Assembly (NCBI RefSeq): GCF_004364865.1
Contig: NZ_SOAU01000001.1
Span: forward strand, 620,001 to 684,000
Length of the DNA stretch: 64,000 nucleotides
Origin: Ilumatobacter fluminis
Lineage (GTDB): Bacteria; Actinomycetota; Acidimicrobiia; Acidimicrobiales; Ilumatobacteraceae
Direction: 5' to 3'
Part shown: piece after piece, positions 1 through 64,000 of the stretch
How the letters are laid out: each line of letters starts with the position of its first letter
Position numbering within the stretch: position 1 is the first letter of the stretch
Program-made: the position numbers and the translations under genes
Notes under the pieces: model-generated
What the model was told of the DNA's origin: nothing
Databases searched by the model: none
What the model saw: the letters and a program-made list of their open reading frames with translations, nothing else

Positions 1-1
1 G

Positions 2-1675
2 GGCCAGGTGTCCCTCGCCCAGTACGCACTGGCCGGGATCGGTGCGATCGTCTCGGCGCGGGTCGTCGAGGAGGGGTCGTCGTGGGAGGTGTCGCTGATC
101 GCCGGTGTCGTCGTCGCGGCCGCCACCGCCGGGCTGGTCGCGCTGCCGACGTCCCGGCTGAACGGATCGATGCTCGCGATCGCCACTCTCGGACTGTCGG
201 TGTTGGCCCCGGCCTGGCTCTTCCGGTTGGGCGTGACGGGTGAGTCGCTGGTGTTCGAAGTTCCCCGCGTCGACTTCGGATTGTTCGAGCTGCGTCCTCA
301 GCGTGCCTACTACTTCTTCGTGCTGACCGTCGGCGCCGTGGTGCTCGTCGCGATCCGGGCGCTCGGCGCCCGAGCGACCGGTCGGCGTTGGCGAGCGGTT
401 CGTGACAACGACCGCGCGGCCGCTGCGATGGGTGTCAGCCCGTGGCGGGCGCGGGTGTCGGCCTTCGTCGTCACCGGCGCACTCGCCGGACTGGCAGGTG
501 GCCTGCTGGGTGGCCTGCTCGTCAACTTCCGTCGGGGTGAGTTCGCCGCCGAGGACTCGATCGAGGTGGTGGTCATGGCGGTGATCGGTGGGCTGGGGTC
601 GATCGGAGGTGCGGTACTCGGCGTGCTGTACGTGGGTGCGCTCCCGGCATTCTTCTCCGACCTCCAGAGCTTGCAGCTGCTCGTGAGCGGCGTCGGCCTG
701 CTGGTGCTCCTGCTCTACTTCCCGGACGGGCTCGTGTCGGTCGTGCGTCGCGTCCAGCAGCTCGCGGCCGGCCCGCCACTCCCGTCGGCCACCGGCGGTC
801 GGGACGACTCGGTGGAGCTCGTCGTGCACGACACCGGCACCGACGACACCGTCGACACCGGCACCGTCGGCGATCACGCCGGCCGGGGGAGCGAGGTGGC
901 GATCGAGGTGACCGACGTGGCGGTGGAGTTCGGTGGGTCGCGGGCCGTCGATGCAGTGAGCCTCACGATCGAGCGCGGGTCGATCGTCGGCCTGATCGGT
1001 CCGAACGGTGCGGGGAAGTCGACGCTGCTCAACACCATCAGCGGTTTCCAGCCGGCCGACGGGCAGTTCGTGATCGATGGCGTCGACGTCACGAGGTGGA
1101 GCGCCGACCGCAGGGCACGGGCCGGACTCGGCCGGACCTTCCAGGACGCCCGGCTGTTCCCTCAGATGACGCTTCGGGACACCGTCGCCGTCGCTGCCGC
1201 CGGACGGGAACGGTCGAGCGTCCTGCTCGACGGTCTGCTCCCGCCGCGCGCCCGGCGCTCCGAACGTCGCATCGCCGAGCGAACCGACGCCGCCATCGCG
1301 CTCACCGGACTGTCCGGCTACGCCGACCGCCCGTGTTCGGTGCTCAGCACCGGCACCCGTCGATTGGTCGAGATGGCGTGCCTGGTCGCCGGAGGGGGTC
1401 GGGTCCTCCTGCTGGACGAGCCGACCGCCGGGCTGGCACAGCGTGAGGTCGAAGCGTTCCCGGTTCTGCTCCGGTCGCTGCGCGACCGCCTCGACGCGAC
1501 CATCGTCATCGTCGAGCACGATGTCGCGATGTTGGCGCAGGTGTGCGATCGTCTGGTCTGTCTCGAACTCGGGCGCGTGATCGCCGACGGAACGCCCGAC
1601 GACGTTCGCCACGACCCGGCGGTCGTCGAGTCGTACCTCGGCACCGACGCCGTCGCCGTCGATCGATCCGGATGA
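2..1675 (+). CDS. Branched-chain amino acid type ABC transporter, LivM-LivG fusion (5' partial)
   Basis: The reading frame is open to the window edge and begins inside the conserved LivM motif GQVSLAQYALAGIGA, so the true start lies upstream. About the first 245 visible residues are a LivM-type permease with several hydrophobic segments. After a Thr/Asp-rich linker comes a LivG-type ATPase (visible residues about 295-555) with Walker A GPNGAGKST, a LivG-style signature LSTGTRR and Walker B VLLLDEPTAG. The protein would couple ATP hydrolysis to uptake of branched-chain amino acids or related amides at the cytoplasmic membrane. Permease-ATPase fusions of this kind are known in actinobacteria. 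Substrate cannot be told from sequence. The partner LivH, LivF and binding protein would lie outside the window. Confidence 0.9.
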   Translation, partial: GQVSLAQYALAGIGAIVSARVVEEGSSWEVSLIAGVVVAAATAGLVALPTSRLNGSMLAIATLGLSVLAPAWLFRLGVTGESLVFEVPRVDFGLFELRPQRAYYFFVLTVGAVVLVAIRALGARATGRRWRAVRDNDRAAAAMGVSPWRARVSAFVVTGALAGLAGGLLGGLLVNFRRGEFAAEDSIEVVVMAVIGGLGSIGGAVLGVLYVGALPAFFSDLQSLQLLVSGVGLLVLLLYFPDGLVSVVRRVQQLAAGPPLPSATGGRDDSVELVVHDTGTDDTVDTGTVGDHAGRGSEVAIEVTDVAVEFGGSRAVDAVSLTIERGSIVGLIGPNGAGKSTLLNTISGFQPADGQFVIDGVDVTRWSADRRARAGLGRTFQDARLFPQMTLRDTVAVAAAGRERSSVLLDGLLPPRARRSERRIAERTDAAIALTGLSGYADRPCSVLSTGTRRLVEMACLVAGGGRVLLLDEPTAGLAQREVEAFPVLLRSLRDRLDATIVIVEHDVAMLAQVCDRLVCLELGRVIADGTPDDVRHDPAVVESYLGTDAVAVDRSG

Positions 1676-1682
1676 AACTCTG

Positions 1683-1720
1683 CTGTTGAAGTCGGACTTC
1701 GACAACAGCGTCGCTAACGT
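1683..1720 (+). promoter_or_regulatory. Imperfect inverted repeat and -10 element before the XRE/cupin gene
   Basis: Arms CTGTTGAAGTC and GACTT(CGA)CAACAG (1683-1708) form an imperfect palindrome with a 3-nt bulge. A -10-like TAACGT (1715-1720) stands six bases before the ATG at 1727 and no Shine-Dalgarno is visible. I infer a leaderless promoter with an operator-like repeat, plausible for autoregulation by the downstream HTH protein. It could also be the transcript end of the transporter gene, although no T-run follows. Confidence 0.4.
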
Positions 1721-1726
1721 GCCGTC

Positions 1727-2839
1727 ATGCGGGATTACGGCACGGGCTTCGACACCATCGACGCGGCGCTCGGCGGTCTGATCACCGGCGACAACGTCGT
1801 GTGGCTCACCGACGACGAGCAGCTCTACCGGCGGCTCGTCGCCGGTTTCGTGGGCGCAGCGGGCACCTCCGGTCTGGTCGTCGACTTCGGCGGCGGCCCG
1901 GCCGGCGAGGCGCCGGTGACCGTGCTCGACGCCGGCCCGACGAGCCCGTATCGCACGGCGGTGCCCCTGGCGGACGAACTGGAACGACGTGTGCGGGCCG
2001 AGCAGCCCGACTACCTGATCATCGACGGGCTCGGCCGGGTCGTTCGTCGCTGGGGGGTCGAGGCGGTCTCCGCCTTCTTCGCCCGGGTCTGCCCGGCGAT
2101 GCTCGACGCCGGGGTCACGGCGTACTGGAGCATCGACTCGATGCTCGGGCGCGCCTTCAGCGATCACGTCCGCCAGATCACCCAGTGCCTGCTCGACGTG
2201 CGCGGCGGACGTCTCCGTGTGCTCAAGGCCGAGGGGCGATCCGAGTCGCTCCAGGACATCACCTACCAGCTCCGTCTCGACGACGACGGCGGCGTGATCG
2301 TCGACTCACCGCCCGCCGGCGGCCGACTGGCTCGCGGCCTCCACGCCGTCCGGCAACAGTTCGGACTCACCCAGCAAGAACTCGCGACCGTCGCCGGGGT
2401 CACGCCGAGCGCGATCTCCCAGGCCGAGAGCGGCGCTCGCGGATTGTCGCTCGACACCGTCATCACCATCGCCGACCGGCTCGAGATCACGACCGACCGG
2501 ATCCTCTCGGCCGGCACGAGCCGCTCGTACACGCTCGCCCGCCACGATCGCTCTCGCCGCCTGGCGAACACCTCGGTGACGGCGCTCGCGTCGGACTCGA
2601 CCGTCGGGTTGCGGTCGTACCTGATCGAGCTCGCACCCGGTGAGGAGAGCTCGCCGCCGTTCGACCACCGGGGTGTGGCGATGATCGCCCCGCTCCGCGG
2701 ACTGATCCAGGTGGTGCTGGCCGACGACCGCCCCGTCGTGCGGTCGGGTGACGTGCTCATGGTCGAGCGGGGCGGCGTGCGCGCCTGGCGCAACCTCCGG
2801 GTGCAACCCGCGCGATTCCACTGGATCCTGCGCGACTGA
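1727..2839 (+). CDS. Degenerate KaiC/RecA-like domain fused to XRE HTH and cupin
   Basis: The 370-residue protein has three parts. Residues about 1-195 resemble KaiC/RadA-type RecA folds (opening FDTIDAALGG, YLIIDGLGRV as a Walker B-like strand), but the usual Walker A GxxGxGKS is missing: WLTDDEQLY stands in its place, so ATP binding is doubtful. Residues about 205-260 are a clear XRE helix-turn-helix (LTQQELATVAGVTPSAISQAESG). Residues about 285-370 look like a cupin sensor (RGVAMIAPLRG, SGDVLMVERGG). XRE-cupin proteins are usually small-molecule-responsive repressors; the extra N-terminal domain is the unusual part. The start is supported by TAACGT six bases upstream. The ligand and targets are unknown. 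Confidence 0.7.
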   Translation: MRDYGTGFDTIDAALGGLITGDNVVWLTDDEQLYRRLVAGFVGAAGTSGLVVDFGGGPAGEAPVTVLDAGPTSPYRTAVPLADELERRVRAEQPDYLIIDGLGRVVRRWGVEAVSAFFARVCPAMLDAGVTAYWSIDSMLGRAFSDHVRQITQCLLDVRGGRLRVLKAEGRSESLQDITYQLRLDDDGGVIVDSPPAGGRLARGLHAVRQQFGLTQQELATVAGVTPSAISQAESGARGLSLDTVITIADRLEITTDRILSAGTSRSYTLARHDRSRRLANTSVTALASDSTVGLRSYLIELAPGEESSPPFDHRGVAMIAPLRGLIQVVLADDRPVVRSGDVLMVERGGVRAWRNLRVQPARFHWILRD

Positions 2840-2928
2840 GTACAGCGGCGCTGACGCGCCGGGCAGCCTACGGCCGAGCGGGCCTAGCGTCCTCGTGCAA
2901 CCCGTCCACACGCATGGGAGCTCCGCCG

Positions 2929-3258
2929 ATGACCGATCACACCACAGCACTGCCCGACCTCGACCTCGTCTCGGTCGAACGGCGACTGCGCGGCCAACTG
3001 GAACGGACCGAAGGACAGCTCGTCGAGCTGGAGGGGGCGTTGTCGGACATGTTGCGGGCCCACGACTCGATCCAGGAGGACGAGGACGACATGCGGCGCG
3101 TCGTCGATGCCGTGCGCAGCGACATGCGCCAGACCGCCCGTGCGCTCGAACGGATCGAGCGGGGCCGCTACGGACGGTGCGTCACGTGTGGCTCGGCGAT
3201 CCGACCGGAGCGGCTCGAGGCCATTCCGACCGCCGACCACTGCACGGCCTGCGCCTGA
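2929..3258 (+). CDS. DksA/TraR-family C4 zinc-finger protein
   Basis: This 109-residue protein has an N-terminal coiled-coil region rich in Glu/Arg (about residues 10-70) and a C-terminal four-cysteine finger, CVTCG through CTAC, typical of the DksA/TraR family. Family members enter the secondary channel of RNA polymerase and modulate initiation. Whether this one binds polymerase is inference. I chose the ATG at 2929 because GGGAG at 2916-2920 sits eight bases upstream; an in-frame ATG at 2914 would add five residues and lacks such a site. A -10-like TAGCGT at 2885-2890 gives a short leader. The gene is convergent with, and directly abuts, the next gene on the minus strand. Confidence 0.8.
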   Translation: MTDHTTALPDLDLVSVERRLRGQLERTEGQLVELEGALSDMLRAHDSIQEDEDDMRRVVDAVRSDMRQTARALERIERGRYGRCVTCGSAIRPERLEAIPTADHCTACA

Positions 3259-4110
3259 TCAGTCGAGCAGGTCGTCGAGCCGGGCGGCGGCGTCCGATGC
3301 CGCCTCCGCCGCCTCGTCGGCCGCGCGCTCGGCGTCGGCAGCGCGGGTTTCGTGTTCGGCGAGTTCGCTGCGCGCCTGCTCGAGGACCCGCTCGGCATCG
3401 CGTACTGCGGCTTCCGCGGCCTCGACGGCCGCAACCGCACGATCGCGTCGCTCGGCGGCTCGTCGAGCGGCGGTCGCAGCGACCTGCGCGTCCTTCTCGG
3501 CCGAGCGGGCTGCACGCGTGGCGGCGTCGATCGCCTTCCGACGGGCCGCATCGTCGTCGGCGTTCGGAGCGCCGGTGTCGCCGGATTCGCCGGTGTCGCT
3601 CGTGACGCCGGGTTCGCTCGTGTCGTCGGTGACGACGACGCCGGCGAGCTCGTCACCGATCCCGAGCACGCCGGCCCGGAGGAGTTCGAGACCGACCGGG
3701 TCGGCGCCGATCTGAGCGAGCCGGGCCGTGACGCCGGCAAGGTCGGCCTTGCGCCCGAATCCCACCAGCGCGGTGTCGGCGACCTTCGCAAGGCGTGCCT
3801 GGGCCGCACGGACCGTGCGGAGGGCATCGGCGAGCGAGGCAGTCCGGCGCCCCTCGGCGTCGGCCTGCTGGATGCGTCGGGCCGCCCGCGCTGCGTCGAC
3901 GAACTCGGCGACCGGCTCGGGCTCTGCAGCCGCCGTCCGGTTGAGCGCCCCGTCGATCCACGAAGGGCGTCGGAGACCGGCGATCGTCGCCGCGTCGTCG
4001 CGCCGGTCATCGCGCTTCAGCGCCTTCACGAGCTCGGTGCGGGCAGCCACGAACTCGTCGGGTGCCGTCGCGAACAGCGCACGAACGTGGTCGTCGAGGC
4101 CCTCGTCCAT
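3259..4110 (-). CDS. Hypothetical coiled-coil protein
   Basis: The 283-residue protein begins with a short domain containing FVAARTELVKALKRD and LRRPSWIDGALNR, a pattern I recall from uncharacterised actinobacterial proteins. It continues into a long Ala/Glu/Arg-rich region (about residues 180-280) with heptad character that predicts an extended coiled coil. There is no signal peptide or membrane segment. A -10-like TACGGT lies seven bases before the ATG and there is no ribosome binding site, which fits leaderless expression. The function is unknown; a structural or scaffolding role is only a guess. Confidence 0.6.
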   Translation of the reverse strand: MDEGLDDHVRALFATAPDEFVAARTELVKALKRDDRRDDAATIAGLRRPSWIDGALNRTAAAEPEPVAEFVDAARAARRIQQADAEGRRTASLADALRTVRAAQARLAKVADTALVGFGRKADLAGVTARLAQIGADPVGLELLRAGVLGIGDELAGVVVTDDTSEPGVTSDTGESGDTGAPNADDDAARRKAIDAATRAARSAEKDAQVAATAARRAAERRDRAVAAVEAAEAAVRDAERVLEQARSELAEHETRAADAERAADEAAEAASDAAARLDDLLD

Positions 4111-4243
4111 CCGCGGGACCGTAGCCTCGGTGGGGTCGAGCCCGGCGTGACCGTGCCCGTTGAGTCGGCGTGCGGTCCGTCGTAGAGCGACGAATGTGAC
4201 GGCCCGTGTGACGGACGGCGCGACCGCCCTCGCGACGCCGCAG

Positions 4244-4261
4244 ACCCCGTGATTTCGGGGT
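4244..4261 (+). other. Small hairpin in the leader of the LysM gene
   Basis: ACCCCG-TGATTT-CGGGGT forms a six-base-pair stem. It lies in the roughly 275-base gap before the LysM/lysozyme-like gene. The gap is less GC-rich than its surroundings around 4260-4320. I could not match it to a known riboswitch class. Confidence 0.3.
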
Positions 4262-4386
4262 TCTGGAGCGTTACACAGCTGTCATTTGATTGCGGATCCA
4301 TGTCGCTGATGTTGCGGTTTCATGACGAACCGACTAGACCTGTTCCGAGTCAGGGCCGCCCCCGCCGGCCCGGAACGGTCTGTCCC

Positions 4387-5985
4387 ATGCGAGATTCCAC
4401 GTCATTGTTCGATCATCAGGAAGACAGCGCCGACGACCTCACCCGCGAGTTCTGGGGTGACAAGTCGGCCTGGGTGTCCGACGAGCGTCGCCGCTCGAGC
4501 GGTCGGACGATGCAGATCCGGCCCGCCGACGACGGGCGCGACGAGTATCGGCTCGACCACACGCCGACCTCGATGCGAGCCGTCCGCGAGGGCATCGCCG
4601 CCTTCAAGCCGAAGCGCCGGATGCGCGACGACTCGACCGGCCCGGTGCAGCGCACCCGTCAGCACGGCGTCGTCACCGGAGCCACCCCGGCGCCCGTCGA
4701 CGACCCGGCACCACGGTCGCCACGTCGGCCGTCCGCCGAGACGATGGCGCACTCCGACGCGTCGATCGCCGACCTCGGCGCCGGCCGCTACGACTACGAC
4801 GACCACGCCTACGACCTGTCCGACCTCGACGAGCCGATCCCGGCCCGCCGCAGCGCCGCAGCGCCGGTCGCCCACGCGTCGGCGCGCGACGCCGCCGACC
4901 GACGCATCGAGCGTGACGACGACCTGGTGGCACTGACCCCGGTCAGCTTCGGCGACCGCTTCGGTCTGGCCACGGTCGATCCCGCCGTGATCCGAGTCGG
5001 GATCGTGCTGCTGGTGCTCGTGCTGGCGTTGCCGATCGCACTCGCCATGCGTGGCGACGACGCCTCCGGTTCCGAACTGCCCGGCGACACCGTTCCGGCT
5101 GCCCCGCAGAGCGTGAGCGCGACGGGCGCCCAGCCCGATGCCGCCGAGAACGCCACTCCGACCCCGACCGCCGAGGCGACGCCCGCAGCGGCGCCCGCCG
5201 ACACCGCAGCCTCCTCCGAGTCGACCGGCGAATCGACCGATGCGGCCGGTGTCACCGAATCGGCCGAACCGACGACTGGCGACGCCGCATCGCCGGCAGC
5301 ACCGCAGCAGGTCGCCGCCGCCCGAACGGCCCAGGCCGACGAACCGGTCGAGGCCGCTGTCGCAACCGACGAACCCGCCGTCGTCGACGAGCCCGCCGAA
5401 CGCATCACGCCCGACTGCTCGCTCAACTACACCGCTGGCGCCGGCGACTCGTGGTATCGCATCGCCGACGAGGCGGGCACCACGCCCGCCGACCTGCTCG
5501 CCCAGAACATGGCGTCGCTCGACACCGTGATCCTGCCGGGCGACGAGATCTGCCTGCCCGCCGGCTCGACCGTGCCGACCGCGCCGACCACGACGGTCGC
5601 CCCGACGACGACCGAGGCGCCGACGACCACCGCCGCACCGACGACGACGCAGGCCCCGACCACAACGGCTGCTCCCACGACCACCGTCGCCCCGAGCGAG
5701 ACCTACTCGCCCGCCGAAGTGCAGGCCCTGATCCGCGAGACCTGGCCCGAAGACCAGCACGAGAAGGCCTTGCAGGTCGCCTGGCGCGAGAGCAACTACA
5801 TCGAGACCGCCGACAACGGCTGGTGCTGCGTGGGCGTGTTCCAGATCTACTGGACGGTGCACCAGAGCTGGCTCGACGACTACGGCATCTATACCCGCGA
5901 CGACCTCAAGAACGCTCGCAAGAACATCGCCGCCGCCTATGCGCTCTATCAGAGCTCGGGCGGCTGGGGTCCCTGGGGCGGCTGA
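4387..5985 (+). CDS. Membrane-anchored LysM and lysozyme-like cell-wall protein
   Basis: The 532-residue protein has an acidic, disordered cytoplasmic N-terminus, one membrane segment (about residues 201-223, GIVLLVLVLALPIALAM), and a Pro/Ala/Thr/Glu-rich extracellular stretch. A LysM-like domain follows (about 344-395, from CSLNYTAGAGDSWYRIADEAG to ILPGDEICLPAG). Next come a tandem linker of PTTT repeats (about 397-437) and a C-terminal lysozyme-like fold (about 439-532) with WRESNY, whose Glu is the likely catalytic acid, and GVFQIYW. This suggests peptidoglycan binding and cleavage at the cell surface. An upstream in-frame start at 4249 would add 46 residues overlapping a hairpin; I prefer 4387. 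No sortase motif is present. Confidence 0.75.
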   Translation: MRDSTSLFDHQEDSADDLTREFWGDKSAWVSDERRRSSGRTMQIRPADDGRDEYRLDHTPTSMRAVREGIAAFKPKRRMRDDSTGPVQRTRQHGVVTGATPAPVDDPAPRSPRRPSAETMAHSDASIADLGAGRYDYDDHAYDLSDLDEPIPARRSAAAPVAHASARDAADRRIERDDDLVALTPVSFGDRFGLATVDPAVIRVGIVLLVLVLALPIALAMRGDDASGSELPGDTVPAAPQSVSATGAQPDAAENATPTPTAEATPAAAPADTAASSESTGESTDAAGVTESAEPTTGDAASPAAPQQVAAARTAQADEPVEAAVATDEPAVVDEPAERITPDCSLNYTAGAGDSWYRIADEAGTTPADLLAQNMASLDTVILPGDEICLPAGSTVPTAPTTTVAPTTTEAPTTTAAPTTTQAPTTTAAPTTTVAPSETYSPAEVQALIRETWPEDQHEKALQVAWRESNYIETADNGWCCVGVFQIYWTVHQSWLDDYGIYTRDDLKNARKNIAAAYALYQSSGGWGPWGG

Positions 5986-6035
5986 GCCTCCACGCGATCG
6001 CGAACAACGGGGTTCGCTTTCGCCGACGAGGGCTC

Positions 6036-6041
6036 TACACT
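6036..6041 (+). promoter_or_regulatory. -10 element of the tRNA-Arg promoter
   Basis: TACACT stands eleven bases before the first base of the tRNA, giving a start point a few bases upstream of the mature 5' end. A weak -35 candidate, TTCGCT at 6013-6018, is 17 bases upstream. Confidence 0.5.
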
Positions 6042-6052
6042 GTCCGAGCCCA

Positions 6053-6125
6053 GCGCCCGTAGCTCAACGGATAGAGCATCTGACTACGGATCAGAAGGTT
6101 TGGGGTTCGAATCCCTACGGGCGCG
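6053..6125 (+). tRNA. tRNA-Arg (anticodon ACG)
   Basis: The 73-nt cloverleaf has acceptor arms GCGCCCG and CGGGCGC, a D stem GCTC, an anticodon stem TCTGA/TCAGA around loop CTACGGA (anticodon ACG), and a T loop TTCGAAT closed by TGGGG/CCCTA. The discriminator base is G and CCA is not encoded. An ACG tRNA normally has its first anticodon base edited to inosine by TadA to read CGU, CGC and CGA. Confidence 0.97.
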
Positions 6126-6130
6126 CAGCG

Positions 6131-6168
6131 GAAGGTCCCACCCAACCGGGTGGGACCTTCGACGTTTT
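6131..6168 (+). terminator. Rho-independent terminator after tRNA-Arg
   Basis: A perfect 13-bp stem (GAAGGTCCCACCC and its complement) with loop AACC is followed by a short T-run, CGACGTTTT. It directly follows the tRNA. Confidence 0.85.
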
Positions 6169-6194
6169 CGACTCCGACCGCCGAACTGCCGCCC

Positions 6195-7931
6195 ATGATC
6201 CGACTCGACGATCTCTCCACCGAACCCGGTGCCTGGCAGTTCGACGATCCCGTCGCGACGGGTCGGGCCGACACGGTCGATCGGGTTCGTGCGGTCCTCG
6301 CCGCCGCCGACGAGCGAGCACGCCGTCACGACGAATGGGTCGTGGTGGTCATGGCCTACGAGGCCGCGCCCGCGTTCGACCCGGCCATGCGCACGGCGCC
6401 GGCCCCACCCGACGGGATCCCGTACGTGTGGTGGGAGTCGTTCGCCGAGCGGCGTGCGGCCGAACCGTTGTCGGCCGCCGACGCTCGACCCGGTCCGCCC
6501 GAGCGCCGACCGAGCCGGTGGCCGTACACCGACGCCGTCGAGTTCGTTCGCTCCCACATCGAAGTCGGCGACGTGTACCAGGTCAACATCACCGACCGGT
6601 TCGACGGCGGCTACGTCGGCTCGCCACTCGACGTCTACCAGGCGCTCGTCGCGGCGCAGAGCGGCGCGTTCGGTGCCTACGTCGAGATGGGCGACCGGAT
6701 TGTCGCGTCGGCGTCACCCGAGTTGTTCTTCCGGTGGGACGGCGACGTCGTGACGTGCCGCCCGATGAAGGGCACCGCGGCGCGCCGCCCACGCCCGGAC
6801 GACGACCGTGCTGCAGCCGAGGTGCTGCGCGCCTCGGCCAAGGAGCAGGCGGAGAACGTGATGATCGTCGACCTGTTGCGCAACGACCTCGGGCGGCTCG
6901 CCACCGTCGGATCGGTCGCCGTGCCGAGCCTGTTCGACATCGAGCGCTACGAGACCGTCTGGCAGATGACGTCGACGATCACCGCCGAGATGCCCGACTA
7001 CGTCGGCCTGCTCGACGTGTTCGAGGCGCTGTTCCCGTGCGGCTCGGTCACCGGCGCCCCCAAGATCTCGGCGATGCAGACGATCCGGGAGGCCGAGCTC
7101 GATCCGCGCGGCGTGTACTGCGGCGCGATCGGCGTGCTGGCGCCGCCGTCCGAGCCGACTCGAGCCGTGTTCTCCGTCCCGATCCGAACGGCGGTGATCG
7201 ATCCGTCGAATCGCACCTACGAATACGGGGCCGGTGGCGGCATCACCTGGTCGTCCGACCCGGCCGCCGAAGATCGTGAGGTCGAGGCCAAGGCCCGCGT
7301 GCTCACGACGTCGCTGCGGCGCGACGGCACGTCGCTGTTCGAGACGCTCCGCAACGACCGGCACGGTGTCCAGCACGTCGCCCTGCACGCCGACCGGATG
7401 GCGGCTTCGGCCGACTGGTTCGGCCTCCCCTTCGATCGGGCGCTGTTCGGTCGCCGTCTGGCCGCCGTGCCGCCGGCGCCACAGGTCGAGCGGGTGCGGG
7501 TGACCCTGCACCCCGACGGCGAGCTGGCGGTCGAGGTGCTGCCGCTCGACGATGCGCCCGACGTGGTCCGACTGGCGATCGACACCGAGGTGACCAGATC
7601 GGATGATCCGTTCTGCTGCCACAAGACGACGATGCGCGACCACTACGACGCCGCCCGATCCCGTCGTCCGGATGCCGACGACGTCGTGTTGGTGAACCAG
7701 CACGGCAACGCGATCGAGACGACGATCGCCAACGTCGCGTATCTGATCGACGACCGCTGGTGGTGCCCACCGCTCGACGACGGCGGGCTCGCCGGCGTCG
7801 CCCGGCATCTGGCGGTCGAATCGGGCCGTCTCGCCGAGCGGTCGATCGCCGCCGCCGATCTCGTCGAGTGCGCCGAGGTCGCAGTGCTCAACGATCTCCG
7901 CGGCTGGCGCCGCGCCACGATCGTCGACTGA
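6195..7931 (+). CDS. pabB: Aminodeoxychorismate synthase component I fused to aminodeoxychorismate lyase (PabB-PabC)
   Basis: The 578-residue fusion makes 4-aminobenzoate for folate. The N-terminal part (about 1-365) is a chorismate-binding domain with GDVYQVNITDRF, SPELFF, PMKGTAARR (the lysine that defines PabB-type chemistry), ENVMIVDLLRNDLGR and GSVTGAPKISAM. The C-terminal part (about 370-578) is a class IV aminotransferase fold with TSLFETLR and the pyridoxal phosphate lysine in CHKTTMRDHYD. It needs a PabA glutaminase, which is not in the window. I place the start at the ATG at 6195; a GTG at 6150 would lie inside the tRNA terminator. The 3' end converges on the formylglycine-generating enzyme gene with an eight-base gap. 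Confidence 0.93.
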   Translation: MIRLDDLSTEPGAWQFDDPVATGRADTVDRVRAVLAAADERARRHDEWVVVVMAYEAAPAFDPAMRTAPAPPDGIPYVWWESFAERRAAEPLSAADARPGPPERRPSRWPYTDAVEFVRSHIEVGDVYQVNITDRFDGGYVGSPLDVYQALVAAQSGAFGAYVEMGDRIVASASPELFFRWDGDVVTCRPMKGTAARRPRPDDDRAAAEVLRASAKEQAENVMIVDLLRNDLGRLATVGSVAVPSLFDIERYETVWQMTSTITAEMPDYVGLLDVFEALFPCGSVTGAPKISAMQTIREAELDPRGVYCGAIGVLAPPSEPTRAVFSVPIRTAVIDPSNRTYEYGAGGGITWSSDPAAEDREVEAKARVLTTSLRRDGTSLFETLRNDRHGVQHVALHADRMAASADWFGLPFDRALFGRRLAAVPPAPQVERVRVTLHPDGELAVEVLPLDDAPDVVRLAIDTEVTRSDDPFCCHKTTMRDHYDAARSRRPDADDVVLVNQHGNAIETTIANVAYLIDDRWWCPPLDDGGLAGVARHLAVESGRLAERSIAAADLVECAEVAVLNDLRGWRRATIVD

Positions 7932-7939
7932 CCGTCCGG

Positions 7940-8863
7940 TCAGGTGACGACGCGGAAGCCGATGTTGCCGGCCGAGCTGTCCGGGCTGTTCCCGCTGCGG
8001 GCGTCGACCCGATATCGGTTGCAGTAGCTGTCGTGGCACAGGTACGAGCCGCCGCGCATCACTCGTGCCTGGCCGGCGTCGGGACCGGTCGGGTTCGCGC
8101 TCGGTGATCGTTGGTAGTAGCCGGGATCGAACCAGTCGCTGCACCACTCCCACACGTTGCCGGTTACCTCGTACAGCCCGAGACCGTTCGGTTCGAACGA
8201 GCGGACCGGGCAGGTGCCGGCGAATCCGTCGGCTTCGGTATTGCTCGCCGGGAACGTTCCCTGGAACACGTTCATGCGGTGCTCGCCGTTCGGCTCGAGC
8301 TCGTCGCCCCACGGGTAGGTACGACCGTCGTGGCCGCCGCGAGCGGCGCGCTCCCACTCTGCCTCGGTGGGGAGCCGTCCTCCGGCCCACGAGCAGAACG
8401 CGACGGCGTCGTTCCAGCTGACGTGGACGACCGGATGGTCGGCCCGTGCGGCGATGTCGCTCTGCGGGCCCTCGGGATGGCGCCACTGCGCACCGATCAC
8501 CTCGCGCCACCAGGGCGCGGCGGCCACGCCGCGCGTGGGCGGAAAGTCGTCGGGGAGCAGCCCGGCGAACACGAAGGAGTTGCCGAACCGTTCGGCCTCG
8601 GTGACGTAGCCGGTGTCGTCGGCGAACGCAGCGAACTGTGCGTTCGTGACGGTCGTGACACCGATCGAGTAGGCGTCGAGTTCGACCTCGTGCCGGGGAC
8701 CTTCGCCGTCGGCCGGGTAGCCGACCCCTCCGTCGTTCCCCATCAGGAAGCTGCCGGCCGGAACGGCGGCGAGATCGCCTGCCGACCCGGTTCCGGAGAA
8801 CGACGACGCTCCGCTGTCGCCCTCGGCCGACTCGTCCCGCGATGGACCACAACACGCACTCAC
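7940..8863 (-). CDS. Formylglycine-generating enzyme (SUMF1/FGE family)
   Basis: The 307-residue protein matches genuine aerobic FGEs, which use copper and oxygen to oxidise a Cys in CxPxR motifs of type I sulfatases to formylglycine. Family motifs are VPAGSFLMG, HPVVHVSWNDA, GGRLPTEAEWERAARGG, GNVWEWCSDW and GGSYLCHDSYCNRYR; the two cysteines (276 and 281) are the active-site pair. I prefer the GTG at 8863: TTGCTC and GACAAT with a 17-base spacer stand six bases before it, while a GTG at 8935 would start inside a palindrome. With this start the protein opens MSACCGPSRDE, which contains C-G-P-S-R, FGE's own recognition motif. No sulfatase gene is in the window. Confidence 0.9.
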   Translation of the reverse strand: MSACCGPSRDESAEGDSGASSFSGTGSAGDLAAVPAGSFLMGNDGGVGYPADGEGPRHEVELDAYSIGVTTVTNAQFAAFADDTGYVTEAERFGNSFVFAGLLPDDFPPTRGVAAAPWWREVIGAQWRHPEGPQSDIAARADHPVVHVSWNDAVAFCSWAGGRLPTEAEWERAARGGHDGRTYPWGDELEPNGEHRMNVFQGTFPASNTEADGFAGTCPVRSFEPNGLGLYEVTGNVWEWCSDWFDPGYYQRSPSANPTGPDAGQARVMRGGSYLCHDSYCNRYRVDARSGNSPDSSAGNIGFRVVT

Positions 8864-8869
8864 GCCGCC

Positions 8870-8949
8870 ATTGTCACCGCGATCGGTGGGTGGAGCAAAG
8901 AGCACCGTGCCGATGGGCTGCTCCGAACTAGTCACTCGGTGACTAGTGT
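8870..8949. promoter_or_regulatory. Divergent FGE / modA promoter region with a 21-bp palindrome
   Basis: A perfect inverted repeat, ACTAGTCAC-TCG-GTGACTAGT, spans 8927-8947. Its right arm overlaps TAGTGT (8944-8949), the modA -10 element, which sits six bases before the modA GTG. On the other strand, TTGCTC (8893-8898) and GACAAT (8870-8875) are spaced by 17 bases and lie six bases before the FGE start. The palindrome is therefore well placed to be an operator for modA. It does not resemble the E. coli ModE site. Confidence 0.6.
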
Positions 8950-8955
8950 GGCTCC

Positions 8956-9660
8956 GTGCGGCTCCTGGCCTTGTCGATGGTGCTCCCGCTCGTAGCGTGT
9001 GGCGGCCCGACGGACGACGACGTGGTGGTGTTCGCTGCCTCGTCGCTGACCGACGCGTTCGACGACATCGCCGATGCCTACACCAGCAGCACGGGGGAGT
9101 CGGTAGTGATCAGCGCCGCGGGGTCGTCCGACCTGGCCGCACAGATCGACGAAGGTGCACCGGCCGACGTCTTCGCCTCGGCCGACGTCGCCACGATGGA
9201 CCGGATCGACGGCGTCGACGGTGCGGCACGGATCTTTGCCACCAACCGCGCCGAGATCGTGGTCGAACCGGGCAATCCCCACGGCATCGTCACGCTCGGC
9301 GACCTCGCCGACCCCGAGTTGCTCGTCGTCGTCTGTGCCGAGCAGGTCCCGTGCGGCGCCTACACGACCGAAGTCCTCGACCGTGCCGGTATCGACCTCA
9401 CTCCCGTGTCGTTCGAGTCGAACGTTCGGGCGGTCCTGACCAAGGTCGAACTCGGTGAGGCCGACGCCGGTGTCGTGTACGCGACCGACATCGCAGCCGC
9501 CGCCGAGCGGGTCGACGGTGTGGCGATCGCCGATGAGTTCAACGTCGAGGCCGAGTACCCGATCGTTGCGCTCGGCGAGTCAGGAGAGGCGTTCGTCGAC
9601 TTCGTCGTCGGCGACGAGGCGCAACGGATCCTGCGCGAGCACGGGTTCGGCGCGCCATGA
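8956..9660 (+). CDS. modA: Molybdate ABC transporter substrate-binding lipoprotein ModA
   Basis: The 234-residue protein starts with a lipoprotein signal (MRLLALSMVLPLVAC, Cys 15) and carries the ModA hallmarks VFAASSLTDAFDDIA, AAGSSDLAAQI and GAPADVFASAD, whose serines coordinate the oxyanion. It would capture molybdate or tungstate outside the membrane and hand it to ModB. The GTG start is preceded by TAGTGT at six bases with no ribosome binding site, which suggests leaderless expression. modB overlaps by four bases (ATGA). Confidence 0.93.
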   Translation: MRLLALSMVLPLVACGGPTDDDVVVFAASSLTDAFDDIADAYTSSTGESVVISAAGSSDLAAQIDEGAPADVFASADVATMDRIDGVDGAARIFATNRAEIVVEPGNPHGIVTLGDLADPELLVVVCAEQVPCGAYTTEVLDRAGIDLTPVSFESNVRAVLTKVELGEADAGVVYATDIAAAAERVDGVAIADEFNVEAEYPIVALGESGEAFVDFVVGDEAQRILREHGFGAP

Positions 9661-10475
9661 GCCGAGACCGCCGACGCGTCGCAGAGGAGCGCCTGCCGCT
9701 GCCGGTCCTCGCGCTCGCCGTCGTCGCCGTCGCATTCTTCGTGCTCCCGCTCGTCGGACTCCTGTGGCGCGTGCCGTGGAGCGAGATCGGCGACGTGATC
9801 ACGCGCCGGTCAGTGATCGACGCGCTGTGGCTGTCGCTGCAGACCTCGCTGGCCGCGACCGTGCTGTCGGTCGTGTTCGGCGTGCCGCTCGCCTGGCTGC
9901 TGGCCCGCGTCGAGTTCCGAGGCCGCGGACTCGTACGGGCCGTCTCGACCTTGTCGATGGTCCTGCCGCCGGTCGTCGCCGGCGTCGCGCTGTTCGCCTC
10001 GTTCGGTCGTCGCGGGTTGTTCGGCCAGTACCTCGACGAGTGGTTCGGCATCCGTCTGCCGTTCACCACCGCCGGCGTCGTGGTCGCCCAGACGTTCGTC
10101 GCGATGCCGTTCCTCGTCCTCACCGTCGAGTCGGCCATCCGCCAGTTCGACCCGCGTGTCGAAGACGCCGCCCGGACGCTCGGCGCCGGCCGCTGGTACG
10201 TCTTCTCACGGGTGACCCTGCCCGGCATCCGGCCGGCCCTGGTCGCCGGCGCCGTCCTGGCGTGGGCTCGCGCACTCGGCGAGTTCGGAGCGACGATCAC
10301 GTTCGCCGGCAACTTCCCGGGCACGACCCGCACCATGCCGCTCGCCACGTTCCTGGCACTCGAGACCGATCCCGGTGAGGCGATCGTCATCGCCCTGGTG
10401 CTCGTCGCCGTGAGCCTCGCCGTCCTGGTCGGGTTGCGCGACCGGTGGCTCGGCGGCACCCGGGGGTTGTCGTGA
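9657..10475 (+). CDS. modB: Molybdate ABC transporter permease ModB
   Basis: The 272-residue membrane protein has about five to six hydrophobic segments and the permease EAA-type loop EDAARTLGAGRWYVFSRVTLPG near residues 170-195, which contacts the ATPase. The end motif GEFGATITFAGNFPG is typical of ModB. It overlaps modA by ATGA and modC by GTGA, so the three subunits are translationally coupled. Confidence 0.93.
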   Translation: MSRDRRRVAEERLPLPVLALAVVAVAFFVLPLVGLLWRVPWSEIGDVITRRSVIDALWLSLQTSLAATVLSVVFGVPLAWLLARVEFRGRGLVRAVSTLSMVLPPVVAGVALFASFGRRGLFGQYLDEWFGIRLPFTTAGVVVAQTFVAMPFLVLTVESAIRQFDPRVEDAARTLGAGRWYVFSRVTLPGIRPALVAGAVLAWARALGEFGATITFAGNFPGTTRTMPLATFLALETDPGEAIVIALVLVAVSLAVLVGLRDRWLGGTRGLS

Positions 10476-11524
10476 GCCTGTCGGCCGAGATCGGCGTCAC
10501 CGTCGGCGGGTTCGAGCTCGACCTCGACCTGGAGGTGGCTGACGGGGAGCTGCTGGCCGTGCTCGGGCCCAACGGGTCCGGCAAGACCACGCTCCTGCGA
10601 GCCCTCGCCGGGCTCGTCCCGCTCGACGAGGGACACATCGTCGTCGACGGAGTCCTGCTCGACGATCCGGGCGCCGGGGTCTTCGTGCCACCGGAGCAGC
10701 GACCCATCGGCGTCGTCTTCCAGCAGTACCTGTTGTTCGAGCACCTGTCGGCGCGCGACAACGTGGCCTTCGGCCTGCGGGCACGAGGCGTCAAGAAGGG
10801 GCCGGCGCGTGCCGAGGCTGCGCGGCGCCTGGCGTCGGTCGGGCTGGCCGACCGCGGCGACGCCCGGCCCGCCGAGCTGTCGGGCGGCCAGGCACAGCGT
10901 GTCGCCCTCGCCCGCGCACTCGCGAACGATCCGCGCCTGCTCCTGCTCGACGAACCGCTCGCTGCGCTCGACGTCGCGACGCGCCGTCAGGTTCGTCGAG
11001 ACCTGCGGCATCAGCTGGGAGGTTTCGGCGGCGTCAGGATCGTCGTGACCCACGATCCCGTCGACGCCTACGCCCTCGCCGACCGTGTCGCCATCGTCGA
11101 CGGCGGATCGATCGTGCAGTCGGGCACCGTGGCCGAGATCACGGCTCACCCGCGATCTCGGTACGTCGCCGAACTCGTCGGCACGAACCTCATCGAAGGC
11201 CGACTCGACCGCTCGGTGCTCGTCACCCTGGACGGCGTCGAGGTCGCCGTCGTCGCCGACTTCGACGGGCCGGCGTTCGCGATCGTGCGGCCGCAGTCGA
11301 TCACGCTCGCCCGCGTCGCTGCCGACACCAGCGCCCGGAACACGTTCGACGGCGTCGTCGACGACGTCGACCGGATCGGCGACCGGGTGCGGGTGGGGAT
11401 CGCCGGCCCGCTCCACCTCACTGCCGAGATCACCGTCGGGGCGCTCGACAGCCTCGGCCTCCGTCCGGGCGATGCGGTCAGCGCCTCGTTGAAGGCGACC
11501 GACATCGAGATCTATCCGGCATGA
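10472..11524 (+). CDS. modC: Molybdate ABC transporter ATP-binding protein ModC
   Basis: The 350-residue ATPase has Walker A GPNGSGKTT (about residues 31-39), Q-loop VFQQYLLFEHLS, signature LSGGQAQRVALARAL, Walker B LLLLDEPLAALD and switch His in VVTHD. A single C-terminal TOBE-like domain (about 285-350) could sense oxyanion. The GTG start at 10472 overlaps the modB stop as GTGA; a start at 10445 would run into modB. It overlaps the PadR gene by ATGA. Confidence 0.93.
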   Translation: MSLSAEIGVTVGGFELDLDLEVADGELLAVLGPNGSGKTTLLRALAGLVPLDEGHIVVDGVLLDDPGAGVFVPPEQRPIGVVFQQYLLFEHLSARDNVAFGLRARGVKKGPARAEAARRLASVGLADRGDARPAELSGGQAQRVALARALANDPRLLLLDEPLAALDVATRRQVRRDLRHQLGGFGGVRIVVTHDPVDAYALADRVAIVDGGSIVQSGTVAEITAHPRSRYVAELVGTNLIEGRLDRSVLVTLDGVEVAVVADFDGPAFAIVRPQSITLARVAADTSARNTFDGVVDDVDRIGDRVRVGIAGPLHLTAEITVGALDSLGLRPGDAVSASLKATDIEIYPA

Positions 11525-12062
11525 GCACCGAACCGCTGCTCGGTGAATGGGCGTGCCTGGGAGTGCTCTACGACCAGCCCGCTCACGGGTGGGCGGTCGC
11601 CCGCGAACTGCGGCCCGACGGACCCGTCGGGCGGGTGTGGTCGCTCTCGCGTCCGCTCACCTACCGGTCGATCGACCGCCTGGCCGAGCGCCGCTGGATC
11701 GAGCCGAGGGCCGAGGAGACGGGCGGGGGTGGGCCGACCCGCACGATCATGGCGGCCACACGAGCGGGGCGGGCCCGGTTCCGATCGTGGCTTCGCACCC
11801 CGGTGCCCCACCTGCGCGACCTGCGCAGCGAGCTGCTCCTCAAGCTCGTCTTCGCCGAGCGACTCGACATCGACGTGACCGCGATGGTGCAGGATCAACG
11901 CATCGTCGTCGACGAACTCGCCGAGGCGCTCGATGCCGCCGACGACGCCGACGTCGTCACCCTCTGGCGAGCCGAATCAGCCGCCGCCGCCCAACGCTTC
12001 CTCGCACAGATGGGGTCGGATACGTTTCGTCGGGACCGACGAAACGTATCCGACCCCATGAC

Positions 12063-12075
<13 letters not shown>
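11521..12075 (+). CDS. PadR-family transcriptional regulator in the mod operon
   Basis: The 184-residue protein has a PadR-like winged helix (about 5-90: [26 protein letters not shown], then [16 protein letters not shown]) and a C-terminal helical domain with [13 protein letters not shown]. Its ATGA overlap with modC shows coupling to molybdate transport. It may control the mod genes through the palindrome upstream of modA, but this is inference; ModE is the usual regulator and is absent here. The last 22 codons ([21 protein letters not shown]) are encoded by a perfect inverted repeat, so the C-terminus looks acquired, and the gene end overlaps metH by 13 bases. Confidence 0.75.
12010..12059. 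repeat. Perfect 24-bp-arm inverted repeat at the padR-metH junction
   Basis: Arms 12010-12033 and 12036-12059 are exact reverse complements separated by two bases (GA). The left arm begins ATGGGGTCGGATACG. The element encodes the C-terminus of the PadR protein and lies at a convergent gene junction. A 13-mer, GGGGTCGGATACG, recurs inverted in the hairpin at 27355-27376. There is no T-run on either side. It resembles a REP-type palindrome and may also act as a bidirectional terminator. Confidence 0.85.
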
Positions 12076-15743
<3,668 letters not shown>

Positions 15744-15754
15744 GCTGGGTCCAG

Positions 15755-16582
15755 TCAGAGCTGCTCGGTCACGGCGCGAGCGAGCGGAGCCCGGTTGAGG
15801 GTGTAGAGGTGGACGTGCCGCACGCCGTGTTCGCGGAGGCGTGCGATCTGCTGGGCGGCGAACTCGGCGCCGACCTTGGCGGTGGTGTCGGGGTCGTCGT
15901 CGAGGCCGGCGAAGCGCTCGGCGACCTCGGCCGGCATCGACGCCCCGCACCGAGCGGCGAAACGTGCGACGGCGGGGAACGAGTGGATCGGGAAGATGCC
16001 CGGAGCGATGTCGATGTCGATACCGGCCGATCGAACCCGGTCGATCCAGCGGATCGTGGCCTCGGTGTCGAAGCACATCTGGGTGATCGCCCGGTCGGCG
16101 CCGGCGGCCGCCTTCTCGGCGAGGATCGCCATGTCGTGGTCGTCGGACGGCGACTGCGGGTGCTTCTCCGGGTAGCCCGACACCGAGATGTGCTCGATGC
16201 CGCGCGCCTTGGCGGCGGCGACGAGTTCGGCGGTCGAGGTGTAGCCGTCGGGGTGCGGTGCGTACGGCGCATCGATGCCCTCGGGCGGATCGCCGCGGAG
16301 CGCCACCACGTGGGAGACGCCGAGCGACAGGTAGCGGTCGATGACGTCGTCGAGGTCGGCTCGTGACTGACCGACGCAGGTGAGGTGCGCCGCCATCGTC
16401 GAGCCCTGCCGGGCGACGGTCGAGATCGTCTCGAACGACCGGTCGCGGCTGGATCCGCCGGCGCCGTAGGTGATCGACACGAACGACGGCCGGAGCTGTT
16501 CGAGTTCGGCGACCGCCTCGGCGAGTTGGACGAGGCCGGCATCGGTCTTCGGTGGGAAGACCTCGAAGCTGAAGGTGGTCAT
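15755..16582 (-). CDS. metF: Methylenetetrahydrofolate reductase MetF
   Basis: This 275-residue flavoprotein reduces 5,10-methylenetetrahydrofolate to the 5-methyl form used by MetH next door. Motifs include [10 protein letters not shown] with the catalytic Glu, [30 protein letters not shown] and ITQMCFD. The start ATG overlaps the ArsR-methyltransferase stop (ATGA), so metF is coupled to the regulator. Length fits the bacterial MetF family. Confidence 0.96.
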
Positions 16583-17604
16583 CGGAGCGCTCCCTCGGGG
16601 ACGGCGTCGGTCGGGGAATCGGTGGTCGGTGCGGCCGCCCGGTCGTGGGCGAGCCACAGCGTCACGACGAGACGCTCGTCGTCGGGGTTCGTCGCACCGT
16701 GCTGCGGCTCGATCCGGCACGGCTCGTCGGGGCGCAGGCCGCTCTGCTCGAGCCAGCCCACGATCGTGTCGTCGCGGAACCCGAGTCGGCGGTGGGCGTG
16801 ATCGGTACGAAGGAACTCGAGTGCATGCGGCGCGAAGTCGACGATCAGAAGCCTGCCGCCGGGGTTCAGGAGCCGGCGTGCCTCGTGCACGGCGCGGGCC
16901 GGATCGTGCAGGAAGTGGAGCACCTGATGGACGACCACGAGATCGAAGCCCGGCTCGACCGGTGGGCTGTACACGTCGCCCTGGCGCAGGTCGACCCCGT
17001 GGACCTCGGCCCGCTCGAGGTTGGCTCGGGCGACGCCGAGCATCGAGTGGCTGTTGTCGAGGCCGATGGCTCGCACGTCGAGCCGGTCGCCGATGAGGAG
17101 CTGGAGCATGCGGCCGGTGCCGGTGCCCATGTCGAGCACCGAGTGGTACGGCCGTTCGGCGAGCGCCTCGACGATCGCCGCCTCGACGACATCGTCGGGC
17201 GCGTGCAGTGACCGTTCCTCGTCCCAACGCTCGGCGATGGCGGCGAAGTACTCCTGGGCGGTGGCGGCGCGCTGGTTGCGGACGAGCGCCAGGCGGTCGA
17301 GATCGGCGGCGAGCACCGGGTCGTCGGGGTCGACGGTGTCGATCGCAGCGCCGACCACGTCGGCGATCGGGCCGGTGGTGACCAGATCGAAGAACGCCCA
17401 CGTGCCCTCTCGGTGCTTCTCGACCACGCCCGCCTCGGTGAGCAACTTGAGGTGCCGGGAGATGCGGGGTTGCGACTGACCGAGGATGTCGGTCAGGTCG
17501 GAGACGGTGAGTTCGCCGTGGTGGAGGAGGAGCGCGATGCGGAAGCGGGTGTCTTCTCCGATCGCCCGCAGCACGTCGATGGTCGTCTTGGCCGCCAATG
17601 CCAT
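16579..17604 (-). CDS. ArsR-type regulator fused to a SAM-dependent methyltransferase (SahR-like)
   Basis: The 341-residue protein has an ArsR winged helix (about 8-80: [38 protein letters not shown]) and a class I methyltransferase domain (about 145-300) with motif [12 protein letters not shown]. This architecture next to metF/metH matches SahR-type regulators described in proteobacteria, which sense S-adenosylhomocysteine; the assignment here rests on architecture and context. It is the first gene of the metF-metH operon. The promoter just upstream has a near-palindromic AT-rich sequence spanning the spacer and -10, consistent with autorepression. There is no ribosome binding site; TATATT lies six bases before the ATG. 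Confidence 0.82.
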
Positions 17605-17610
17605 TCGAGC

Positions 17611-17639
17611 AATATATAAAGATATCTACATGTCCGCAA
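17611..17639 (-). promoter_or_regulatory. Promoter and AT-rich operator of the sahR-like/metF/metH operon
   Basis: On the minus strand, TTGCGG (17634-17639) and TATATT (17611-17616) have a 17-base spacer and sit six bases before the ATG. An imperfect palindrome, ATATAAAGAT/ATCTACATGT (17614-17633, 7 of 10 pairs, core GATATC), covers the spacer and part of the -10. In such GC-rich DNA this AT-rich island is striking and fits an ArsR-family operator. Confidence 0.7.
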
Positions 17640-17644
17640 GCCAA

Positions 17645-17788
17645 CTCGCCGGGTCGGGTGTCGCAGGGGACGGGGAGGCGCAGCCGAGACGTTTCCGGAG
17701 ATCACCCGACCCGGCGAGTCCCGGCTCGGGTCGGGTGATCTTCCGAAACTTCGACTCCGTCGCCGTTCCGTGCGACACCCGACCCGAG
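17645..17788. repeat. Four alternating copies of CGGGTCGGGTG forming two competing folds
   Basis: Copies lie at 17645-17660 (forward, with CTCGC flank), 17703-17718 (inverted), 17725-17737 (forward) and 17776-17788 (inverted). Pairing 1 with 2 gives 16 bp and 3 with 4 gives 13 bp. Pairing 1 with 4 (17650-17665 with 17771-17786) gives 16 bp and 2 with 3 gives 13 bp. The two arrangements exclude each other. The block lies between the divergent sahR-like and amidohydrolase genes, just upstream of both promoters. Confidence 0.8.
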
Positions 17789-17812
17789 ACACGGGAGCCG
17801 CGCAGAGTGTTG

Positions 17813-17841
17813 AACAGTTCGTAAAACTCGGGTGGTACGTT
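17813..17841 (+). promoter_or_regulatory. Promoter of the ssnA-ygfK pair
   Basis: TTGAAC (17813-17818) and TACGTT (17836-17841) are separated by 17 bases. TACGTT stands seven bases before the GTG at 17849, giving a leaderless arrangement and supporting that start. Confidence 0.65.
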
Positions 17842-17848
17842 CGGGGAG

Positions 17849-18886
17849 GTGGCAGCGTCACGTTCCTCGGGTCTGGTCTGTGCCCATCACCACCTGTATT
17901 CCGGGCTCGCTCGCGGCATGCCGGCGCCGCCGTCGACGCCCCGGAACTTCCTCCAGGTGCTCGAACAGGTCTGGTGGCGGCTCGACCGAGCGCTCGATCT
18001 CGAGATGCTCGAGTGGTCGGCCAAGCTCGCTGCCGTCGAAGCGCTGCAGGCCGGCACCACCGCGATCATCGACCACCACGAGTCACCGAACGCGATCGAG
18101 GGGTCGCTGACCACGCTCGCCGACGCCTGTGCCGAGGTGGGCGTCCGCGTCTCGTGTGCGTACGGGGTCACCGACCGTCACGGCCCCGACGGCGCCGCCC
18201 GCGGCCTGGCCGAGAACGACCGCTTCCTGTCCGAGGGTGGCCGCGGCATGGTCGGCGTGCACGCCTCGTTCACGTGCACTGACGACACCCTGGCCGCCGC
18301 CGCCGAACTGGCGAAGAAGCATGGCGTTGGCGTCCACATCCACGTCGCGGAGGGGGCCGACGACCTCGATGCGCCCGAGCGGCTCGCCGGGCTGACGCGC
18401 GACGACTGGCTCCTGATCCACGGCGTCCACCTGCGCGACGATCACGGCCTGTCGGGCACGATCGTCCACAACCCGCGCTCGAACATGAACAACGCGGTCG
18501 GCTACGCCAGGCCGTCCCGCTTCGACAACCCGGTCGCGCTCGGCACCGACGGGATCGGCGCCGACATGCTCGACGAGTTCCGTCTCGCCTTCGTCCGCCA
18601 ACGCGAGTCCGACGTCACGGCGTCGCCCGACGATGCCTGGGGCTGGTTGTCGGCCGGCTGGGATCTGTTCCCGGAGGCACGCGACGACACCGTCACGTGG
18701 AACTATCCGACGTTCGACCCCTGGCATCTCGCCTACTCGACGACCGTCAACGCGATCGACGTCGACGTCGACGGCGAGCCGGTGCTGCGCAACGGCACCA
18801 CCACCCGCGTCGACGAGGCCGAGGTGCGTGCCAAGGCCGCCGAACAGGCCCAACGACTCTTCCGAGCCCTCGAGGAACTGACATGA
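17849..18886 (+). CDS. ssnA: SsnA-like metal-dependent amidohydrolase lacking the usual N-terminal domain
   Basis: The 345-residue protein matches SsnA-type aminohydrolases from the metal site onward: CAHHHLYSGLARG, TTAIIDHHESPN, HIHVAEG, LIHGVHL, VHNPRSNMNNAVGYA and LGTDGIGADM hold the expected metal-binding His and Asp residues. SsnA is about 440 residues long; the first roughly 60-100 residues, forming the small beta-sandwich, are missing. An in-frame stop at 17822 prevents extension. A well-formed promoter directly precedes the GTG, so this may be a real short form rather than debris. It overlaps the YgfK-like gene by ATGA, the pairing known from E. coli. The substrate is unknown. Confidence 0.75.
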   Translation: MAASRSSGLVCAHHHLYSGLARGMPAPPSTPRNFLQVLEQVWWRLDRALDLEMLEWSAKLAAVEALQAGTTAIIDHHESPNAIEGSLTTLADACAEVGVRVSCAYGVTDRHGPDGAARGLAENDRFLSEGGRGMVGVHASFTCTDDTLAAAAELAKKHGVGVHIHVAEGADDLDAPERLAGLTRDDWLLIHGVHLRDDHGLSGTIVHNPRSNMNNAVGYARPSRFDNPVALGTDGIGADMLDEFRLAFVRQRESDVTASPDDAWGWLSAGWDLFPEARDDTVTWNYPTFDPWHLAYSTTVNAIDVDVDGEPVLRNGTTTRVDEAEVRAKAAEQAQRLFRALEELT

Positions 18887-20649
18887 GCCACGACACCGCA
18901 CCACTCACCCCGATGACGATGTCGACGCTGCTCGGCCGCATCGAACACGAGTGGTCGACCCGCCAGAAGATCTTCGATCTCCCGAGCGCCCGCATCTGGC
19001 AGCCCGACCCCGACGTCGACCTCGGTTTCGAGTTCCTCGGCCGTCCGTGCGCCACGCCGGTCGGCCCCGCCGCCGGCCCCCACAGCCAGCTCGCGGAGAA
19101 CATCGTCCTCGCCTGGCTCGGCGGCTCACGCTTGTTCGAGTTGAAGACGGTGCAGGTGCTCGACGATCTCGAGATCGCCCGGCCGTGCATCGACATGCAG
19201 ACGATCGGCTACAACATCGAGTGGAGCCAGGAGCTCACCGTTCCGCAGAGCCTCACCGAGTACGTGAAGGCGTCGATGCTGGTCGAGATGCTGACGCAGT
19301 GGGAGCCACTCGCCGACCACCTCCACAACGACACCGGCGACGGCCCGGGCTCGCACGTGTTCGACATGAGCGTCGGCTACGACCTGGCCGGCATCTCCGG
19401 CGACAAGGTCAGTCGTTTCATCCGCGGCATGCGCGACGCCACCGACGAGATCGCCGCCCTCCGACCGCAGATCGCCGAGGCGGGCGGCTCGTTCGCCGCC
19501 CTCGCCGACCTCGACTTCTCGACCCACATCGCCGACACCCTGACGCTCTCGACGTTCCACGGGTGCCCGCCCGAAGAGATCGAGTCGATCACGAAGCACC
19601 TGATCGACGAACACGACCTCGACGTGATCGTCAAACTCAACCCGACACTGCTCGGCTACGAAACGGTCGCCGGCATCGTCAACGACGAGCTCGGGTACCG
19701 CGACGTGTCGGTGAAGGAGCAAGCCTTCGCCGACGACCTCCAGTTCGAGCGCGGCATCGAGCTGATCGAAGAGCTCAACGAGTACGCGAAGCAGCGCGGC
19801 CGTCGCTTCGGCATCAAGCTGACCAACACGCTCGTGGTCGACAACACCCGCGGCTTCATGCCCGACGATCCGATGTACCTGTCGGGTGCACCGCTCCACG
19901 TGCTGGCGTCGACGTTGCTCGACCGGCTGGCGACGGCGCTCCCCGGTCGACTCGCGATCCCCGGTCACGACGGCGACGTCATGGTGAGCTTCTCGGCCGG
20001 CATCACGAAGGAGAACCTGCCCGAGGCGATCGCCATGGGCGTCAATCCGGCGACGGTCTGCTCCGACCTGTTGAAGCCCGGCGGGTACGGCCGATTGGCG
20101 CCGATGCTCAAGGCGCTCACCGCGGCCGTGCGCGACGACGGCTGCTCCGATCTGGCGTCGTGGAAGCAGCTGCGCCAGGCCGCCGCCGTCGACGCCGGCT
20201 TCGCGACGGCGTGTGCGCAGCACGTCGCCGACATCCGCGGCGACGGCATCGAGTCGTATCACCTCGACGGCAACTCGAAGCTGCCCCGCGAGGTCGACAA
20301 CGATCTCCAGATGTTCGGATGCGTCGCCTGCAACTTCTGCGTCACCGTGTGTCCGAACGACGCGTTCACGAACATCCGCAGCCTCGACGGCATGGACGGC
20401 CGCCAGCAGTACCTCGTGTTCAGCGAGCTCTGCAACGAGTGCGGGAACTGCATGGTGTTCTGCCCCGAGCGTGGCGACCCGGCGATGATCAAGCCTCGGC
20501 TCTACACCGATCGAGCCCTCTTCGAGGCCCGCGACGGCCAGGGGTTCCTCGTCGACGGCGGCCGCGTGGTCGACGCCCGTGCCGACGACGAGAGCATCGA
20601 ACTGGTCGGTCGGCTGCTGGCGAGCGACGCCGGCAACCCCCTCGGCTGA
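18883..20649 (+). CDS. ygfK: Compact YgfK-like dihydroorotate-dehydrogenase-fold iron-sulfur oxidoreductase
   Basis: The 588-residue protein follows YgfK closely in its N-terminal barrel (about 1-470): CATPVGPAAGPHSQLAENIV, ELKTVQVLD, FDMSVGYDLAGI, TLSTFHGCPPEEIE, VKLNPTLLGYE, KLTNTLV and DLLKPGGYGRL. It ends in two 4Fe-4S sites, CVACNFCVTVCP and CNECGNCMVFCP. E. coli YgfK (about 1030 residues) has a GltD-like FAD/NADPH module between these parts; here it is absent, so electrons must come from another donor. Its function is not firmly established in any organism; the E. coli cluster is linked to purine/selenium metabolism. The ATG overlaps the amidohydrolase stop. Confidence 0.8.
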   Translation: MSHDTAPLTPMTMSTLLGRIEHEWSTRQKIFDLPSARIWQPDPDVDLGFEFLGRPCATPVGPAAGPHSQLAENIVLAWLGGSRLFELKTVQVLDDLEIARPCIDMQTIGYNIEWSQELTVPQSLTEYVKASMLVEMLTQWEPLADHLHNDTGDGPGSHVFDMSVGYDLAGISGDKVSRFIRGMRDATDEIAALRPQIAEAGGSFAALADLDFSTHIADTLTLSTFHGCPPEEIESITKHLIDEHDLDVIVKLNPTLLGYETVAGIVNDELGYRDVSVKEQAFADDLQFERGIELIEELNEYAKQRGRRFGIKLTNTLVVDNTRGFMPDDPMYLSGAPLHVLASTLLDRLATALPGRLAIPGHDGDVMVSFSAGITKENLPEAIAMGVNPATVCSDLLKPGGYGRLAPMLKALTAAVRDDGCSDLASWKQLRQAAAVDAGFATACAQHVADIRGDGIESYHLDGNSKLPREVDNDLQMFGCVACNFCVTVCPNDAFTNIRSLDGMDGRQQYLVFSELCNECGNCMVFCPERGDPAMIKPRLYTDRALFEARDGQGFLVDGGRVVDARADDESIELVGRLLASDAGNPLG

Positions 20650-20823
20650 CGACGGCGAGGCGCCGACCTCCACGTCGCCCGAGCGGGTGACGTGCGCTCG
20701 GTTGCGCGTCAGGGGAACGACAAGAACACCGCTATTGCGTGAGTGCGGAACCGAATCGGCAAAGTTTCGGCAATGTCATTTCCGAACGGTTCAGGTCTGG
20801 TCTCCGTGCGCCGATGACGAGAT

Positions 20824-22047
20824 ATGCGGGTGGTTCGTCGAGCGTCAGTGGTGCTCAGTCTCGTGCTGCTCGTCGCCATCGCCGTCGGCTACGTCGGCCG
20901 TCGCTCGGAGGTGGCCGAGATCCGCGACGAGCGCCTCACTCGTGCCGCCGACGTCGGCGCTGCACGCGTCGACGCCCTCGTCGAGAGTGCGACGGTCGCC
21001 GTCGTGTCGGCCTCGTCGCCCGAAGCAGCGGTCGATGCCGTTCGGCAGGCCTATCCGAATGTCTCGGCGTGCGCCGGTTCCGTCGACCACAACGTGTGTG
21101 ACGGCCCGCTGGCCGCCGAGGTCGGCAACGTCGACCTCACCCCCGGTGGGTCGGCCACCGAGGTGACCGCGCTCGACGACGTCGTCGTGATCGGTGTCGA
21201 CAGTGACGACCTCGCCCTCCGGGTCATCGCCGACATCGACGTGTGGACCGGCGCCGACGACTCGATCGAGGTGAAGGCGAGCACCATGTCGCAGGGCGTC
21301 GGATCGTTCGTCGACGACGGCCGCCAGCGCCAGACCTCGGCCGGCGTGTTGGCCGCCCCCGGCACGTTCGTGATCGCCCAAACCGATTCCGGGGTCCGGC
21401 TCCCGACCGAGGAGGAGCGCTTCTACCTGATCGTGGCGGCGCTCGCCCTCGTCCTGTTCCTCCTCGCCGGCACGACGCTGATCGTCGAGCAGCGTTCGCT
21501 CCGTGAGCGGGCGACGTTCGACGGCCTGACCGGCCTCGCAAACCGCAGTGAGTTCGAACGTCGTGCGGTGGAGATCCTCGCCGGTGCCGAGCGCACCGGG
21601 AAGTCGGTCTGCATGCTCTTGTTCGACCTGAACGGGTTCAAGCAGATCAACGACACGTGGGGCCACGCCGCCGGCGACGAGGTGTTGCGGGTGGTCGGCC
21701 GCCGGCTGGCGTCGGCCGTGCGCGACGGCGACCTCGTGGCTCGCTGGGGCGGCGACGAGTTCGTCGCCATGATGCCCGGCATCGCCGCCGAGGAGATGGG
21801 TGTTCGACGGGCGCGTCAGATCGCCGAACTCGTCGGTGGGCGGACCCGGATCGACGGCGTTCCCGAGTCGCTCCGCGTCAAGGTCAGCGTCGGTGTGGCG
21901 ATCTGGCCGTCGCACGCTCACGATCTCGACGGCCTGCTCGAGGCCGCCGACGACGCCATGTACCGGGCCAAGCGCGAAGGCATCCCGACCGTGCTCGCCG
22001 ACGCCCGCCCCGACGACGACGCCGACCAACTCGTCCCCCTCGCCTGA
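20824..22047 (+). CDS. Membrane diguanylate cyclase (GGDEF)
   Basis: The 407-residue protein has an N-terminal membrane segment (about 8-24), an extracytoplasmic sensor region (about 25-200), a second membrane segment (about 203-220, YLIVAALALVLFLLAGTTL) and a GGDEF domain. The catalytic motif is intact (RWGGDEF, residues 309-313) and RDGD at 300-303 stands five residues before it, the usual product-inhibition I-site. It would make cyclic di-GMP in response to an unknown external signal. No EAL partner is in the window. The roughly 175-base gap upstream holds no clear promoter but is less GC-rich near 20730-20800. Confidence 0.9.
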   Translation: MRVVRRASVVLSLVLLVAIAVGYVGRRSEVAEIRDERLTRAADVGAARVDALVESATVAVVSASSPEAAVDAVRQAYPNVSACAGSVDHNVCDGPLAAEVGNVDLTPGGSATEVTALDDVVVIGVDSDDLALRVIADIDVWTGADDSIEVKASTMSQGVGSFVDDGRQRQTSAGVLAAPGTFVIAQTDSGVRLPTEEERFYLIVAALALVLFLLAGTTLIVEQRSLRERATFDGLTGLANRSEFERRAVEILAGAERTGKSVCMLLFDLNGFKQINDTWGHAAGDEVLRVVGRRLASAVRDGDLVARWGGDEFVAMMPGIAAEEMGVRRARQIAELVGGRTRIDGVPESLRVKVSVGVAIWPSHAHDLDGLLEAADDAMYRAKREGIPTVLADARPDDDADQLVPLA

Positions 22048-22051
22048 ACCG

Positions 22052-22123
22052 GGACGCCTGGTGGATTAAATCGCCTGGGCGTCCACGGGTGGACGCCTGG
22101 TGGATTTAACCGCCTGGGTGTCC
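22052..22123. repeat. Tandem pair of 33-bp hairpin repeats
   Basis: Two 33-bp copies (22052-22084 and 22091-22123) both start GGACGCCTGGTGGATT and end CGCCTGGGNGTCC. Each has complementary ends (GGACGCC/GGCGTCC) and an AT-rich palindromic centre. The junction adds GTCCAC-GG-GTGGAC. The pair directly follows the diguanylate cyclase stop codon and may end its transcript. Confidence 0.75.
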
Positions 22124-22184
22124 GGAACCGGATGGCATAGCCCGGGGATTCGGGGTGGCGGCGGGTGGCACCTACGCTGGCGGG

Positions 22185-23375
22185 GTGGCTTCCGTCGATC
22201 ACGCCCTGACCTCCAAGCTCGCCTCGTTCGGCACGACCGTCTTCGCCGAGATGACGGCCCTCGCCATCGAGACCGGTGCGATCAACCTCGGGCAGGGCTT
22301 CCCCGACACCGACGGCCCGGCCGAGGTGCTCGACGCGGCGGTCGAGGCGATCCGGTCGGGCGTCAACCAGTACCCGCCCGGCCCCGGCCTGCCGGTGTTG
22401 CGTGAGGCGATCGTCGAACACCAGCAGCGCTTCTACGGGCTCGACTACGACGTCGACGCCGAGGTGCTCGTCACCGCCGGCGCCACCGAAGCGCTCGCCG
22501 GCGCATTGCTCGGCATGCTCGACGAGGGCGACGAGGTCGTGCTGTTCGAGCCGATGTACGACAGCTACCAGGCCTGCATCGCGCTCGCGGGCGGGGTGCT
22601 GAAGCCGGTCGTCCTGCGGCCCGACTTCGAGGGCGACGGCCGCTACGGGTTCGACCGTGACGAGTTCGTCGCCGCCGTCTCGCCGCGGACGAAGCTGATC
22701 TTGCTCAACACGCCGCACAACCCGACCGGCAAGGTGTTCACCCGCGACGAGTTGCAGTTCATCGCCGACGTCGCGATCGAGCACGACCTGCTCGTCGTCA
22801 CCGACGAGGTGTACGAGCACCTCGTGTTCAGCGGCGCCGAACACGTCCCGATGGCCACCCTGCCCGGGATGGCCGAACGGACCCTCTGCATCAGCTCGGG
22901 TGGCAAGACGTTCAACACGACCGGGTGGAAGACCGGCTGGATGTGCGGCCCGGCGCCGATGATCAACGCCGCCAAGATGGCCAAGCAGTTCCTCACCTAT
23001 GTGAACGGTGCGCCGTTCCAGCCGGCGATCGCCACGGGACTGCGCCTGCCCGACTCGTTCTACGATCACCTCGCCGCCGACTTGGAAGCCAAGCGTGACC
23101 GGCTGCTGCCCGGCCTCGAGGCCGCCGGGTTCGAGGTCTTCGTGCCCGAGGCGACGTACTTCACGACCGTCGACATCCGACCGGTGCGACCCGACGGCGA
23201 CGGGATCGCCTTCTGCATGTCGTTGCCGGTCGATGTCGGTGTCGTCGCCATCCCGACCCAGGTCTTCTACGCCAACCCCGAACACGGCCGCCATCTCGTG
23301 CGCTTTGCCTGCTGCAAACGCTTCGAGGTGCTCGATCAGGCCGTCGAACGACTCGCGAGCCTGGGAGCGAGCTGA
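22185..23375 (+). CDS. Class I/II PLP aminotransferase (methionine/glutamine transaminase type)
   Basis: The 396-residue enzyme has fold-type I features: NLGQGFPDTDGP near the N-terminus, NTPHNPTGKVF, TDEVYEHLVF and the PLP lysine in SSGGKTFNTTGWKTGW. The pattern matches kynurenine/glutamine transaminase K-like enzymes such as E. coli YbdL, which prefer methionine and aromatic amino acids. A TGATG overlap with an omega-amidase gene supports a methionine-salvage role: transamination with glutamine, then removal of the resulting 2-oxoglutaramate. The start GTG at 22185 has TACGCT six bases upstream and no ribosome binding site; an earlier GTG at 22155 is less likely. Confidence 0.88.
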   Translation: MASVDHALTSKLASFGTTVFAEMTALAIETGAINLGQGFPDTDGPAEVLDAAVEAIRSGVNQYPPGPGLPVLREAIVEHQQRFYGLDYDVDAEVLVTAGATEALAGALLGMLDEGDEVVLFEPMYDSYQACIALAGGVLKPVVLRPDFEGDGRYGFDRDEFVAAVSPRTKLILLNTPHNPTGKVFTRDELQFIADVAIEHDLLVVTDEVYEHLVFSGAEHVPMATLPGMAERTLCISSGGKTFNTTGWKTGWMCGPAPMINAAKMAKQFLTYVNGAPFQPAIATGLRLPDSFYDHLAADLEAKRDRLLPGLEAAGFEVFVPEATYFTTVDIRPVRPDGDGIAFCMSLPVDVGVVAIPTQVFYANPEHGRHLVRFACCKRFEVLDQAVERLASLGAS

Positions 23376-24157
23376 TGGCCGAGTTGCGCGTCGCCGCCGT
23401 CCAGCACGACATCGTCTGGAACGACCCGGCAGCGAACATGGAACGTCTGGCGCCGCAGATCGCAGGCGCCGTCGCGTCAGGTGCCGGACTCGTGTTGCTC
23501 ACCGAGACCTTCTCGACCGGCTTCGGCTTCGCGGAGCCGGGCTTCACGACCGAGGCCGAGGGTGGCCCGTCGTCGCAGTTCCTGGTCGCCCAGGCCGCCG
23601 AACACGGCGTGTGGGTCGGCGGATCGTGCCCGGAGGTGCGCGCCGACAACGAGCCGGGCGACGACCGTCCGTCGAACTCGTTCGTGCTCGCCGGCCCCGA
23701 CGGCACCGTGCACCGCTACCGCAAGATCCATCCGTTCTCACACGCGGGTGAGGAGCGGTTCGTGCGTGCCGGCGACCAGTTCGTGACGGTCGACATCGAC
23801 GGGTTCCGGGTGTCGCTGTTCGTCTGCTACGACCTCCGGTTCGCCGACGAGTTCTGGCAGCTCGCCGAGCAGACCGATCTGTACCTGGTGCCCGCCAACT
23901 GGCCGGCGAAGCGACGGGAACACTGGATGGCGCTGCTGCGGGCCCGGGCGATCGAGAACCAGGCGTACGTCGTCGGTGTGAACCGGGTGGGGGAGGGGAG
24001 CGGTCTCGACTACTCGGGCGACAGCCAGATCATCGACCCGCTCGGTCGGGTGCTCGCTGCCGGGGCGCACACCGAGACGATCCTGCTCGCCGACCTGAGC
24101 ACCGACGAGGTGGAGTCGACCCGCGCCCACTTCCGGTTCTTGCCCGACCGGCGCTGA
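23375..24157 (+). CDS. Omega-amidase / nitrilase-superfamily carbon-nitrogen hydrolase
   Basis: The 260-residue enzyme has the nitrilase triad: Glu in LLTETFSTGF (about residue 40), Lys in RYRKIHPFSHAGE (about 112) and Cys in FVCYDLRFADEFW (about 151). Family relatives Nit2 and YafV hydrolyse 2-oxoglutaramate or 2-oxosuccinamate. The one-base overlap with the transaminase gene fits that role, making the transamination irreversible and returning 2-oxoglutarate and ammonia. No membrane or signal segment is present. Confidence 0.88.
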   Translation: MAELRVAAVQHDIVWNDPAANMERLAPQIAGAVASGAGLVLLTETFSTGFGFAEPGFTTEAEGGPSSQFLVAQAAEHGVWVGGSCPEVRADNEPGDDRPSNSFVLAGPDGTVHRYRKIHPFSHAGEERFVRAGDQFVTVDIDGFRVSLFVCYDLRFADEFWQLAEQTDLYLVPANWPAKRREHWMALLRARAIENQAYVVGVNRVGEGSGLDYSGDSQIIDPLGRVLAAGAHTETILLADLSTDEVESTRAHFRFLPDRR

Positions 24158-24197
24158 CCGACCGGCATCGACGAGGCGGCGATACCGGACAGCGCGG

Positions 24198-24611
24198 TCA
24201 GAAGCCGTGCCAGCCGTCGATCGCGGCGGCCTGCTCGATCCAGGAGCGCATCTCGGCGGTGTCGACGTCGTCGCCTTCGAACAGGTGGACGTAGCGGGCG
24301 TCGGGATCCTTGGAGCCGACCGGCGGCATCGGTTCGAGGTGAGCGCCGCGGAGGAACGTCACCTTCACGTACTTCGTGAAGCAGTGGAACGACAGGAACC
24401 AGCCGCGACCGTCGACGCCGTAGAACGGTGAGTTCCACCGGACGGCCTTGCTCACTTCGGGGACGAGGCGAGCCACCAGTTCGTCGAGCCGGCGGCCGAC
24501 GTCCGACTTCCACTCGGGCATCGCCTCGATGTACCGCTGCACCGGCTCGTCGCCGTCGGCCTTGGCGATCTGCGGGTTCCCACCCGACAGCAGGACCGGT
24601 TCGTCGCTCAT
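24198..24611 (-). CDS. DUF1801 (YdhG-like) protein
   Basis: The 137-residue protein fits the DUF1801 family: LDELVARLVPEVSKAVRWNSPFYGVDGRGWFLSFHCFTKYVKVTFLRG. This small alpha/beta fold is of unknown function. TACGGT stands six bases before the ATG, again a leaderless arrangement. It converges on the omega-amidase gene. Confidence 0.75.
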   Translation of the reverse strand: MSDEPVLLSGGNPQIAKADGDEPVQRYIEAMPEWKSDVGRRLDELVARLVPEVSKAVRWNSPFYGVDGRGWFLSFHCFTKYVKVTFLRGAHLEPMPPVGSKDPDARYVHLFEGDDVDTAEMRSWIEQAAAIDGWHGF

Positions 24612-24694
24612 GGGTGAACCGTACCCCGACCCGATCGGTGTGACGTTGGTCCCACGGGGGTCAAGCGGCTCGGCGGGTGCGCCGATGGCGAGGC

Positions 24695-26050
24695 ATGAGC
24701 GTCGCGTCCAACCGCCCGGAACCGACCGCTGTGGAGCACGTCGTCGCGCCCGATGAACTGTTCTTCTCGACCACCGATCGGCGCGGTGTGATCCGGAGCG
24801 CGAACAGCGTCTTCGTCCGCATCGCCGGGTACGACCACGAACACCTCGTCGGTCGACCGCACAACATCGTGCGGCATTCCTCGATGCCGTCGGGTGCGTT
24901 CCACGTGATGTGGCAGCGTCTCCTCGCCGGCCAGCCGATGGCGGCGTACGTGCGCAACCTGGCCGCCGACGGTGGCTCGTACTGGGTGTTCGCCACCATC
25001 ACCCCGTTCGGTGACGGCTTCCTCTCGGTGCGGAGCGCGCCGCTCACCACCATGTTCGACACGGTGCGCGACGTCTACGCCCGAGTTCTCGCTGCCGAGC
25101 AGCAACACGCGGCAGACGGGCACCATCGTGCCGAGGTGGCCCGCCACGGCGCTGCGCTCATCGAACGAGAGGTGCGACGGCTCGGCTACCCGTCGTACGA
25201 AGCACTGATGTACGACGCACTCGCGCTCGAGGTCGCCGAACGCAACGCCATCGTGCGTCCGCACTCCGACCGTCCCGAGGCGACCGGTGACGCCGCCGAG
25301 GTTCTCGACGCCGTGCGGGAGATGCACCACGCACTCGACGGTCTCGACCAGCACATCGTCCGGTACGCCGATCTCGTCGGTCGGATCGCGCCGGTGTCGA
25401 TCGAGTTGCTCGACAATGCCCGCGAGCTCGAGGCGGTCGCCGAGCACGCCGCCGACGTCAGTGAGCAGTCGGAGGCAGCCACCCTGCGTAACTCGGCGCG
25501 GGTGATGCGGCACCCGATGCACGAGGCCGTCGTGGCGCTCGAGCTGCTCGCCGCCGACCTCGGCGAGGTGCTCCATGCGTTGCGACGCGAGCGGTTCTCG
25601 ATCTCGGTCGCCCGTCTCCACGCCGAGATGACGGGTGTGTTCGCCGCCGAATCGGTCGACGGGCTGGCGCCGGAGGATTCGCTCGGTGAGGTGCCGGCAC
25701 TCAGCACGGCCATGGCGGACGACGTCCGGGAGATGCTGGCGGGTTCGTCGTCGCTCAACGGTCGTCTCCACACGGTCGCCGAGCGGGTCCGGTCGGCGCA
25801 CGAGCTCACCGACCGGTTCGGCTTCTTCCTCACCGAATGGGAACGCATGGCGATCCGCAAGATCCCCGATGTCCCGCTGACGCCGATCGTCGGCCCGGTC
25901 GAGCAGCACCTCCGAGCCGGGCGCGATCAGCTCGCCCAGTTGCAACAGCTCGCCGAGGCGCTCCGCGCCGCATCGGCGTCGTTCGACGTCGCCCGTTTCG
26001 AGACCCCGCTGTCCCGCATCAACACCCTCACGACCCCCACCCCCGCCTGA
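24695..26050 (+). CDS. Soluble Aer-like PAS-domain protein with helical C-terminus
   Basis: Residues about 20-125 form a PAS domain close to the aerotaxis-receptor type: FFSTTDRRGVIRSANSVF, IVRHSSMPSGAFHVMWQRL and GGSYWVFATITPF. FAD or haem binding is possible. The rest (to residue 451) is a long helical region rich in Ala, Glu and Arg. There is no membrane segment and no recognisable methyl-accepting, kinase or GGDEF output. It may be a signalling adaptor, but the output is unknown. I prefer the ATG at 24695 over a GTG at 24677. A terminator-like hairpin follows the stop. Confidence 0.65.
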   Translation: MSVASNRPEPTAVEHVVAPDELFFSTTDRRGVIRSANSVFVRIAGYDHEHLVGRPHNIVRHSSMPSGAFHVMWQRLLAGQPMAAYVRNLAADGGSYWVFATITPFGDGFLSVRSAPLTTMFDTVRDVYARVLAAEQQHAADGHHRAEVARHGAALIEREVRRLGYPSYEALMYDALALEVAERNAIVRPHSDRPEATGDAAEVLDAVREMHHALDGLDQHIVRYADLVGRIAPVSIELLDNARELEAVAEHAADVSEQSEAATLRNSARVMRHPMHEAVVALELLAADLGEVLHALRRERFSISVARLHAEMTGVFAAESVDGLAPEDSLGEVPALSTAMADDVREMLAGSSSLNGRLHTVAERVRSAHELTDRFGFFLTEWERMAIRKIPDVPLTPIVGPVEQHLRAGRDQLAQLQQLAEALRAASASFDVARFETPLSRINTLTTPTPA

Positions 26051-26058
26051 ACGCGCAA

Positions 26059-26086
26059 CGGCCGCACCCTGGTGGGGGTGCGGCCG
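26059..26086 (+). terminator. Hairpin terminator after the PAS gene
   Basis: CGGCCGCACCC and GGGTGCGGCCG form an 11-bp stem with a six-base loop nine bases after the stop codon. The trailing sequence has no long T-run. Confidence 0.6.
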
Positions 26087-26212
26087 AGACGACCATTCCT
26101 GGTTTCAGCGAGGATCAGGTGGCGCCCTCGCCAGGTGCGGCGCACTTGAGCGGCCTCGCGGCTGCGAGCGGCGAGACGCAACGCCGCACGGCGTCACCTG
26201 ATCGCCGCGGCG

Positions 26213-26788
26213 TCAGCTGGCGTCGCTGGGGACGAGCTGGATCTCGAGGGAGATGTTGACCTTGTCGCTGATCAGCATGCCGTCCATGCCGACCGGCATG
26301 TTGAAGTCGATGCCGAAGTCGCTGCGCTTGATCTGGCCCTCGGCCGAGAAGCCGGCGCGGGTCATGCCGTAACCGTCGACGGTGACGCCGTGGAACTCGA
26401 GGTCGAGCTCGACCGGCTTGGTGACGCCGTTGATGGTGAGGTCGCCGGCGAGCGTGTCGTCGGTGACCGAGGTCGACACGAACGTCATCTGCGGGCTGGT
26501 CTCGGCGTTGAAGAAGTCGCCGCTCTGCAGGTGACCGTCGCGATCGGGGTTGTTGGTGTCGACCGACGACATGTCGATCGAGGCCTGCACCGAGCTGGCG
26601 GTGGTCGGGTCGCTGATCTCGGCGGTGGCGGTGAAGCTGTTGAAGCGGCCGCGCACCTTCGAGAGTCCGAGGTGGCGGACCGTGAAGCCGACCTCGGAGT
26701 GGGCGGGCTCGACGACCCAGGTGCCGCTGTGGAGGGTGGGCTGGTCGCCGGTCGTCGGGGTGTTCGAGTTGGTCTCGGTGGTGCTCAT
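26213..26788 (-). CDS. YceI-family lipid/isoprenoid-binding protein
   Basis: The 191-residue protein fits YceI: GTWVVEPAHSEVGFTVRHLGLSKVRGRFNSF at the start of the barrel and KRSDFGIDFN near the end. YceI lipocalin-like barrels bind polyisoprenoids. This copy has no signal peptide, so it is probably cytoplasmic. An AGGAG ribosome site precedes the ATG. It is transcribed divergently from a MarR gene across a shared operator. Confidence 0.88.
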   Translation of the reverse strand: MSTTETNSNTPTTGDQPTLHSGTWVVEPAHSEVGFTVRHLGLSKVRGRFNSFTATAEISDPTTASSVQASIDMSSVDTNNPDRDGHLQSGDFFNAETSPQMTFVSTSVTDDTLAGDLTINGVTKPVELDLEFHGVTVDGYGMTRAGFSAEGQIKRSDFGIDFNMPVGMDGMLISDKVNISLEIQLVPSDAS

Positions 26789-26826
26789 CGGGGGACTCCT
26801 GTGATGTGAGAGGAAGAAAGGGAGGG

Positions 26827-26904
26827 TTCAAGGTTGAACAGTTGCATCGTAAAGGTTCAAGATTGAACTTGCAAGTTCAATCTTGAAATTGTTTCGACTA
26901 CGCT
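26827..26904. promoter_or_regulatory. YceI-MarR divergent promoters with a triple operator
   Basis: Three copies of TTCAANNTTGAA lie at 26827-26838, 26856-26867 and 26876-26887. The last two form a perfect 32-bp palindrome (26856-26887). The yceI promoter is TTGCAA (26869-26874) and TACGAT (26846-26851) on the minus strand, 17-base spacer. The marR -10 is TACGCT (26899-26904), six bases before its ATG, with TTCAAT at 26876 as -35. Sites cover both promoters, so MarR should repress both genes. Confidence 0.8.
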
Positions 26905-26910
26905 GTCGGC

Positions 26911-27348
26911 ATGACTCGATGGCTCGACGACGACGAGATGGCGTTCTGGCGTGCGTACACCGTCGCGGCAGGCCGCCTCAACGCAGCGATCGACGCCGAC
27001 CTGCGCTCCGAGTCGGGTCTGACGCTCGACGACTACGAGGTGCTCGTGCACCTGTCGGAGGCGCCCGACCGACGGGTCCGGATGTCGGAGCTGGCCGAAC
27101 GCGTGGTGCAGTCGCGGAGTCGGCTGACCCAGCGCATCGACCGGATGGTCACGCGCGGACTGGTCGAGCGGCAGCAGTGCCCCGACGACCGCCGCGGCAC
27201 CTTCGCCGTCCTCACCGACGAGGGCATGACGGCACTCGAGGCGGCTGCTCCCGGCCACGTCGCCTCGGTGCGTCGGCACCTCCTCGACCACCTCGACGTC
27301 ACCCAGATCCGCGCCGGCGCCGACCTGTTCGGCACGCTCCTCGACTGA
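26911..27348 (+). CDS. MarR-family transcriptional regulator
   Basis: The 145-residue protein has a MarR winged helix: LTLDDYEVLVHLSEAPDRRVRMSELAERVVQSRSRLTQRIDRMVTRGLVERQQCPDDRRGTFAVLTDEG, with the DDRRG wing. It probably binds the TTCAANNTTGAA palindromes just upstream and represses itself and yceI until an unknown ligand is bound. Expression looks leaderless. Confidence 0.9.
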   Translation: MTRWLDDDEMAFWRAYTVAAGRLNAAIDADLRSESGLTLDDYEVLVHLSEAPDRRVRMSELAERVVQSRSRLTQRIDRMVTRGLVERQQCPDDRRGTFAVLTDEGMTALEAAAPGHVASVRRHLLDHLDVTQIRAGADLFGTLLD

Positions 27349-27354
27349 CCGAGC

Positions 27355-27376
27355 ACGGGGTCGTATCCGACCCCGT
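27355..27376. repeat. Nine-bp-arm hairpin sharing a 13-mer with the padR-metH element
   Basis: ACGGGGTCG-TATC-CGACCCCGT is a perfect hairpin at the convergent marR/DUF2017 junction. CGTATCCGACCCC (27362-27374) is identical to 12045-12057. It is a likely bidirectional terminator and member of a small dispersed family. Confidence 0.8.
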
Positions 27377-27380
27377 TCGG

Positions 27381-27866
27381 CTAGCTGAGGGCTCGGACGC
27401 AGTGTTCGAGGAGCCAGCTGAGGTAGCTGTAGAGGGCGTACTCGGGTGAGTCCTCGAGGCCGGCCCGGACTTCGTCGGCGTCGGGGTCGTCGCTGACCTC
27501 GAGCATCGTCCCGAGAATCAGGCGGACGGAGTTCACCGACTGCATGAACGCCAACAGCCCGGCGTCGTCGAGCGGATCGGCACCCGGCGCGAGCGCCCGA
27601 TCGACAACGTCGAGCGCAGCGAGCTTCGACGCGACGAGCTCCTCGCGCATCAGGCGCTGGTACTCCTCCTCGAGCTCCTCGTCGTCCGGATACGCAGTCG
27701 GGAAGAGCCTGACGAGCAGCGCTCGGGCGTGCTCGTCGTCGGCATCGTCGGTCAGGAGTTGCCGGAGCTCGCCGGCGAGCCGCCGGATCAGCGCCGCCTC
27801 GTCGTCGTCGACGGCGATCTCGAATCCCTTGCGTGTCGAGCGGACCGGGCCGCGGAACCGGCTCAT
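27381..27866 (-). CDS. DUF2017 protein
   Basis: The 161-residue acidic helical protein begins FRGPVRSTRKGFEI and has LRQLLTDD, LFPTAYPDDEELEEEYQRL and a C-terminal YSYLSWLLEHCVRAL, matching the actinobacterial DUF2017 family, which commonly sits beside clpS. The clpS gene lies 18 bases upstream on the same strand. The function is unknown, perhaps related to adaptor-mediated proteolysis. Confidence 0.75.
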   Translation of the reverse strand: MSRFRGPVRSTRKGFEIAVDDDEAALIRRLAGELRQLLTDDADDEHARALLVRLFPTAYPDDEELEEEYQRLMREELVASKLAALDVVDRALAPGADPLDDAGLLAFMQSVNSVRLILGTMLEVSDDPDADEVRAGLEDSPEYALYSYLSWLLEHCVRALS

Positions 27867-27884
27867 TCGGCCATCACTCGTCCA

Positions 27885-28190
27885 TCACCCGTCCTGGCCG
27901 TCTTTCTCCATCGTCGCCCACAGCCCGTGCTCGTGCAGCCGGAACACGTGCATCTCCGCCTGCTCTCGCGTGCCGTTCGCCACGACAGCGCGTCCCTTCT
28001 GGTGGACGTCGAGCATCAGCTCGGTCGCCTTCTCGAGGCTGTAGCCGAACAGCTTCTGGAGCACGAAGGTGACATAGCTCATCAGATTGACGGGATCGTT
28101 CCACACGAGGACGATCCACGGATGGTCTTCCGCGACGCGCTCGTCGGCCGCCGGTTCGGCGACCTGGGTGGGTTCGAGCGTCGTGGGCAC
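27885..28190 (-). CDS. clpS: ATP-dependent Clp protease adaptor ClpS
   Basis: The 101-residue protein has the ClpS core [27 protein letters not shown] and [15 protein letters not shown]. ClpS hands N-degron substrates to ClpA/ClpC. The GTG start is preceded by CAGAAT at six bases. It precedes the DUF2017 gene, a conserved actinobacterial pair. Confidence 0.93.
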
Positions 28191-28336
28191 GGACCCATTC
28201 TGGCAAGCCCACGCACCGCGCCCTACTCGAACGACGGCGAAACGGATCGGTGGGGCTCGCGGCGCGCACGGCGATCGTGTGACAGGTAGCGACAGGTTGG
28301 TCGCGCGGGCTCGATCGGCCGTACCATGGAGTCGCT

Positions 28337-29272
28337 ATGTCCGTCGGCAGTCGCCCCATCGTCCCGTCCCGGCTGGCGCCGGGTGGTGTGGCCCACGGGA
28401 GCCGCAAGCCGGCGACGTCGACGATCGGCTCGTACATCGCACTCACCAAGCCGCGCATCATCGAGCTGCTGCTCATCACGACGGTGCCCACGATGGTGCT
28501 CGCCGAGGGGGCATGGCCGTCGACCTGGCTCGTCCTCATCACCCTGATCGGCGGCACCTTGGCCGCCGGCGGCGCCAACGCGATCAACATGTACGTCGAC
28601 CGCGACATCGACCGCCTGATGAAGCGGACCCAGAACCGGCCGCTCGTCACCGGTGCGATCGCCCCCCGCAACGCCCTGATCTTCGCGTTGTGCCTGGAAG
28701 TGGCGGCGTTCGCCGTGCTGTGGGTCGGTGCCAATCTCCTGTCGGCCGTGCTCGCCCTCTCGGCGACCGCGTTCTACGTGGGCGTGTACACGCTGTGGCT
28801 CAAGCGCACGAGCCGCCAGAACATCGTGATCGGCGGTGCTGCGGGCGCCGTGCCGGTGCTCGTCGGTTGGTCGGCGGTCACGAACAGCCTGTCGCTCACG
28901 CCGTGGGTGCTCTTCGCCGCCATGTTCTTCTGGACGCCGCCCCATTTCTGGGCGCTCGCGATCAAGTACGCCGACGACTACCGGGCGGCCAATGTGCCGA
29001 TGCTCCCGGCGGTCGTCCCCTTCGACCACGCCGTCCGCCAGATGATCGGTCACACGATCGCCATGGTCGCGTGCACCCTCCTGCTCATCCCGGTCGCCGA
29101 TCTCGGCGCCATCTACTCCGTCACTGCTGTCGTCCTCGGTGCCGCCTTCCTCGCCTCGACCATCGTCTTGGCGAAACGGCCCACTGCGGCGATGTCGATG
29201 CGGGTGTTCGGTTTCTCGATCACCTATGTCACCGTCCTGTTCGGTGCGATGACCGTCGATGTCCTGCTCTGA
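28337..29272 (+). CDS. ctaB: Protohaem IX farnesyltransferase (haem O synthase) CtaB
   Basis: The 311-residue UbiA-family membrane protein has about nine hydrophobic segments and the prenyl-diphosphate motif NMYVDRDIDRLMKRTQNRPL, plus YTLWLKRTSRQNI and PHFWALAIKYADDY. It makes haem O, the precursor of haem A for the oxidase encoded just downstream. TACCAT lies nine bases before the ATG. A hairpin terminator follows the gene, so the oxidase operon has its own promoter. Confidence 0.95.
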   Translation: MSVGSRPIVPSRLAPGGVAHGSRKPATSTIGSYIALTKPRIIELLLITTVPTMVLAEGAWPSTWLVLITLIGGTLAAGGANAINMYVDRDIDRLMKRTQNRPLVTGAIAPRNALIFALCLEVAAFAVLWVGANLLSAVLALSATAFYVGVYTLWLKRTSRQNIVIGGAAGAVPVLVGWSAVTNSLSLTPWVLFAAMFFWTPPHFWALAIKYADDYRAANVPMLPAVVPFDHAVRQMIGHTIAMVACTLLLIPVADLGAIYSVTAVVLGAAFLASTIVLAKRPTAAMSMRVFGFSITYVTVLFGAMTVDVLL

Positions 29273-29284
29273 GGCCATGCCGAG

Positions 29285-29310
29285 CCGCTCCGACGACGCC
29301 GTCGGAGCGG
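29285..29310 (+). terminator. Hairpin after ctaB
   Basis: CCGCTCCGAC-GACGCC-GTCGGAGCGG is a perfect 10-bp stem 12 bases after the ctaB stop, followed by a short T-containing stretch (GGATTTCCT). Confidence 0.6.
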
Positions 29311-29342
29311 GCCGGATTTCCTCTCGCGAGGGGCTCGGCCAG

Positions 29343-29362
29343 TAGTGTTCGGTCGGTAGTGT
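29343..29362 (+). promoter_or_regulatory. Candidate promoter of the oxidase operon
   Basis: Two TAGTGT elements (29343-29348 and 29357-29362) lie about 100 bases before the first gene of the operon. No good -35 element could be assigned. The leader that would follow contains AAGGAA near 29437. Confidence 0.35.
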
Positions 29363-29455
29363 CGTGTCGACGTTCCGCGCCTGCGTCGTCGACCGACCGA
29401 GCATCGAAGTGCAATTCAGCGTGCAGCCAGACTTCCAAGGAATCAGCCACGTCCC

Positions 29456-31132
29456 ATGACGACGATCGAGACACATCCTGACGACACCGTCGCGGCCTCC
29501 ACGGCCGGCGATTCGACGGTCCCGTCCTTCATCACGGCTGCCTACGACTGGGCGACCACCGTCGACCACAAGAAGATCGGTCGACTGTCGACCGGCTTCG
29601 GCATGTTGGTCCTGCTCGCAGCGGCCGTCCTGGCGCTGTTGCTCGACATCGAGCGACTCGGCGACCCGGGCAGCTTCATCGACACCGGTGCCCAGCTCCA
29701 GCTGATCCAGATGTACCGGGTGGGCCTGGTCGTCGGCGGTATCGCCCCGCTGGCACTCGGACTCGCCGTCGCGGTGGTCCCGATGCAGCTCGGCTCCCGT
29801 CAGATCGCCTTCCCGCGGGTCGCTCTCACCGGCTTCTACGCCTGGCTCGGCGGCACGTCGCTCGTGATGGTCAGCCTCGGTCTCAACGGTGGCGCCGGTG
29901 GCGGCGACGCCGACATGGTCGATCTCTTCCTCACGGGTCTCGGCCTGGCGATTCTCGGCCTCTGCGCCACGGCCGCCAGCCTCGGTACGACGATCCTCAC
30001 CACCCGGGCGCCCGGCATGACGATGCGTCGGGTGTCGGCGTTCACCTGGTCGGCGCTCGTCGGTGCGATCGCCACCCTGCTCGTCATGCCGGTCCTGTTC
30101 GGCGTGCTCATCTATCTCTACGTCGACCACCGGCTCGGCTCCCAGGCCAACTTCATGGGTGTCGAAGGCATCGGCGCCTGGATCGGCTGGGCCTTCACCG
30201 TGCCGACGGTCATCATCTTCGCCATTCCCGCCGTCGGTTTCGCCGCCGAGCAGTTCTCGGTGGCGTTCAAGACCCGTCAGCCGATGCGCGGCGTCCTGTT
30301 CGCCGGGATCGCGCTCATCGGTGTCACCGCCTACGCCGGCTCGACCCAGCAGTTCGTCCACGACGTGACGTTCGACGCCAGCGGTGAGACCTTCATCCGT
30401 GGTGCGGTGCCGTTCCTGCTCTTCGCCGGACTGCCGCTGCTCGGTGTCACGGTCGTGCTCCTGCTGTCGCTGCTCAACGTCAAGAACGGTGCGGGCAACA
30501 GCCCCTCGGTGCGGGCCCCGTTCGTGTTCGGACTGCTCGGCCTGCTGCTCGTCGGCGCCGGCATCGCCGCCAACTTCGCCGAGGGCATCACCGACCTCGA
30601 GCTGGTCGACCCGGCCACCAACCTCGCCACCGCCTTCGAAGAGGGCGCCACGCTGCTGGTCGTCTACGGAGCGGTGCTCGCCATGCTCGGCGGCCTGGTC
30701 TACTGGGCGCCGAAGCTGTCGGGTCGCCTGCTCTCCGACAAGCAGGTGTTGCCACTCGCGCTCCTCGGTGGTCTCGGCGCACTGCTCGCCGGTGCCCCGC
30801 TGCTCGTCGCCGGCTTCGTCGACCAGATCGGCGGCTACCCGGCCAGCCAGGCCGAGGTCGACCAGATCATGACCGTCGCCGACGACGCCGAGATCTGGAT
30901 CACGCTCTCGCTGATCGGTCAGGGCATCATGGCGCTGACGCTGCTCGCGTTCGGCGGCCTGCTCCTCAAGCCCCAGGGTGACGACGACGCCGCCGACGAC
31001 AACCCGTACGGCGGTCAGACGATCGAGTGGAGCACGCCGTCGCCGGCGCCCGCCCACAACTTCGAGCACGTGCCCACCGTTGCCTCGGCCGAGCCGCTGT
31101 TCGCCACCGACACCGAAGGGAGCTCCGAGTGA
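29456..31132 (+). CDS. CtaD paralogue lacking all haem and copper ligands (pseudo-oxidase subunit I)
   Basis: The 558-residue, roughly 12-helix protein aligns along its length with the real CtaD encoded at 34150. Shared landmarks are TVDHKKIG, VPMQLGSRQIAFPRV, TRAPGMTMRRVSAFTW and VYWAPKLSGRLLSD. The metal sites are gone. TMHATTM, the low-spin haem ligand, is QMYRVGL. FGHPEVYILILPSFG, with the CuB His and cross-linked Tyr, is FTVPTVIIFAIPAVG. The second CuB pair HHMF is TQQF. HFHYV, carrying both haem irons' His ligands, is ATLLV. The frame is intact and codon use is normal, so it is not a pseudogene. It may be a structural or assembly subunit. It overlaps the next gene by GTGA. Confidence 0.85.
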   Translation: MTTIETHPDDTVAASTAGDSTVPSFITAAYDWATTVDHKKIGRLSTGFGMLVLLAAAVLALLLDIERLGDPGSFIDTGAQLQLIQMYRVGLVVGGIAPLALGLAVAVVPMQLGSRQIAFPRVALTGFYAWLGGTSLVMVSLGLNGGAGGGDADMVDLFLTGLGLAILGLCATAASLGTTILTTRAPGMTMRRVSAFTWSALVGAIATLLVMPVLFGVLIYLYVDHRLGSQANFMGVEGIGAWIGWAFTVPTVIIFAIPAVGFAAEQFSVAFKTRQPMRGVLFAGIALIGVTAYAGSTQQFVHDVTFDASGETFIRGAVPFLLFAGLPLLGVTVVLLLSLLNVKNGAGNSPSVRAPFVFGLLGLLLVGAGIAANFAEGITDLELVDPATNLATAFEEGATLLVVYGAVLAMLGGLVYWAPKLSGRLLSDKQVLPLALLGGLGALLAGAPLLVAGFVDQIGGYPASQAEVDQIMTVADDAEIWITLSLIGQGIMALTLLAFGGLLLKPQGDDDAADDNPYGGQTIEWSTPSPAPAHNFEHVPTVASAEPLFATDTEGSSE

Positions 31133-31722
31133 GCGCTGGACCGGCCACCGTGGCCCTGCCCCCCGCCGCTCCGCCGGCGCCCCGACGCCAAGTCCTGCTG
31201 GGCACGGCGCTGGCGTGCGTCGGTGGCACGATGCTCATCGGCGGCATGCTCGCCGTCTGGGTGCTGTTCCGTGAGCGCGTCGTCGACGCCGGCGAACGCT
31301 TCCCGATCGACTACATCATCCACGAGGTCGCCACGAACGTGATGCTGATCACGGTCTGGGCTCTCTGCCTGTTCGCCCAGTGGGCCGTGTACGCCGGCAA
31401 CCGTGGCGATCGGGCGCACACCGCCCTCGGCCTCGGCGTCACCGGCGTGTTCGCGCTGGCCTACATCAACGCCCAGGCGTTCGTGTACAGCCAGATGGAG
31501 GTCGAGATCGCCGACGAGTACTACGGCGCCCTCTTCTACGCCATCACCGGCACGATGCTCGCCGTCGTCGCCATCGGCCTCGTCTACACCGTCGTCGCCG
31601 CTTTCCGTTCCCTGTCGGGCCGACTCGGCGACACCGAGGTGCTCGCCGGCCACGCCCTCTACTGGTACTGGACCGCCGCTGCCTACAGCGCCGTCTGGTT
31701 CGTCGTCTACGTCACGAAGTGA
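31129..31722 (+). CDS. Second CtaE-like (oxidase subunit III-type) membrane protein
   Basis: The 197-residue protein has about five hydrophobic segments. Its end, GHALYWYWTAAAYSAVWFVVYV, parallels the subunit III ending LYWHFVDIVWILIFTLVYL of the real CtaE at 36146, and TGTMLAVVAIGLVYTVV parallels its helix 5 region. The GTG start overlaps the pseudo-CtaD stop. I infer that it partners the ligand-free CtaD paralogue as CtaE partners CtaD. Confidence 0.7.
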   Translation: MSAGPATVALPPAAPPAPRRQVLLGTALACVGGTMLIGGMLAVWVLFRERVVDAGERFPIDYIIHEVATNVMLITVWALCLFAQWAVYAGNRGDRAHTALGLGVTGVFALAYINAQAFVYSQMEVEIADEYYGALFYAITGTMLAVVAIGLVYTVVAAFRSLSGRLGDTEVLAGHALYWYWTAAAYSAVWFVVYVTK

Positions 31723-31735
31723 GATCAGCACCGAG

Positions 31736-32863
31736 ATGTTCACCACTGGCACGAAACTCCTGATCGGCTCCGCCGCCCTCGCCTGGATCGGCGCGGCGGT
31801 CTACGGCATCGCCCAAGAGGGCGCCCTGGGCACGATCGGCCTCGTCTCCGCCGCCGTCGCGCTCTCCCTGCTCGCCGGCGTCAACGCCTTCGTCCGCGAC
31901 TCCAACGTGTCGGCCACCGACACCGAGGCATTCGAGACGGCGGCCGCTGCGCAGGCCTCGGCCCGCCGGTCGCTGTGGCCGCTGCTCACAGGCATCGGTT
32001 TCACGATGTTGGCGCTCGGCATGGCCACCCTGCCCGCGATCTTCATCCTGGGTCTCGTGGCCCTCGCCGCCGGCCTCGCCGAGTGGCTGGTCCAGGGCTG
32101 GAGCGAGCGTGCGTCCGCCGACCGGGCCTTCAACGAGGAGGCCCGCGAGGTCGTCGCCGACCCGCTCGAGCTGCCGGTCGCCGGTGCCATCCTGGCTGCG
32201 ATCATCGTGTACTCGTTCAGCCGGGTGATGCTCGGCATGAACACCAAGGAAGCGACGGTCGTCGTGTTCTCGGTCGTCGCCACCGTGGTGCTCGCCATCG
32301 GTGTCCTGATCGCACTGAAGAAGCAGATCAGCGTGCCGGTCGTGACCGGCGTGTTCTCGATCGGTCTGATCGCCATGATCGCCGGCGGTGCGATCGCCGG
32401 ACTCAACGGCGAACGCGACATCCACGTGCACGAGACGACGGCCGATCTCGCCGAGGCCAACCTGTGCGGCACCGAGGAGACCGAAGCCGATCACCACGCC
32501 AGCCAGACGGTGGGCGCCAAGTCGAACCCGGCCGCGACCCTGATCTTCGACGGCTCCGAGCTCGAGATCGACGAGGTCGGCGAGGACGGCCAGGTCGGCA
32601 CCCTGACCTTCCCGCGCGGGAACGCCACCAACGTGATGTTCCTGAACGAGTCCGACGAGGAAGCTCGCCTGGTGCTCGAACTGCATCCCGCCGCCGACTC
32701 CGAGGGCGACCAGCGTGTCTGCACGACGCTCGTCGAAGAGGGCGGCCGCCAGATCCTCACCGTCGAGTTCGACCGCCCGAGCTTCGCACTCGAGGCCGAA
32801 GGCGTGAACTACGAGTTCGTCGTCGCCGGCAGCGATGCCTCGGTCGAGGTGGTCGTGCCGTGA
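31736..32863 (+). CDS. Unknown membrane protein with extracytoplasmic domain, oxidase operon
   Basis: The 375-residue protein has about six hydrophobic segments in residues 1-220 (MFTTGTKLLIGSAALAWIGA first). An extracytoplasmic C-terminal domain (about 225-375) follows, with HVHETT, two cysteines (LCGTEE and RVCTTL), DHHASQ and a beta-rich end that looks cupredoxin-like but lacks a type 1 copper ligand set. I do not recognise the family. It follows the pseudo-CtaD/CtaE pair by 13 bases and precedes ctaC, so a role in oxidase assembly or a supercomplex is plausible. Confidence 0.6.
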   Translation: MFTTGTKLLIGSAALAWIGAAVYGIAQEGALGTIGLVSAAVALSLLAGVNAFVRDSNVSATDTEAFETAAAAQASARRSLWPLLTGIGFTMLALGMATLPAIFILGLVALAAGLAEWLVQGWSERASADRAFNEEAREVVADPLELPVAGAILAAIIVYSFSRVMLGMNTKEATVVVFSVVATVVLAIGVLIALKKQISVPVVTGVFSIGLIAMIAGGAIAGLNGERDIHVHETTADLAEANLCGTEETEADHHASQTVGAKSNPAATLIFDGSELEIDEVGEDGQVGTLTFPRGNATNVMFLNESDEEARLVLELHPAADSEGDQRVCTTLVEEGGRQILTVEFDRPSFALEAEGVNYEFVVAGSDASVEVVVP

Positions 32864-32873
32864 GTCGATCGTC

Positions 32874-32879
32874 TAGCCT
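32874..32879 (+). promoter_or_regulatory. -10 element before ctaC
   Basis: TAGCCT follows the upstream stop codon by eleven bases and would start a transcript about 20 bases before the ctaC ATG. It suggests that ctaCDE can be transcribed apart from the upstream trio. No clear -35 was found. Confidence 0.4.
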
Positions 32880-32904
32880 GACTACGAAAGTACGGACAAA
32901 GCCG

Positions 32905-34137
32905 ATGACCGAGTCTTCCCCGCTCCGCTCCCGTCTGCGCACCGCCGCCCTCGTCGGCGTCGGTGGCGTCGTGCTCGCCTCGTGTGCGCAGGACGCACCC
33001 CAGGACACGTGGCAGCCGGCCGGTAGTGAAGCCCAGAAGATCCACGACCTCCAGTGGCCGATCTTCCTGATCGCCGGCATCGTCGGCCTGATCGTGATGG
33101 CCGTCGTCGCCGTCGTCGTCGTGAAGTTCAAAGATCGCGGCCAGCCGATCCCCGAGCAGTCGCACGGCAAGGCCTGGCTCGAGTACCTGTTCATCGCGCT
33201 CCCGGCCGTGCTCCTCGCCGGCATCGCCGTGCCGACCGTCGCCACGATCATCGACCTCAACGACACCGACGACGCCGACTGCGTCATCAACGTCACCGGC
33301 CAGCAGTGGTGGTGGGAGTACGACTACCCGATCGCCGCCGACGGCAGCATCTGCGGGTTCATGCCCACCGGCGAGTCCGGCACGATCGTGACCAGCGGCC
33401 AGATGGTCATCCCGACCGACGCCAAGGTCGTCATCCGTGGCACCAGCCGCGACGTCATCCACTCGTTCTGGGTGCCCCGCCTGAACGGCAAGCGCGACAT
33501 GGTCCCGGGCCGTGTCCACACCTGGAACTTCAACGCCGAGCAGCCGGGCATCTACGCCGGCCAGTGCGCCGAGTTCTGCGGCCTCTCCCACGCCAACATG
33601 CGCATGGAGATCGTCGCCCTCGACGACACCGACTTCCAGGCCTGGATCGACAACCAGCTCGAGCCGTACCAGTCGCCCGAGGAAGGCACCCTCGCCGCCG
33701 ACGGTGAGAGCGAGTTCATCGCCCAGTGCGCCCGCTGCCACCAGGTCGACGGCCTCGTCGACGCCGACGGCGAACTGGTCGTGTCGAATCCCGAAGACCA
33801 GGTGTACTCGGGTGCTGCGCCCAACCTCACCAACTTCATGACCCGTAACACCTTCGCCGGCGCCACGTGGGATCTGCTCAACGAGGAATGCCGTGCCGAC
33901 GTGTGGGAGGCGGACCCCGAGGTGTTCGGCGACCTCTATCTCGAGGGTGTGACCGAGTCGTGCCTGAACGAGATCGACCTGAAGGAATGGCTGCGCGACG
34001 CGCCCGCCAAGAAGCCGATGTACGCCGACGCCGAATCGCTCGAGGCCACCGACGGCCTCGTCCGCGGCATGCCGTACCTCGCACTGTCCGAAGACCAGAT
34101 CGACCGCTTGGTCGCCTACCTGCTCGAGCGCAAGTGA
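32905..34137 (+). CDS. ctaC: Cytochrome c oxidase subunit II with fused cytochrome c domain
   Basis: The 410-residue lipoprotein (lipobox ending LASC, Cys 27) has two membrane helices (about 52-75 and 93-115), a CuA domain and a C-terminal cytochrome c. CuA ligands are visible: HSFWVP, then CAEFCGLSHANM. QQWWWEYDYP is the aromatic electron-entry patch. The haem c site is CARCH (about residue 275) with GMPY near the end giving the likely axial Met. The fusion makes a separate soluble cytochrome c donor unnecessary, as in other actinobacteria. ctaD follows after 12 bases. Confidence 0.95.
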   Translation: MTESSPLRSRLRTAALVGVGGVVLASCAQDAPQDTWQPAGSEAQKIHDLQWPIFLIAGIVGLIVMAVVAVVVVKFKDRGQPIPEQSHGKAWLEYLFIALPAVLLAGIAVPTVATIIDLNDTDDADCVINVTGQQWWWEYDYPIAADGSICGFMPTGESGTIVTSGQMVIPTDAKVVIRGTSRDVIHSFWVPRLNGKRDMVPGRVHTWNFNAEQPGIYAGQCAEFCGLSHANMRMEIVALDDTDFQAWIDNQLEPYQSPEEGTLAADGESEFIAQCARCHQVDGLVDADGELVVSNPEDQVYSGAAPNLTNFMTRNTFAGATWDLLNEECRADVWEADPEVFGDLYLEGVTESCLNEIDLKEWLRDAPAKKPMYADAESLEATDGLVRGMPYLALSEDQIDRLVAYLLERK

Positions 34138-34149
34138 GGATGAACTGAC

Positions 34150-36153
34150 ATGGCGCTGATCGAACGCCCCCGCACCACCGGCGACCTCACGCCGGCCGTG
34201 GCCACCCCCGAGGCCACCTACGGCGCATTCCGCCGTCCCGTCGAGTCGACCGGGTGGAAGTCGTGGCTCTTCACGATCGACCACAAGAAGATCGGCATCA
34301 TGTACGGCGTCACCGCCATGTTCTTCTTCTTGGTCGGTGGTCTCGAGGCCCTCCTCATCCGGGCCCAGCTCGCCGGACCCGACGGCACGATCCTGTCGGC
34401 CGACAAGTACAACCAGATGTTCACGATGCACGCCACCACGATGGTGTTCCTCTTCGTGATGCCGATGGCGGCGGCGTTCGGTAACTACTTCGTCCCGCTC
34501 CAGATCGGTGCGCGCGACGTCGCGTTCCCTCGCATCAACGCGTTCAGCTTCTGGTGCTTCCTGTTCGGTGCACTCTTCATCAACACCTCGTGGCTGCTCG
34601 GCGGTGCCGCCGACGGCGGCTGGTTCATGTACGCCCCGAACTCGTCGGTCCCGTTCTCACCGACGAACGGCATCGACTTCTGGGGTCTCGGCCTCCAGAT
34701 CACCGGCATCGCGTCGCTGACCGGTGCGATCAACCTGATCGTCACCGTCATCAACATGCGAGCGCCCGGCATGACCTTCATGAAGATGCCGATCTTCACC
34801 TGGATGATCTTCGTCGTGCAGTTCCTGCTCGTGTTCGCCATCCCGGTGATCACGGTGGCGCTGTTCCTGCTGATGTTCCAGCGAACGTTCGACGCCACCT
34901 TCTTCACCGTCGAAGCCGGCGCCGACCCGCTGCTCTGGCAGCACTTGTTCTGGATCTTCGGACACCCCGAGGTGTACATCCTGATCTTGCCGAGTTTCGG
35001 CATCGTCTCCGAGGTCCTCCCGGTCTTTTCGAAGAAGCCGCTGTTCGGCTACCCCCTCGTCGTCTTCTCCGGCGTCGCCATCGGCTTCGTCGGCTGGGGC
35101 GTGTGGGCCCACCACATGTTCGCCTCCGGACTCGGGCCGATCTCGGTCGCCGTGTTCTCCGTGGCCACGATGGCGATCGCGATCCCGACGGGCGTCAAGA
35201 TCGTCAACTGGACGATGACGATGTGGGGCGGCAAGCTCCGCTACACCACCGCCATGCTGTTCGCCATCGGTCTGATCGTGCAGTTCACGATCGGTGGCCT
35301 CTCCGGTGTCACCCACGCCGTGGCGCCATCGGACACACAGCAGACCGACACCTACTACATCGTCGCCCACTTCCACTACGTGCTGTTCGGCGGCGCCATC
35401 CTGGGCATCTTCTCGGGCCTCTACTACTGGTGGCCCAAGATGTTCGGCAAGTTGCTGTCCGAGACGCTCGGTAAGTGGAACTTCTGGCTGATGGTGATCG
35501 GTCTCAACATGGCGTTCGGGCCGATGCACATCATCGGTCTCCAGGGGCAGCCCCGACGCATGTACGTCTGGACCGAGGCCCGCGCCGGTGAAGGCTTCTT
35601 CAACCTCGGGTTCTGGAACCTGATCTCGTCGATCGGTGCGTTCATCCTCGGCTTCGGCGTGCTGGTGTTCTTCTACAACGCCTGGCGTACCCACTTCGGC
35701 AAGCACAAGGCCGGCCCGGCCCCGCTCGACCCGTGGGACGCCCGCTCGCTCGAGTGGATGACCTCGAGCCCGCCGAAGGAGATCAACTTCGACCGGACGC
35801 CCGTCGTCAGCCACCTCGACGAGTTCTTCCATCGCAAGTACGAAGACAAGGACGGCGACCACAAGTCGTACGAACAGGTCATGACCGCAGAAGAGGTCAT
35901 GGCGATCGAAGAGGCCAACGCCGAGGACGACGTCCACTTGCCGTCGCCCTCGTACTGGCCGATCGTCCTCGCCTTCGGCCTGCCGATCATGGCCTACGGC
36001 GTGATCTACAACATCTTGATGATCGTGGTCGGCGCCGCGATCGTCCTGTTGGCGATGTTCGGTTGGGCGCTCGAGCCTGCGACCGCACCCGATTCCGACT
36101 ACGACCCGCCCAGCGAGGGCGGCACCGATCTGGAGCTCTCCACTCATGGCTGA
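34150..36153 (+). CDS. ctaD: Cytochrome c oxidase subunit I CtaD
   Basis: The 667-residue aa3-type subunit I has all ligands: TMHATTM (haem a), FGHPEVYILILPSFG (CuB His and cross-linked Tyr), AHHMF (two CuB His) and HFHYV (haem a3 and haem a). The extended C-terminus (about 540-667) carries an acidic soluble stretch and two extra hydrophobic helices (YWPIVLAFGLPIMAYGVIYN). It reduces oxygen to water and pumps protons. Its stop overlaps the ctaE start by eight bases. Confidence 0.97.
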   Translation: MALIERPRTTGDLTPAVATPEATYGAFRRPVESTGWKSWLFTIDHKKIGIMYGVTAMFFFLVGGLEALLIRAQLAGPDGTILSADKYNQMFTMHATTMVFLFVMPMAAAFGNYFVPLQIGARDVAFPRINAFSFWCFLFGALFINTSWLLGGAADGGWFMYAPNSSVPFSPTNGIDFWGLGLQITGIASLTGAINLIVTVINMRAPGMTFMKMPIFTWMIFVVQFLLVFAIPVITVALFLLMFQRTFDATFFTVEAGADPLLWQHLFWIFGHPEVYILILPSFGIVSEVLPVFSKKPLFGYPLVVFSGVAIGFVGWGVWAHHMFASGLGPISVAVFSVATMAIAIPTGVKIVNWTMTMWGGKLRYTTAMLFAIGLIVQFTIGGLSGVTHAVAPSDTQQTDTYYIVAHFHYVLFGGAILGIFSGLYYWWPKMFGKLLSETLGKWNFWLMVIGLNMAFGPMHIIGLQGQPRRMYVWTEARAGEGFFNLGFWNLISSIGAFILGFGVLVFFYNAWRTHFGKHKAGPAPLDPWDARSLEWMTSSPPKEINFDRTPVVSHLDEFFHRKYEDKDGDHKSYEQVMTAEEVMAIEEANAEDDVHLPSPSYWPIVLAFGLPIMAYGVIYNILMIVVGAAIVLLAMFGWALEPATAPDSDYDPPSEGGTDLELSTHG

Positions 36154-36778
36154 TACTGCAGTGCACGCCGCCGCCGGTCACGACGACCACCACGACGGTC
36201 ATCACGGCGGCCACTACACCTCGACCGGCCTGTCGAACAACAAGCTGGCGATGTGGCTCTTCCTGGGTTCGGAGTGCCTCCTGTTCGGTGGTCTGATCTC
36301 GGTGTACATGCTGTACCGGGGCCGCCACACGGCGAACCTCGGCCCTGACCAGGTGTGGGACATCCCCTTCACCTCGGCGTCGAGCTTCGTGCTCCTGATG
36401 TCGTCGCTGACCATGGTGCTGGCCGTCACCGCCGCCAAGCGGCACGACGATCGCACGACGAACGTCTGGCTGAGCGTCACGGCGCTCCTCGGCTCGCTGT
36501 TCGTCGCCGGTCAGGTCTACGAGTTCACGGTCTTCTACCGTGAGGGCCTCGGCTACACGACGAGCCTGTTCTCGTCGAGCTTCTACACCCTGACCGGCTT
36601 CCACGGCGTCCACGTCACCGTCGGCGTGATCATGCTGCTCGCCGTGGTCGGCATGATCATCCGGAATCGGATCCCCGGCGACAAGGCCGAGGTCGTCGAG
36701 CTCGTCGGCCTCTACTGGCACTTCGTCGACATCGTGTGGATTCTGATCTTCACCCTCGTCTACCTCATCCCGGCCTGA
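36146..36778 (+). CDS. ctaE: Cytochrome c oxidase subunit III CtaE
   Basis: The 210-residue protein has a His/Asp-rich N-terminus (DDHHDGHHGGH) and five to six helices. Family marks are MWLFLGSECLLFGGLI with the conserved Glu, FYTLTGFHGVHVTVG, and the ending LYWHFVDIVWILIFTLVYLIP. It overlaps ctaD and is followed 14 bases later by subunit IV. The His-rich start could bind metal. Confidence 0.95.
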   Translation: MADTAVHAAAGHDDHHDGHHGGHYTSTGLSNNKLAMWLFLGSECLLFGGLISVYMLYRGRHTANLGPDQVWDIPFTSASSFVLLMSSLTMVLAVTAAKRHDDRTTNVWLSVTALLGSLFVAGQVYEFTVFYREGLGYTTSLFSSSFYTLTGFHGVHVTVGVIMLLAVVGMIIRNRIPGDKAEVVELVGLYWHFVDIVWILIFTLVYLIPA

Positions 36779-36792
36779 TCGAGAGACTGCGC

Positions 36793-37140
36793 ATGAGCAC
36801 CGAAACCGCAACCGACGCCACCACCGAGGAAGTCGACTTCCGCGAAGCCGACGACCACGTCGATCACTGGACCGACCTGCAGTTCGTCTACCTCGCGATC
36901 GGCCTTGCGGTCGTCACCGCGATCGAGGTCGCACTCAGCTACATGGTCGACGACCTCGGAGCGCTCTTCCTGCCGCTCCTGCTGCTCTTGATGTTCATCA
37001 AGTTCTTCTCGGTCGTCTTCTACTTCATGCACCTGAAGTTCGACAACCGGTGGTTCAGCATCCTGTTCTACATGGGGCTGTTCCTGGCGGTCGGCGTCTA
37101 CGTCGCCGCGTTGATGACCTTCCAGTTCTTCAGCTCCTGA
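36793..37140 (+). CDS. Cytochrome c oxidase subunit IV (COX4_pro-type)
   Basis: This 115-residue protein has an acidic N-terminus and three hydrophobic helices including FLPLLLLLMFIKFFSVVFYFMHLKFDNRWF, the pattern of prokaryotic small subunit IV. It closes the operon. A weak hairpin (GCCGCC-GCCC-GGCGGC, 37151-37166) follows. Confidence 0.85.
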   Translation: MSTETATDATTEEVDFREADDHVDHWTDLQFVYLAIGLAVVTAIEVALSYMVDDLGALFLPLLLLLMFIKFFSVVFYFMHLKFDNRWFSILFYMGLFLAVGVYVAALMTFQFFSS

Positions 37141-37218
37141 GCATCGCGTGGCCGCCGCCCGGCGGCTGCGTCGATCACATGCGTCACCTGCGCCGATGCC
37201 GGTCTAGCCTGCACTGAC

Positions 37219-38523
37219 GTGATCGACGTACGGCTCATCCGCAACGACTACGACGCCACCCGCGAGGCGCTCGCCCGCCGTGGCGACCCGTCCGTCCTCG
37301 AGTCGCTGGAGCGGGCACGCGAGCTCGACGAGCGGGTGCGTGCGATCATCGCCGACCGCGACGCCACGAGGGCTCAGGTCAAGTCGTTGTCGAAAGACGT
37401 CGGCATGCTCCGCCGCGACGGCAAGGTCGACGAGGCCGAGGCCGTCCAGGCCGAGAGCCGCCGACTCGGCGAGCACGAGAAGGAGCTCGATCGCGAGCAC
37501 GACGACGTCGCCGGGCGGCTGCGCGACGAGTTGCTCGTCATCCCGAACCTCCCCTTCGCCGGCGCACCGGACGGTTCGTCGGACGCCGACAACCCGATCG
37601 TGAAGGGGCCCTTCCTCCCCGACGAGTTCGCCGATCATCAACGGGTTCCCCACTGGGAGAGCGCCGCCGAGCTCGGCATCCTCGACAACGAGCGGGCCAC
37701 GAAGATCGCCCAGTCGATGTGGACCATGCAGCGCGGCGCCGGCGCCACCCTCGCCCGCGCGCTGTGCCAGTTCGCGCTCGACCGGATGGCCGACGCCCAC
37801 GAGGAGATCCGGCCGCCCACCCTGGTCTCGTCGGCGACCCTCACCGCCACCGGGCAGCTGCCCAAGTTCGCCGACGACGCGTTCGCGATCGAGCGCGACG
37901 ACCTGTGGTGCATCCCGACCGCCGAGGTGCCGCTCACGTCGATCTATGCCGGTGAGATCGTCGATCAGGCCGACCTGCCGTACCGGTTCATGGCGTACAC
38001 GCCCTGTTACCGACGCGAGGCCGGGTCGGCCGGCCGCGACACCCGCGGCATGCTCCGGTCGCACGAGTTCGACAAGGTCGAGATCCTGGCGCTGTCGACT
38101 CCCGCTCAGGCGCCCGACCTGCTCGACGACATGGTCGCACGCGCGGAGTCGCTCGTTGCTGCGCTCGGGTTGCCCTATCGCATCATCGAGATCTGCACCG
38201 GCGACATGGGGCAGAGCCATCACCGCAGCTTCGACATCGAGGTGTTCGCCCCCGGTGCCGATTCGTGGCTCGAGGTGTCGTCGGTGAGCTGGTTCAGCGA
38301 CTACCAGGCCCGACGCGCCAACATCCGGTATCGACCGCTCGACGACGACGGCAAGCCGGTGAAAGGCACCGAGTTCGTCCATACGCTCAACGGCTCGGCG
38401 CTCGCCGTACCCCGGGTGTGGGCGGCGATCGTCGAGAACTACCGCAACGCCGACGGTTCGGTCACGGTTCCCGACGAGCTGCGCCCGTACATGCGCGGCA
38501 TCGAGACGATCACGGCCGGCTGA
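37219..38523 (+). CDS. serS: Seryl-tRNA synthetase
   Basis: The 434-residue class II synthetase has the N-terminal antiparallel coiled coil (about 25-110) that binds the tRNA-Ser long arm. Motif 2 is YTPCYRREAGSAGRDTRGMLRSHEFDKVE, and motif 3 is LNGSALAVPRVWAAIVENY. TAGCCT stands eight bases before the GTG, which fits leaderless expression. pdxH follows one base after the stop. Confidence 0.97.
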   Translation: MIDVRLIRNDYDATREALARRGDPSVLESLERARELDERVRAIIADRDATRAQVKSLSKDVGMLRRDGKVDEAEAVQAESRRLGEHEKELDREHDDVAGRLRDELLVIPNLPFAGAPDGSSDADNPIVKGPFLPDEFADHQRVPHWESAAELGILDNERATKIAQSMWTMQRGAGATLARALCQFALDRMADAHEEIRPPTLVSSATLTATGQLPKFADDAFAIERDDLWCIPTAEVPLTSIYAGEIVDQADLPYRFMAYTPCYRREAGSAGRDTRGMLRSHEFDKVEILALSTPAQAPDLLDDMVARAESLVAALGLPYRIIEICTGDMGQSHHRSFDIEVFAPGADSWLEVSSVSWFSDYQARRANIRYRPLDDDGKPVKGTEFVHTLNGSALAVPRVWAAIVENYRNADGSVTVPDELRPYMRGIETITAG

Positions 38524-38524
38524 C

Positions 38525-39172
38525 ATGGACGGCGATCCGATCCGCGATCGGCGGGTCCAGTACGAGACCGACGGCCTCGACGTGGCCGATGTCGACGCCG
38601 ACCCGATGGAGCAGTGGCGGCGCTGGCACAACGACGCGCTGCAGGCCGGTCTCGTCGAGCCGAACGCGATGACGTTGGCCACCGTCGACGTCCGCCACGC
38701 CCCCGACACCCGGATCGTGCTCGTCCGTGGCGCCGACGAGCGCGGCCTGACCTTCTACACGAACTACGAATCGGCGAAGAGCCGTCAGCTCGACGTCAAC
38801 CCGGCGGCGGCCGCCACGTTCGGATGGCTCGAACTGCACCGACAGGTGCGGGTCCGAGGTCAGGTGGCCCGCGTCGACGAGGCCGAGAGCGACGCCTACT
38901 TCGCCACCCGCCCCCGGCCCAGCCAGATCGGCGCCTGGGCGTCGCCGCAGTCGCAGCCGATCGGCGGTCGGGGCGAACTCGACGCGTTGGTCGAGCACGA
39001 GGCCGCCCGCTTCGCGAGCGACCAGCAGGTGCCGCGCCCGGCCCACTGGGGCGGCTGGCGGCTGGTGCCTGACGAGTGGGAGTTCTGGCAGGGACGCCCG
39101 AGCCGCCTCCACGACCGAGTGCACTACCGCCTGCTCGACGGGCTGTGGCACCGCACCCGCCTCGCCCCCTGA
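38525..39172 (+). CDS. pdxH: Pyridoxine/pyridoxamine 5'-phosphate oxidase
   Basis: The 215-residue FMN enzyme has RIVLVRGADERGLTFYTNYESAKSRQLDVNP for FMN binding, GWLELHRQVRVRG, RPRPSQIGAWASPQS and the terminal WHRTRLAP, the family signature for substrate binding. It makes pyridoxal 5'-phosphate. It starts one base after serS. Confidence 0.95.
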   Translation: MDGDPIRDRRVQYETDGLDVADVDADPMEQWRRWHNDALQAGLVEPNAMTLATVDVRHAPDTRIVLVRGADERGLTFYTNYESAKSRQLDVNPAAAATFGWLELHRQVRVRGQVARVDEAESDAYFATRPRPSQIGAWASPQSQPIGGRGELDALVEHEAARFASDQQVPRPAHWGGWRLVPDEWEFWQGRPSRLHDRVHYRLLDGLWHRTRLAP

Positions 39173-39208
39173 CGAGCAATATTCGAAGAACGTTTCGAGC
39201 TCGTCTCG

Positions 39209-39254
39209 TAGGGTGCACGCCGTTCCAACCAACGGCGAATCAAAGGAGCGGCAC
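39209..39254 (+). promoter_or_regulatory. Promoter and conserved leader of the first LPXTG protein gene
   Basis: TAGGGT (39209-39214) is followed by a roughly 34-base leader with GTTCCAACC, GGCGAATCAA and an AAAGGAG ribosome site. Nearly the same leader (TAGCGT at 40700-40705, GTTCCAACC, GGCGAAACAAGGAG) precedes the paralogue at 40746. Confidence 0.6.
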
Positions 39255-40577
39255 ATGGGACGATGGCGGAAGATGATCGTGGCGACCACGGTCATGGCAG
39301 GAACAGGAGTGGTGCTCGCAGCACCGGTCGAGGCCGGCGGTGGAGGAAACGGGGTGTCGATCGAACTCCTGGTCGACGGCCCCGATGCCGAGTCGGTCCT
39401 CGCCGGACTCACCCTCGAGGTCTTCCAGGAGTCGGGCGGCATCGATGTCGCCGGCAACAATTGCGGGGCTCCGTCGACGCCGGTCGTCGAGACGTTCAAC
39501 GCGGAGACCGAAATCTCGTGCGACGCCTTCGCGTACGGTGACTACGCGCTCGGCCTCGACGGCGTGCCAGAGGGCTGGTCCGTCTCGGCGTACTGTTACG
39601 ACCTCGGCCAGAGGGAACGGATCGAGAGCGGCACTCCGACGTTCACGATGTCGGTCCAGTCGCCCTACTGGGACTGCGAAATCTATGTCGTGACGCCGAT
39701 GCTCGCCGTGGACAAGGTGGTCGAGGGCGGCGACGCGTCGGCGTCCGACTTCGAGTTCGAGGTGTACGACGACCAGGGCGTGCTGGTCGACACCGGTGAC
39801 CCGATCGTCGATCCGTCCGACGACGTGTGCACCGGAAGCTTGACCGAATGCGAGATCATCGCCCTGCCCGCCGGCGAGTACACCCTCGGAGAGGTGCTGC
39901 CGTCACACGGCTACGAGGTCGGCTCGGTCGAATGCGACAGCTTCATCGACCTGCGGAGGTACTTCGGAGAGGCGGGCGACGAGCAGCTGGAGATCATCGA
40001 TGACGAAAGCGCAGCGTTCCGGACCGACGACGGTGATGCGTACTGCACGGTCACGAACGTGTACCGCGAGGGCCAGCTGATCGTGACAGCGTCGGTGAAC
40101 AACGACGACGGTGGCGTCGCCGGTGTCGAAGACGTGTCGATCGAGGTGTACGAGGCCGACGGTGACACGCCGGTGATCGCGGCCACGGCGTGCGCCGCCG
40201 ACGGCTCGTGTCTCGACGAGATGCTGCCGATCGGTGACTACGTGATCGGCTACATCGGCCCCGACGGCTACACGCGGGAGATCACCCAGTCGGTGAGCTT
40301 GGTCGTCACCGAGAAGGTCACCGACGACGCCGACGCGGCATTCACGGCGGCGTTCGGTGAGGTGGTCGAGATCGAGGTGGCGATCGACGATCCGGCTCCG
40401 GAGCCGACCACCACCACGACGGAGCCGGCGACGACGACGACGGCGTTCGATGCGGGGGCGGGCACGTTGCCCCCGACGGGTGCCTCGTCGGAGACGAACA
40501 CGACGATCGCCGTGCTGGCGTTCGCTCTGATCGCGGCGGGTCTCGCCCTGGTCGGCGTCCGCCGACGCACCGCCTGA
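39255..40577 (+). CDS. Secreted LPXTG-anchored surface protein, copy 1
   Basis: The 440-residue protein has a Sec signal (KMIVATTVMAGTGVVLAAPVEA), several beta-sandwich-like domains with prealbumin/SpaA-type wording (LAVDKVVEGGDASASDFEFEVYDDQG, AGEYTLGEVLPSHGYEVGSVEC), a Thr/Pro linker (EPTTTTTEPATTTT), and a sortase signal: LPPTG, hydrophobic helix and RRRTA tail. It is probably anchored to peptidoglycan; no sortase is in the window. The last 212 bases differ at only three positions from the paralogue at 40746 while the N-terminal halves have diverged. The AAAGGAG site supports this start. Confidence 0.85.
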   Translation: MGRWRKMIVATTVMAGTGVVLAAPVEAGGGGNGVSIELLVDGPDAESVLAGLTLEVFQESGGIDVAGNNCGAPSTPVVETFNAETEISCDAFAYGDYALGLDGVPEGWSVSAYCYDLGQRERIESGTPTFTMSVQSPYWDCEIYVVTPMLAVDKVVEGGDASASDFEFEVYDDQGVLVDTGDPIVDPSDDVCTGSLTECEIIALPAGEYTLGEVLPSHGYEVGSVECDSFIDLRRYFGEAGDEQLEIIDDESAAFRTDDGDAYCTVTNVYREGQLIVTASVNNDDGGVAGVEDVSIEVYEADGDTPVIAATACAADGSCLDEMLPIGDYVIGYIGPDGYTREITQSVSLVVTEKVTDDADAAFTAAFGEVVEIEVAIDDPAPEPTTTTTEPATTTTAFDAGAGTLPPTGASSETNTTIAVLAFALIAAGLALVGVRRRTA

Positions 40578-40589
40578 CGAACGACCCAC

Positions 40590-40620
40590 ACGGGGCCGGC
40601 GACACGTCGCCGGCCCCGTT
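40590..40620 (+). terminator. Terminator between the LPXTG genes
   Basis: A 13-bp perfect stem, CGGGGCCGGCGAC and its complement, with a two-base centre, is followed by GTTTCG. It begins 13 bases after the stop codon. Confidence 0.7.
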
Positions 40621-40745
40621 TCGTCGGTTTCGGGCTCGACACTCCCGCGCCGATCTCGGTTCGTGAAGACCGCCCGAAGATCGCCCGAGGGCCGATCCGT
40701 AGCGTCATCGGGGTTCCAACCGAATGGCGAAACAAGGAGAGCGGG

Positions 40746-42092
40746 ATGATGGGACGGATCAAGCGGATGATGGTGGCGACGGCGGTCGCTGCCTCTGGCG
40801 GGCTGGCGCTGGCCGCGCCGGCCGATGCACAAGAGCCCAATGACGTCTGGGTCGAGGTCGTCCTCTCGGGCGTCGACGCGCCCACCGTGCGCGACGGCAT
40901 CGTCGTCGAGTTCTACGAGACGGCCGGCGGCACCATGGTGACGCCGACCTGTGACGAGTACGACTACGACGGTTCGACCCGATTTGTCGCCCAGCACAAC
41001 GTCGGCTGCGATCTCCCCGGCCAGCCGGGCGGCACCTACGCACTGGGGTTGAGCGGCGTGCCCGAGGGCTGGTCGGTGTACGTCGAGTGTTACGACGGAG
41101 GCGACATCACCGAGCGGCTCGACGACCCGGGCGCCGAGTTCGCGACCGGCGGCAATTATCCCGCTCAGTGCACGGTGGCTCTCCGGCAGGGGATCGTGAT
41201 CCTCGACAAGACGGTCGTCGGGACCGACACGCCCGCTCCGGCGAGCGACTTCACCCTCGAGGTGTTCGCGGACGGCGCCCAGGTCGCGACCGCGGTCGAC
41301 CCGTCGGACGCGACCTGCGAGGGGTGGGACGACGCCGACGCGGGCACCGATTGTGCGGTGATCGGCGTCGAACCGGGGGTCATCACACTGGGCGAACTCC
41401 CGGTGACCGGGTACGAGCTGGCGGCGCTCGACTGCGAGGGCATCGACCCGTTCGACTACGAAGAGGACGATCGCGAGGCGTTCGACGACGAGAGCGCCAC
41501 GTACGACCTGCTCGAGAGCGATCTCTACTGCACCATCACCAACACGTATGCGGAGGGGCAGTTGATCGTGACGGCCTCGGTGAACAACGACGACGGCGGC
41601 ACCGCCGGCGTCGAGGACGTGTCGATCGAGGTGTACGAGGACGGTGTCGACGCCCCGGTCATCGCAGCGACAGCGTGCGCGGCCGACGGCTCCTGCCTCG
41701 ACGAGATGCTGCCGATCGGCGACTACGTGATCGGCTACACGGGCCCCGATGGCTATACCCGTGAGATCACCCAGTCGGTGACGGCACCGAGCACCACGAC
41801 CACGTCGTTGCCGGTCATCCAGGAGGCGATGGTGACCGACGATCCGGACGCCGAGTTCACGATCGAGAACGGCGGCCTCGTCGAGATCGAGGTGGCGATC
41901 GACGATCCGGCTCCGGAGCCGACCACGACCACGACGGAGCCGGCGACGACGACGACGGCGTTCGATGCGGGGGCGGGCACGTTGCCCCCGACGGGTGCCT
42001 CGTCGGAGACGAACACGACGATCGCCGTGCTGGCGTTCGCTCTGATCGCGGCGGGGCTCGCCTTGGTCGGCGTCCGCCGACGCACCGCCTGA
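40746..42092 (+). CDS. Secreted LPXTG-anchored surface protein, copy 2
   Basis: The 448-residue paralogue has the same plan: signal peptide (ending LALAAPADA), repeated beta-domains (IVILDKTVVGTDTPAPASDFTLEVF, VITLGELPVTGYELAALDC), a domain nearly identical to copy 1 (VTASVNNDDGGTAGVEDVSIEVYE), Thr/Pro linker, LPPTG, helix and basic tail. An inserted APSTTTTSLPVIQEA segment distinguishes its last domain. GGAG precedes the ATG; a second ATG follows directly and could be the start. Tandem duplication with later homogenisation of the 3' end is the simplest history. Confidence 0.85.
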   Translation: MMGRIKRMMVATAVAASGGLALAAPADAQEPNDVWVEVVLSGVDAPTVRDGIVVEFYETAGGTMVTPTCDEYDYDGSTRFVAQHNVGCDLPGQPGGTYALGLSGVPEGWSVYVECYDGGDITERLDDPGAEFATGGNYPAQCTVALRQGIVILDKTVVGTDTPAPASDFTLEVFADGAQVATAVDPSDATCEGWDDADAGTDCAVIGVEPGVITLGELPVTGYELAALDCEGIDPFDYEEDDREAFDDESATYDLLESDLYCTITNTYAEGQLIVTASVNNDDGGTAGVEDVSIEVYEDGVDAPVIAATACAADGSCLDEMLPIGDYVIGYTGPDGYTREITQSVTAPSTTTTSLPVIQEAMVTDDPDAEFTIENGGLVEIEVAIDDPAPEPTTTTTEPATTTTAFDAGAGTLPPTGASSETNTTIAVLAFALIAAGLALVGVRRRTA

Positions 42093-42127
42093 TCGACGCT
42101 CCGACCCAACGGAACGTTTCCGAAACA

Positions 42128-42156
42128 GCGTGGCCCCGGGTTGCCCGGGGCCACGC
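42128..42156 (+). terminator. Hairpin after the second LPXTG gene
   Basis: GCGTGGCCCCGGG-TTG-CCCGGGGCCACGC is a perfect 13-bp stem 36 bases after the stop. No T-run follows. Confidence 0.6.
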
Positions 42157-42176
42157 CGTCGGACAAGCTCACTGCC

Positions 42177-42878
42177 ATGAGTGAGTCCGTCTCCGGCACC
42201 GCAGTGCTCGTCGTCGACGACGAGCCGACCGTGCGTGAGGTCGTCGCGACCTACCTGCGGCGTGACGGGCACGCCGTCACCGAGGCCGGCGACGGCACGA
42301 CGGCGATCGACCTCGTGCAGCGGGAACGCTTCGATCTCGTGGTGCTCGACATGATGCTGCCCGGCGTCAACGGACTCGACATCCTGCGCCGCATCCGCCA
42401 GATGGGCGACATGCCCGTCATCATGCTGACCGCCCGGGCAGAGGAGAGCGACCGTGTCGCCGGCCTCGAGCTCGGCGCCGACGACTACGTGGTGAAGCCG
42501 TTCTCGCCCCGCGAACTGGCGGCGCGCGTCAACGGCGTGCTGCGCCGGGCGGCGCCCAAGGTCGCCACCGACGCAGCCCGGCTCGACTTCGGGCCGCTCG
42601 TCGTCGACCAGCGAGCCCGCGAGGTCACCCTCGACGGCGAACTCGTCGACTTCACGCCGAAGGAGTTCGACGTGCTCGCGCACCTGGCCGCGTCGCCTCG
42701 CGAGGTGTTCTCCCGAGCCGACCTGTTGCGTGACGTGTGGCAGTCGTCGCCCGACTGGCAAGACCCGGCCACGGTCACCGTGCACGTCCGTCGCATCCGG
42801 AACAAGATCGAGGCCGACCCCGAGAACCCCCGCTGGATCACCACGGTGTGGGGCGTCGGCTACCGGTTCGAGCCATGA
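42177..42878 (+). CDS. OmpR-family response regulator
   Basis: The 233-residue protein has a receiver domain (about 10-125) with acidic pair DDE, phospho-acceptor Asp in LVVLDMMLP (about residue 58), Thr in MLTARA and Lys in DDYVVKPFSP. A winged-helix DNA-binding domain follows (about 140-233: LTPKEFDVL-like FTPKEFDVLAHLA, VTVHVRRIRNKIE, VWGVGYRFEP). It overlaps its kinase gene by ATGA. Confidence 0.93.
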   Translation: MSESVSGTAVLVVDDEPTVREVVATYLRRDGHAVTEAGDGTTAIDLVQRERFDLVVLDMMLPGVNGLDILRRIRQMGDMPVIMLTARAEESDRVAGLELGADDYVVKPFSPRELAARVNGVLRRAAPKVATDAARLDFGPLVVDQRAREVTLDGELVDFTPKEFDVLAHLAASPREVFSRADLLRDVWQSSPDWQDPATVTVHVRRIRNKIEADPENPRWITTVWGVGYRFEP

Positions 42879-43936
42879 CCGACGCCACCCGCAACCGGTG
42901 GGGACTCAATCGACTGGGTCGTCGCTTCATGTGGGCCTCGATGGGCGTGCTTGCCGTCGCCGTGATCATGATCCTGATCGCCGCCCAACAGATGTTCATC
43001 AACGATCAGGATCTCGGCACCCTGCTGTGGATCATGCTGCCCGCTGCGGTGGCGGCGGCACTCGCCGCCTGGATCCTCTCGGCGCCGATCGCACGCGACG
43101 CCCACCGTCTGAGCGAGGCGGCCCGCCGCGTCGCCGCCGGCGACCTGAACGTCCGCACCGGCGTCGCCCGCAACGACGAGCTGGGCGACGCAGCGCTCGA
43201 GTTCGACCGCATGACCGAACGCCTCGACGCGGTCGAGAAGGAACGGGCGCTCATGCTGTCGTCGATCTCGCACGACCTGCGGACCCCGCTGGCCGCGTTG
43301 CGGGTGTCGGTGGAGGCGATCCGCGACGGCCTCGCCGACGATCCCGACGCCTACCTGAAGGGGATGGAGCATCAGGTCGAGGCGCTCGCCGTGCTCGTCG
43401 ACGACCTCGGCCTGCACACCAGGCTCGCGAGCGGCACCCTCGAGATGCGCCGAAGCCGGCTCGACCTCGCCGAACTGGCCGACGAAGCCGTCGACTCGAT
43501 GCGTCCGCTCGCGGCCCGTGAGAGCGTGACGTTGCGCTTCGAGGCGACGTCGGGCGCCCCGGTCGACGGTGAGCCGGCACAGCTGGCTCGGGTGCTGCGC
43601 AACCTGATCGAGAACGCGATCCGACACTCGCCGGAGGGGTCGACGGTCGCCGTCGACGTCCACCAGGACGGCGACGACGTCATCGCCCGGGTCGCCGACG
43701 GTGGTCCCGGGTTCGCGCCGCACGTCCGCGACGTCGCGTTCGAGGCGTTCACCCGGGGTGACGAGGCGCGCGACGTCCGAACGGGCACCGCTGGGCTCGG
43801 ACTGGCGATCGCCCGCGGCATCGTCGAGGCCCACGACGGTCGGATCGGGATCGGAGACGGCCCCGGAGGTGTCGTCTGGTTCATGATCCCGGGTGCACCT
43901 CCCCGGGACCCACAGATAACGCCTGCAGGGTCCTGA
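42875..43936 (+). CDS. Sensor histidine kinase
   Basis: The 353-residue kinase has two close membrane helices (about 20-38 and 48-68) with almost no extracytoplasmic loop, a HAMP domain (about 70-125), the H-box SSISHDLRTPLAALR (His near residue 133) and an ATPase domain with N-box LIENAIRHSPEG and G-boxes DGGPGF and GTAGLGLAIA. It probably senses a membrane-level signal and phosphorylates the upstream regulator. The ATG overlaps the regulator stop. Confidence 0.93.
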   Translation: MTDATRNRWGLNRLGRRFMWASMGVLAVAVIMILIAAQQMFINDQDLGTLLWIMLPAAVAAALAAWILSAPIARDAHRLSEAARRVAAGDLNVRTGVARNDELGDAALEFDRMTERLDAVEKERALMLSSISHDLRTPLAALRVSVEAIRDGLADDPDAYLKGMEHQVEALAVLVDDLGLHTRLASGTLEMRRSRLDLAELADEAVDSMRPLAARESVTLRFEATSGAPVDGEPAQLARVLRNLIENAIRHSPEGSTVAVDVHQDGDDVIARVADGGPGFAPHVRDVAFEAFTRGDEARDVRTGTAGLGLAIARGIVEAHDGRIGIGDGPGGVVWFMIPGAPPRDPQITPAGS

Positions 43937-44087
43937 CCCGAACCAGGTCTCAGCCTCCGCTCAGTCGGTGGCTTGCGGTCGCAAACATCCGGTCGTACGC
44001 TCGCCCGACAAGCGAGTCGCTCCGGTGACTCGACTCGGTGGTCTTGCCGTTCCGCTGTGGCGAGGCCGACACCGACGGGGTACATGC

Positions 44088-44121
44088 GGTGTGTGGGCGA
44101 ATCCGCCGTCGTCCACACACC
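44088..44121. other. Hairpin between the kinase and map genes
   Basis: GGTGTGTGG and CCACACACC form a nine-bp stem with a 16-base loop in the roughly 270-base gap. No T-run follows. Nothing else recognisable lies in this gap apart from TAGACT at 44188-44193, ten bases before the map ATG. Confidence 0.35.
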
Positions 44122-44203
44122 CCCCGTCCTGGAAGCGCTCCCGGCCCCGCTCGATGCAACGCCGTCGGGCCGCCGCCGGACCGCCCGTAGACTCGTTGCC
44201 ACC

Positions 44204-45187
44204 ATGCGTGCCGTTTCTCAGCCCCCGTCCGTGCTCCCGCAGGCGAACGATCCGTGTTGGTGCGGGAGCGGGCGCAAGTACAAGCGCTGCCACAAGAAGC
44301 TCGAGGGTCGCGTGCTGCCCGGCGAGGTGTCGCCCATGCGCACCGTGCCCGACGGCATCGAGCGGCCGAACTGGGCCGAGACCGGCGAACCCGTCTACTG
44401 GGACGAACCACGCATCAAGTCGCCCGAGGTCATCGAACGCATGCGCCACGCCGGCAAGGTGGCGGCCGAGATCTTGCGGCTCACCGGCGAGTACATGCAG
44501 GTCGGGATGACCACCGACGAGGTCGACGCCTACGCCCACGACCTGTACATCGAGCGTGGCGCCTACCCGAGCACCCTGAACTACAACCACTTCCCGAAGA
44601 GCCTGTGCAGCTCGGCGAACGAGGTCATCTGCCACGGCATCCCCGACTCCCGGGTGATCCAGGACGGCGACATCATGAACCTCGACGTCACCGCCTACAT
44701 CGGTGGTGTCCACGGCGACACCAACGCCACGTTCTTCATGGGCGACGTCGACCCGCAGAGCCGCGACCTCGTCCGGGTCACCGAGGAGGCGACCTGGAAG
44801 GGCATCGAGGCCATCGTCCCCGGTCGACCGATCAGCGACATCGGACGGGCGATCGAAGACCATGCGAAGGCGCACAAGATGGGCGTCGTCAAGGCGTTCA
44901 TCGGGCATGGCATCGGTGAGCAGTTCCACACCGACATCCAGGTGCTGCACTACTACGACTCGCGCAACTCGATGATCATGCGGCCGGGCATGACGTTCAC
45001 GGTCGAGCCGATGATCACCCTCGGCACGTGGCAGCACAAGATGTGGGACGACGACTGGACCGCGGTCACCGCCGACGGCAAGCGCACCGCCCAGTTCGAG
45101 CACACCTGCCTCGTCACCGACGACGGCGTCGAGGTGCTCACCGGGGGCGAGGGTGCCGCCTCGCCGACGGCCCCCTGGAACCGGTGA
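44204..45187 (+). CDS. map: Type I methionine aminopeptidase with SEC-C zinc motif
   Basis: The 327-residue enzyme has an N-terminal SEC-C-like zinc motif, DPCWCGSGRKYKRCH (about 16-30), which in related enzymes helps ribosome association. The catalytic pita-bread fold follows. Metal ligands are visible: MNLDVTAYIGGVHGDTN (two Asp), GHGIGEQFH (His), TVEPM (Glu) and FEHT (Glu). Length fits actinobacterial map genes of this class. Confidence 0.95.
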   Translation: MRAVSQPPSVLPQANDPCWCGSGRKYKRCHKKLEGRVLPGEVSPMRTVPDGIERPNWAETGEPVYWDEPRIKSPEVIERMRHAGKVAAEILRLTGEYMQVGMTTDEVDAYAHDLYIERGAYPSTLNYNHFPKSLCSSANEVICHGIPDSRVIQDGDIMNLDVTAYIGGVHGDTNATFFMGDVDPQSRDLVRVTEEATWKGIEAIVPGRPISDIGRAIEDHAKAHKMGVVKAFIGHGIGEQFHTDIQVLHYYDSRNSMIMRPGMTFTVEPMITLGTWQHKMWDDDWTAVTADGKRTAQFEHTCLVTDDGVEVLTGGEGAASPTAPWNR

Positions 45188-45244
45188 TCGATTCGTCGGG
45201 ATCCTCGGGAACTATCGTCCCCCGGCCGACGACCAGGAACGCAT

Positions 45245-45838
45245 ATGAAGCGTGAACTGACCATTCTTTCTGCTGCCGCGCTCGTGCTCGCTGCCTGTGG
45301 TGGCGACGACGAGGCCGTCGAGATCGACAACGCCTGGGCGCGTACCTCGCCCATGGCGACCACCCTCGGTGCGGCGTACTTCGACATCACCGCCGCCGAC
45401 GACGACGTGCTCGTCGCTGCGTCGGTGTCGAGCGATGTCGCCGGCGAGGCCCAGATCCACGAGATCGTCGAAGCCGAGATGGACATGGACGACATGGACG
45501 ACATGGACGACATGGACGACATGGACGACATGGACGACGGCGAGATGTCCGACATGGACGACGGCGAGATGTCCGACATGGACGACATGGAGGACGGCGA
45601 CCACGAGATGGACATGGGCGACGGCGACATGGCCATGGTCATGCAGGAGATGGCCGACGGCCTGCCCCTGCCCGCCGACGAGACCGTGTCGCTCGAGCCG
45701 GGCGGCTACCACGTGATGCTCCTCGACCTCGTCGAGCCGCTCGAGACCGGCGACGAGTTCGAGCTGACCCTCGACTTCGAGAACGCCGACGACGTGACCG
45801 TCACCGTCACCGTCGCCGAAACGGCGCCCGAGTCGTGA
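45245..45838 (+). CDS. PCuAC-like copper chaperone lipoprotein with Met-Asp repeat insert
   Basis: The 197-residue lipoprotein (lipobox LAAC, Cys 18) has PCuAC features: IDNAWARTSP, TLGAAYFDI, IHEIVEAEM and LEPGGYHVMLLDL with His/Met ligands. PCuAC proteins deliver Cu(I) to the CuA site of oxidase. Between the two halves lies an insert of repeated MDD and DGEMSDMDD units (residues about 81-117), which could bind several copper ions. A TlpA-like gene overlaps by GTGA, another oxidase-assembly partner. Confidence 0.8.
   Translation: MKRELTILSAAALVLAACGGDDEAVEIDNAWARTSPMATTLGAAYFDITAADDDVLVAASVSSDVAGEAQIHEIVEAEMDMDDMDDMDDMDDMDDMDDGEMSDMDDGEMSDMDDMEDGDHEMDMGDGDMAMVMQEMADGLPLPADETVSLEPGGYHVMLLDLVEPLETGDEFELTLDFENADDVTVTVTVAETAPES
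45485..45595 (+). repeat. In-frame 9-bp and 24-bp tandem repeats in the copper chaperone gene
   Basis: ATGGACGAC occurs six times in a row (45485-45538). The 24-bp unit of ATGGACGAC plus GGCGAGATGTCCGAC occurs at 45530-45553 and 45554-45577. Two further nine-mers follow. All units are multiples of three, so copy changes preserve the frame. Confidence 0.95.
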
Positions 45839-46326
45839 TCGCACGGCGTGCGACGGCGGCGTTGGCCGCGTGCCTCGCCGTCGTCGCCGTCGGCTGTTCC
45901 GGCGGCGACGACGACTCGTCGTTGCCCGATGTCGAGCTGGTGTCGCTCGACGGGACCGAGACGACGAGCCTGGCCGACATCGAGGGCCCGGCCGTCATCA
46001 ACCTGTGGGCGACCTGGTGCGCCCCCTGCCGTCGGGAGATCCCGGCGTTCGAGCAGGTCCACCAGGAACGTATCGACGAGGTCCGTTTCGTCGGCATCAA
46101 CGTCGGCGAGGATGCCGACGTCGCCGCCGAGTACCTCGCCGAGGTGGGCGCCACCTACGACCAGTACGCCGACTCGGAGGGCTACGTGGTCACCGAGCTC
46201 GACACGACGGCCATGCCCGTCACGATCGTGATCGACGCGAACGGCGACATCACCGAACGCCGCCTCGGCCCGATGGACGAGGACGACCTCGACGAGGCCA
46301 TCGACGAGGCGCTCGCCTCGTCCTGA
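45835..46326 (+). CDS. TlpA/ResA-like thiol-disulfide lipoprotein
   Basis: The 163-residue protein has a lipoprotein signal (VAVGC, Cys 21) and a thioredoxin fold with active site WATWCAPCRREIP and cis-proline in AMPVTIVID. TlpA-like proteins reduce cysteines of CuA subunits, copper chaperones or apocytochromes. The GTGA overlap with the PCuAC-like gene supports an oxidase-assembly role. Confidence 0.88.
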   Translation: MIARRATAALAACLAVVAVGCSGGDDDSSLPDVELVSLDGTETTSLADIEGPAVINLWATWCAPCRREIPAFEQVHQERIDEVRFVGINVGEDADVAAEYLAEVGATYDQYADSEGYVVTELDTTAMPVTIVIDANGDITERRLGPMDEDDLDEAIDEALASS

Positions 46327-46333
46327 CACCCGA

Positions 46334-47347
46334 TCAGCCGGGGACGCGCTCGGGGTCGTCGCTCGGCGACGCGGCGTCGACGATCGCTCGCCCGGCTGCG
46401 ACGATCACGAAGACCGAACCGACGAGCACCATCATCGACACGACCCGATCGACGTCGGCGGGCAGGTCGGTCGGCAGGTACGCGGCCGTCGCGTGGCCGC
46501 GACGTGGCCAGGCCCAGATCAGCAGCTGGACGCCCGCCAGCGCGAGCAGGCCGCTCTCGATCCAGATGGACCGTCGGTAGATCGCGATCACGGCGATCGA
46601 GCATCCCAGCGCCACCACCGGGTACAGCCACCAGCCGGTCTCCGGGCCCGTCGAAGCGGGGAGCGACGTGTACTGGGCGACCCCCGCCGCCAACGCAGCG
46701 ATCGCGAGCACCATCGCCACGAGTGTGCTCGACGCCCGCCCCAACGTCAGCCCGGCCAGCCCGATCACGGCGCCGAGCAGCGCACCGACCAAGGCCGGAA
46801 CCGGTGACGCCGACTCCTGCAGCGTGATCTCGACGGTCACGATCGTCTCGACGCCGTCGACGACGAGCACGATCTCGTCGAGTGGGAGCGACTCGCCGGG
46901 ATCGAGACCGACGAGGGGTTCGTCGGACATCCAGTGGGCGCGATGATCGTGCCAGGCGTACGTGCCGTCGTCGGCGACCCGCTCCCACTCCGGCTCTGCG
47001 GTGGTGTCGACCACGTCGGGGATGTCGTCGGTGCCGTAGCGGTTCTCGTTGTAGTACGTCGCGTACGAGCGGATGTTCCGTTCGACCGCACCGTCGGCTC
47101 CGAATCGCAAGTACGGCTCCTGATCGGGGAGGTAACCGAGCACGACGACCTCGTGGCCAGGAGCGACCGAGAGCTCGATGAAGGCGTCGCCGCCGATCAC
47201 CGCCAGTTCGATGGCGTCGGACGCCGGCGACACGTCGACGATCTCGGTCACGTAGTCGGTCGGTCCGGCGGCATCGGCATGAACCGCCGACGGTGCCGCG
47301 ACGACTGCGAGCAGGCCGATGACGAGCGCGCCGACGGCGCGGATCAC
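46334..47347 (-). CDS. Unknown secreted-domain membrane protein in the Sco operon
   Basis: The 337-residue protein has a signal peptide (ending APSAVHA), an extracytoplasmic domain (about 25-190) with RSYATYYNENRYG and AWHDHRAHWMS, and about five C-terminal membrane segments. The HDHRAHWMS motif recurs, to my memory, in uncharacterised actinobacterial proteins. His/Met content could suit metal binding. The GTG start overlaps the cupredoxin-like gene stop, so it is the last gene of the sigma-cytochrome-Sco operon. The function is unknown. Confidence 0.6.
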   Translation of the reverse strand: MIRAVGALVIGLLAVVAAPSAVHADAAGPTDYVTEIVDVSPASDAIELAVIGGDAFIELSVAPGHEVVVLGYLPDQEPYLRFGADGAVERNIRSYATYYNENRYGTDDIPDVVDTTAEPEWERVADDGTYAWHDHRAHWMSDEPLVGLDPGESLPLDEIVLVVDGVETIVTVEITLQESASPVPALVGALLGAVIGLAGLTLGRASSTLVAMVLAIAALAAGVAQYTSLPASTGPETGWWLYPVVALGCSIAVIAIYRRSIWIESGLLALAGVQLLIWAWPRRGHATAAYLPTDLPADVDRVVSMMVLVGSVFVIVAAGRAIVDAASPSDDPERVPG

Positions 47348-47751
47348 GCCTCGACGACCCGCAGGGTGAACGAGCCGCTCGGATGCACGCTGCACTCGCC
47401 GCTGAGCTCGCCCGGGGTGTCGAAACGCTGGGTGAGGGTCTCACCTGCGCCGACGTAGAACACGCCGACGACGTGTCCGACGTCGTCGTCGTTGACGATC
47501 CGGATCGATTCACCCGTCTCCATCACGAGTTCCTGCGGGACGATCTCGACCTCTTCACCGGCCTCGATGCGGTCGGCGGTGCCGGCGGGGATCAGGAAGT
47601 CCTCGGCGAACTGTGAATCGTCGTCGACGTCGGACACGGCGACCGTGCCGGCGCCGCCGTCGTCGCCGGCCATGCTGCCGAGGAGGAACCCGCCGACGAT
47701 CACGACGGGGATCAGCAGCAGGACTGCCACCAGGCGGGCTCGCGAACTCAT
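47344..47751 (-). CDS. Cupredoxin-like membrane-anchored protein
   Basis: The 135-residue protein has one N-terminal membrane anchor and a beta-rich domain with DDVGHVVGVF and GECSVHPSGSFTL. His, Cys and His are placed as in type 1 copper sites, but the usual axial Met is not evident. It may bind copper or be a structural cupredoxin. It overlaps sco by ATGA and the next gene by GTGA. Confidence 0.65.
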   Translation of the reverse strand: MSSRARLVAVLLLIPVVIVGGFLLGSMAGDDGGAGTVAVSDVDDDSQFAEDFLIPAGTADRIEAGEEVEIVPQELVMETGESIRIVNDDDVGHVVGVFYVGAGETLTQRFDTPGELSGECSVHPSGSFTLRVVEA

Positions 47752-48362
47752 GCCGAGTACCCGTCGAGGAGGATCTCGAGGTCGTTCTTCAGCTCGTCGA
47801 TCTCGACGCCGAACTGCCAGGTCAGCACCAGCTTGCCCTCGTCGTCGACGACGTACAGTGCCGTCGAGTGGGCGACCTCGATCTCGCCCTCGTCGTTGGT
47901 CTGCACGTTGTAGGTCGCACCGAACGGTGCAGCCGCGGTGGCGAGCGCCGCGGCATCGGTGGTGCCGAGGGCGATCCCGTCCTCGAAGAAGCCGCCGACG
48001 TACTCGGGGAGGATCTCGAGGTCGCGATCGGGGTCGACCGTCACCATGGCGACGTCGACCCGGTCGGCTTCGTCCTCGTCCATCCGGCGGAGCGCCAGTC
48101 GCAGATCGGACATCGTCGTCGGACAGAAGTCGGGGCAGTGCGTGTACCCGAAGTAGATCGCCAAGAGCTCGCCCTCGTCGGCCCGCAACGCCACCTCGTC
48201 GCCGGTCTCGATGTCGGGAAGGGTGATCTCGCTCACATCGGGGGCCGGATCGCGTTGGTAGCCGGTCAGTGTCGCTTCCTCGTCGCCGCCGCACGCGGCC
48301 AACACGACGACGGAGGTCGCAGCGAGGGCGAGCGGTCGGCGGAACGTCATGCGTCGGTTCAC
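47748..48362 (-). CDS. Sco1/SenC-family copper chaperone
   Basis: The 204-residue lipoprotein (LAAC) has the Sco motif IYFGYTHCPDFCP (CxxxC) and the third ligand His in AHSTALYVVD. Sco proteins insert copper into, or reduce, the CuA centre of subunit II. The GTG start overlaps the cytochrome c stop as GTGA. Confidence 0.93.
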   Translation of the reverse strand: MNRRMTFRRPLALAATSVVVLAACGGDEEATLTGYQRDPAPDVSEITLPDIETGDEVALRADEGELLAIYFGYTHCPDFCPTTMSDLRLALRRMDEDEADRVDVAMVTVDPDRDLEILPEYVGGFFEDGIALGTTDAAALATAAAPFGATYNVQTNDEGEIEVAHSTALYVVDDEGKLVLTWQFGVEIDELKNDLEILLDGYSA

Positions 48363-48766
48363 GAGTTGTCCTCGGAGCTCGGGCCGATCTCGCGGATGTA
48401 GTCGATGATCTCGGCGATCTCGGCATCGGTCAGGTTGTTGGGTGGCATCGGCACGCGGTATCCGGCATGGATCTGGGCGCCCGGATCGCTGATCGAGGTG
48501 TAGAGGTAGTCGTCGTCGGCGACCACGGTGGTGCCGTCGTCCAGCTCGACCTCGGTGCCGTAGAGGCCCTGGAAGGTCGGGCCGACGCCGCCCTGGCCGT
48601 TCGCGCCGTGACAGGACGAGCAGCCGTTGGTGCGCATCGTGTTCCGGCCGGCCTCACCGGCGGCCGACAGGGCAGGGCCATCGCCGTCGCTGCCACAGGC
48701 GGCGACGGTGAGAGTGACAACGGGCAACAGCAGGGCGGCGCGCCAGGCGCGTCGGGGAGTGGACAT
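48359..48766 (-). CDS. Small c-type cytochrome lipoprotein
   Basis: The 135-residue protein has a lipoprotein signal (TVAAC, Cys 24), one haem c site, CSSCHG, and an axial Met in YRVPMPPN, followed by the typical C-terminal helix IAEIIDYIREIG. It may shuttle electrons or sense redox state. Its ATG overlaps the sigma factor stop by one base. Confidence 0.9.
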   Translation of the reverse strand: MSTPRRAWRAALLLPVVTLTVAACGSDGDGPALSAAGEAGRNTMRTNGCSSCHGANGQGGVGPTFQGLYGTEVELDDGTTVVADDDYLYTSISDPGAQIHAGYRVPMPPNNLTDAEIAEIIDYIREIGPSSEDNS

Positions 48767-49317
48767 CAGGTTCCAGGTCGTTCGGCGGTGGGTGGGAGTT
48801 CCCGGGTCTGCGCCATTGTGTCGAGCAGTTGCTCGCGTGCACGGGCGACCCGTGACCGGATCGTACCGATCGGCACGCCGAGCATTTCCGCGGCTTCGTC
48901 GTACTGGAACCCGCTCAGCTGCGTCAGGACGAACGCGGCGCGGCGGTCGTCGTCGAGCAGCGCGAGCAGTTCGTCGATCTCGGGCTGCTCGTCGTTCGGC
49001 CTCGTGACACCCTCGTCGGGCCATGCGGCGACGCGCTGGTCGAGGCGCCGGCGGCGGGATCGACGGCGGGTGGCGTCGGCGCACGTGCGGCGGGCGATCG
49101 TGAGCAGCCAGTGGCGGGCCGGGCCCGTGGCGCGGTACCGGTGCAGCGACGCCACGGCGCGCTGATACGTCTCCTGGGCGAGATCGTCGGCGTTGTCACG
49201 GTCGCCGAGATAGCGACACAGGTCGAGCACGTCGCGGTGGGTCTCGGCCACGAACCGCTCGAGCGCGCCACGGTCGCCCGCCTGCGCGTCGAGGAGCAGT
49301 TTCGTCAGCCGATCCAT
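48766..49317 (-). CDS. ECF-family RNA polymerase sigma factor
   Basis: The 183-residue protein has sigma-2 (RDVLDLCRYLGDRDNADDLAQETYQRA) and sigma-4 (LSGFQYDEAAEMLGVPIGTIRSRVARAREQL) domains. I chose the ATG at 49317. It heads an operon with cytochrome c, Sco, a cupredoxin-like and an unknown membrane protein, so copper or respiratory redox stress is a likely signal. The likely anti-sigma factor is encoded divergently. Confidence 0.92.
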   Translation of the reverse strand: MDRLTKLLLDAQAGDRGALERFVAETHRDVLDLCRYLGDRDNADDLAQETYQRAVASLHRYRATGPARHWLLTIARRTCADATRRRSRRRRLDQRVAAWPDEGVTRPNDEQPEIDELLALLDDDRRAAFVLTQLSGFQYDEAAEMLGVPIGTIRSRVARAREQLLDTMAQTRELPPTAERPGT

Positions 49318-49334
49318 GAAACAAGTCTGCCGTG

Positions 49335-49357
49335 GGAACCAAATCATCCCTAGGGTC
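49335..49357 (+). promoter_or_regulatory. Possible ECF-type promoter of the anti-sigma gene
   Basis: GGAAC (49335-49339) and GTC (49355-49357), 15 bases apart, resemble ECF -35 and -10 boxes, upstream of the GTG at 49371. This would put the anti-sigma gene under its partner's control. The match is weak. Confidence 0.3.
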
Positions 49358-49370
49358 GACCGTCACCTTT

Positions 49371-50036
49371 GTGGAGCGCACCGATCTGTCCGCCGTCGAC
49401 CCGTGCTCGGCGTTCCGCGAGTTGGCGTCGGCGTCGCTCGACGACGAGCTGACCGCTGCCGAGCAGGATCGACTCGACCAGCATCTCGAGACGTGTGCGG
49501 GGTGTCGGAGCTTCGTCGATCGATCCGCCGGCCTCAATCGTCGGCTCCGTGTGCACGCCTCGACGCCCGACCCGGTCTTCGTCGCGACGGTGATGGCCGA
49601 CGCCCGCCCGGCACGACTCGGGCGTGGGGGATGGGCGCGGCCGGTGTTGGCGTGGTGCGCGCTGGTCATCTTCGTGCAGAGCATCGGACCGCTGGTGTTC
49701 GGGTCGGCCGATGGCGCATCCGAACATCTCGCCCGACACCTCGGCGCCTCGGGGCTCGCACTCGCCGTCGGTCTGGCCTACGTCGCCTGGCGACCGCACC
49801 GGGCCTACGGCCTGCTGCCGTTCGTCGGTGCCCTGTTCGCCGCCACGGTCGTCGCCATGGTCGCCGACATGCTCGCCGGCCACCGGACCGCCTTCGCGGA
49901 GGCGACCCACGTCGCCGAACTGATCGGCATCATCGTGCTGTGGATCGTCGCCGGCTCACCCGGATGGGACGAATTCGTCAGTCACCTGCCGCATCGCCGC
50001 TCGCGGCGTTCGGGAGCCCTGGGGCCCACCAAGTGA
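49371..50036 (+). CDS. Membrane anti-sigma factor (zf-HC2)
   Basis: The 221-residue protein has an N-terminal zinc-finger anti-sigma motif HLETCAGC (HxxxCxxC) and about four to five membrane segments. It should sequester the divergently encoded ECF factor at the membrane. I prefer the GTG at 49371; a GTG at 49332 would add 13 residues. Its 3' end overlaps the convergent methylase gene by 59 bases, which is a lot. Confidence 0.8.
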   Translation: MERTDLSAVDPCSAFRELASASLDDELTAAEQDRLDQHLETCAGCRSFVDRSAGLNRRLRVHASTPDPVFVATVMADARPARLGRGGWARPVLAWCALVIFVQSIGPLVFGSADGASEHLARHLGASGLALAVGLAYVAWRPHRAYGLLPFVGALFAATVVAMVADMLAGHRTAFAEATHVAELIGIIVLWIVAGSPGWDEFVSHLPHRRSRRSGALGPTK

Positions 50037-51396
50037 GCAGGGCGCTCGCGGTGGCGTCGTCGCAGCCGTAGGCGTCGAGGACCAGTCGACCGGCCGCCAC
50101 GATGTCGCCTCGTCGGCACGCGTCGACGGCGTCGGACAGGTCGCCGGCCGGCCACGGCACGTCGGCGAGGACACCGGGCGACACACGGACCGCCTTCGTC
50201 GAGAGCCCGGTGCCGCCACCGAGATGCCAGCACATCGCGGAGGCGATCGGGCTGCACAGGATCGCCTCGATGTCGAACACCGTTCGTCGGACCTCGTCGG
50301 GGTCGGTGCTCGTCGGGATGATCGTGGTGACGGGGACGCCGGGAACCCATGCCCCGTCGACGTCGGCGACGGCCTCGACGATCTTGGTCTGGTTGGCGAC
50401 CAGGACCTTCGGCACCAGCTTGCGTTCGGCCCAGGCGACGAACCGACCTTCGAGCTTCGACAGGTCGACCCGCGGACGTTGGAAGAACTGCTTGTTGAAC
50501 TTGATCCGGCGCTCACCCCACGAGCAGTGCGCCGGGTCGATCAAGCCGCTCGTCACGAGCGGCGGGCCGTCGATGTCTTCGCCCACGGCCGGCACCAGGG
50601 CGTAGTACTCGTCGCGGAAGTTGGCGTTCAGGTCGGCCCGGTCCCCGATGGTGCCCTGCGTCGTCAGAGTGGCCGGATCGATGTGAGGGATGCCCAGCAC
50701 GTCGGTGACGATCCGAGTCCACGCCATCGGTGCCGAACGACCGGCGGCCGGTCGGCGGAGCCCGACGACGCACACGTTCACCGCCGCGTCGAACCACTCC
50801 TGTTCGGTCGACCACCACGACCACACCAGGTCGGCCTGCTCGTCGACCCGCGCCCGGATCGGGCCGGCGTCGCGCGAGGCCAGGATCGATTGGGGGAGGA
50901 CCAGCGACACCCGGCCGTGGTCGGGATCGGCGAGCGCGACCGCCAGGGCGAGGAACTCGGCGGCGGCGTCGGCGTACGGGCCACCGCCGTGCTTGCTCGA
51001 GCCGCCTCGCGAGGTCGACGCCGCCATCTGTGACAGGTATGGCGGGTTGCCGATGACGATGTCGAAGCGTTCGTCGCCCCAGTCGTGTTCGAGCGCGTTG
51101 GCATGGAACGTCCGGGTTCGCGGATGTGACACGGACGCCAGCGCGTCCGCGTCGAGATCGCAGCCGACGGCATCGACCGAGTAGCCGCGCATGTGCAGTT
51201 CGACCCTCACCCGTTCGAGCAGACGACCGTCTCCGCACGCCGGATCGAGCACCCGGACCGGTCGGGTGGGGAGCCACGCAGCCCAGTCGCCGGCGGCGTC
51301 GATGTCGGCGAAGGTCCGTTCGACCAACAGGTCGACGAGGTCGGGCGGGGTGTAGTACTGCCCGAGCTTCTTGCGCGCTGGTTGCGATCGGGGCAT
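49978..51396 (-). CDS. N6-adenine DNA methyltransferase, TaqI-like
   Basis: The 472-residue protein has LGQYYTPPDLVDLLVER, motif I DPACGDGRLL, catalytic motif IV IGNPPYL, and a long C-terminal region like target-recognition domains of TaqI/Eco57I-type methylases. No restriction nuclease is adjacent, so it looks like an orphan methylase. Its recognition site cannot be read from sequence. TACGCT lies six bases before the ATG. It is divergent from coaA with overlapping -10 elements. Confidence 0.85.
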   Translation of the reverse strand: MPRSQPARKKLGQYYTPPDLVDLLVERTFADIDAAGDWAAWLPTRPVRVLDPACGDGRLLERVRVELHMRGYSVDAVGCDLDADALASVSHPRTRTFHANALEHDWGDERFDIVIGNPPYLSQMAASTSRGGSSKHGGGPYADAAAEFLALAVALADPDHGRVSLVLPQSILASRDAGPIRARVDEQADLVWSWWSTEQEWFDAAVNVCVVGLRRPAAGRSAPMAWTRIVTDVLGIPHIDPATLTTQGTIGDRADLNANFRDEYYALVPAVGEDIDGPPLVTSGLIDPAHCSWGERRIKFNKQFFQRPRVDLSKLEGRFVAWAERKLVPKVLVANQTKIVEAVADVDGAWVPGVPVTTIIPTSTDPDEVRRTVFDIEAILCSPIASAMCWHLGGGTGLSTKAVRVSPGVLADVPWPAGDLSDAVDACRRGDIVAAGRLVLDAYGCDDATASALLTWWAPGLPNAASGDAAGD

Positions 51397-51402
51397 CGCA
51401 CC

Positions 51403-51412
51403 AGCGTACGGT
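51403..51412. promoter_or_regulatory. Overlapping divergent -10 elements of the methylase and coaA genes
   Basis: TACGCT on the minus strand (51403-51408) and TACGGT on the plus strand (51407-51412) share two bases. They lie six and eight bases before the two start codons, which are only 24 bases apart. The two promoters should compete for polymerase. Confidence 0.55.
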
Positions 51413-51420
51413 GAAGACTC

Positions 51421-52338
51421 GTGTCCGACCGGTACCTCACGTTCTCTCGCGACGACTGGGCCGAGCTGCGCGCCGCGACACCGTTGACGCTCCGAGAACA
51501 CGACCTCGAGGCGTTGCAAGGCATCAACGAGCGGATCGACCTCGACGAGGTCGCTGCGATCTACCTGCCGCTCAGCCGACTGCTCAACCTGTACGTGAGT
51601 GCCACGCAAGACCTCCAGCGCGTCTCGTCGACCTTCCTCGGGTCGATCGCCCCGAAGGTGCCGTACGTGATCGGCGTCGCCGGTTCGGTCGCCGTCGGCA
51701 AGTCGACCTTCGCGCGCATCCTGCAAGCGCTGCTCGGCCGTTGGCCCGACCACCCGCAGGTCGACCTGATCACGACCGACGGGTTCCTCTACCCGAACGC
51801 CGTGTTGAACGAGCGCGGGATCATGGACCGCAAGGGCTTCCCCGAGAGCTACGACACCCGTTCGCTGCTTGCGTTCCTCCGTGCGGTGAAGAGCGGCGAG
51901 GCCGAGGTGTCGGCGCCGGTGTACGACCACACCGCCTACGACATCCTCGACGGGGTCGAGGCGACGGTTCGGCAACCCGACATCGTCATCGTGGAGGGGC
52001 TCAATGTGCTGCAGGTCGCACGCGAGGGCGTCGAGTTCGTCAGTGACTACTTCGACTTCTCGATCTACGTCGACGCCGACGTGCAGCACATCGAGGAGTG
52101 GTACGTCGATCGCTTCTTCACCCTCCGCGAATCGGTGTTCCAGAACCCCGACAGCTACTTCAACAACTTCGCGGCGCTCGGCGACGAGCAGGCGAACGAG
52201 ACCGCTCGTCACATCTGGCGCACCATCAACGGCAAGAACCTGGTCGAGAACATCGAGCCGACCCGCGAACGCGCCAGCCTCATCCTGCGCAAAGAGTCCG
52301 ACCACCGCATCAGCCAGGTCCAACTCCGCAAGCTCTGA
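51421..52338 (+). CDS. coaA: Type I pantothenate kinase
   Basis: The 305-residue enzyme has the P-loop [12 protein letters not shown] (about residues 86-97), [20 protein letters not shown] and [15 protein letters not shown], all diagnostic of CoaA. It phosphorylates pantothenate, the first step of coenzyme A synthesis, and is usually feedback-inhibited by CoA. A palindromic repeat begins four bases after the stop codon. Confidence 0.96.
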
Positions 52339-52341
52339 CCC

Positions 52342-52368
52342 GTCGGATGATGTCAGACATCATCCGAC
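52342..52368. repeat. 27-bp palindrome, copy 1
   Basis: GTCGGATGATGTC-A-GACATCATCCGAC: perfect 13-bp arms around one base. A second copy with a T centre lies 29 bases downstream. Both lie at the convergent coaA/methyltransferase junction. Confidence 0.9.
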
Positions 52369-52397
52369 AGGCGTCGGTGGGTGTCCGCTCGCACTTG

Positions 52398-52424
52398 GTC
52401 GGATGATGTCTGACATCATCCGAC
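52398..52424. repeat. 27-bp palindrome, copy 2
   Basis: It has the same 13-bp arms as copy 1 with centre T instead of A, so it equals copy 1 in inverse orientation. It supplies the stop codon and last codons of the methyltransferase gene. Confidence 0.9.
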
Positions 52425-53162
52425 GGGCCCCATCTGGGCCCCGACCAGGAGGATCATCGGGCGGTCGAGTTCGGGGGTCCACTCGGGATGGTCCTCGAGG
52501 TCGGCGGCGCTCGGTCCCCATTCGACGAGGTCGGTGACGGTGAAGCCGGCGCCTGACAGGAGCCGGAAGTAGGTGTCGATCTTGCGGTGGTACTTCACGA
52601 CCCCGCTCGCGCCGAGCCACTCCGTGCGCCGTTCGCCCTCGACGTGGTACCGGCTGACCGGCCACTCGCTGAACCCGTCTCCCTTCACGAAGCGGGGTTC
52701 GGCCGGCGCCAGGTAGATCGGGTGCTCGCACGAGAAGACGAACCGGCCGCCGGGTCGGATCGACGACGCGAGACGCTCGAGCACGGCGTCGAGGCGGGTG
52801 AGGTAGTGCAGCGTCAGCGAGCTGACGACGACGTCGAACGAACCCGTTGGCTCGAACGCGTCGACGTCGGCCAGGACGTACTCGATGCGGCCACCGTCGT
52901 CGAACTCACGGGCGCGCGAGAGCATCTTCTCCGACACGTCGACGGCGACCACCTCGGCAGCTCCGGCCGTCTCCGCCCAGCGTGCGATCCAGCCGTAGCC
53001 GCAACCGAGGTCGAGCACCCTCATTCCGTCGAGCGATGCCGGCAACATCGCCCGCATCGTCGGCCACTCCGGCGCTCCGTCGAGGCCGATCTGCTGCCGC
53101 AACAGCCCGCTGTAGGCCGCGAAGAACTCGTCGTCGTCGTAGATGTTCTGCGCCGGGCTCAT
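52416..53162 (-). CDS. Class I SAM-dependent methyltransferase
   Basis: The 248-residue protein has motif I RVLDLGCGYGWIARWA, VVAVDVSEKML, DVVVSSLTLHYL and SIRPGGRFVFSCEHP, typical of small-molecule class I methyltransferases (UbiE/Methyltransf_11-like). The substrate is unknown. Its ATG overlaps the HAD gene stop as ATGA. The last codons lie in a palindromic repeat. Confidence 0.85.
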   Translation of the reverse strand: MSPAQNIYDDDEFFAAYSGLLRQQIGLDGAPEWPTMRAMLPASLDGMRVLDLGCGYGWIARWAETAGAAEVVAVDVSEKMLSRAREFDDGGRIEYVLADVDAFEPTGSFDVVVSSLTLHYLTRLDAVLERLASSIRPGGRFVFSCEHPIYLAPAEPRFVKGDGFSEWPVSRYHVEGERRTEWLGASGVVKYHRKIDTYFRLLSGAGFTVTDLVEWGPSAADLEDHPEWTPELDRPMILLVGAQMGPVG

Positions 53163-53857
53163 TTGGCGAGCCAGGCGGGGACGTCGGTGATCGACTCGAG
53201 TTCGGTGAAGCCGCCGTCGTGGTCGTCGACGACCTCGTGGCCCCACGTGATGTGGTACGGCACATGGATGCCCGCGCCGCCGACCTCGACGACGGGCAGG
53301 ACATCGGAGCGAACGGAGTTGCCGACGAACGCGAACCGGGCCGGCTCGATGTGCCACTCGGCGAGGATGCGGCGGTATGTGTCGGCGTCCTTGTCGAGCA
53401 CGACCTCGATGTGTTCGAAGTGATGATCGAGTCCAGAGGTGCGCACCTTCCGGAGCTGGTGGACCAGATCGCCCTTCGTGATGAGGACCAGGCGATGGGT
53501 TCGTCCCACGGCGGCCAGGGTCTCGGGAACGCCGGGCAGGAGCTCGACCGGCTGCATGAGCATGTCGTGCGCGTGATCGACGATCTGACCGAGCACCTTC
53601 GACGGAACGGCACCGCTCGTCGCGGTGACGGCGGCCTGCACCATCGACAGGGCGAACGCCTTCACGCCGTAGCCCGAGATCGACACGTTGTCGAGTTCGA
53701 TGGCCTCGAGCGAGCGCATCACGTCGACACCGTCGGGGGCGTACGGCGAGACCAGCTCGACGTACAGCTGCTCCGCCTCGCGGAAGCTGTCTTCCGACTT
53801 CCAGAGGGTGTCGTCGGCGTCGAAGCCGACGACGTCGTAGTGGTCGCCGCGTGCCAT
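53159..53857 (-). CDS. HAD-superfamily hydrolase
   Basis: The 232-residue protein has HAD motif I GFDADDTLWKSED (nucleophile and acid/base Asp), motif II VLITKGD, and motifs III/IV around DKDADTYRRIL and FVGNSVRSDVLP. It is probably a small-molecule phosphatase. TACGGT stands seven bases before the ATG and there is no ribosome site. It is coupled to the methyltransferase gene downstream. Confidence 0.88.
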   Translation of the reverse strand: MARGDHYDVVGFDADDTLWKSEDSFREAEQLYVELVSPYAPDGVDVMRSLEAIELDNVSISGYGVKAFALSMVQAAVTATSGAVPSKVLGQIVDHAHDMLMQPVELLPGVPETLAAVGRTHRLVLITKGDLVHQLRKVRTSGLDHHFEHIEVVLDKDADTYRRILAEWHIEPARFAFVGNSVRSDVLPVVEVGGAGIHVPYHITWGHEVVDDHDGGFTELESITDVPAWLAK

Positions 53858-53883
53858 TCGAGGCACCGTACCGGGCCAGGCGG

Positions 53884-54252
53884 TCAGCGGTGGATGGCGT
53901 TCAGGTAGTTGTAGACCGTGATGCGGCTGACGCCCATCGCGTCGGCGACGTCCTCGACCGCACGGCGAAGGATGAATGCGCCCCGCTCGTCGAGGAGCCG
54001 CACCGCCTTCTGCTTGTCTTCGCGCGACAGGCGGGGGAGCGAGTCGCCGAGTTCGGCCTCGACCGCCTCGATCAGACGATCGAGCGCGCCGTGGAGCGGC
54101 GGCATGCGGACGGCGCCGACCACTTCGCCCTCCCAGATCAGCGGGACGTCGGACCCTTCGACGTCGTCCGCGGGCACCAGCGTGGCCCCGACCGCGTCGA
54201 CCACGGGCCGCACGGCGGCGACCAGCGGATGGGGTTGCTGCCGCCCGCTCAT
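53884..54252 (-). CDS. Small HTH_22 (YheO/DauR-like) DNA-binding protein
   Basis: The 122-residue protein ends in QKAVRLLDERGAFILRRAVEDVADAMGVSRITVYNYLN, the HTH_22 domain found in YheO/DauR regulators. The N-terminal half is short and carries no complete PAS domain. It overlaps the preceding thiamine-binding-like gene by ATGA, so it may regulate in response to that protein's ligand. Confidence 0.7.
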   Translation of the reverse strand: MSGRQQPHPLVAAVRPVVDAVGATLVPADDVEGSDVPLIWEGEVVGAVRMPPLHGALDRLIEAVEAELGDSLPRLSREDKQKAVRLLDERGAFILRRAVEDVADAMGVSRITVYNYLNAIHR

Positions 54253-54485
54253 TCGTCGACCGCCACGATGTCGATGTTGATGTGGGTCGCACCGTGCGCG
54301 ACGGCGATTCGGGAGATCGCAGCGACGACGTCGCCGACCCGGTCGCTCGCCACGGTGCACGACGACCCGAACGGCCCGACGTCGACGTCGAAGCCCAGCG
54401 AGCGGAGTGCGTCGACGGGCGCGGTCACGTGATCGCCCGGTGCCGCCTCGACGAACGGCTCGATCGTGAACTCCACACGCTGCAC
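54249..54485 (-). CDS. MTH1187/YkoF-like thiamine-binding domain protein
   Basis: The 78-residue protein matches the thiamine-binding YkoF/MTH1187 fold: VEFTIEPFVEAAPGDHVTAPVDALRSLG, GPFGSSCTV and AHGATHINIDI. TACGAT lies eight bases before the GTG at 54485; a GTG at 54476 would remove three residues. It precedes the HTH_22 gene with an ATGA overlap, an arrangement hinting at a ligand-responsive pair. Confidence 0.65.
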   Translation of the reverse strand: MQRVEFTIEPFVEAAPGDHVTAPVDALRSLGFDVDVGPFGSSCTVASDRVGDVVAAISRIAVAHGATHINIDIVAVDE

Positions 54486-54519
54486 GGCGGTACATCGTAG
54501 GCGGCACGTCGCACGGCCG

Positions 54520-55035
54520 TCACACGTGGCCCCGGCCGTCGAAGGCTGGCACGTGCGGCAGGAGCAGGGCGAGGCTCCCCGGGAGGAACGGGACCGACGA
54601 CCGGAGCGTCGCGAACTCGTCCGGATCGACCGCTCGGATCTCGACGACCTCGCCGTCGACCGGACGGAACGGACCGTCGGACACCGCCCGGTAGACCCAG
54701 CAGATCTCCCGCGCGTGCTCGTCGTCGTGACGTCCGACGCCGACGAACACCGGCTCGGCGTCGACGCCGAGCTCCTCGGCCAGCTCGCGTCGAGCCGCGA
54801 CCGAACGGTCCTCGCCCGCTGTGACGACGCCACCGGCTCCGATGTCCCACCAGCCGGGGAACAGATCCTTGTCGTCGGCCCGTCGCTGCACGACGAGTCG
54901 ACCCCCGGACGTGGTCACGATGATCGCCACCGAGCGGTGGAGCAGGTTGTCGGCGCGCATGGTCGAACGTGGGACGACGTCGATGACACGGTCGTCGTCG
55001 TCGACCCACTCGACGGGTTCGTCAGCGGCTGCCAT
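54520..55035 (-). CDS. Nudix hydrolase (YfcD-like)
   Basis: The 171-residue protein has the Nudix box GGVVTAGEDRSVAARRELAEELGV and an isopentenyl-diphosphate-isomerase-like entry LLHRSVAIIV, QRRADDKDLFPGWWD. The substrate is unknown. TACCGT stands six bases before the ATG. It is divergent from the M20 gene. Confidence 0.88.
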   Translation of the reverse strand: MAAADEPVEWVDDDDRVIDVVPRSTMRADNLLHRSVAIIVTTSGGRLVVQRRADDKDLFPGWWDIGAGGVVTAGEDRSVAARRELAEELGVDAEPVFVGVGRHDDEHAREICWVYRAVSDGPFRPVDGEVVEIRAVDPDEFATLRSSVPFLPGSLALLLPHVPAFDGRGHV

Positions 55036-55090
55036 CGCGCCACGGTACGCCGGGGAGACAGCCCCCGGGCGCCGCGCGTACAGTCACGAC

Positions 55091-56308
55091 ATGAGTCTCG
55101 ACACGCTGCGCGACGAAGCGCTCGATCTGCAGGACGACACGATCGCGTTGCGGCGCCGCATCCACGAACGTCCGGAGCTCGGCAACGACCTGCCGATCAC
55201 CCGCGACGCCGTGCTCGAATCGCTCGAGGGTCTGCCGCTCGACATCACGCTCCACGAGTCGACGTCGGGAGTCGCTGCGCTCCTGACCGGTGGCCGCCCC
55301 GGCCCGACGGTGCTCCTGCGCGGCGACATGGACGCCCTGCCGCTCGAGGAGGCGACCGGCCTCGACTTCACGTCGAAGACCGACGGTCAGATGCACGCCT
55401 GCGGACACGACACCCACACGGCGATGCTGTCGTCGGCGGCCAAGCTGCTGTCGGCCCACCAGGACGAGATCGCCGGCCGCGTGCTGTTCATGTTCCAGCC
55501 CGGCGAAGAAGGGCACCACGGCGCCAAGTACATGCTCGAAGAAGGCCTGCTCGACGTGCCGCCGCTGGCCGACGGCACCGAATCGCCGGTGACCGGGGCC
55601 TTCGCGCTCCACATCACGTCCACCATCCCGACGGGCATGGTCGCGACGCGTGGCGGCGCCTGCATGGCCTCGGCCGACCAGTTCATGATCCGGGTGCACG
55701 GCGAGGGCGGTCACGCGAGCGAACCGTTCCGCACGATCGACCCGGTTCCGATCGCCTGCGAGATCGTCCAGGCGTTGCAGCTGATGGTCACCCGACGGAT
55801 CGACGTGTTCGATCCCGCCGTCGTCACCGTCGGCCGCATCCAGGCGGGGACGACGAACAACATCATCCCGCACGTCGCCGAGATCGAGGGCACCATCCGA
55901 ACCGTCAGCGAGGCGACCCGGGCGAAGGTGCACGACCACCTGCGCCGCGTCGCGAGCAAGATCGCCGAGGCACACGGCGCGACCGCCGAACCCGAGATCA
56001 TCCTCGGCTACCCGGTCACGTCGAACCACGACCAGTTCGCCGACTTCACGCTCGACACGGCGCGCGACGTGCTGGGCGGCCACAACGTGCACCGGCTGCC
56101 GAACCCGATCATGGGCGCGGAGGACTTCTCGTACGTGCTCAACGAGATCCCCGGCACGATGATGTTCCTCGGCGGTACGTCACCCGAGCGCGACGTGCGT
56201 TCGGCCCCCGCCAACCACTCGAACCTGGTGGTGTTCGACGAGGACGCGATGCCGACCGGCGTCGAGCTCTACGCCCAGATGGCGCTGCGCCATCTCGGAG
56301 CCGAGTAG
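55091..56308 (+). CDS. M20 family metal-dependent amidohydrolase
   Basis: The 405-residue enzyme has RRRIHERPELG, LLRGDMDALPLEE, MHACGHDTHTAML and FQPGEEGHHGAKYML, the M20D metal-binding pattern of N-acyl amino acid and auxin-conjugate hydrolases. The dimerisation domain with GEGGHAS is in the middle. TACAGT stands six bases before the ATG. It probably cleaves N-acyl amino acids in the cytoplasm. Confidence 0.92.
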   Translation: MSLDTLRDEALDLQDDTIALRRRIHERPELGNDLPITRDAVLESLEGLPLDITLHESTSGVAALLTGGRPGPTVLLRGDMDALPLEEATGLDFTSKTDGQMHACGHDTHTAMLSSAAKLLSAHQDEIAGRVLFMFQPGEEGHHGAKYMLEEGLLDVPPLADGTESPVTGAFALHITSTIPTGMVATRGGACMASADQFMIRVHGEGGHASEPFRTIDPVPIACEIVQALQLMVTRRIDVFDPAVVTVGRIQAGTTNNIIPHVAEIEGTIRTVSEATRAKVHDHLRRVASKIAEAHGATAEPEIILGYPVTSNHDQFADFTLDTARDVLGGHNVHRLPNPIMGAEDFSYVLNEIPGTMMFLGGTSPERDVRSAPANHSNLVVFDEDAMPTGVELYAQMALRHLGAE

Positions 56309-56341
56309 CGACTCCGTCGATTCGACCGGTCAGTCCAGGGG

Positions 56342-56950
56342 TCAGTCGAGCGGCCAATCCTCGACAGCGGTCACCAACCCGTCGATCAGGGATCGGGTGT
56401 GCGGCACGATCGGCTCGTGCCAGTCCCACCAGAGCGGGCTCGACCCGCGCACTCGCGGTGGGAGCTCGATCTGGACGCCGCCTCCACGCGGCGCGTTGAC
56501 CGGGTTCTTCGGGTGCACGCCGCGCAGCTCGGTCGGGATGCGATCGAGGTCGTCGACGATCTCGTATGCGGGTAGTGCGCGACGCAGATGGTCGGCGACG
56601 TGGGTCGCGAGCGGCCGGTTCCGTCCGCCCAGGAGCAGTGAGGTGAACAGCCCGCGTCGGCCGTAGCCGTGCACGGTGACGACCACGTCGACGTGCTCGA
56701 CGAAGGCCGCGAGACGATCCGACTGATCGGGCGTGACGCGGATCGACGGGAGATGCGTCGTCCAGCCGGGCGGGTGGACGACGCCGTAATACGAGGCACC
56801 GGATCGCTCGGCGGCCTCGCGAGCAATCACGTCGGTCATCGCCTCCAGACCGCCGCCGTGGTAGGCCATCACGCCGAACCGGCTGCGGAGTTCGCATTCC
56901 TCGGTCACGTCGGGTGTGGCGAGCACCTCGGCGAAACTCGGCTGCGTCAT
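56342..56950 (-). CDS. Poly-gamma-glutamate hydrolase (PghP/YjqB) family protein
   Basis: The 202-residue protein has VMAYHGGGLEAMTDVIAREAAE, VVTVHGYG and LRGVHPKNPVN, GGVQIELPPRVR, matching the zinc-dependent PghP/YjqB family that cleaves poly-gamma-glutamate. No capsule genes lie nearby. It is divergent from orn with a 40-base gap. Confidence 0.8.
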   Translation of the reverse strand: MTQPSFAEVLATPDVTEECELRSRFGVMAYHGGGLEAMTDVIAREAAERSGASYYGVVHPPGWTTHLPSIRVTPDQSDRLAAFVEHVDVVVTVHGYGRRGLFTSLLLGGRNRPLATHVADHLRRALPAYEIVDDLDRIPTELRGVHPKNPVNAPRGGGVQIELPPRVRGSSPLWWDWHEPIVPHTRSLIDGLVTAVEDWPLD

Positions 56951-56990
56951 CCCTCCATGGTCGCACGGACCTCGCGTTAGAGTCGGATCG

Positions 56991-57632
56991 ATGCTGGTGT
57001 GGATGGACCTGGAGATGACCGGCCTCGATCACACCTCGGACGTGATCGTCGAGATCGCGACCCTGGTGACCGACGACGAGTTACAGATCGTCGCCGAGGG
57101 CCCCGACCTGGTCGTCCACCAGCCCGACGACGTACTCGCCCGGATGGACCCGTTCGTGGTCGACATGCACACCCGGTCCGGGCTCCTCGACCAGATCAAG
57201 GCGTCGACCATCACGCTGGAGGAGGCCGGAGCCGAGACGCTGGCGTTCATCAGGGAACACGCGCCGGTCGAGCGCACGGTGCCGCTGTGCGGCAACTCGA
57301 TCGGCACCGACCGACGGTTCCTCGCCGCGTATCTTCCCGAGATCGAGGAGTACCTGCACTACCGCTCCGTCGACGTGTCGAGCGTGAAGGAGTTGGTCCG
57401 GCGCTGGTACCCCGACGTGCTCGGCGCCCGTGGATGGAAGCAGGGTGCCCACCGTGCGCTCGACGACATCCGCGAAAGCGTCAGCGAGTTGCAGATCTAC
57501 CGTGACCTCGTCTTCGCCGGGCCCGACGACGTCGCCGCACGGCTGGCCGCGCTGAAGGCCGAGTCGGCCGACGCCGATCCGGTCGAACCGGCCGACGCGA
57601 GCACCGCGAGCGATGCGTCGCCGAACGGCTGA
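56991..57632 (+). CDS. orn: Oligoribonuclease
   Basis: The 213-residue DEDDh exonuclease has motif I WMDLEMTGLD, LCGNSIGTDRRFL and KQGAHRALDDIRES with the catalytic His and Asp. It degrades nanoRNA, including pGpG from cyclic di-GMP breakdown. TAGAGT lies seven bases before the ATG. The acidic Ala/Asp tail beyond residue 180 is an extension. Its 3' end overlaps the next gene by 20 bases. Confidence 0.95.
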   Translation: MLVWMDLEMTGLDHTSDVIVEIATLVTDDELQIVAEGPDLVVHQPDDVLARMDPFVVDMHTRSGLLDQIKASTITLEEAGAETLAFIREHAPVERTVPLCGNSIGTDRRFLAAYLPEIEEYLHYRSVDVSSVKELVRRWYPDVLGARGWKQGAHRALDDIRESVSELQIYRDLVFAGPDDVAARLAALKAESADADPVEPADASTASDASPNG

Positions 57633-58536
57633 GTTCGTCGCGCTGACGGCGCTGCTCGCACTGGCGTCGTGCGCCAGCAACGACGGCCGTGAGCTCGCCG
57701 AAGCCGTCGACCCGCTCCCGGTGCGCGACACGTCGCCGGCGACGTCGGTGACGGTGCCTCCGGCGACGCTCGACCTGCCGCCGGCCGCGACCGGAACCGC
57801 GACGGTGCCGGCCGACGCCGGCCGGGTCACGATCGACGAGTTGCGGAGCCCCGAGAACGGAGTGGCGCTGGTCGTGGGCCGTGGCGCCGTCGCCGCCGAC
57901 CCGGTCACCGTCGACGACGCTCCCGGTGACGTGGTGTCGTTCGACATCGCCGCCGACGGCACCTTCGAGACCCGGGTGTTCATCGCCGACGAGGGCGCAC
58001 ACACCGTCTGCGTCGCCGACGCCTGCGGACGCGTCTACACCCTCGACCCCGACGCCGACACCAAGGAAGAGGTCATCGCCAAGATCGAAGCGGCGATCCC
58101 GTTGGCCCAGGGCATCGCCCCGACCGACGTGTGGTTCCCCGAGTGGACGATCACCATCGGCGGCCTGCTGTCGGGCACCGGCGGCACCGCCGATGCCTCC
58201 ACCAAGGAAGTGATCGTGTACCGAAACCGCGGACGCACGGTCGACGACTTCGTCCGCACGATCCTGCACGAGTACGGCCACGTCGTCGACTTCGAGTGGC
58301 TCGACGACGAATTGCGCGACGAGTTCACCGAGCTCCGAGGCTTCCCCGCCGACACCCCGTGGCGCGGCAACGGCGGCCACCGCATGGAGGATTGGGAAGG
58401 GTCACCGTCGGAAGACTTCGCCGAGGCAATGGTGGCGTTCTGGTCGGCCGACCAGTGGGACATCCGCACCGACGGTGGTGAGCTCACCGACGAGGTCACC
58501 ACCTTCCTCGACCTCCTCACCACCGCCAACACCTGA
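57613..58536 (+). CDS. Zincin-like lipoprotein (HExxH metallopeptidase)
   Basis: The 307-residue lipoprotein (lipobox LASC, Cys 20) has a Thr/Pro-rich linker, a beta-rich middle region and a zincin helix ILHEYGHVVDFEW with a downstream Glu in EDFAEAMVAFWS. It is likely an extracytoplasmic protease or wall-associated metallopeptidase. Substrate unknown. It overlaps orn by 20 bases in another frame. Confidence 0.7.
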   Translation: MRRRTAEFVALTALLALASCASNDGRELAEAVDPLPVRDTSPATSVTVPPATLDLPPAATGTATVPADAGRVTIDELRSPENGVALVVGRGAVAADPVTVDDAPGDVVSFDIAADGTFETRVFIADEGAHTVCVADACGRVYTLDPDADTKEEVIAKIEAAIPLAQGIAPTDVWFPEWTITIGGLLSGTGGTADASTKEVIVYRNRGRTVDDFVRTILHEYGHVVDFEWLDDELRDEFTELRGFPADTPWRGNGGHRMEDWEGSPSEDFAEAMVAFWSADQWDIRTDGGELTDEVTTFLDLLTTANT

Positions 58537-58567
58537 CCCCGACACCCGACGCCGACATCCGATCAAG

Positions 58568-58608
58568 GCGTGAACCAACTGCGGAACTATTCCGCAGTTT
58601 GTTCACGC
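58568..58608. repeat. 19-bp-arm inverted repeat
   Basis: GCGTGAACCAACTGCGGAA-CTA-TTCCGCAGTTTGTTCACGC: arms match at 18 of 19 positions. It lies 31 bases after the zincin gene stop and may be a terminator or REP-like element. Confidence 0.85.
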
Positions 58609-58661
58609 AATGGCCGAGGTCGGTGGGGGCGGGGCGGGGTGGGCACGCGAGACTCGGGGGT

Positions 58662-59636
58662 ATGCGCGCTGTCGTCGTCAACGAGTACGGCGGGCCGGAG
58701 GTGCTCACGGTCACCGACGTCCCCGATCCCACCCCCGGTCCGGACGAGATCCTGGTCCGGGTCGCCCACTCGGCGGTGAACCGGGCCGACACCCTGCAAC
58801 GACAGGGCGGCTACCCCGACCCGCAGCGGCGCGACCACGAAATCCTGGGCCTCGAGTACGCCGGAACGGTCGCCGCGGTCGGCGACCGGGTGACCCTGTG
58901 GCAGCCGGGCGATCGCGTGATGGGCATCGAGGCGGGTGCCTGCAACGCGGAACTGCTCGTGACCCACGAACGGCTCGCACTGCCGGTGCCCGAGTCGGTC
59001 GACCTGGCCGATGCCGCCGCCTTCCCGGAGGTGTTCCTCACCGCGTGGGACGCGCTCGTCGTCCAAGGCGGGCTCACGAGCGGACGGTGGGCGCTCGTCC
59101 ACGCCGGGGCGTCCGGTGTCGGGACCGCGGCGATCCAGATCGCGAAGGCGATCGGTGCCCGCATTGCCGTCACCTGCTCCGCCGGCAAGATCGACGCGTG
59201 TCGGGAGCTCGGCGCCGACGTGGTGCTCGAGCGGTCGCCGGCCGACTGGGCGTCCGAACTGAAGTCCGCGGTCCCGGGTGGCGTCGACGTCGTCCTCGAC
59301 GTCGTCGGCGGCGAGGAGGCCAACCGCAACCTGGCGTCGATCAAGCCGCAGGGCACGATCGTCCAGGTCGGTCTGATGGGAGGCGCCAAGACCGACGTCA
59401 ACATCGGCCTGCTCCTCGTCAAGCGAGCCACCTGGATCGGGACCACCCTGCGGTCACGGCCGATCGAGCAGAAGGCGGCGATCTGCCAGCGGTTCGTCGC
59501 CGAGATGGTGCCGCTGATCGACGCCGGCGTGCTCCGCCCGGTCGTCGACTCCCGCTTCGAACTCGACCGGATCGCCGACGCACATCGCCACATGGAGGCC
59601 AACGCCAACGTCGGCAAGATCCTGATCGACCTCTGA
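58662..59636 (+). CDS. Zinc-free quinone oxidoreductase (MDR family)
   Basis: The 324-residue medium-chain dehydrogenase/reductase starts MRAVVVNEYGGPEVLTV and has HSAVNRADTLQRQGGYP, the nucleotide motif VHAGASGVGTAAIQIAKAIGA and the end VVDSRFELDRIADAHRHMEANANVGKIL. It lacks the structural zinc cysteines and is most like NADPH:quinone reductase. It is probably cytosolic. Confidence 0.9.
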   Translation: MRAVVVNEYGGPEVLTVTDVPDPTPGPDEILVRVAHSAVNRADTLQRQGGYPDPQRRDHEILGLEYAGTVAAVGDRVTLWQPGDRVMGIEAGACNAELLVTHERLALPVPESVDLADAAAFPEVFLTAWDALVVQGGLTSGRWALVHAGASGVGTAAIQIAKAIGARIAVTCSAGKIDACRELGADVVLERSPADWASELKSAVPGGVDVVLDVVGGEEANRNLASIKPQGTIVQVGLMGGAKTDVNIGLLLVKRATWIGTTLRSRPIEQKAAICQRFVAEMVPLIDAGVLRPVVDSRFELDRIADAHRHMEANANVGKILIDL

Positions 59637-59701
59637 TTCGGGGCCTGCCCGAAGAATTTTCCAAGAAAACCGCGAGGTCGACGTGTTGGGTGGCTCTGGA
59701 C

Positions 59702-59719
59702 GGACGTGAACACACGTCC
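59702..59719 (+). other. Hairpin upstream of the first WhiB leader ORF
   Basis: GGACGTG-AACA-CACGTCC is a perfect seven-bp stem directly before the GAGGAG ribosome site of the small ORF at 59734. Confidence 0.45.
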
Positions 59720-59733
59720 CGAGGAGCACCACC

Positions 59734-59847
59734 ATGACCGATCGACCGACCACCGGCGCCGCGAGAAATCTGCGGACGCGCGTATCAGCGACCCCGGCTC
59801 GCGCCTCTCTGGACCCGACACAGGAAGCGAAGGAGCAGCGGGAATGA
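59734..59847 (+). CDS. Small upstream ORF translationally coupled to the first WhiB gene
   Basis: The 37-codon ORF (MTDRPTTGAARNLRTRVS then ATPARASL) has a strong GAGGAG site eight bases before its ATG. It ends in TGA overlapping the WhiB ATG as ATGA. The composition is basic, with five Arg. I infer a leader peptide or coupling ORF; upstream ORFs control whiB7 genes in other actinobacteria. No homology is recognised. Confidence 0.55.
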   Translation: MTDRPTTGAARNLRTRVSATPARASLDPTQEAKEQRE

Positions 59848-60281
59848 CACTCATCGACCTCCCTGTCGGCGGACGGGCCGCCGACGACATCGACGACAAC
59901 ACGTTCGACCGGTTCGACCAGGACGAGCGGCGCGGCGTCAGTTGGGCGCACACCGACGACGAGGCATCGACGGCCGACGAGCCGCAGTTGTCGTCGTATC
60001 CCCGGTGTTCCGACGGCAACGGCACGCTCACCCACCTGTTCTTCTCCGACGACGAGTTCGACATCGCTCGCGCCAAGGCGATCTGCGGCAAGTGCGGGCT
60101 CGCCGAGTCGTGCCTCACGTCGGCGCTCGAACGGGCCGAACCGTACGGCGTGTGGGGTGGGTCGCTGGTGATCGACGGCGTGATCGTCGAGGTCAAGCGT
60201 GGCCGTGGCCGACCGCCCAAGCATCCCCGTCCGCCGTTGGTCGTCGACGAGGTGCCGCTGCCGCCGCACCTGGTGGCCTGA
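59844..60281 (+). CDS. WhiB7-like iron-sulfur transcription factor, copy 1
   Basis: The 145-residue protein has the four WhiB cysteines (55, 81, 84 and 90: C then AICGKCGLAESC), the turn GVWGG and a C-terminal AT-hook, RGRGRPPKHPRPP. Cluster-binding Cys plus AT-hook is the WhiB7 layout, linked to intrinsic antibiotic resistance via sigma factor partnering. GGAG lies upstream inside the coupled small ORF. A second WhiB of the same type lies 0.6 kb downstream. Confidence 0.9.
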   Translation: MTLIDLPVGGRAADDIDDNTFDRFDQDERRGVSWAHTDDEASTADEPQLSSYPRCSDGNGTLTHLFFSDDEFDIARAKAICGKCGLAESCLTSALERAEPYGVWGGSLVIDGVIVEVKRGRGRPPKHPRPPLVVDEVPLPPHLVA

Positions 60282-60307
60282 GATGTTCCTCTGAGGCAGC
60301 GTTCCGA

Positions 60308-60392
60308 GCCTCCCGGAGGCTTTCTGTCCGACATGGCAGAAACCTCCTTGACTGACGTCGGCGCAGCGTGGTCCACTAGACCCCGCTGCGCC
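60308..60392 (+). promoter_or_regulatory. Alternative hairpins downstream of the first WhiB gene
   Basis: AGCCTC-CCG-GAGGCT followed by TTCTGT is terminator-like. The overlapping GGAGGCTTTCTG can instead pair with CAGAAACCTCC, excluding the first stem. A third hairpin, GGCGCAGCG/CGCTGCGCC (60360-60392), has an inner GGTC/GACC stem. Together these make a structured region before the next promoter. Confidence 0.5.
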
Positions 60393-60451
60393 GAACACGC
60401 GTAGTGCGGCCCGGCCGCGAAACCCACCCGAATCCCGGCACCCCACTCGCG

Positions 60452-60471
60452 TAGGGTGCCCACCCAGGAGG
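60452..60471 (+). promoter_or_regulatory. -10 element and ribosome site of the leader ORF
   Basis: TAGGGT (60452-60457) lies just upstream of AGGAGG (60466-60471), nine bases before the ATG at 60481. Any 5' leader would be very short. Confidence 0.5.
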
Positions 60472-60480
60472 ACGAACCGA

Positions 60481-60753
60481 ATGATTCCGATGACGACGCA
60501 AGAACTGGGCCAGCAGCCCGGTGGCGCGCGTCTCGGCGCGTTCGCCTCCCGCTGCCGCTCGCATGCCGCGCGCCGCGCACCGCATGCCGGTAGCTGGCGT
60601 GCTGCTGCGGTCTCCCCGTCCCATGTCGCGACCCGTGTCGCGAATCCGGCAGCCGATGCCGCGATGGGCTACGTGGGGACCACCGGCGCCACCGGTCTCG
60701 GTTTCGGCCTGATCAAGCGCACCGCCCGGCCCCTCGGAACGAGGTCGACGTAA
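60481..60753 (+). CDS. Leader ORF or small hypothetical protein upstream of the second WhiB
   Basis: The 90-residue product is rich in Arg, Ala and Gly (RCRSHAARRAPHAGSWRAAA) and matches no family I know. It has a near-ideal AGGAGG site. It ends 27 bases before a strong terminator that precedes the second WhiB gene, the layout of a translated leader that controls transcription attenuation. It could also be an ordinary small protein gene with its own terminator. Confidence 0.55.
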   Translation: MIPMTTQELGQQPGGARLGAFASRCRSHAARRAPHAGSWRAAAVSPSHVATRVANPAADAAMGYVGTTGATGLGFGLIKRTARPLGTRST

Positions 60754-60780
60754 CTCCAACGTCGAAACACCTCACACCGA

Positions 60781-60819
60781 GGCCGCCGGGTTCCGAACCC
60801 GGCGGCCTTCTTCGTTTTT
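60781..60819 (+). terminator. Strong Rho-independent terminator/attenuator before the second WhiB gene
   Basis: GGCCGCCGGGTT-CCG-AACCCGGCGGCC is a perfect 12-bp stem followed by TTCTTCGTTTTT. CCGAGG at 60777-60782 overlaps the stem base and can pair with CCTCGG at 60732-60737 inside the leader ORF, a possible antiterminator. Confidence 0.85.
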
Positions 60820-60883
60820 CAGCCCTCGCATGACAACCACCACCACCCACCATCACGACAACCAGCAGAACAGGACCAGCACC

Positions 60884-61276
60884 GTGAACATCATCGAACT
60901 CTCGCCCGTCGACGAAACCTCCGTCTCCACCGTCCCCGTCGCCCGCTGCGCCGACGGCAACGGCACCCTGACCCCGCTCTTCTTCTCCGATCACGTCCTC
61001 GACATCGCTCGCGCCAAGGCGATCTGCGCCAAGTGCGCCCTCGCCGAATCGTGCCTCGCGGACGCCCTCGACCGAGAAGAGCCGTGGGGTGTGTGGGGCG
61101 GCGAGCTCCTGTCGATGGGCCGGATCGTCGCCAACAAGCGACCAGGTGGTCGACCACCCAAGCGGCCCAGGCCGCCCGTCATCGTCGACGAACTCGGTGT
61201 CGTGGAGGTGGATGTTCGTGCATCCGCCGACTCGCCGCCCGCCGTAGACGGTGACAGCGACCTGGTCGCCGTCTAG
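60884..61276 (+). CDS. WhiB7-like iron-sulfur transcription factor, copy 2
   Basis: The 130-residue paralogue has ARCADGNGTLTPLFF, AICAKCALAESC, GVWGG and the AT-hook RPGGRPPKRPRPP. The GTG at 60884 gives MNIIELSPV, matching MTLIDLPV of copy 1, and has AGGA eight bases upstream. An ATG at 60830 would add 18 residues starting MTTTTTHHH and has no ribosome site. A strong terminator ends just before it, so expression probably depends on read-through. Confidence 0.88.
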   Translation: MNIIELSPVDETSVSTVPVARCADGNGTLTPLFFSDHVLDIARAKAICAKCALAESCLADALDREEPWGVWGGELLSMGRIVANKRPGGRPPKRPRPPVIVDELGVVEVDVRASADSPPAVDGDSDLVAV

Positions 61277-61388
61277 GACGACCACCACCAGATCGCGGCC
61301 CGGCCGGCTTCATCACCGACCTGCCGGGCTGTCGACGTCACCGGCACACCCGACCTTCCCACGGGCGTGTCGGCGTCCCCCCGGGCCC

Positions 61389-61434
61389 GGCCGGTGCCTC
61401 GCGAGTTCGCCTCGCGTGGCACCGGCCGTAGCCT
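61389..61434. promoter_or_regulatory. 39-bp near-perfect palindrome abutting a -10 element
   Basis: GGCCGGTGCC-t-CGCGAG-ttcgc-CTCGCG-t-GGCACCGGCC (61389-61427) pairs over 16 bp. TAGCCT (61429-61434) follows one base later and is six bases before the TlpA-like ATG. It may be an operator for the tlpA-ccdA pair or the end of the WhiB transcript; no T-run follows. Nothing else is recognised in the rest of the gap from 61277. Confidence 0.6.
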
Positions 61435-61440
61435 GACGGG

Positions 61441-62043
61441 ATGACCGGACGGCCCCGAGATCGCGCCCTGGCGATCGTCGCCGGTTCGGTCGTCGCCGTG
61501 GCCGTCGTCGTCGCCGGATTCTGGCTGGGTGGCGCCTTCGAGCCGTCGCAGCGCACCGACGGTTCGTTCGTGCTCGACGAGCCGGGCATCTTCCAGCAGC
61601 CCTTCGACGACGTCAACGACGACACCTCCGGCGAACAGCTCCCCGACGTCGTCCTGATCGACGCCGACGGTGTCGAGCGCAGTCTCGACGAGGTCGCCGA
61701 CCGACCGGCGATCGTGAACCTGTGGTTCTCCCGCTGTATCCCGTGTCGGCGCGAGCTCGTCGATTTCGCCGAGGTGCACGCCGAGTACGGCGATCGCATC
61801 GCCTTCGTCGGTATCGACCCGTTCGACACCCCCGAGGCGATGGTCGAGTTCGCCACCGAACGTGGCGTCGAGTACGAGCTCTGGCGCGACCCCGACCAGG
61901 AGTTCGTCGATGCGATCGGGATCGTCGGCTTCCCGGTCACCTTGTTCGTCGACGCCGACGGCACCGTGGTCCGCCAGACCGGCGAGATCGACGCGGCCGG
62001 GCTCCGGAGCGCCATCGCCGAGCTGTTCCCGGACGTCGGCTGA
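61441..62043 (+). CDS. TlpA/ResA-like membrane-anchored thioredoxin
   Basis: The 200-residue protein has an N-terminal membrane anchor (about 8-30) and a thioredoxin fold with WFSRCIPCRREL and cis-proline in GFPVTLFVD. ResA-like proteins reduce apocytochrome c or oxidase cysteines outside the membrane. It overlaps ccdA by one base (TGATG), its likely electron donor. Confidence 0.9.
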   Translation: MTGRPRDRALAIVAGSVVAVAVVVAGFWLGGAFEPSQRTDGSFVLDEPGIFQQPFDDVNDDTSGEQLPDVVLIDADGVERSLDEVADRPAIVNLWFSRCIPCRRELVDFAEVHAEYGDRIAFVGIDPFDTPEAMVEFATERGVEYELWRDPDQEFVDAIGIVGFPVTLFVDADGTVVRQTGEIDAAGLRSAIAELFPDVG

Positions 62044-62927
62044 TGGGGCTGTCGTTCCTCCGCGGTCTCGTCGCCTCGGTCAATCCGTGCGCGTTCGTCC
62101 TCCTCCCGACGTACCTCATGTACTTCCTCGGCCTCGCCGGCACGCATCCGGGCGACCAGCGCGCATCGGTTCGGCGGGCCCTGCTGGTGTCGGCCTCGGT
62201 GTCGGCGGGTTTCTTGTCGGTCTTCGTCGCGGTCGGCGTGGTGTCGGAGTACGTGACCGGCTGGATCGAGAGCAACGCGATCTACGCGACGGCCGTGATC
62301 GGCGCCGGATTCGTGATCCTCGGCATCGCGATGCTCGCCGGCTACGAACTCCCGGTGAGCACGCCGGCCATCGGGTCGCTCGGCGGGTTGCGAGCCGAAC
62401 GGGCCACGATCCTCGCCATGGCCGGCTACGGCGTCGCTTATGCGATCACGTCGATCAGCTGCACGCTTCCCCTGTTCAGCACGACCTTGTTCGGCAACGT
62501 GCGACGCGATGGGTGGGGGAGCGGCTTCCTCAACGTCGTCGCCTACGGGCTCGGCATGGCGCTCGTCGTCACGGCGCTGACCGTGGCCTTGGCCGTGGCG
62601 AACACATCGCTGCTCGGCGCGTTGCGGTCGGGTTCGAGATACGTCCACACCGTCGCGGCGACGCTGGTGCTGTTGTCCGGCCTGTACCTGCTCTACTACT
62701 TCGTCGTCGTCGACCTGAACGAGGGCAACTCGGCGATCACCGATCGTGTCGACTCGCTCCAACAGCGCATCACGATCGCGCTCCAGGATCGCTGGCAGAT
62801 CGTCGCGACCGTCCTCGCTGCGATCGTCGTCGCCGCGATCCTGTTCGCCGTCGGTCGTCGCGGCGACCCAGACGACGTTCCGGAGCCGACCGGCTCCGAG
62901 TCCGGCCCCGGCGAGCACGTCGCCTAG
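62043..62927 (+). CDS. ccdA: CcdA/DsbD-type transmembrane electron transporter
   Basis: The 294-residue protein has about seven membrane helices. Its redox cysteines are in VASVNPCAFVLLPTY and SISCTLPLFS, the two-Cys pattern of CcdA. It carries reducing power from cytoplasmic thioredoxin to the TlpA-like protein encoded just upstream. The Pro/Glu-rich tail after the last helix is an extension. Confidence 0.92.
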   Translation: MGLSFLRGLVASVNPCAFVLLPTYLMYFLGLAGTHPGDQRASVRRALLVSASVSAGFLSVFVAVGVVSEYVTGWIESNAIYATAVIGAGFVILGIAMLAGYELPVSTPAIGSLGGLRAERATILAMAGYGVAYAITSISCTLPLFSTTLFGNVRRDGWGSGFLNVVAYGLGMALVVTALTVALAVANTSLLGALRSGSRYVHTVAATLVLLSGLYLLYYFVVVDLNEGNSAITDRVDSLQQRITIALQDRWQIVATVLAAIVVAAILFAVGRRGDPDDVPEPTGSESGPGEHVA

Positions 62928-62937
62928 CGTTCCGGCG

Positions 62938-63780
62938 ATGCCCGACACCCCGCAGCGCGCCGCCGACGTCCCCATCCGACCCGCCGCCACGGTGATGCTG
63001 GTGCGCGACGGCGAGGCGGGCCTCGAGGTCTTCATGATGCAGCGCACGTTGTCGGCGGCGTTCGCCCACGGCATGTACGTGTTCCCGGGCGGCAAGGTCG
63101 ACGCTGCCGACGAGGCCGATCACTTCGAACCGATCTGCGACGGGCTCGACGACGGGCCGGCGTCCGAACGACTCGGTCTCGACTCGGGCGGTCTCGCCTG
63201 GTACGTGGCCGCCGTGCGCGAGGTGTTCGAGGAGGCGGGTGTCCTGCTGGCCCGCCGGGAGGGCGACGACGAGGTGGTCGATCTCGACGAGCCCGACATC
63301 GCCGCCCGCTACAACGACGCCCGCCACGCGATCCACGAGGGTCGGCTCGACTTCGCGCAGTTCTGCGCCGACGAGGAGCTGCTGCTGCTGGTCGACTCGT
63401 TGCATCTCGTCGACCACTGGATCACGCCACAGGGCGAGCGCCGCCGGTTCGACACCCGGTTCTTCCTCGGTGCCGCGCCACCGGCGCAACACCCCCTGCA
63501 CGACGACAAGGAGACGATCGACAGTCGGTGGGTGCGCCCGGCCGATGCGATCGACCTGTGGCGCAGCGGCGAGCTGCAGATGCTGCCGCCCACGATCGCC
63601 ACGCTCGAGTTCCTGCTGCCGCACGCGACCGCCGGCGACGCCGTCGCCGCTGCGGCGGCCGTCGGCATCCCTGAACCGGTCTTGCCGAAGGTGATCGTCG
63701 TCGACGGCAAGGTCGTCGGGATCAAGCGCCCCGGTGACGACGGCTACGACGACGCCGTCGAACCCGAGTTCACACTCTGA
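62938..63780 (+). CDS. Nudix hydrolase (NUDT19-like)
   Basis: The 280-residue protein has AATVMLVRDGEAGLEVFMMQRT and a split Nudix box, FPGGKVDAADE followed about 40 residues later by AAVREVFEEAGVLL, as in the NUDT7/19-like group that hydrolyses CoA derivatives. The long insert is typical. TAGCGT, which overlaps the ccdA stop, lies seven bases before the ATG. Confidence 0.85.
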   Translation: MPDTPQRAADVPIRPAATVMLVRDGEAGLEVFMMQRTLSAAFAHGMYVFPGGKVDAADEADHFEPICDGLDDGPASERLGLDSGGLAWYVAAVREVFEEAGVLLARREGDDEVVDLDEPDIAARYNDARHAIHEGRLDFAQFCADEELLLLVDSLHLVDHWITPQGERRRFDTRFFLGAAPPAQHPLHDDKETIDSRWVRPADAIDLWRSGELQMLPPTIATLEFLLPHATAGDAVAAAAAVGIPEPVLPKVIVVDGKVVGIKRPGDDGYDDAVEPEFTL

Positions 63781-63797
63781 CGACGAACGACACCATG

Positions 63798-63882
63798 ACA
63801 GAAGGGGTCAGGCACCTTCTGTTCGCACCCGTCGACGGTGGTCGGAGCTGACGGAACAGAAGGTGCCTGACCCCTTCTGTTC
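63798..63882. repeat. Long inverted repeat with 27-bp arms
   Basis: Left arm 63798-63824 (ACAGAAGGGGTCAGGCACC then TTCTGTTC) and right arm 63854-63880 are exact reverse complements with a 29-base spacer. Each arm is itself a hairpin: GAACAGAAGG/CCTTCTGTTC in the right arm. It lies at the convergent junction between the Nudix gene and a minus-strand gene. Confidence 0.9.
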
Positions 63883-63899
63883 CGTCTCTTTCGTTGCCG

Positions 63900-64000
63900 T
63901 CAGTCGTCGAAGGCGGCGTTGACGGCGTCGAGGAGGCGGGCTGAGCAGCCGGCCATGTCGACGTCGGTGTCGGTCTTCGGCGGCACGATCTCGGTCGCCA
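63900..64000 (-). CDS. C-terminal end of an unknown gene (partial)
   Basis: A minus-strand frame open from the window edge ends in TGA at 63900-63902. The visible tail reads TEIVPPKTDTDVDMAG then CSARLLDAVNAAFDD. This is too little to assign a family. The frame choice rests on convergence with the Nudix gene and amphipathic composition. Confidence 0.4.
   Translation of the reverse strand, partial: ATEIVPPKTDTDVDMAGCSARLLDAVNAAFDD

Follow-up and report, generated by a model that had tools for sequence, protein, structure and literature searches.

A subunit I paralogue without cofactor ligands and its partner genes in the oxidase operon of Ilumatobacter fluminis

Why would a bacterium maintain, beside a complete oxidase, a subunit I gene in which every haem and copper ligand has been replaced? 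The ligands of subunit I are regarded as the hallmark of the haem-copper superfamily, and any match to subunit I is apt to be annotated as an oxidase. In the window, by which we mean the whole 64,000-nucleotide stretch of Ilumatobacter fluminis DNA that was analysed, such a gene (psD) is followed by psE and X and then by the genes of the active enzyme (Table 1). We describe these three genes, trace the loss of their ligands through 103 distinct psD, and weigh what the module they would form may be doing.

The module and the operon around it

The initial annotation placed psD at the head of the operon. However, the first gene of the conserved cluster is ctaB, which ends 183 bases before psD and is read in the same direction. 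Downstream, ctaC likely starts at a GTG whose codon gives a four-base overlap with the stop of X, an ATG at 32905 being the alternative. The operon's CtaD carries a C-terminus that is weakly subunit IV-like, scoring 26.6 bits against Cyt_c_ox_IV, just below the cut-off of 26.9.

Table 1. Features of the oxidase operon, in window coordinates
Feature	Coordinates	Strand	Assignment	Evidence
ctaB	28337..29272	+	haem O synthase	PRK04375.1-2 (NCBIfam) 391 bits, cut-off 246
psD	29456..31132	+	ligand-free subunit I (CtaD) paralogue, predicted COX1 fold, 558 aa	
psE	31129..31722	+	subunit III (CtaE)-like, 197 aa, 4-base overlap with psD	
X	31736..32863	+	membrane protein with cupredoxin-fold domain, 375 aa	alignment, model, Foldseek
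X residues 1-121	31736..32098	+	subunit IV (Cyt_c_ox_IV)-like segment	weak to moderate
X residues 130-223	32123..32404	+	membrane segment in common with cupredoxin proteins near ctaD in other classes	partial matches
X residues 262-375	32519..32860	+	cupredoxin fold without type-1 copper ligand set	
ctaC	32860..34137	+	subunit II with fused cytochrome c	COX2 and Cytochrom_C domains, using the 32905 start
ctaD	34150..36153	+	active subunit I, all ligands present	PF00115 515.9 bits
ctaE	36146..36778	+	oxidase subunit III	PF00510 65.4 bits
ctaF-like	36790..37140	+	small subunit	COX4_pro 37.2 bits, cut-off 28.9

The psD frame is open over all 558 residues, as had been noted, and no psD among the matches listed has an internal stop. 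Its resemblance to COX1 greatly exceeds what chance would give, with 100.6 bits on PF00115 (cut-off 34.8; profile positions 1-433 of 436), and a complete subunit I fold is confidently predicted: the model (pLDDT 87.5, pTM 0.89) superimposes on 8qqk_A over 504 residues with an rmsd of 2.9 (VIA-align Z 38.7). The best PDB sequence matches are CtaD proteins of actinobacterial bcc-aa3 oxidases, e.g. 6hwh and 6adq. psD shares 29% identity with the CtaD encoded in the same operon, and scores 149.2 bits on the CtaD_CoxA equivalog TIGR02891, under the cut-off of 670.75 that the operon's CtaD passes with 684.1. Compared with CtaD/CoxA of the A-type haem-copper oxidases, psD is predicted to have the whole COX1 fold and has loop motifs similar to DHKKIG, VPLQxGAR, RAPGMT and EWxxxSPxPxxNF, but it lacks the CuB and haem ligands, D132, K362 and R481/R482.

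The start of psE lies in the GTGA overlap at 31129, which bears out the coupling to a subunit III-like gene proposed initially. psE passes the PF00510 cut-off (31.2 bits against 23.8, through the C-terminal half of the profile); the operon's CtaE outscores it by 34 bits on that profile and by 99 bits on the actinobacterial CtaE model. The psE alignment comprised 25 sequences. Unlike CtaE, psE is paired with a cofactor-free subunit I.

X had been described as an unknown membrane protein with a secreted domain. The membrane protein stands, and the domain can now be assigned a cupredoxin fold: in the predicted model (pLDDT 74.2, pTM 0.45) the top Foldseek matches of the C-terminus are cupredoxins, with 4hcf_B at probability 1.00 and a TM-score of 0.72 by target. 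Ahead of this domain the model has helices at residues 130-140, 142-167, 171-194 and 200-223. The N-terminus is probably subunit IV-like, as suggested by a match of X profile positions 68-121 to the C-terminal segment of CtaD (E 1.9e-7) and by a match of the X profile to a 131-aa protein that Pfam assigns to Cyt_c_ox_IV (28 bits). The window's X has no direct Pfam match to Cyt_c_ox_IV (PF12270), the X of locus L046 reaches 16.5 bits against the cut-off of 26.9, and no subunit IV match for the N-terminal helices appears among the 50 Foldseek matches listed. In other Actinomycetota classes, membrane cupredoxins whose genes lie near ctaD have the same membrane segment and cupredoxin as X 130-357; they match X from about residue 115-140 onward and not over the N-terminus, and none adjoins psD. 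The window's X differs from them in having lost the copper ligand set.

Absent ligands and the history of their loss

The motif changes reported initially (TMHATTM to QMYRVGL, HPEVY to VPTVI, HHMF to TQQF and HFHYV to ATLLV) are correct, and together they leave the window's psD without any CuB, haem a3 or haem a ligand, as well as without R481/R482. Relocated histidine ligands had been named beforehand as contrary evidence, and none was found. The protein has six histidines in total (7, 38, 225, 302, 534 and 538), and helices 2, 6, 7 and 10 of the predicted model contain none, so that shifted ligands are ruled out independently of any alignment.

In one alignment, His302 slid under a CuB position. 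This residue sits in a loop after helix 7. It is common to five of the eight same-genus relatives compared, being replaced by Gln in L043, by Leu in L027 and by other residues elsewhere; because it varies in this way, it is not a conserved ligand.

To place the window's psD among its relatives we use 103 psD that were selected as distinct open frames, leaving out eight rows identical over residues 61-450 and ORFs shorter than 430 aa, hence partial psD at contig edges. NorB and other branches of the haem-copper superfamily generally keep three histidines at the FeB/CuB site. psD has the fold of the superfamily, but the three-histidine site is found in 0 of the 103, and a single histidine at one CuB position in four. 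The haem ligands have a different distribution: the histidines of haems a and a3 (H102, H419 and H421) are all present in eight psD, the window's not among them, and the low-spin pair H102 and H421 is kept in 18. Even in these 18, R481 is replaced throughout and R482 in 16. D132 of the D-channel occurs in one of the 103 psD and K362 of the K-channel in none, which indicates that the known proton paths are gone.

The type-1 copper set H...CxxH...M, missing from the window's X, is present in early-branching relatives; searching by pattern for the His-Cys-His-Met ligands found it in 16 of 100 loci, three of the 103 psD loci having no usable X. The psD fall on one branch of a tree with an SH-aLRT of 100 (84 of 124 rows used; the long row L060 is not securely placed). 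In a second tree (70 of 111 rows used), the node by which a four-row group splits off first among psD has an SH-aLRT of 89. Both trees are 'quick' searches with long branches. The two first branches hold 14 of the 18 haem-pair psD, and 14 of the 18 stand beside a type-1 set in X. Both traits are found throughout the first branch (four rows) and in most of the second (14 rows). Because the early-branching relatives keep haem ligands and the type-1 set, total ligand loss looks late and repeated. Apparently CuB was lost first and the haems afterwards, more than once, with purifying selection acting on the gene all along. We also considered coupled loss of the haem and the type-1 copper. The raw association is strong, with the haem pair in 14 of 16 loci that have the type-1 set vs four of 84 that do not, but allowing for shared ancestry there are only four independent pairs (median p 1), and we do not adopt it.

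Selection, conservation and linkage

The conservation search that the initial annotation called for found psD in close relatives and X in 76 of the 118 genomes of the order, across many families. For the three closest pairs the NG86 omega of psD is 0.13-0.21, compared with 0.17-0.18 for ctaC and 0.20-0.38 for X, which evolves faster than psD. Pairs of psD at 60-63% identity give 0.50-0.56; however, NG86 dS looks compressed in GC-rich DNA, and the weight therefore rests on close pairs. YN00 gives 0.04 and 0.11 for two psD pairs. Absence from close relatives together with relaxed selection had been named as grounds for abandoning a maintained gene, and neither is seen: psD is present there with omega well below 1. 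A decaying duplicate or an alignment artefact, for which one could cite the loss of every ligand and the quicker evolution of psD than of CtaD, is refuted by the close-pair omega, the single branch with SH-aLRT 100, the kept synteny and the stop-free frames among the matches listed, and we give it a negligible chance.

Conservation within psD is uneven. For 45 psD from outside the window's family, mean pairwise identity is 0.43 in the cytoplasmic loops and tails, 0.32 in the membrane and 0.25 in the periplasmic loops; for 72 CtaD it is even, at 0.60, 0.63 and 0.65 respectively (L133, whose frame starts late, is omitted from the CtaD set, and L227, whose CtaD frame is broken and aligns badly, from all counts). 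The C-terminal tail of psD reaches 0.47, nearly the 0.51 of CtaD. Some cytoplasmic parts are poorly conserved, with values of 0.23 at the N-terminus, 0.25 in loop 6-7 and 0.28 in loop 8-9.

The order ctaB-psD-psE-X-ctaC-ctaD, with its shared strand, is kept in 85 of the 85 loci that have all six genes. A four-base stop/start overlap joins psD to psE in 54 of 115 testable loci and X to ctaC in 59 of 111, which points to synthesis coupled with subunit II; these loci and overlap counts include duplicates, as a named locus and one with a G handle may come from the same genome. Since a class-wide search with psD alone is confounded by true CtaD, we used X as the marker of the module. Among the matches listed, X occurs in 71 of the 72 order genomes that have an operon-type CtaD, counted as full matches scoring at least about 790 bits or fragments with at least 55% identity, and the one exception breaks off at a contig edge (Fisher p 6e-25, uncorrected for relatedness). 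Of the order genomes without this CtaD, 41 of 46 lack X among the matches listed, and nearly all have another CtaD, of a kind that lies close to a cytochrome b gene in five relatives. No full-length X was found outside the order among the matches listed from 198 class and 198 phylum genomes (the samples overlap), and related ctaC-ctaD-ctaE-ctaF clusters in other classes occur without the module. A few loci depart from the pattern: G410 has psD and psE, but its X is interrupted by a stop and about 7 kb of downstream sequence contains neither ctaC nor ctaD; in L224 and L226, X and ctaC are about 5 kb apart. The initially suggested bc1-oxidase link is left unsupported by this distribution, and so is a role as a bcc-aa3 supercomplex component, since X rarely occurs without operon-type CtaD (5 of 46, among the matches listed). 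A link to alternative complex III fared no better, NrfD being patchy (18 of 41 genomes).

Candidate roles of the module

The initial idea of a non-catalytic I/III pair holds as far as a non-catalytic, maintained and oxidase-linked entity is concerned, and has to be widened to include a third protein, X. We infer a scaffold or assembly role for this module. The reading we favour, and consider rather probable, is that psD, psE and X are a permanent non-catalytic companion of the active caa3 oxidase that stabilises or organises the complex. psD, psE and X would then bind one another and the oxidase, forming an oxidase-like membrane module of a subunit I, a subunit III and probably a IV-like part, with the cupredoxin of X standing where subunit II would be; in the window's organism the three proteins have no haem or copper ligands. 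It may dock as a pseudo-protomer beside the caa3 oxidase via its conserved cytoplasmic face and C-terminal tail. In favour of this reading are the linkage to one oxidase type, the constant gene order and recurrent overlaps, the low omega, the complete predicted fold, the better conserved cytoplasmic side and the survival of the module after cofactors had been lost repeatedly. Against it stand the related clusters without the module, the faster evolution of psD and X, the few departing loci and the poorly conserved cytoplasmic parts. The tree suggests an ancestor already without CuB that retained the low-spin haem pair together with a type-1 copper domain, and such an ancestor would once have carried electrons; the redox role would have been lost several times later while the structural role persisted. 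That full account, of a shadow oxidase in a fixed heteromeric complex with caa3 in almost every member of the order that has this oxidase, formerly a CuB-less haem and blue-copper carrier and stripped of its cofactors in several lineages, we offer tentatively, its chances being a little less than even.

The best-surviving alternative is an assembly factor, a transient template or holdase that would help to insert or mature CtaC, CtaD and CtaE and be absent from the finished enzyme. Genomic linkage fits this as well as it fits a companion: the module is encoded between ctaB and ctaC, ahead of the real subunits, and the X/ctaC overlap recurs. The conserved cytoplasmic tail of psD also fits, and the cytoplasmic tail of mitochondrial Cox1 takes part in assembly control. 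However, ligand sets for haem and copper survive in early-branching forms, where a pure holdase would have no use for them, and a I-, III- and IV-like set seems large for a chaperone, so that we regard this explanation as unlikely, if worth serious attention.

A new membrane function that merely happens to be located in the operon (lipid, quinone or small-molecule handling, or sensing) would account for the poor conservation of much of the psD membrane part and for the missing D132 and K362, but not for the tie of X to a single type of oxidase (71 of 72 genomes, among the matches listed) or for the unchanged gene order; we consider it improbable. Very improbable, finally, is an electron wire running from the cupredoxin via a low-spin haem to the oxidase or some other acceptor, which may exist in early-branching relatives and would have been lost in the window's family. 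The haem pair in 18 of 103 psD, its presence in 14 of 16 loci with the type-1 set, and the concentration of both traits in the first two branches are what such a wire would leave. Against it, the trait association is not significant given shared ancestry, R481 is always and R482 mostly replaced even where the haem pair is kept, and the window's psD and X have neither histidines in the relevant helices nor a copper ligand set.

For a permanent companion there is an analogue, not a relative, in cytochrome bd, whose CydB is probably related to CydA but has no haem: there, too, the catalytic subunit has a cofactor-poor relative as its partner in one complex. CydB is of another fold and family, however, and here a second copy of several subunits stands beside a complete oxidase. 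A literature search, which reached few subscription papers, found no description of a ligand-free CtaD paralogue, and the passages of PMC8239418 consulted do not mention one.

In practical terms, COX1 counts overstate the number of terminal oxidases in genomes that carry psD. The 103 distinct psD form a clade without the CuB site, maintained beside a complete oxidase, in which the haem ligands vanish only in some lineages. As a ready series, they allow one to ask what an oxidase's protein shell does besides catalysis, how respiratory pseudo-subunits arise and how Ilumatobacteraceae and related bacteria build the oxidase; if our reading is true, they also trace a natural passage from a redox protein to a pure scaffold.

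A subunit I paralogue without metal ligands

In the window psD, a 558-residue paralogue of the oxidase subunit I CtaD, is followed by psE, which resembles subunit III, and by X, a 375-residue membrane protein with a cupredoxin-fold domain; ctaC, ctaD, ctaE and a ctaF-like gene share their strand. psD matches the COX1 profile with 100.6 bits (cut-off 34.8; 516 for the operon's CtaD), but reaches 149 of the 671 bits needed for the CtaD equivalog model, on which the operon's CtaD scores 684. Two COX1 genes besides psD occur in the genome, a single contig of 4.78 Mb: the CtaD of this operon and, at a distant site, another CtaD within a long frame.

Coordinates of the features in the window
Feature	Position (nt)	Strand	Remark
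ctaB	28337-29272	same as psD	
psD	29456-31132	same as ctaB	COX1 profile match
psE	31129-31722	same as psD	above COX3 cut-off
X	31736-32863	same as psE	
active ctaD	34150-36153	same as ctaB-psD-psE-X	subunit IV-like C-terminal extension (Cyt_c_ox_IV 26.6 bits, cut-off 26.9)
predicted surface protein	39213-40577		highly like its neighbour, same C-terminus (LPPTGASSETNTT...)
predicted surface protein	40746-42092		adjacent to the preceding; the pair is apparently a tandem duplication

In Rhodobacter sphaeroides numbering, H102 is replaced in psD by Y, H284 by V, H333/H334 by QQ, H419 by A and H421 by L. The initial annotation called this protein ligand-free, and this is borne out: all haem and CuB positions are replaced, and none of its six His lies in helices 2, 6, 7 or 10 of the model. 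D132, K362 and the R481/R482 pair are likewise missing, while the eight residues checked are intact in 35/35 CtaD rows, the window's included. The predicted fold is that of subunit I: for the AlphaFold2 model (25 aligned sequences; pLDDT 87.5, pTM 0.89) Foldseek ranks highest bo3 oxidase and the CtaD found in actinobacterial bcc-aa3 supercomplexes, and VIA-align superposes it on bo3 subunit I (8qqk_A; Z 38.7, rmsd 2.9, 504 residues) and on 6adq_F (Z 37.9, rmsd 2.8, 497 residues).

The second CtaD, an 866-residue frame next to a CtaC-like gene (L063:4992-7592; G000:C1 about 1560000), keeps all metal ligands, but its proton channels are changed, with E for D132, Q for K362, G for N139 and I for N121, possibly making it an oxidase with unusual proton paths. 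Cytochrome b has one match in this genome, a 270-residue frame (G000:C1:879705-880253); in five relatives a second, lower-scoring kind is encoded no more than some 8 kb away from the other kind of CtaD.

Partners, gene order and distribution

The model of X is poorer than that of psD (pLDDT 74.2, pTM 0.45), with a C-terminus that matches cupredoxins structurally. Positions 68-121 of the X profile resemble the subunit IV-like C-terminus of CtaD (E 1.9e-7), and within its first ~121 positions it also matches proteins of ~130-150 residues, one of which is encoded directly after CtaD and is called Cyt_c_ox_IV by Pfam. The second part of X matches membrane-cupredoxin proteins encoded close to ctaD in other classes. 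Together with the COX3 match of psE, these profile matches suggest that the module parallels subunits I and III, and probably also IV, in homology rather than composition, with a cupredoxin in the place of a normal oxidase's subunit II. In other classes and orders, genes such as L119:6857-7834 and L114:6565-7215, ~0.8-1.0 kb past ctaF, encode a membrane protein with a cupredoxin domain that has the second half of X in common; Pfam names its cupredoxin part only.

Gene order is kept: ctaB, psD, psE, X, ctaC and ctaD follow one another on one strand in 85/85 loci having all six, a count in which some genomes appear twice under different names; intergenic distances vary. Four-base stop/start overlaps join psD to psE in 54/115 testable loci and X to ctaC in 59/111, the window included. 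The widest gap between X and ctaC, ~5 kb of other sequence, was seen in L224 and L226 of the early-branching family f112.

Among the matches listed, X is found at E < 1e-50 in 33/198 Acidimicrobiia genomes, all of them Acidimicrobiales (13/14 genomes of Ilumatobacteraceae and 20/37 others of the order). None of the matches listed from 198 Actinomycetota genomes is a full-length X outside the order, the best covering positions 115-357 (E 3.7e-32). Of 118 Acidimicrobiales genomes, 76 have X and 72 an operon-type CtaD among the matches listed, and 71 have both. We take operon-type CtaD elsewhere to belong to a caa3 oxidase because these operons are like the window's, whose ctaC has a cytochrome c domain. 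The sole genome with operon-type CtaD and no X, G411, has a contig edge within ctaC. Four of the five converse cases (G028, G416, G440, G443) have ctaC nearby, and in 3/4 a ctaD begins that is cut short by the contig end; in the fifth, G410, a stop breaks X, either a real exception or a misassembly. Of 47 named psD loci, 19 are titled Ilumatobacter or Ilumatobacteraceae, the rest carrying broader, other Acidimicrobi- or evidently wrong names.

Ligand loss, selection and proposed role

In an 84-row tree psD forms one side of a single branch (SH-aLRT 100); this tree and another, of 70 rows with 8 CtaD as the root, were both quick searches. In the latter, all 4 rows of the first psD branch combine the H102/H421 pair with a type-1 copper set in X; the second (14 rows) has both traits in 9, copper only in 2, haem only in 1 and neither in 2; Ilumatobacteraceae fall inside a 44-row clade of which 40 have neither. 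This requires 6 changes of haem-pair state and 4 of copper state, counts that carry no direction. Across 103 distinct psD, H102 with H421 occurs in 18 (with H419 also in 8), D132 in 1, K362 in 0, a lone His at a CuB position in 4 and the CuB triad in none. Since CtaD has the ligands, the simplest reading is that CuB and proton-path residues were lost at the base of psD, and haem and copper sites repeatedly thereafter.

The initial annotation had named relaxed selection (dN/dS near 1), joined with absence of the gene from close relatives, as a sign against its reading; for psD the NG86 omega of 0.13-0.21 in the three closest pairs (84-87% identity) contradicts such relaxation. In the same pairs psE has an omega of 0.09-0.12, X of 0.20-0.38, ctaC of 0.17-0.18 and ctaD of 0.09-0.13; psD is thus constrained, though less so than CtaD. 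With sides presumed from known subunit I topology, conservation in 45 psD outside the family falls from cytoplasmic loops and tails (0.43) to membrane (0.32) and periplasmic loops (0.25), and is even in 72 CtaD (0.60, 0.63 and 0.65). The C-terminal tail is conserved almost as well in psD (0.47) as in CtaD (0.51); in psD this does not extend to the N-terminal stretch or to two of the cytoplasmic loops. Selection therefore seems to guard a cytoplasmic surface of psD more than its cofactor cavity.

Among the papers listed by a literature search there is no description of a ligand-free CtaD paralogue, nor is one mentioned in passages of PMC8239418 on COX1 evolution. The main rival to a lasting structural part, that psD-psE-X is a transient assembly factor, we consider rather unlikely. 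The likeliest function, which we favour with some reserve, is to accompany the caa3 oxidase as a structural partner; judging from gene linkage, psD, psE and X would then be in physical complex with it.
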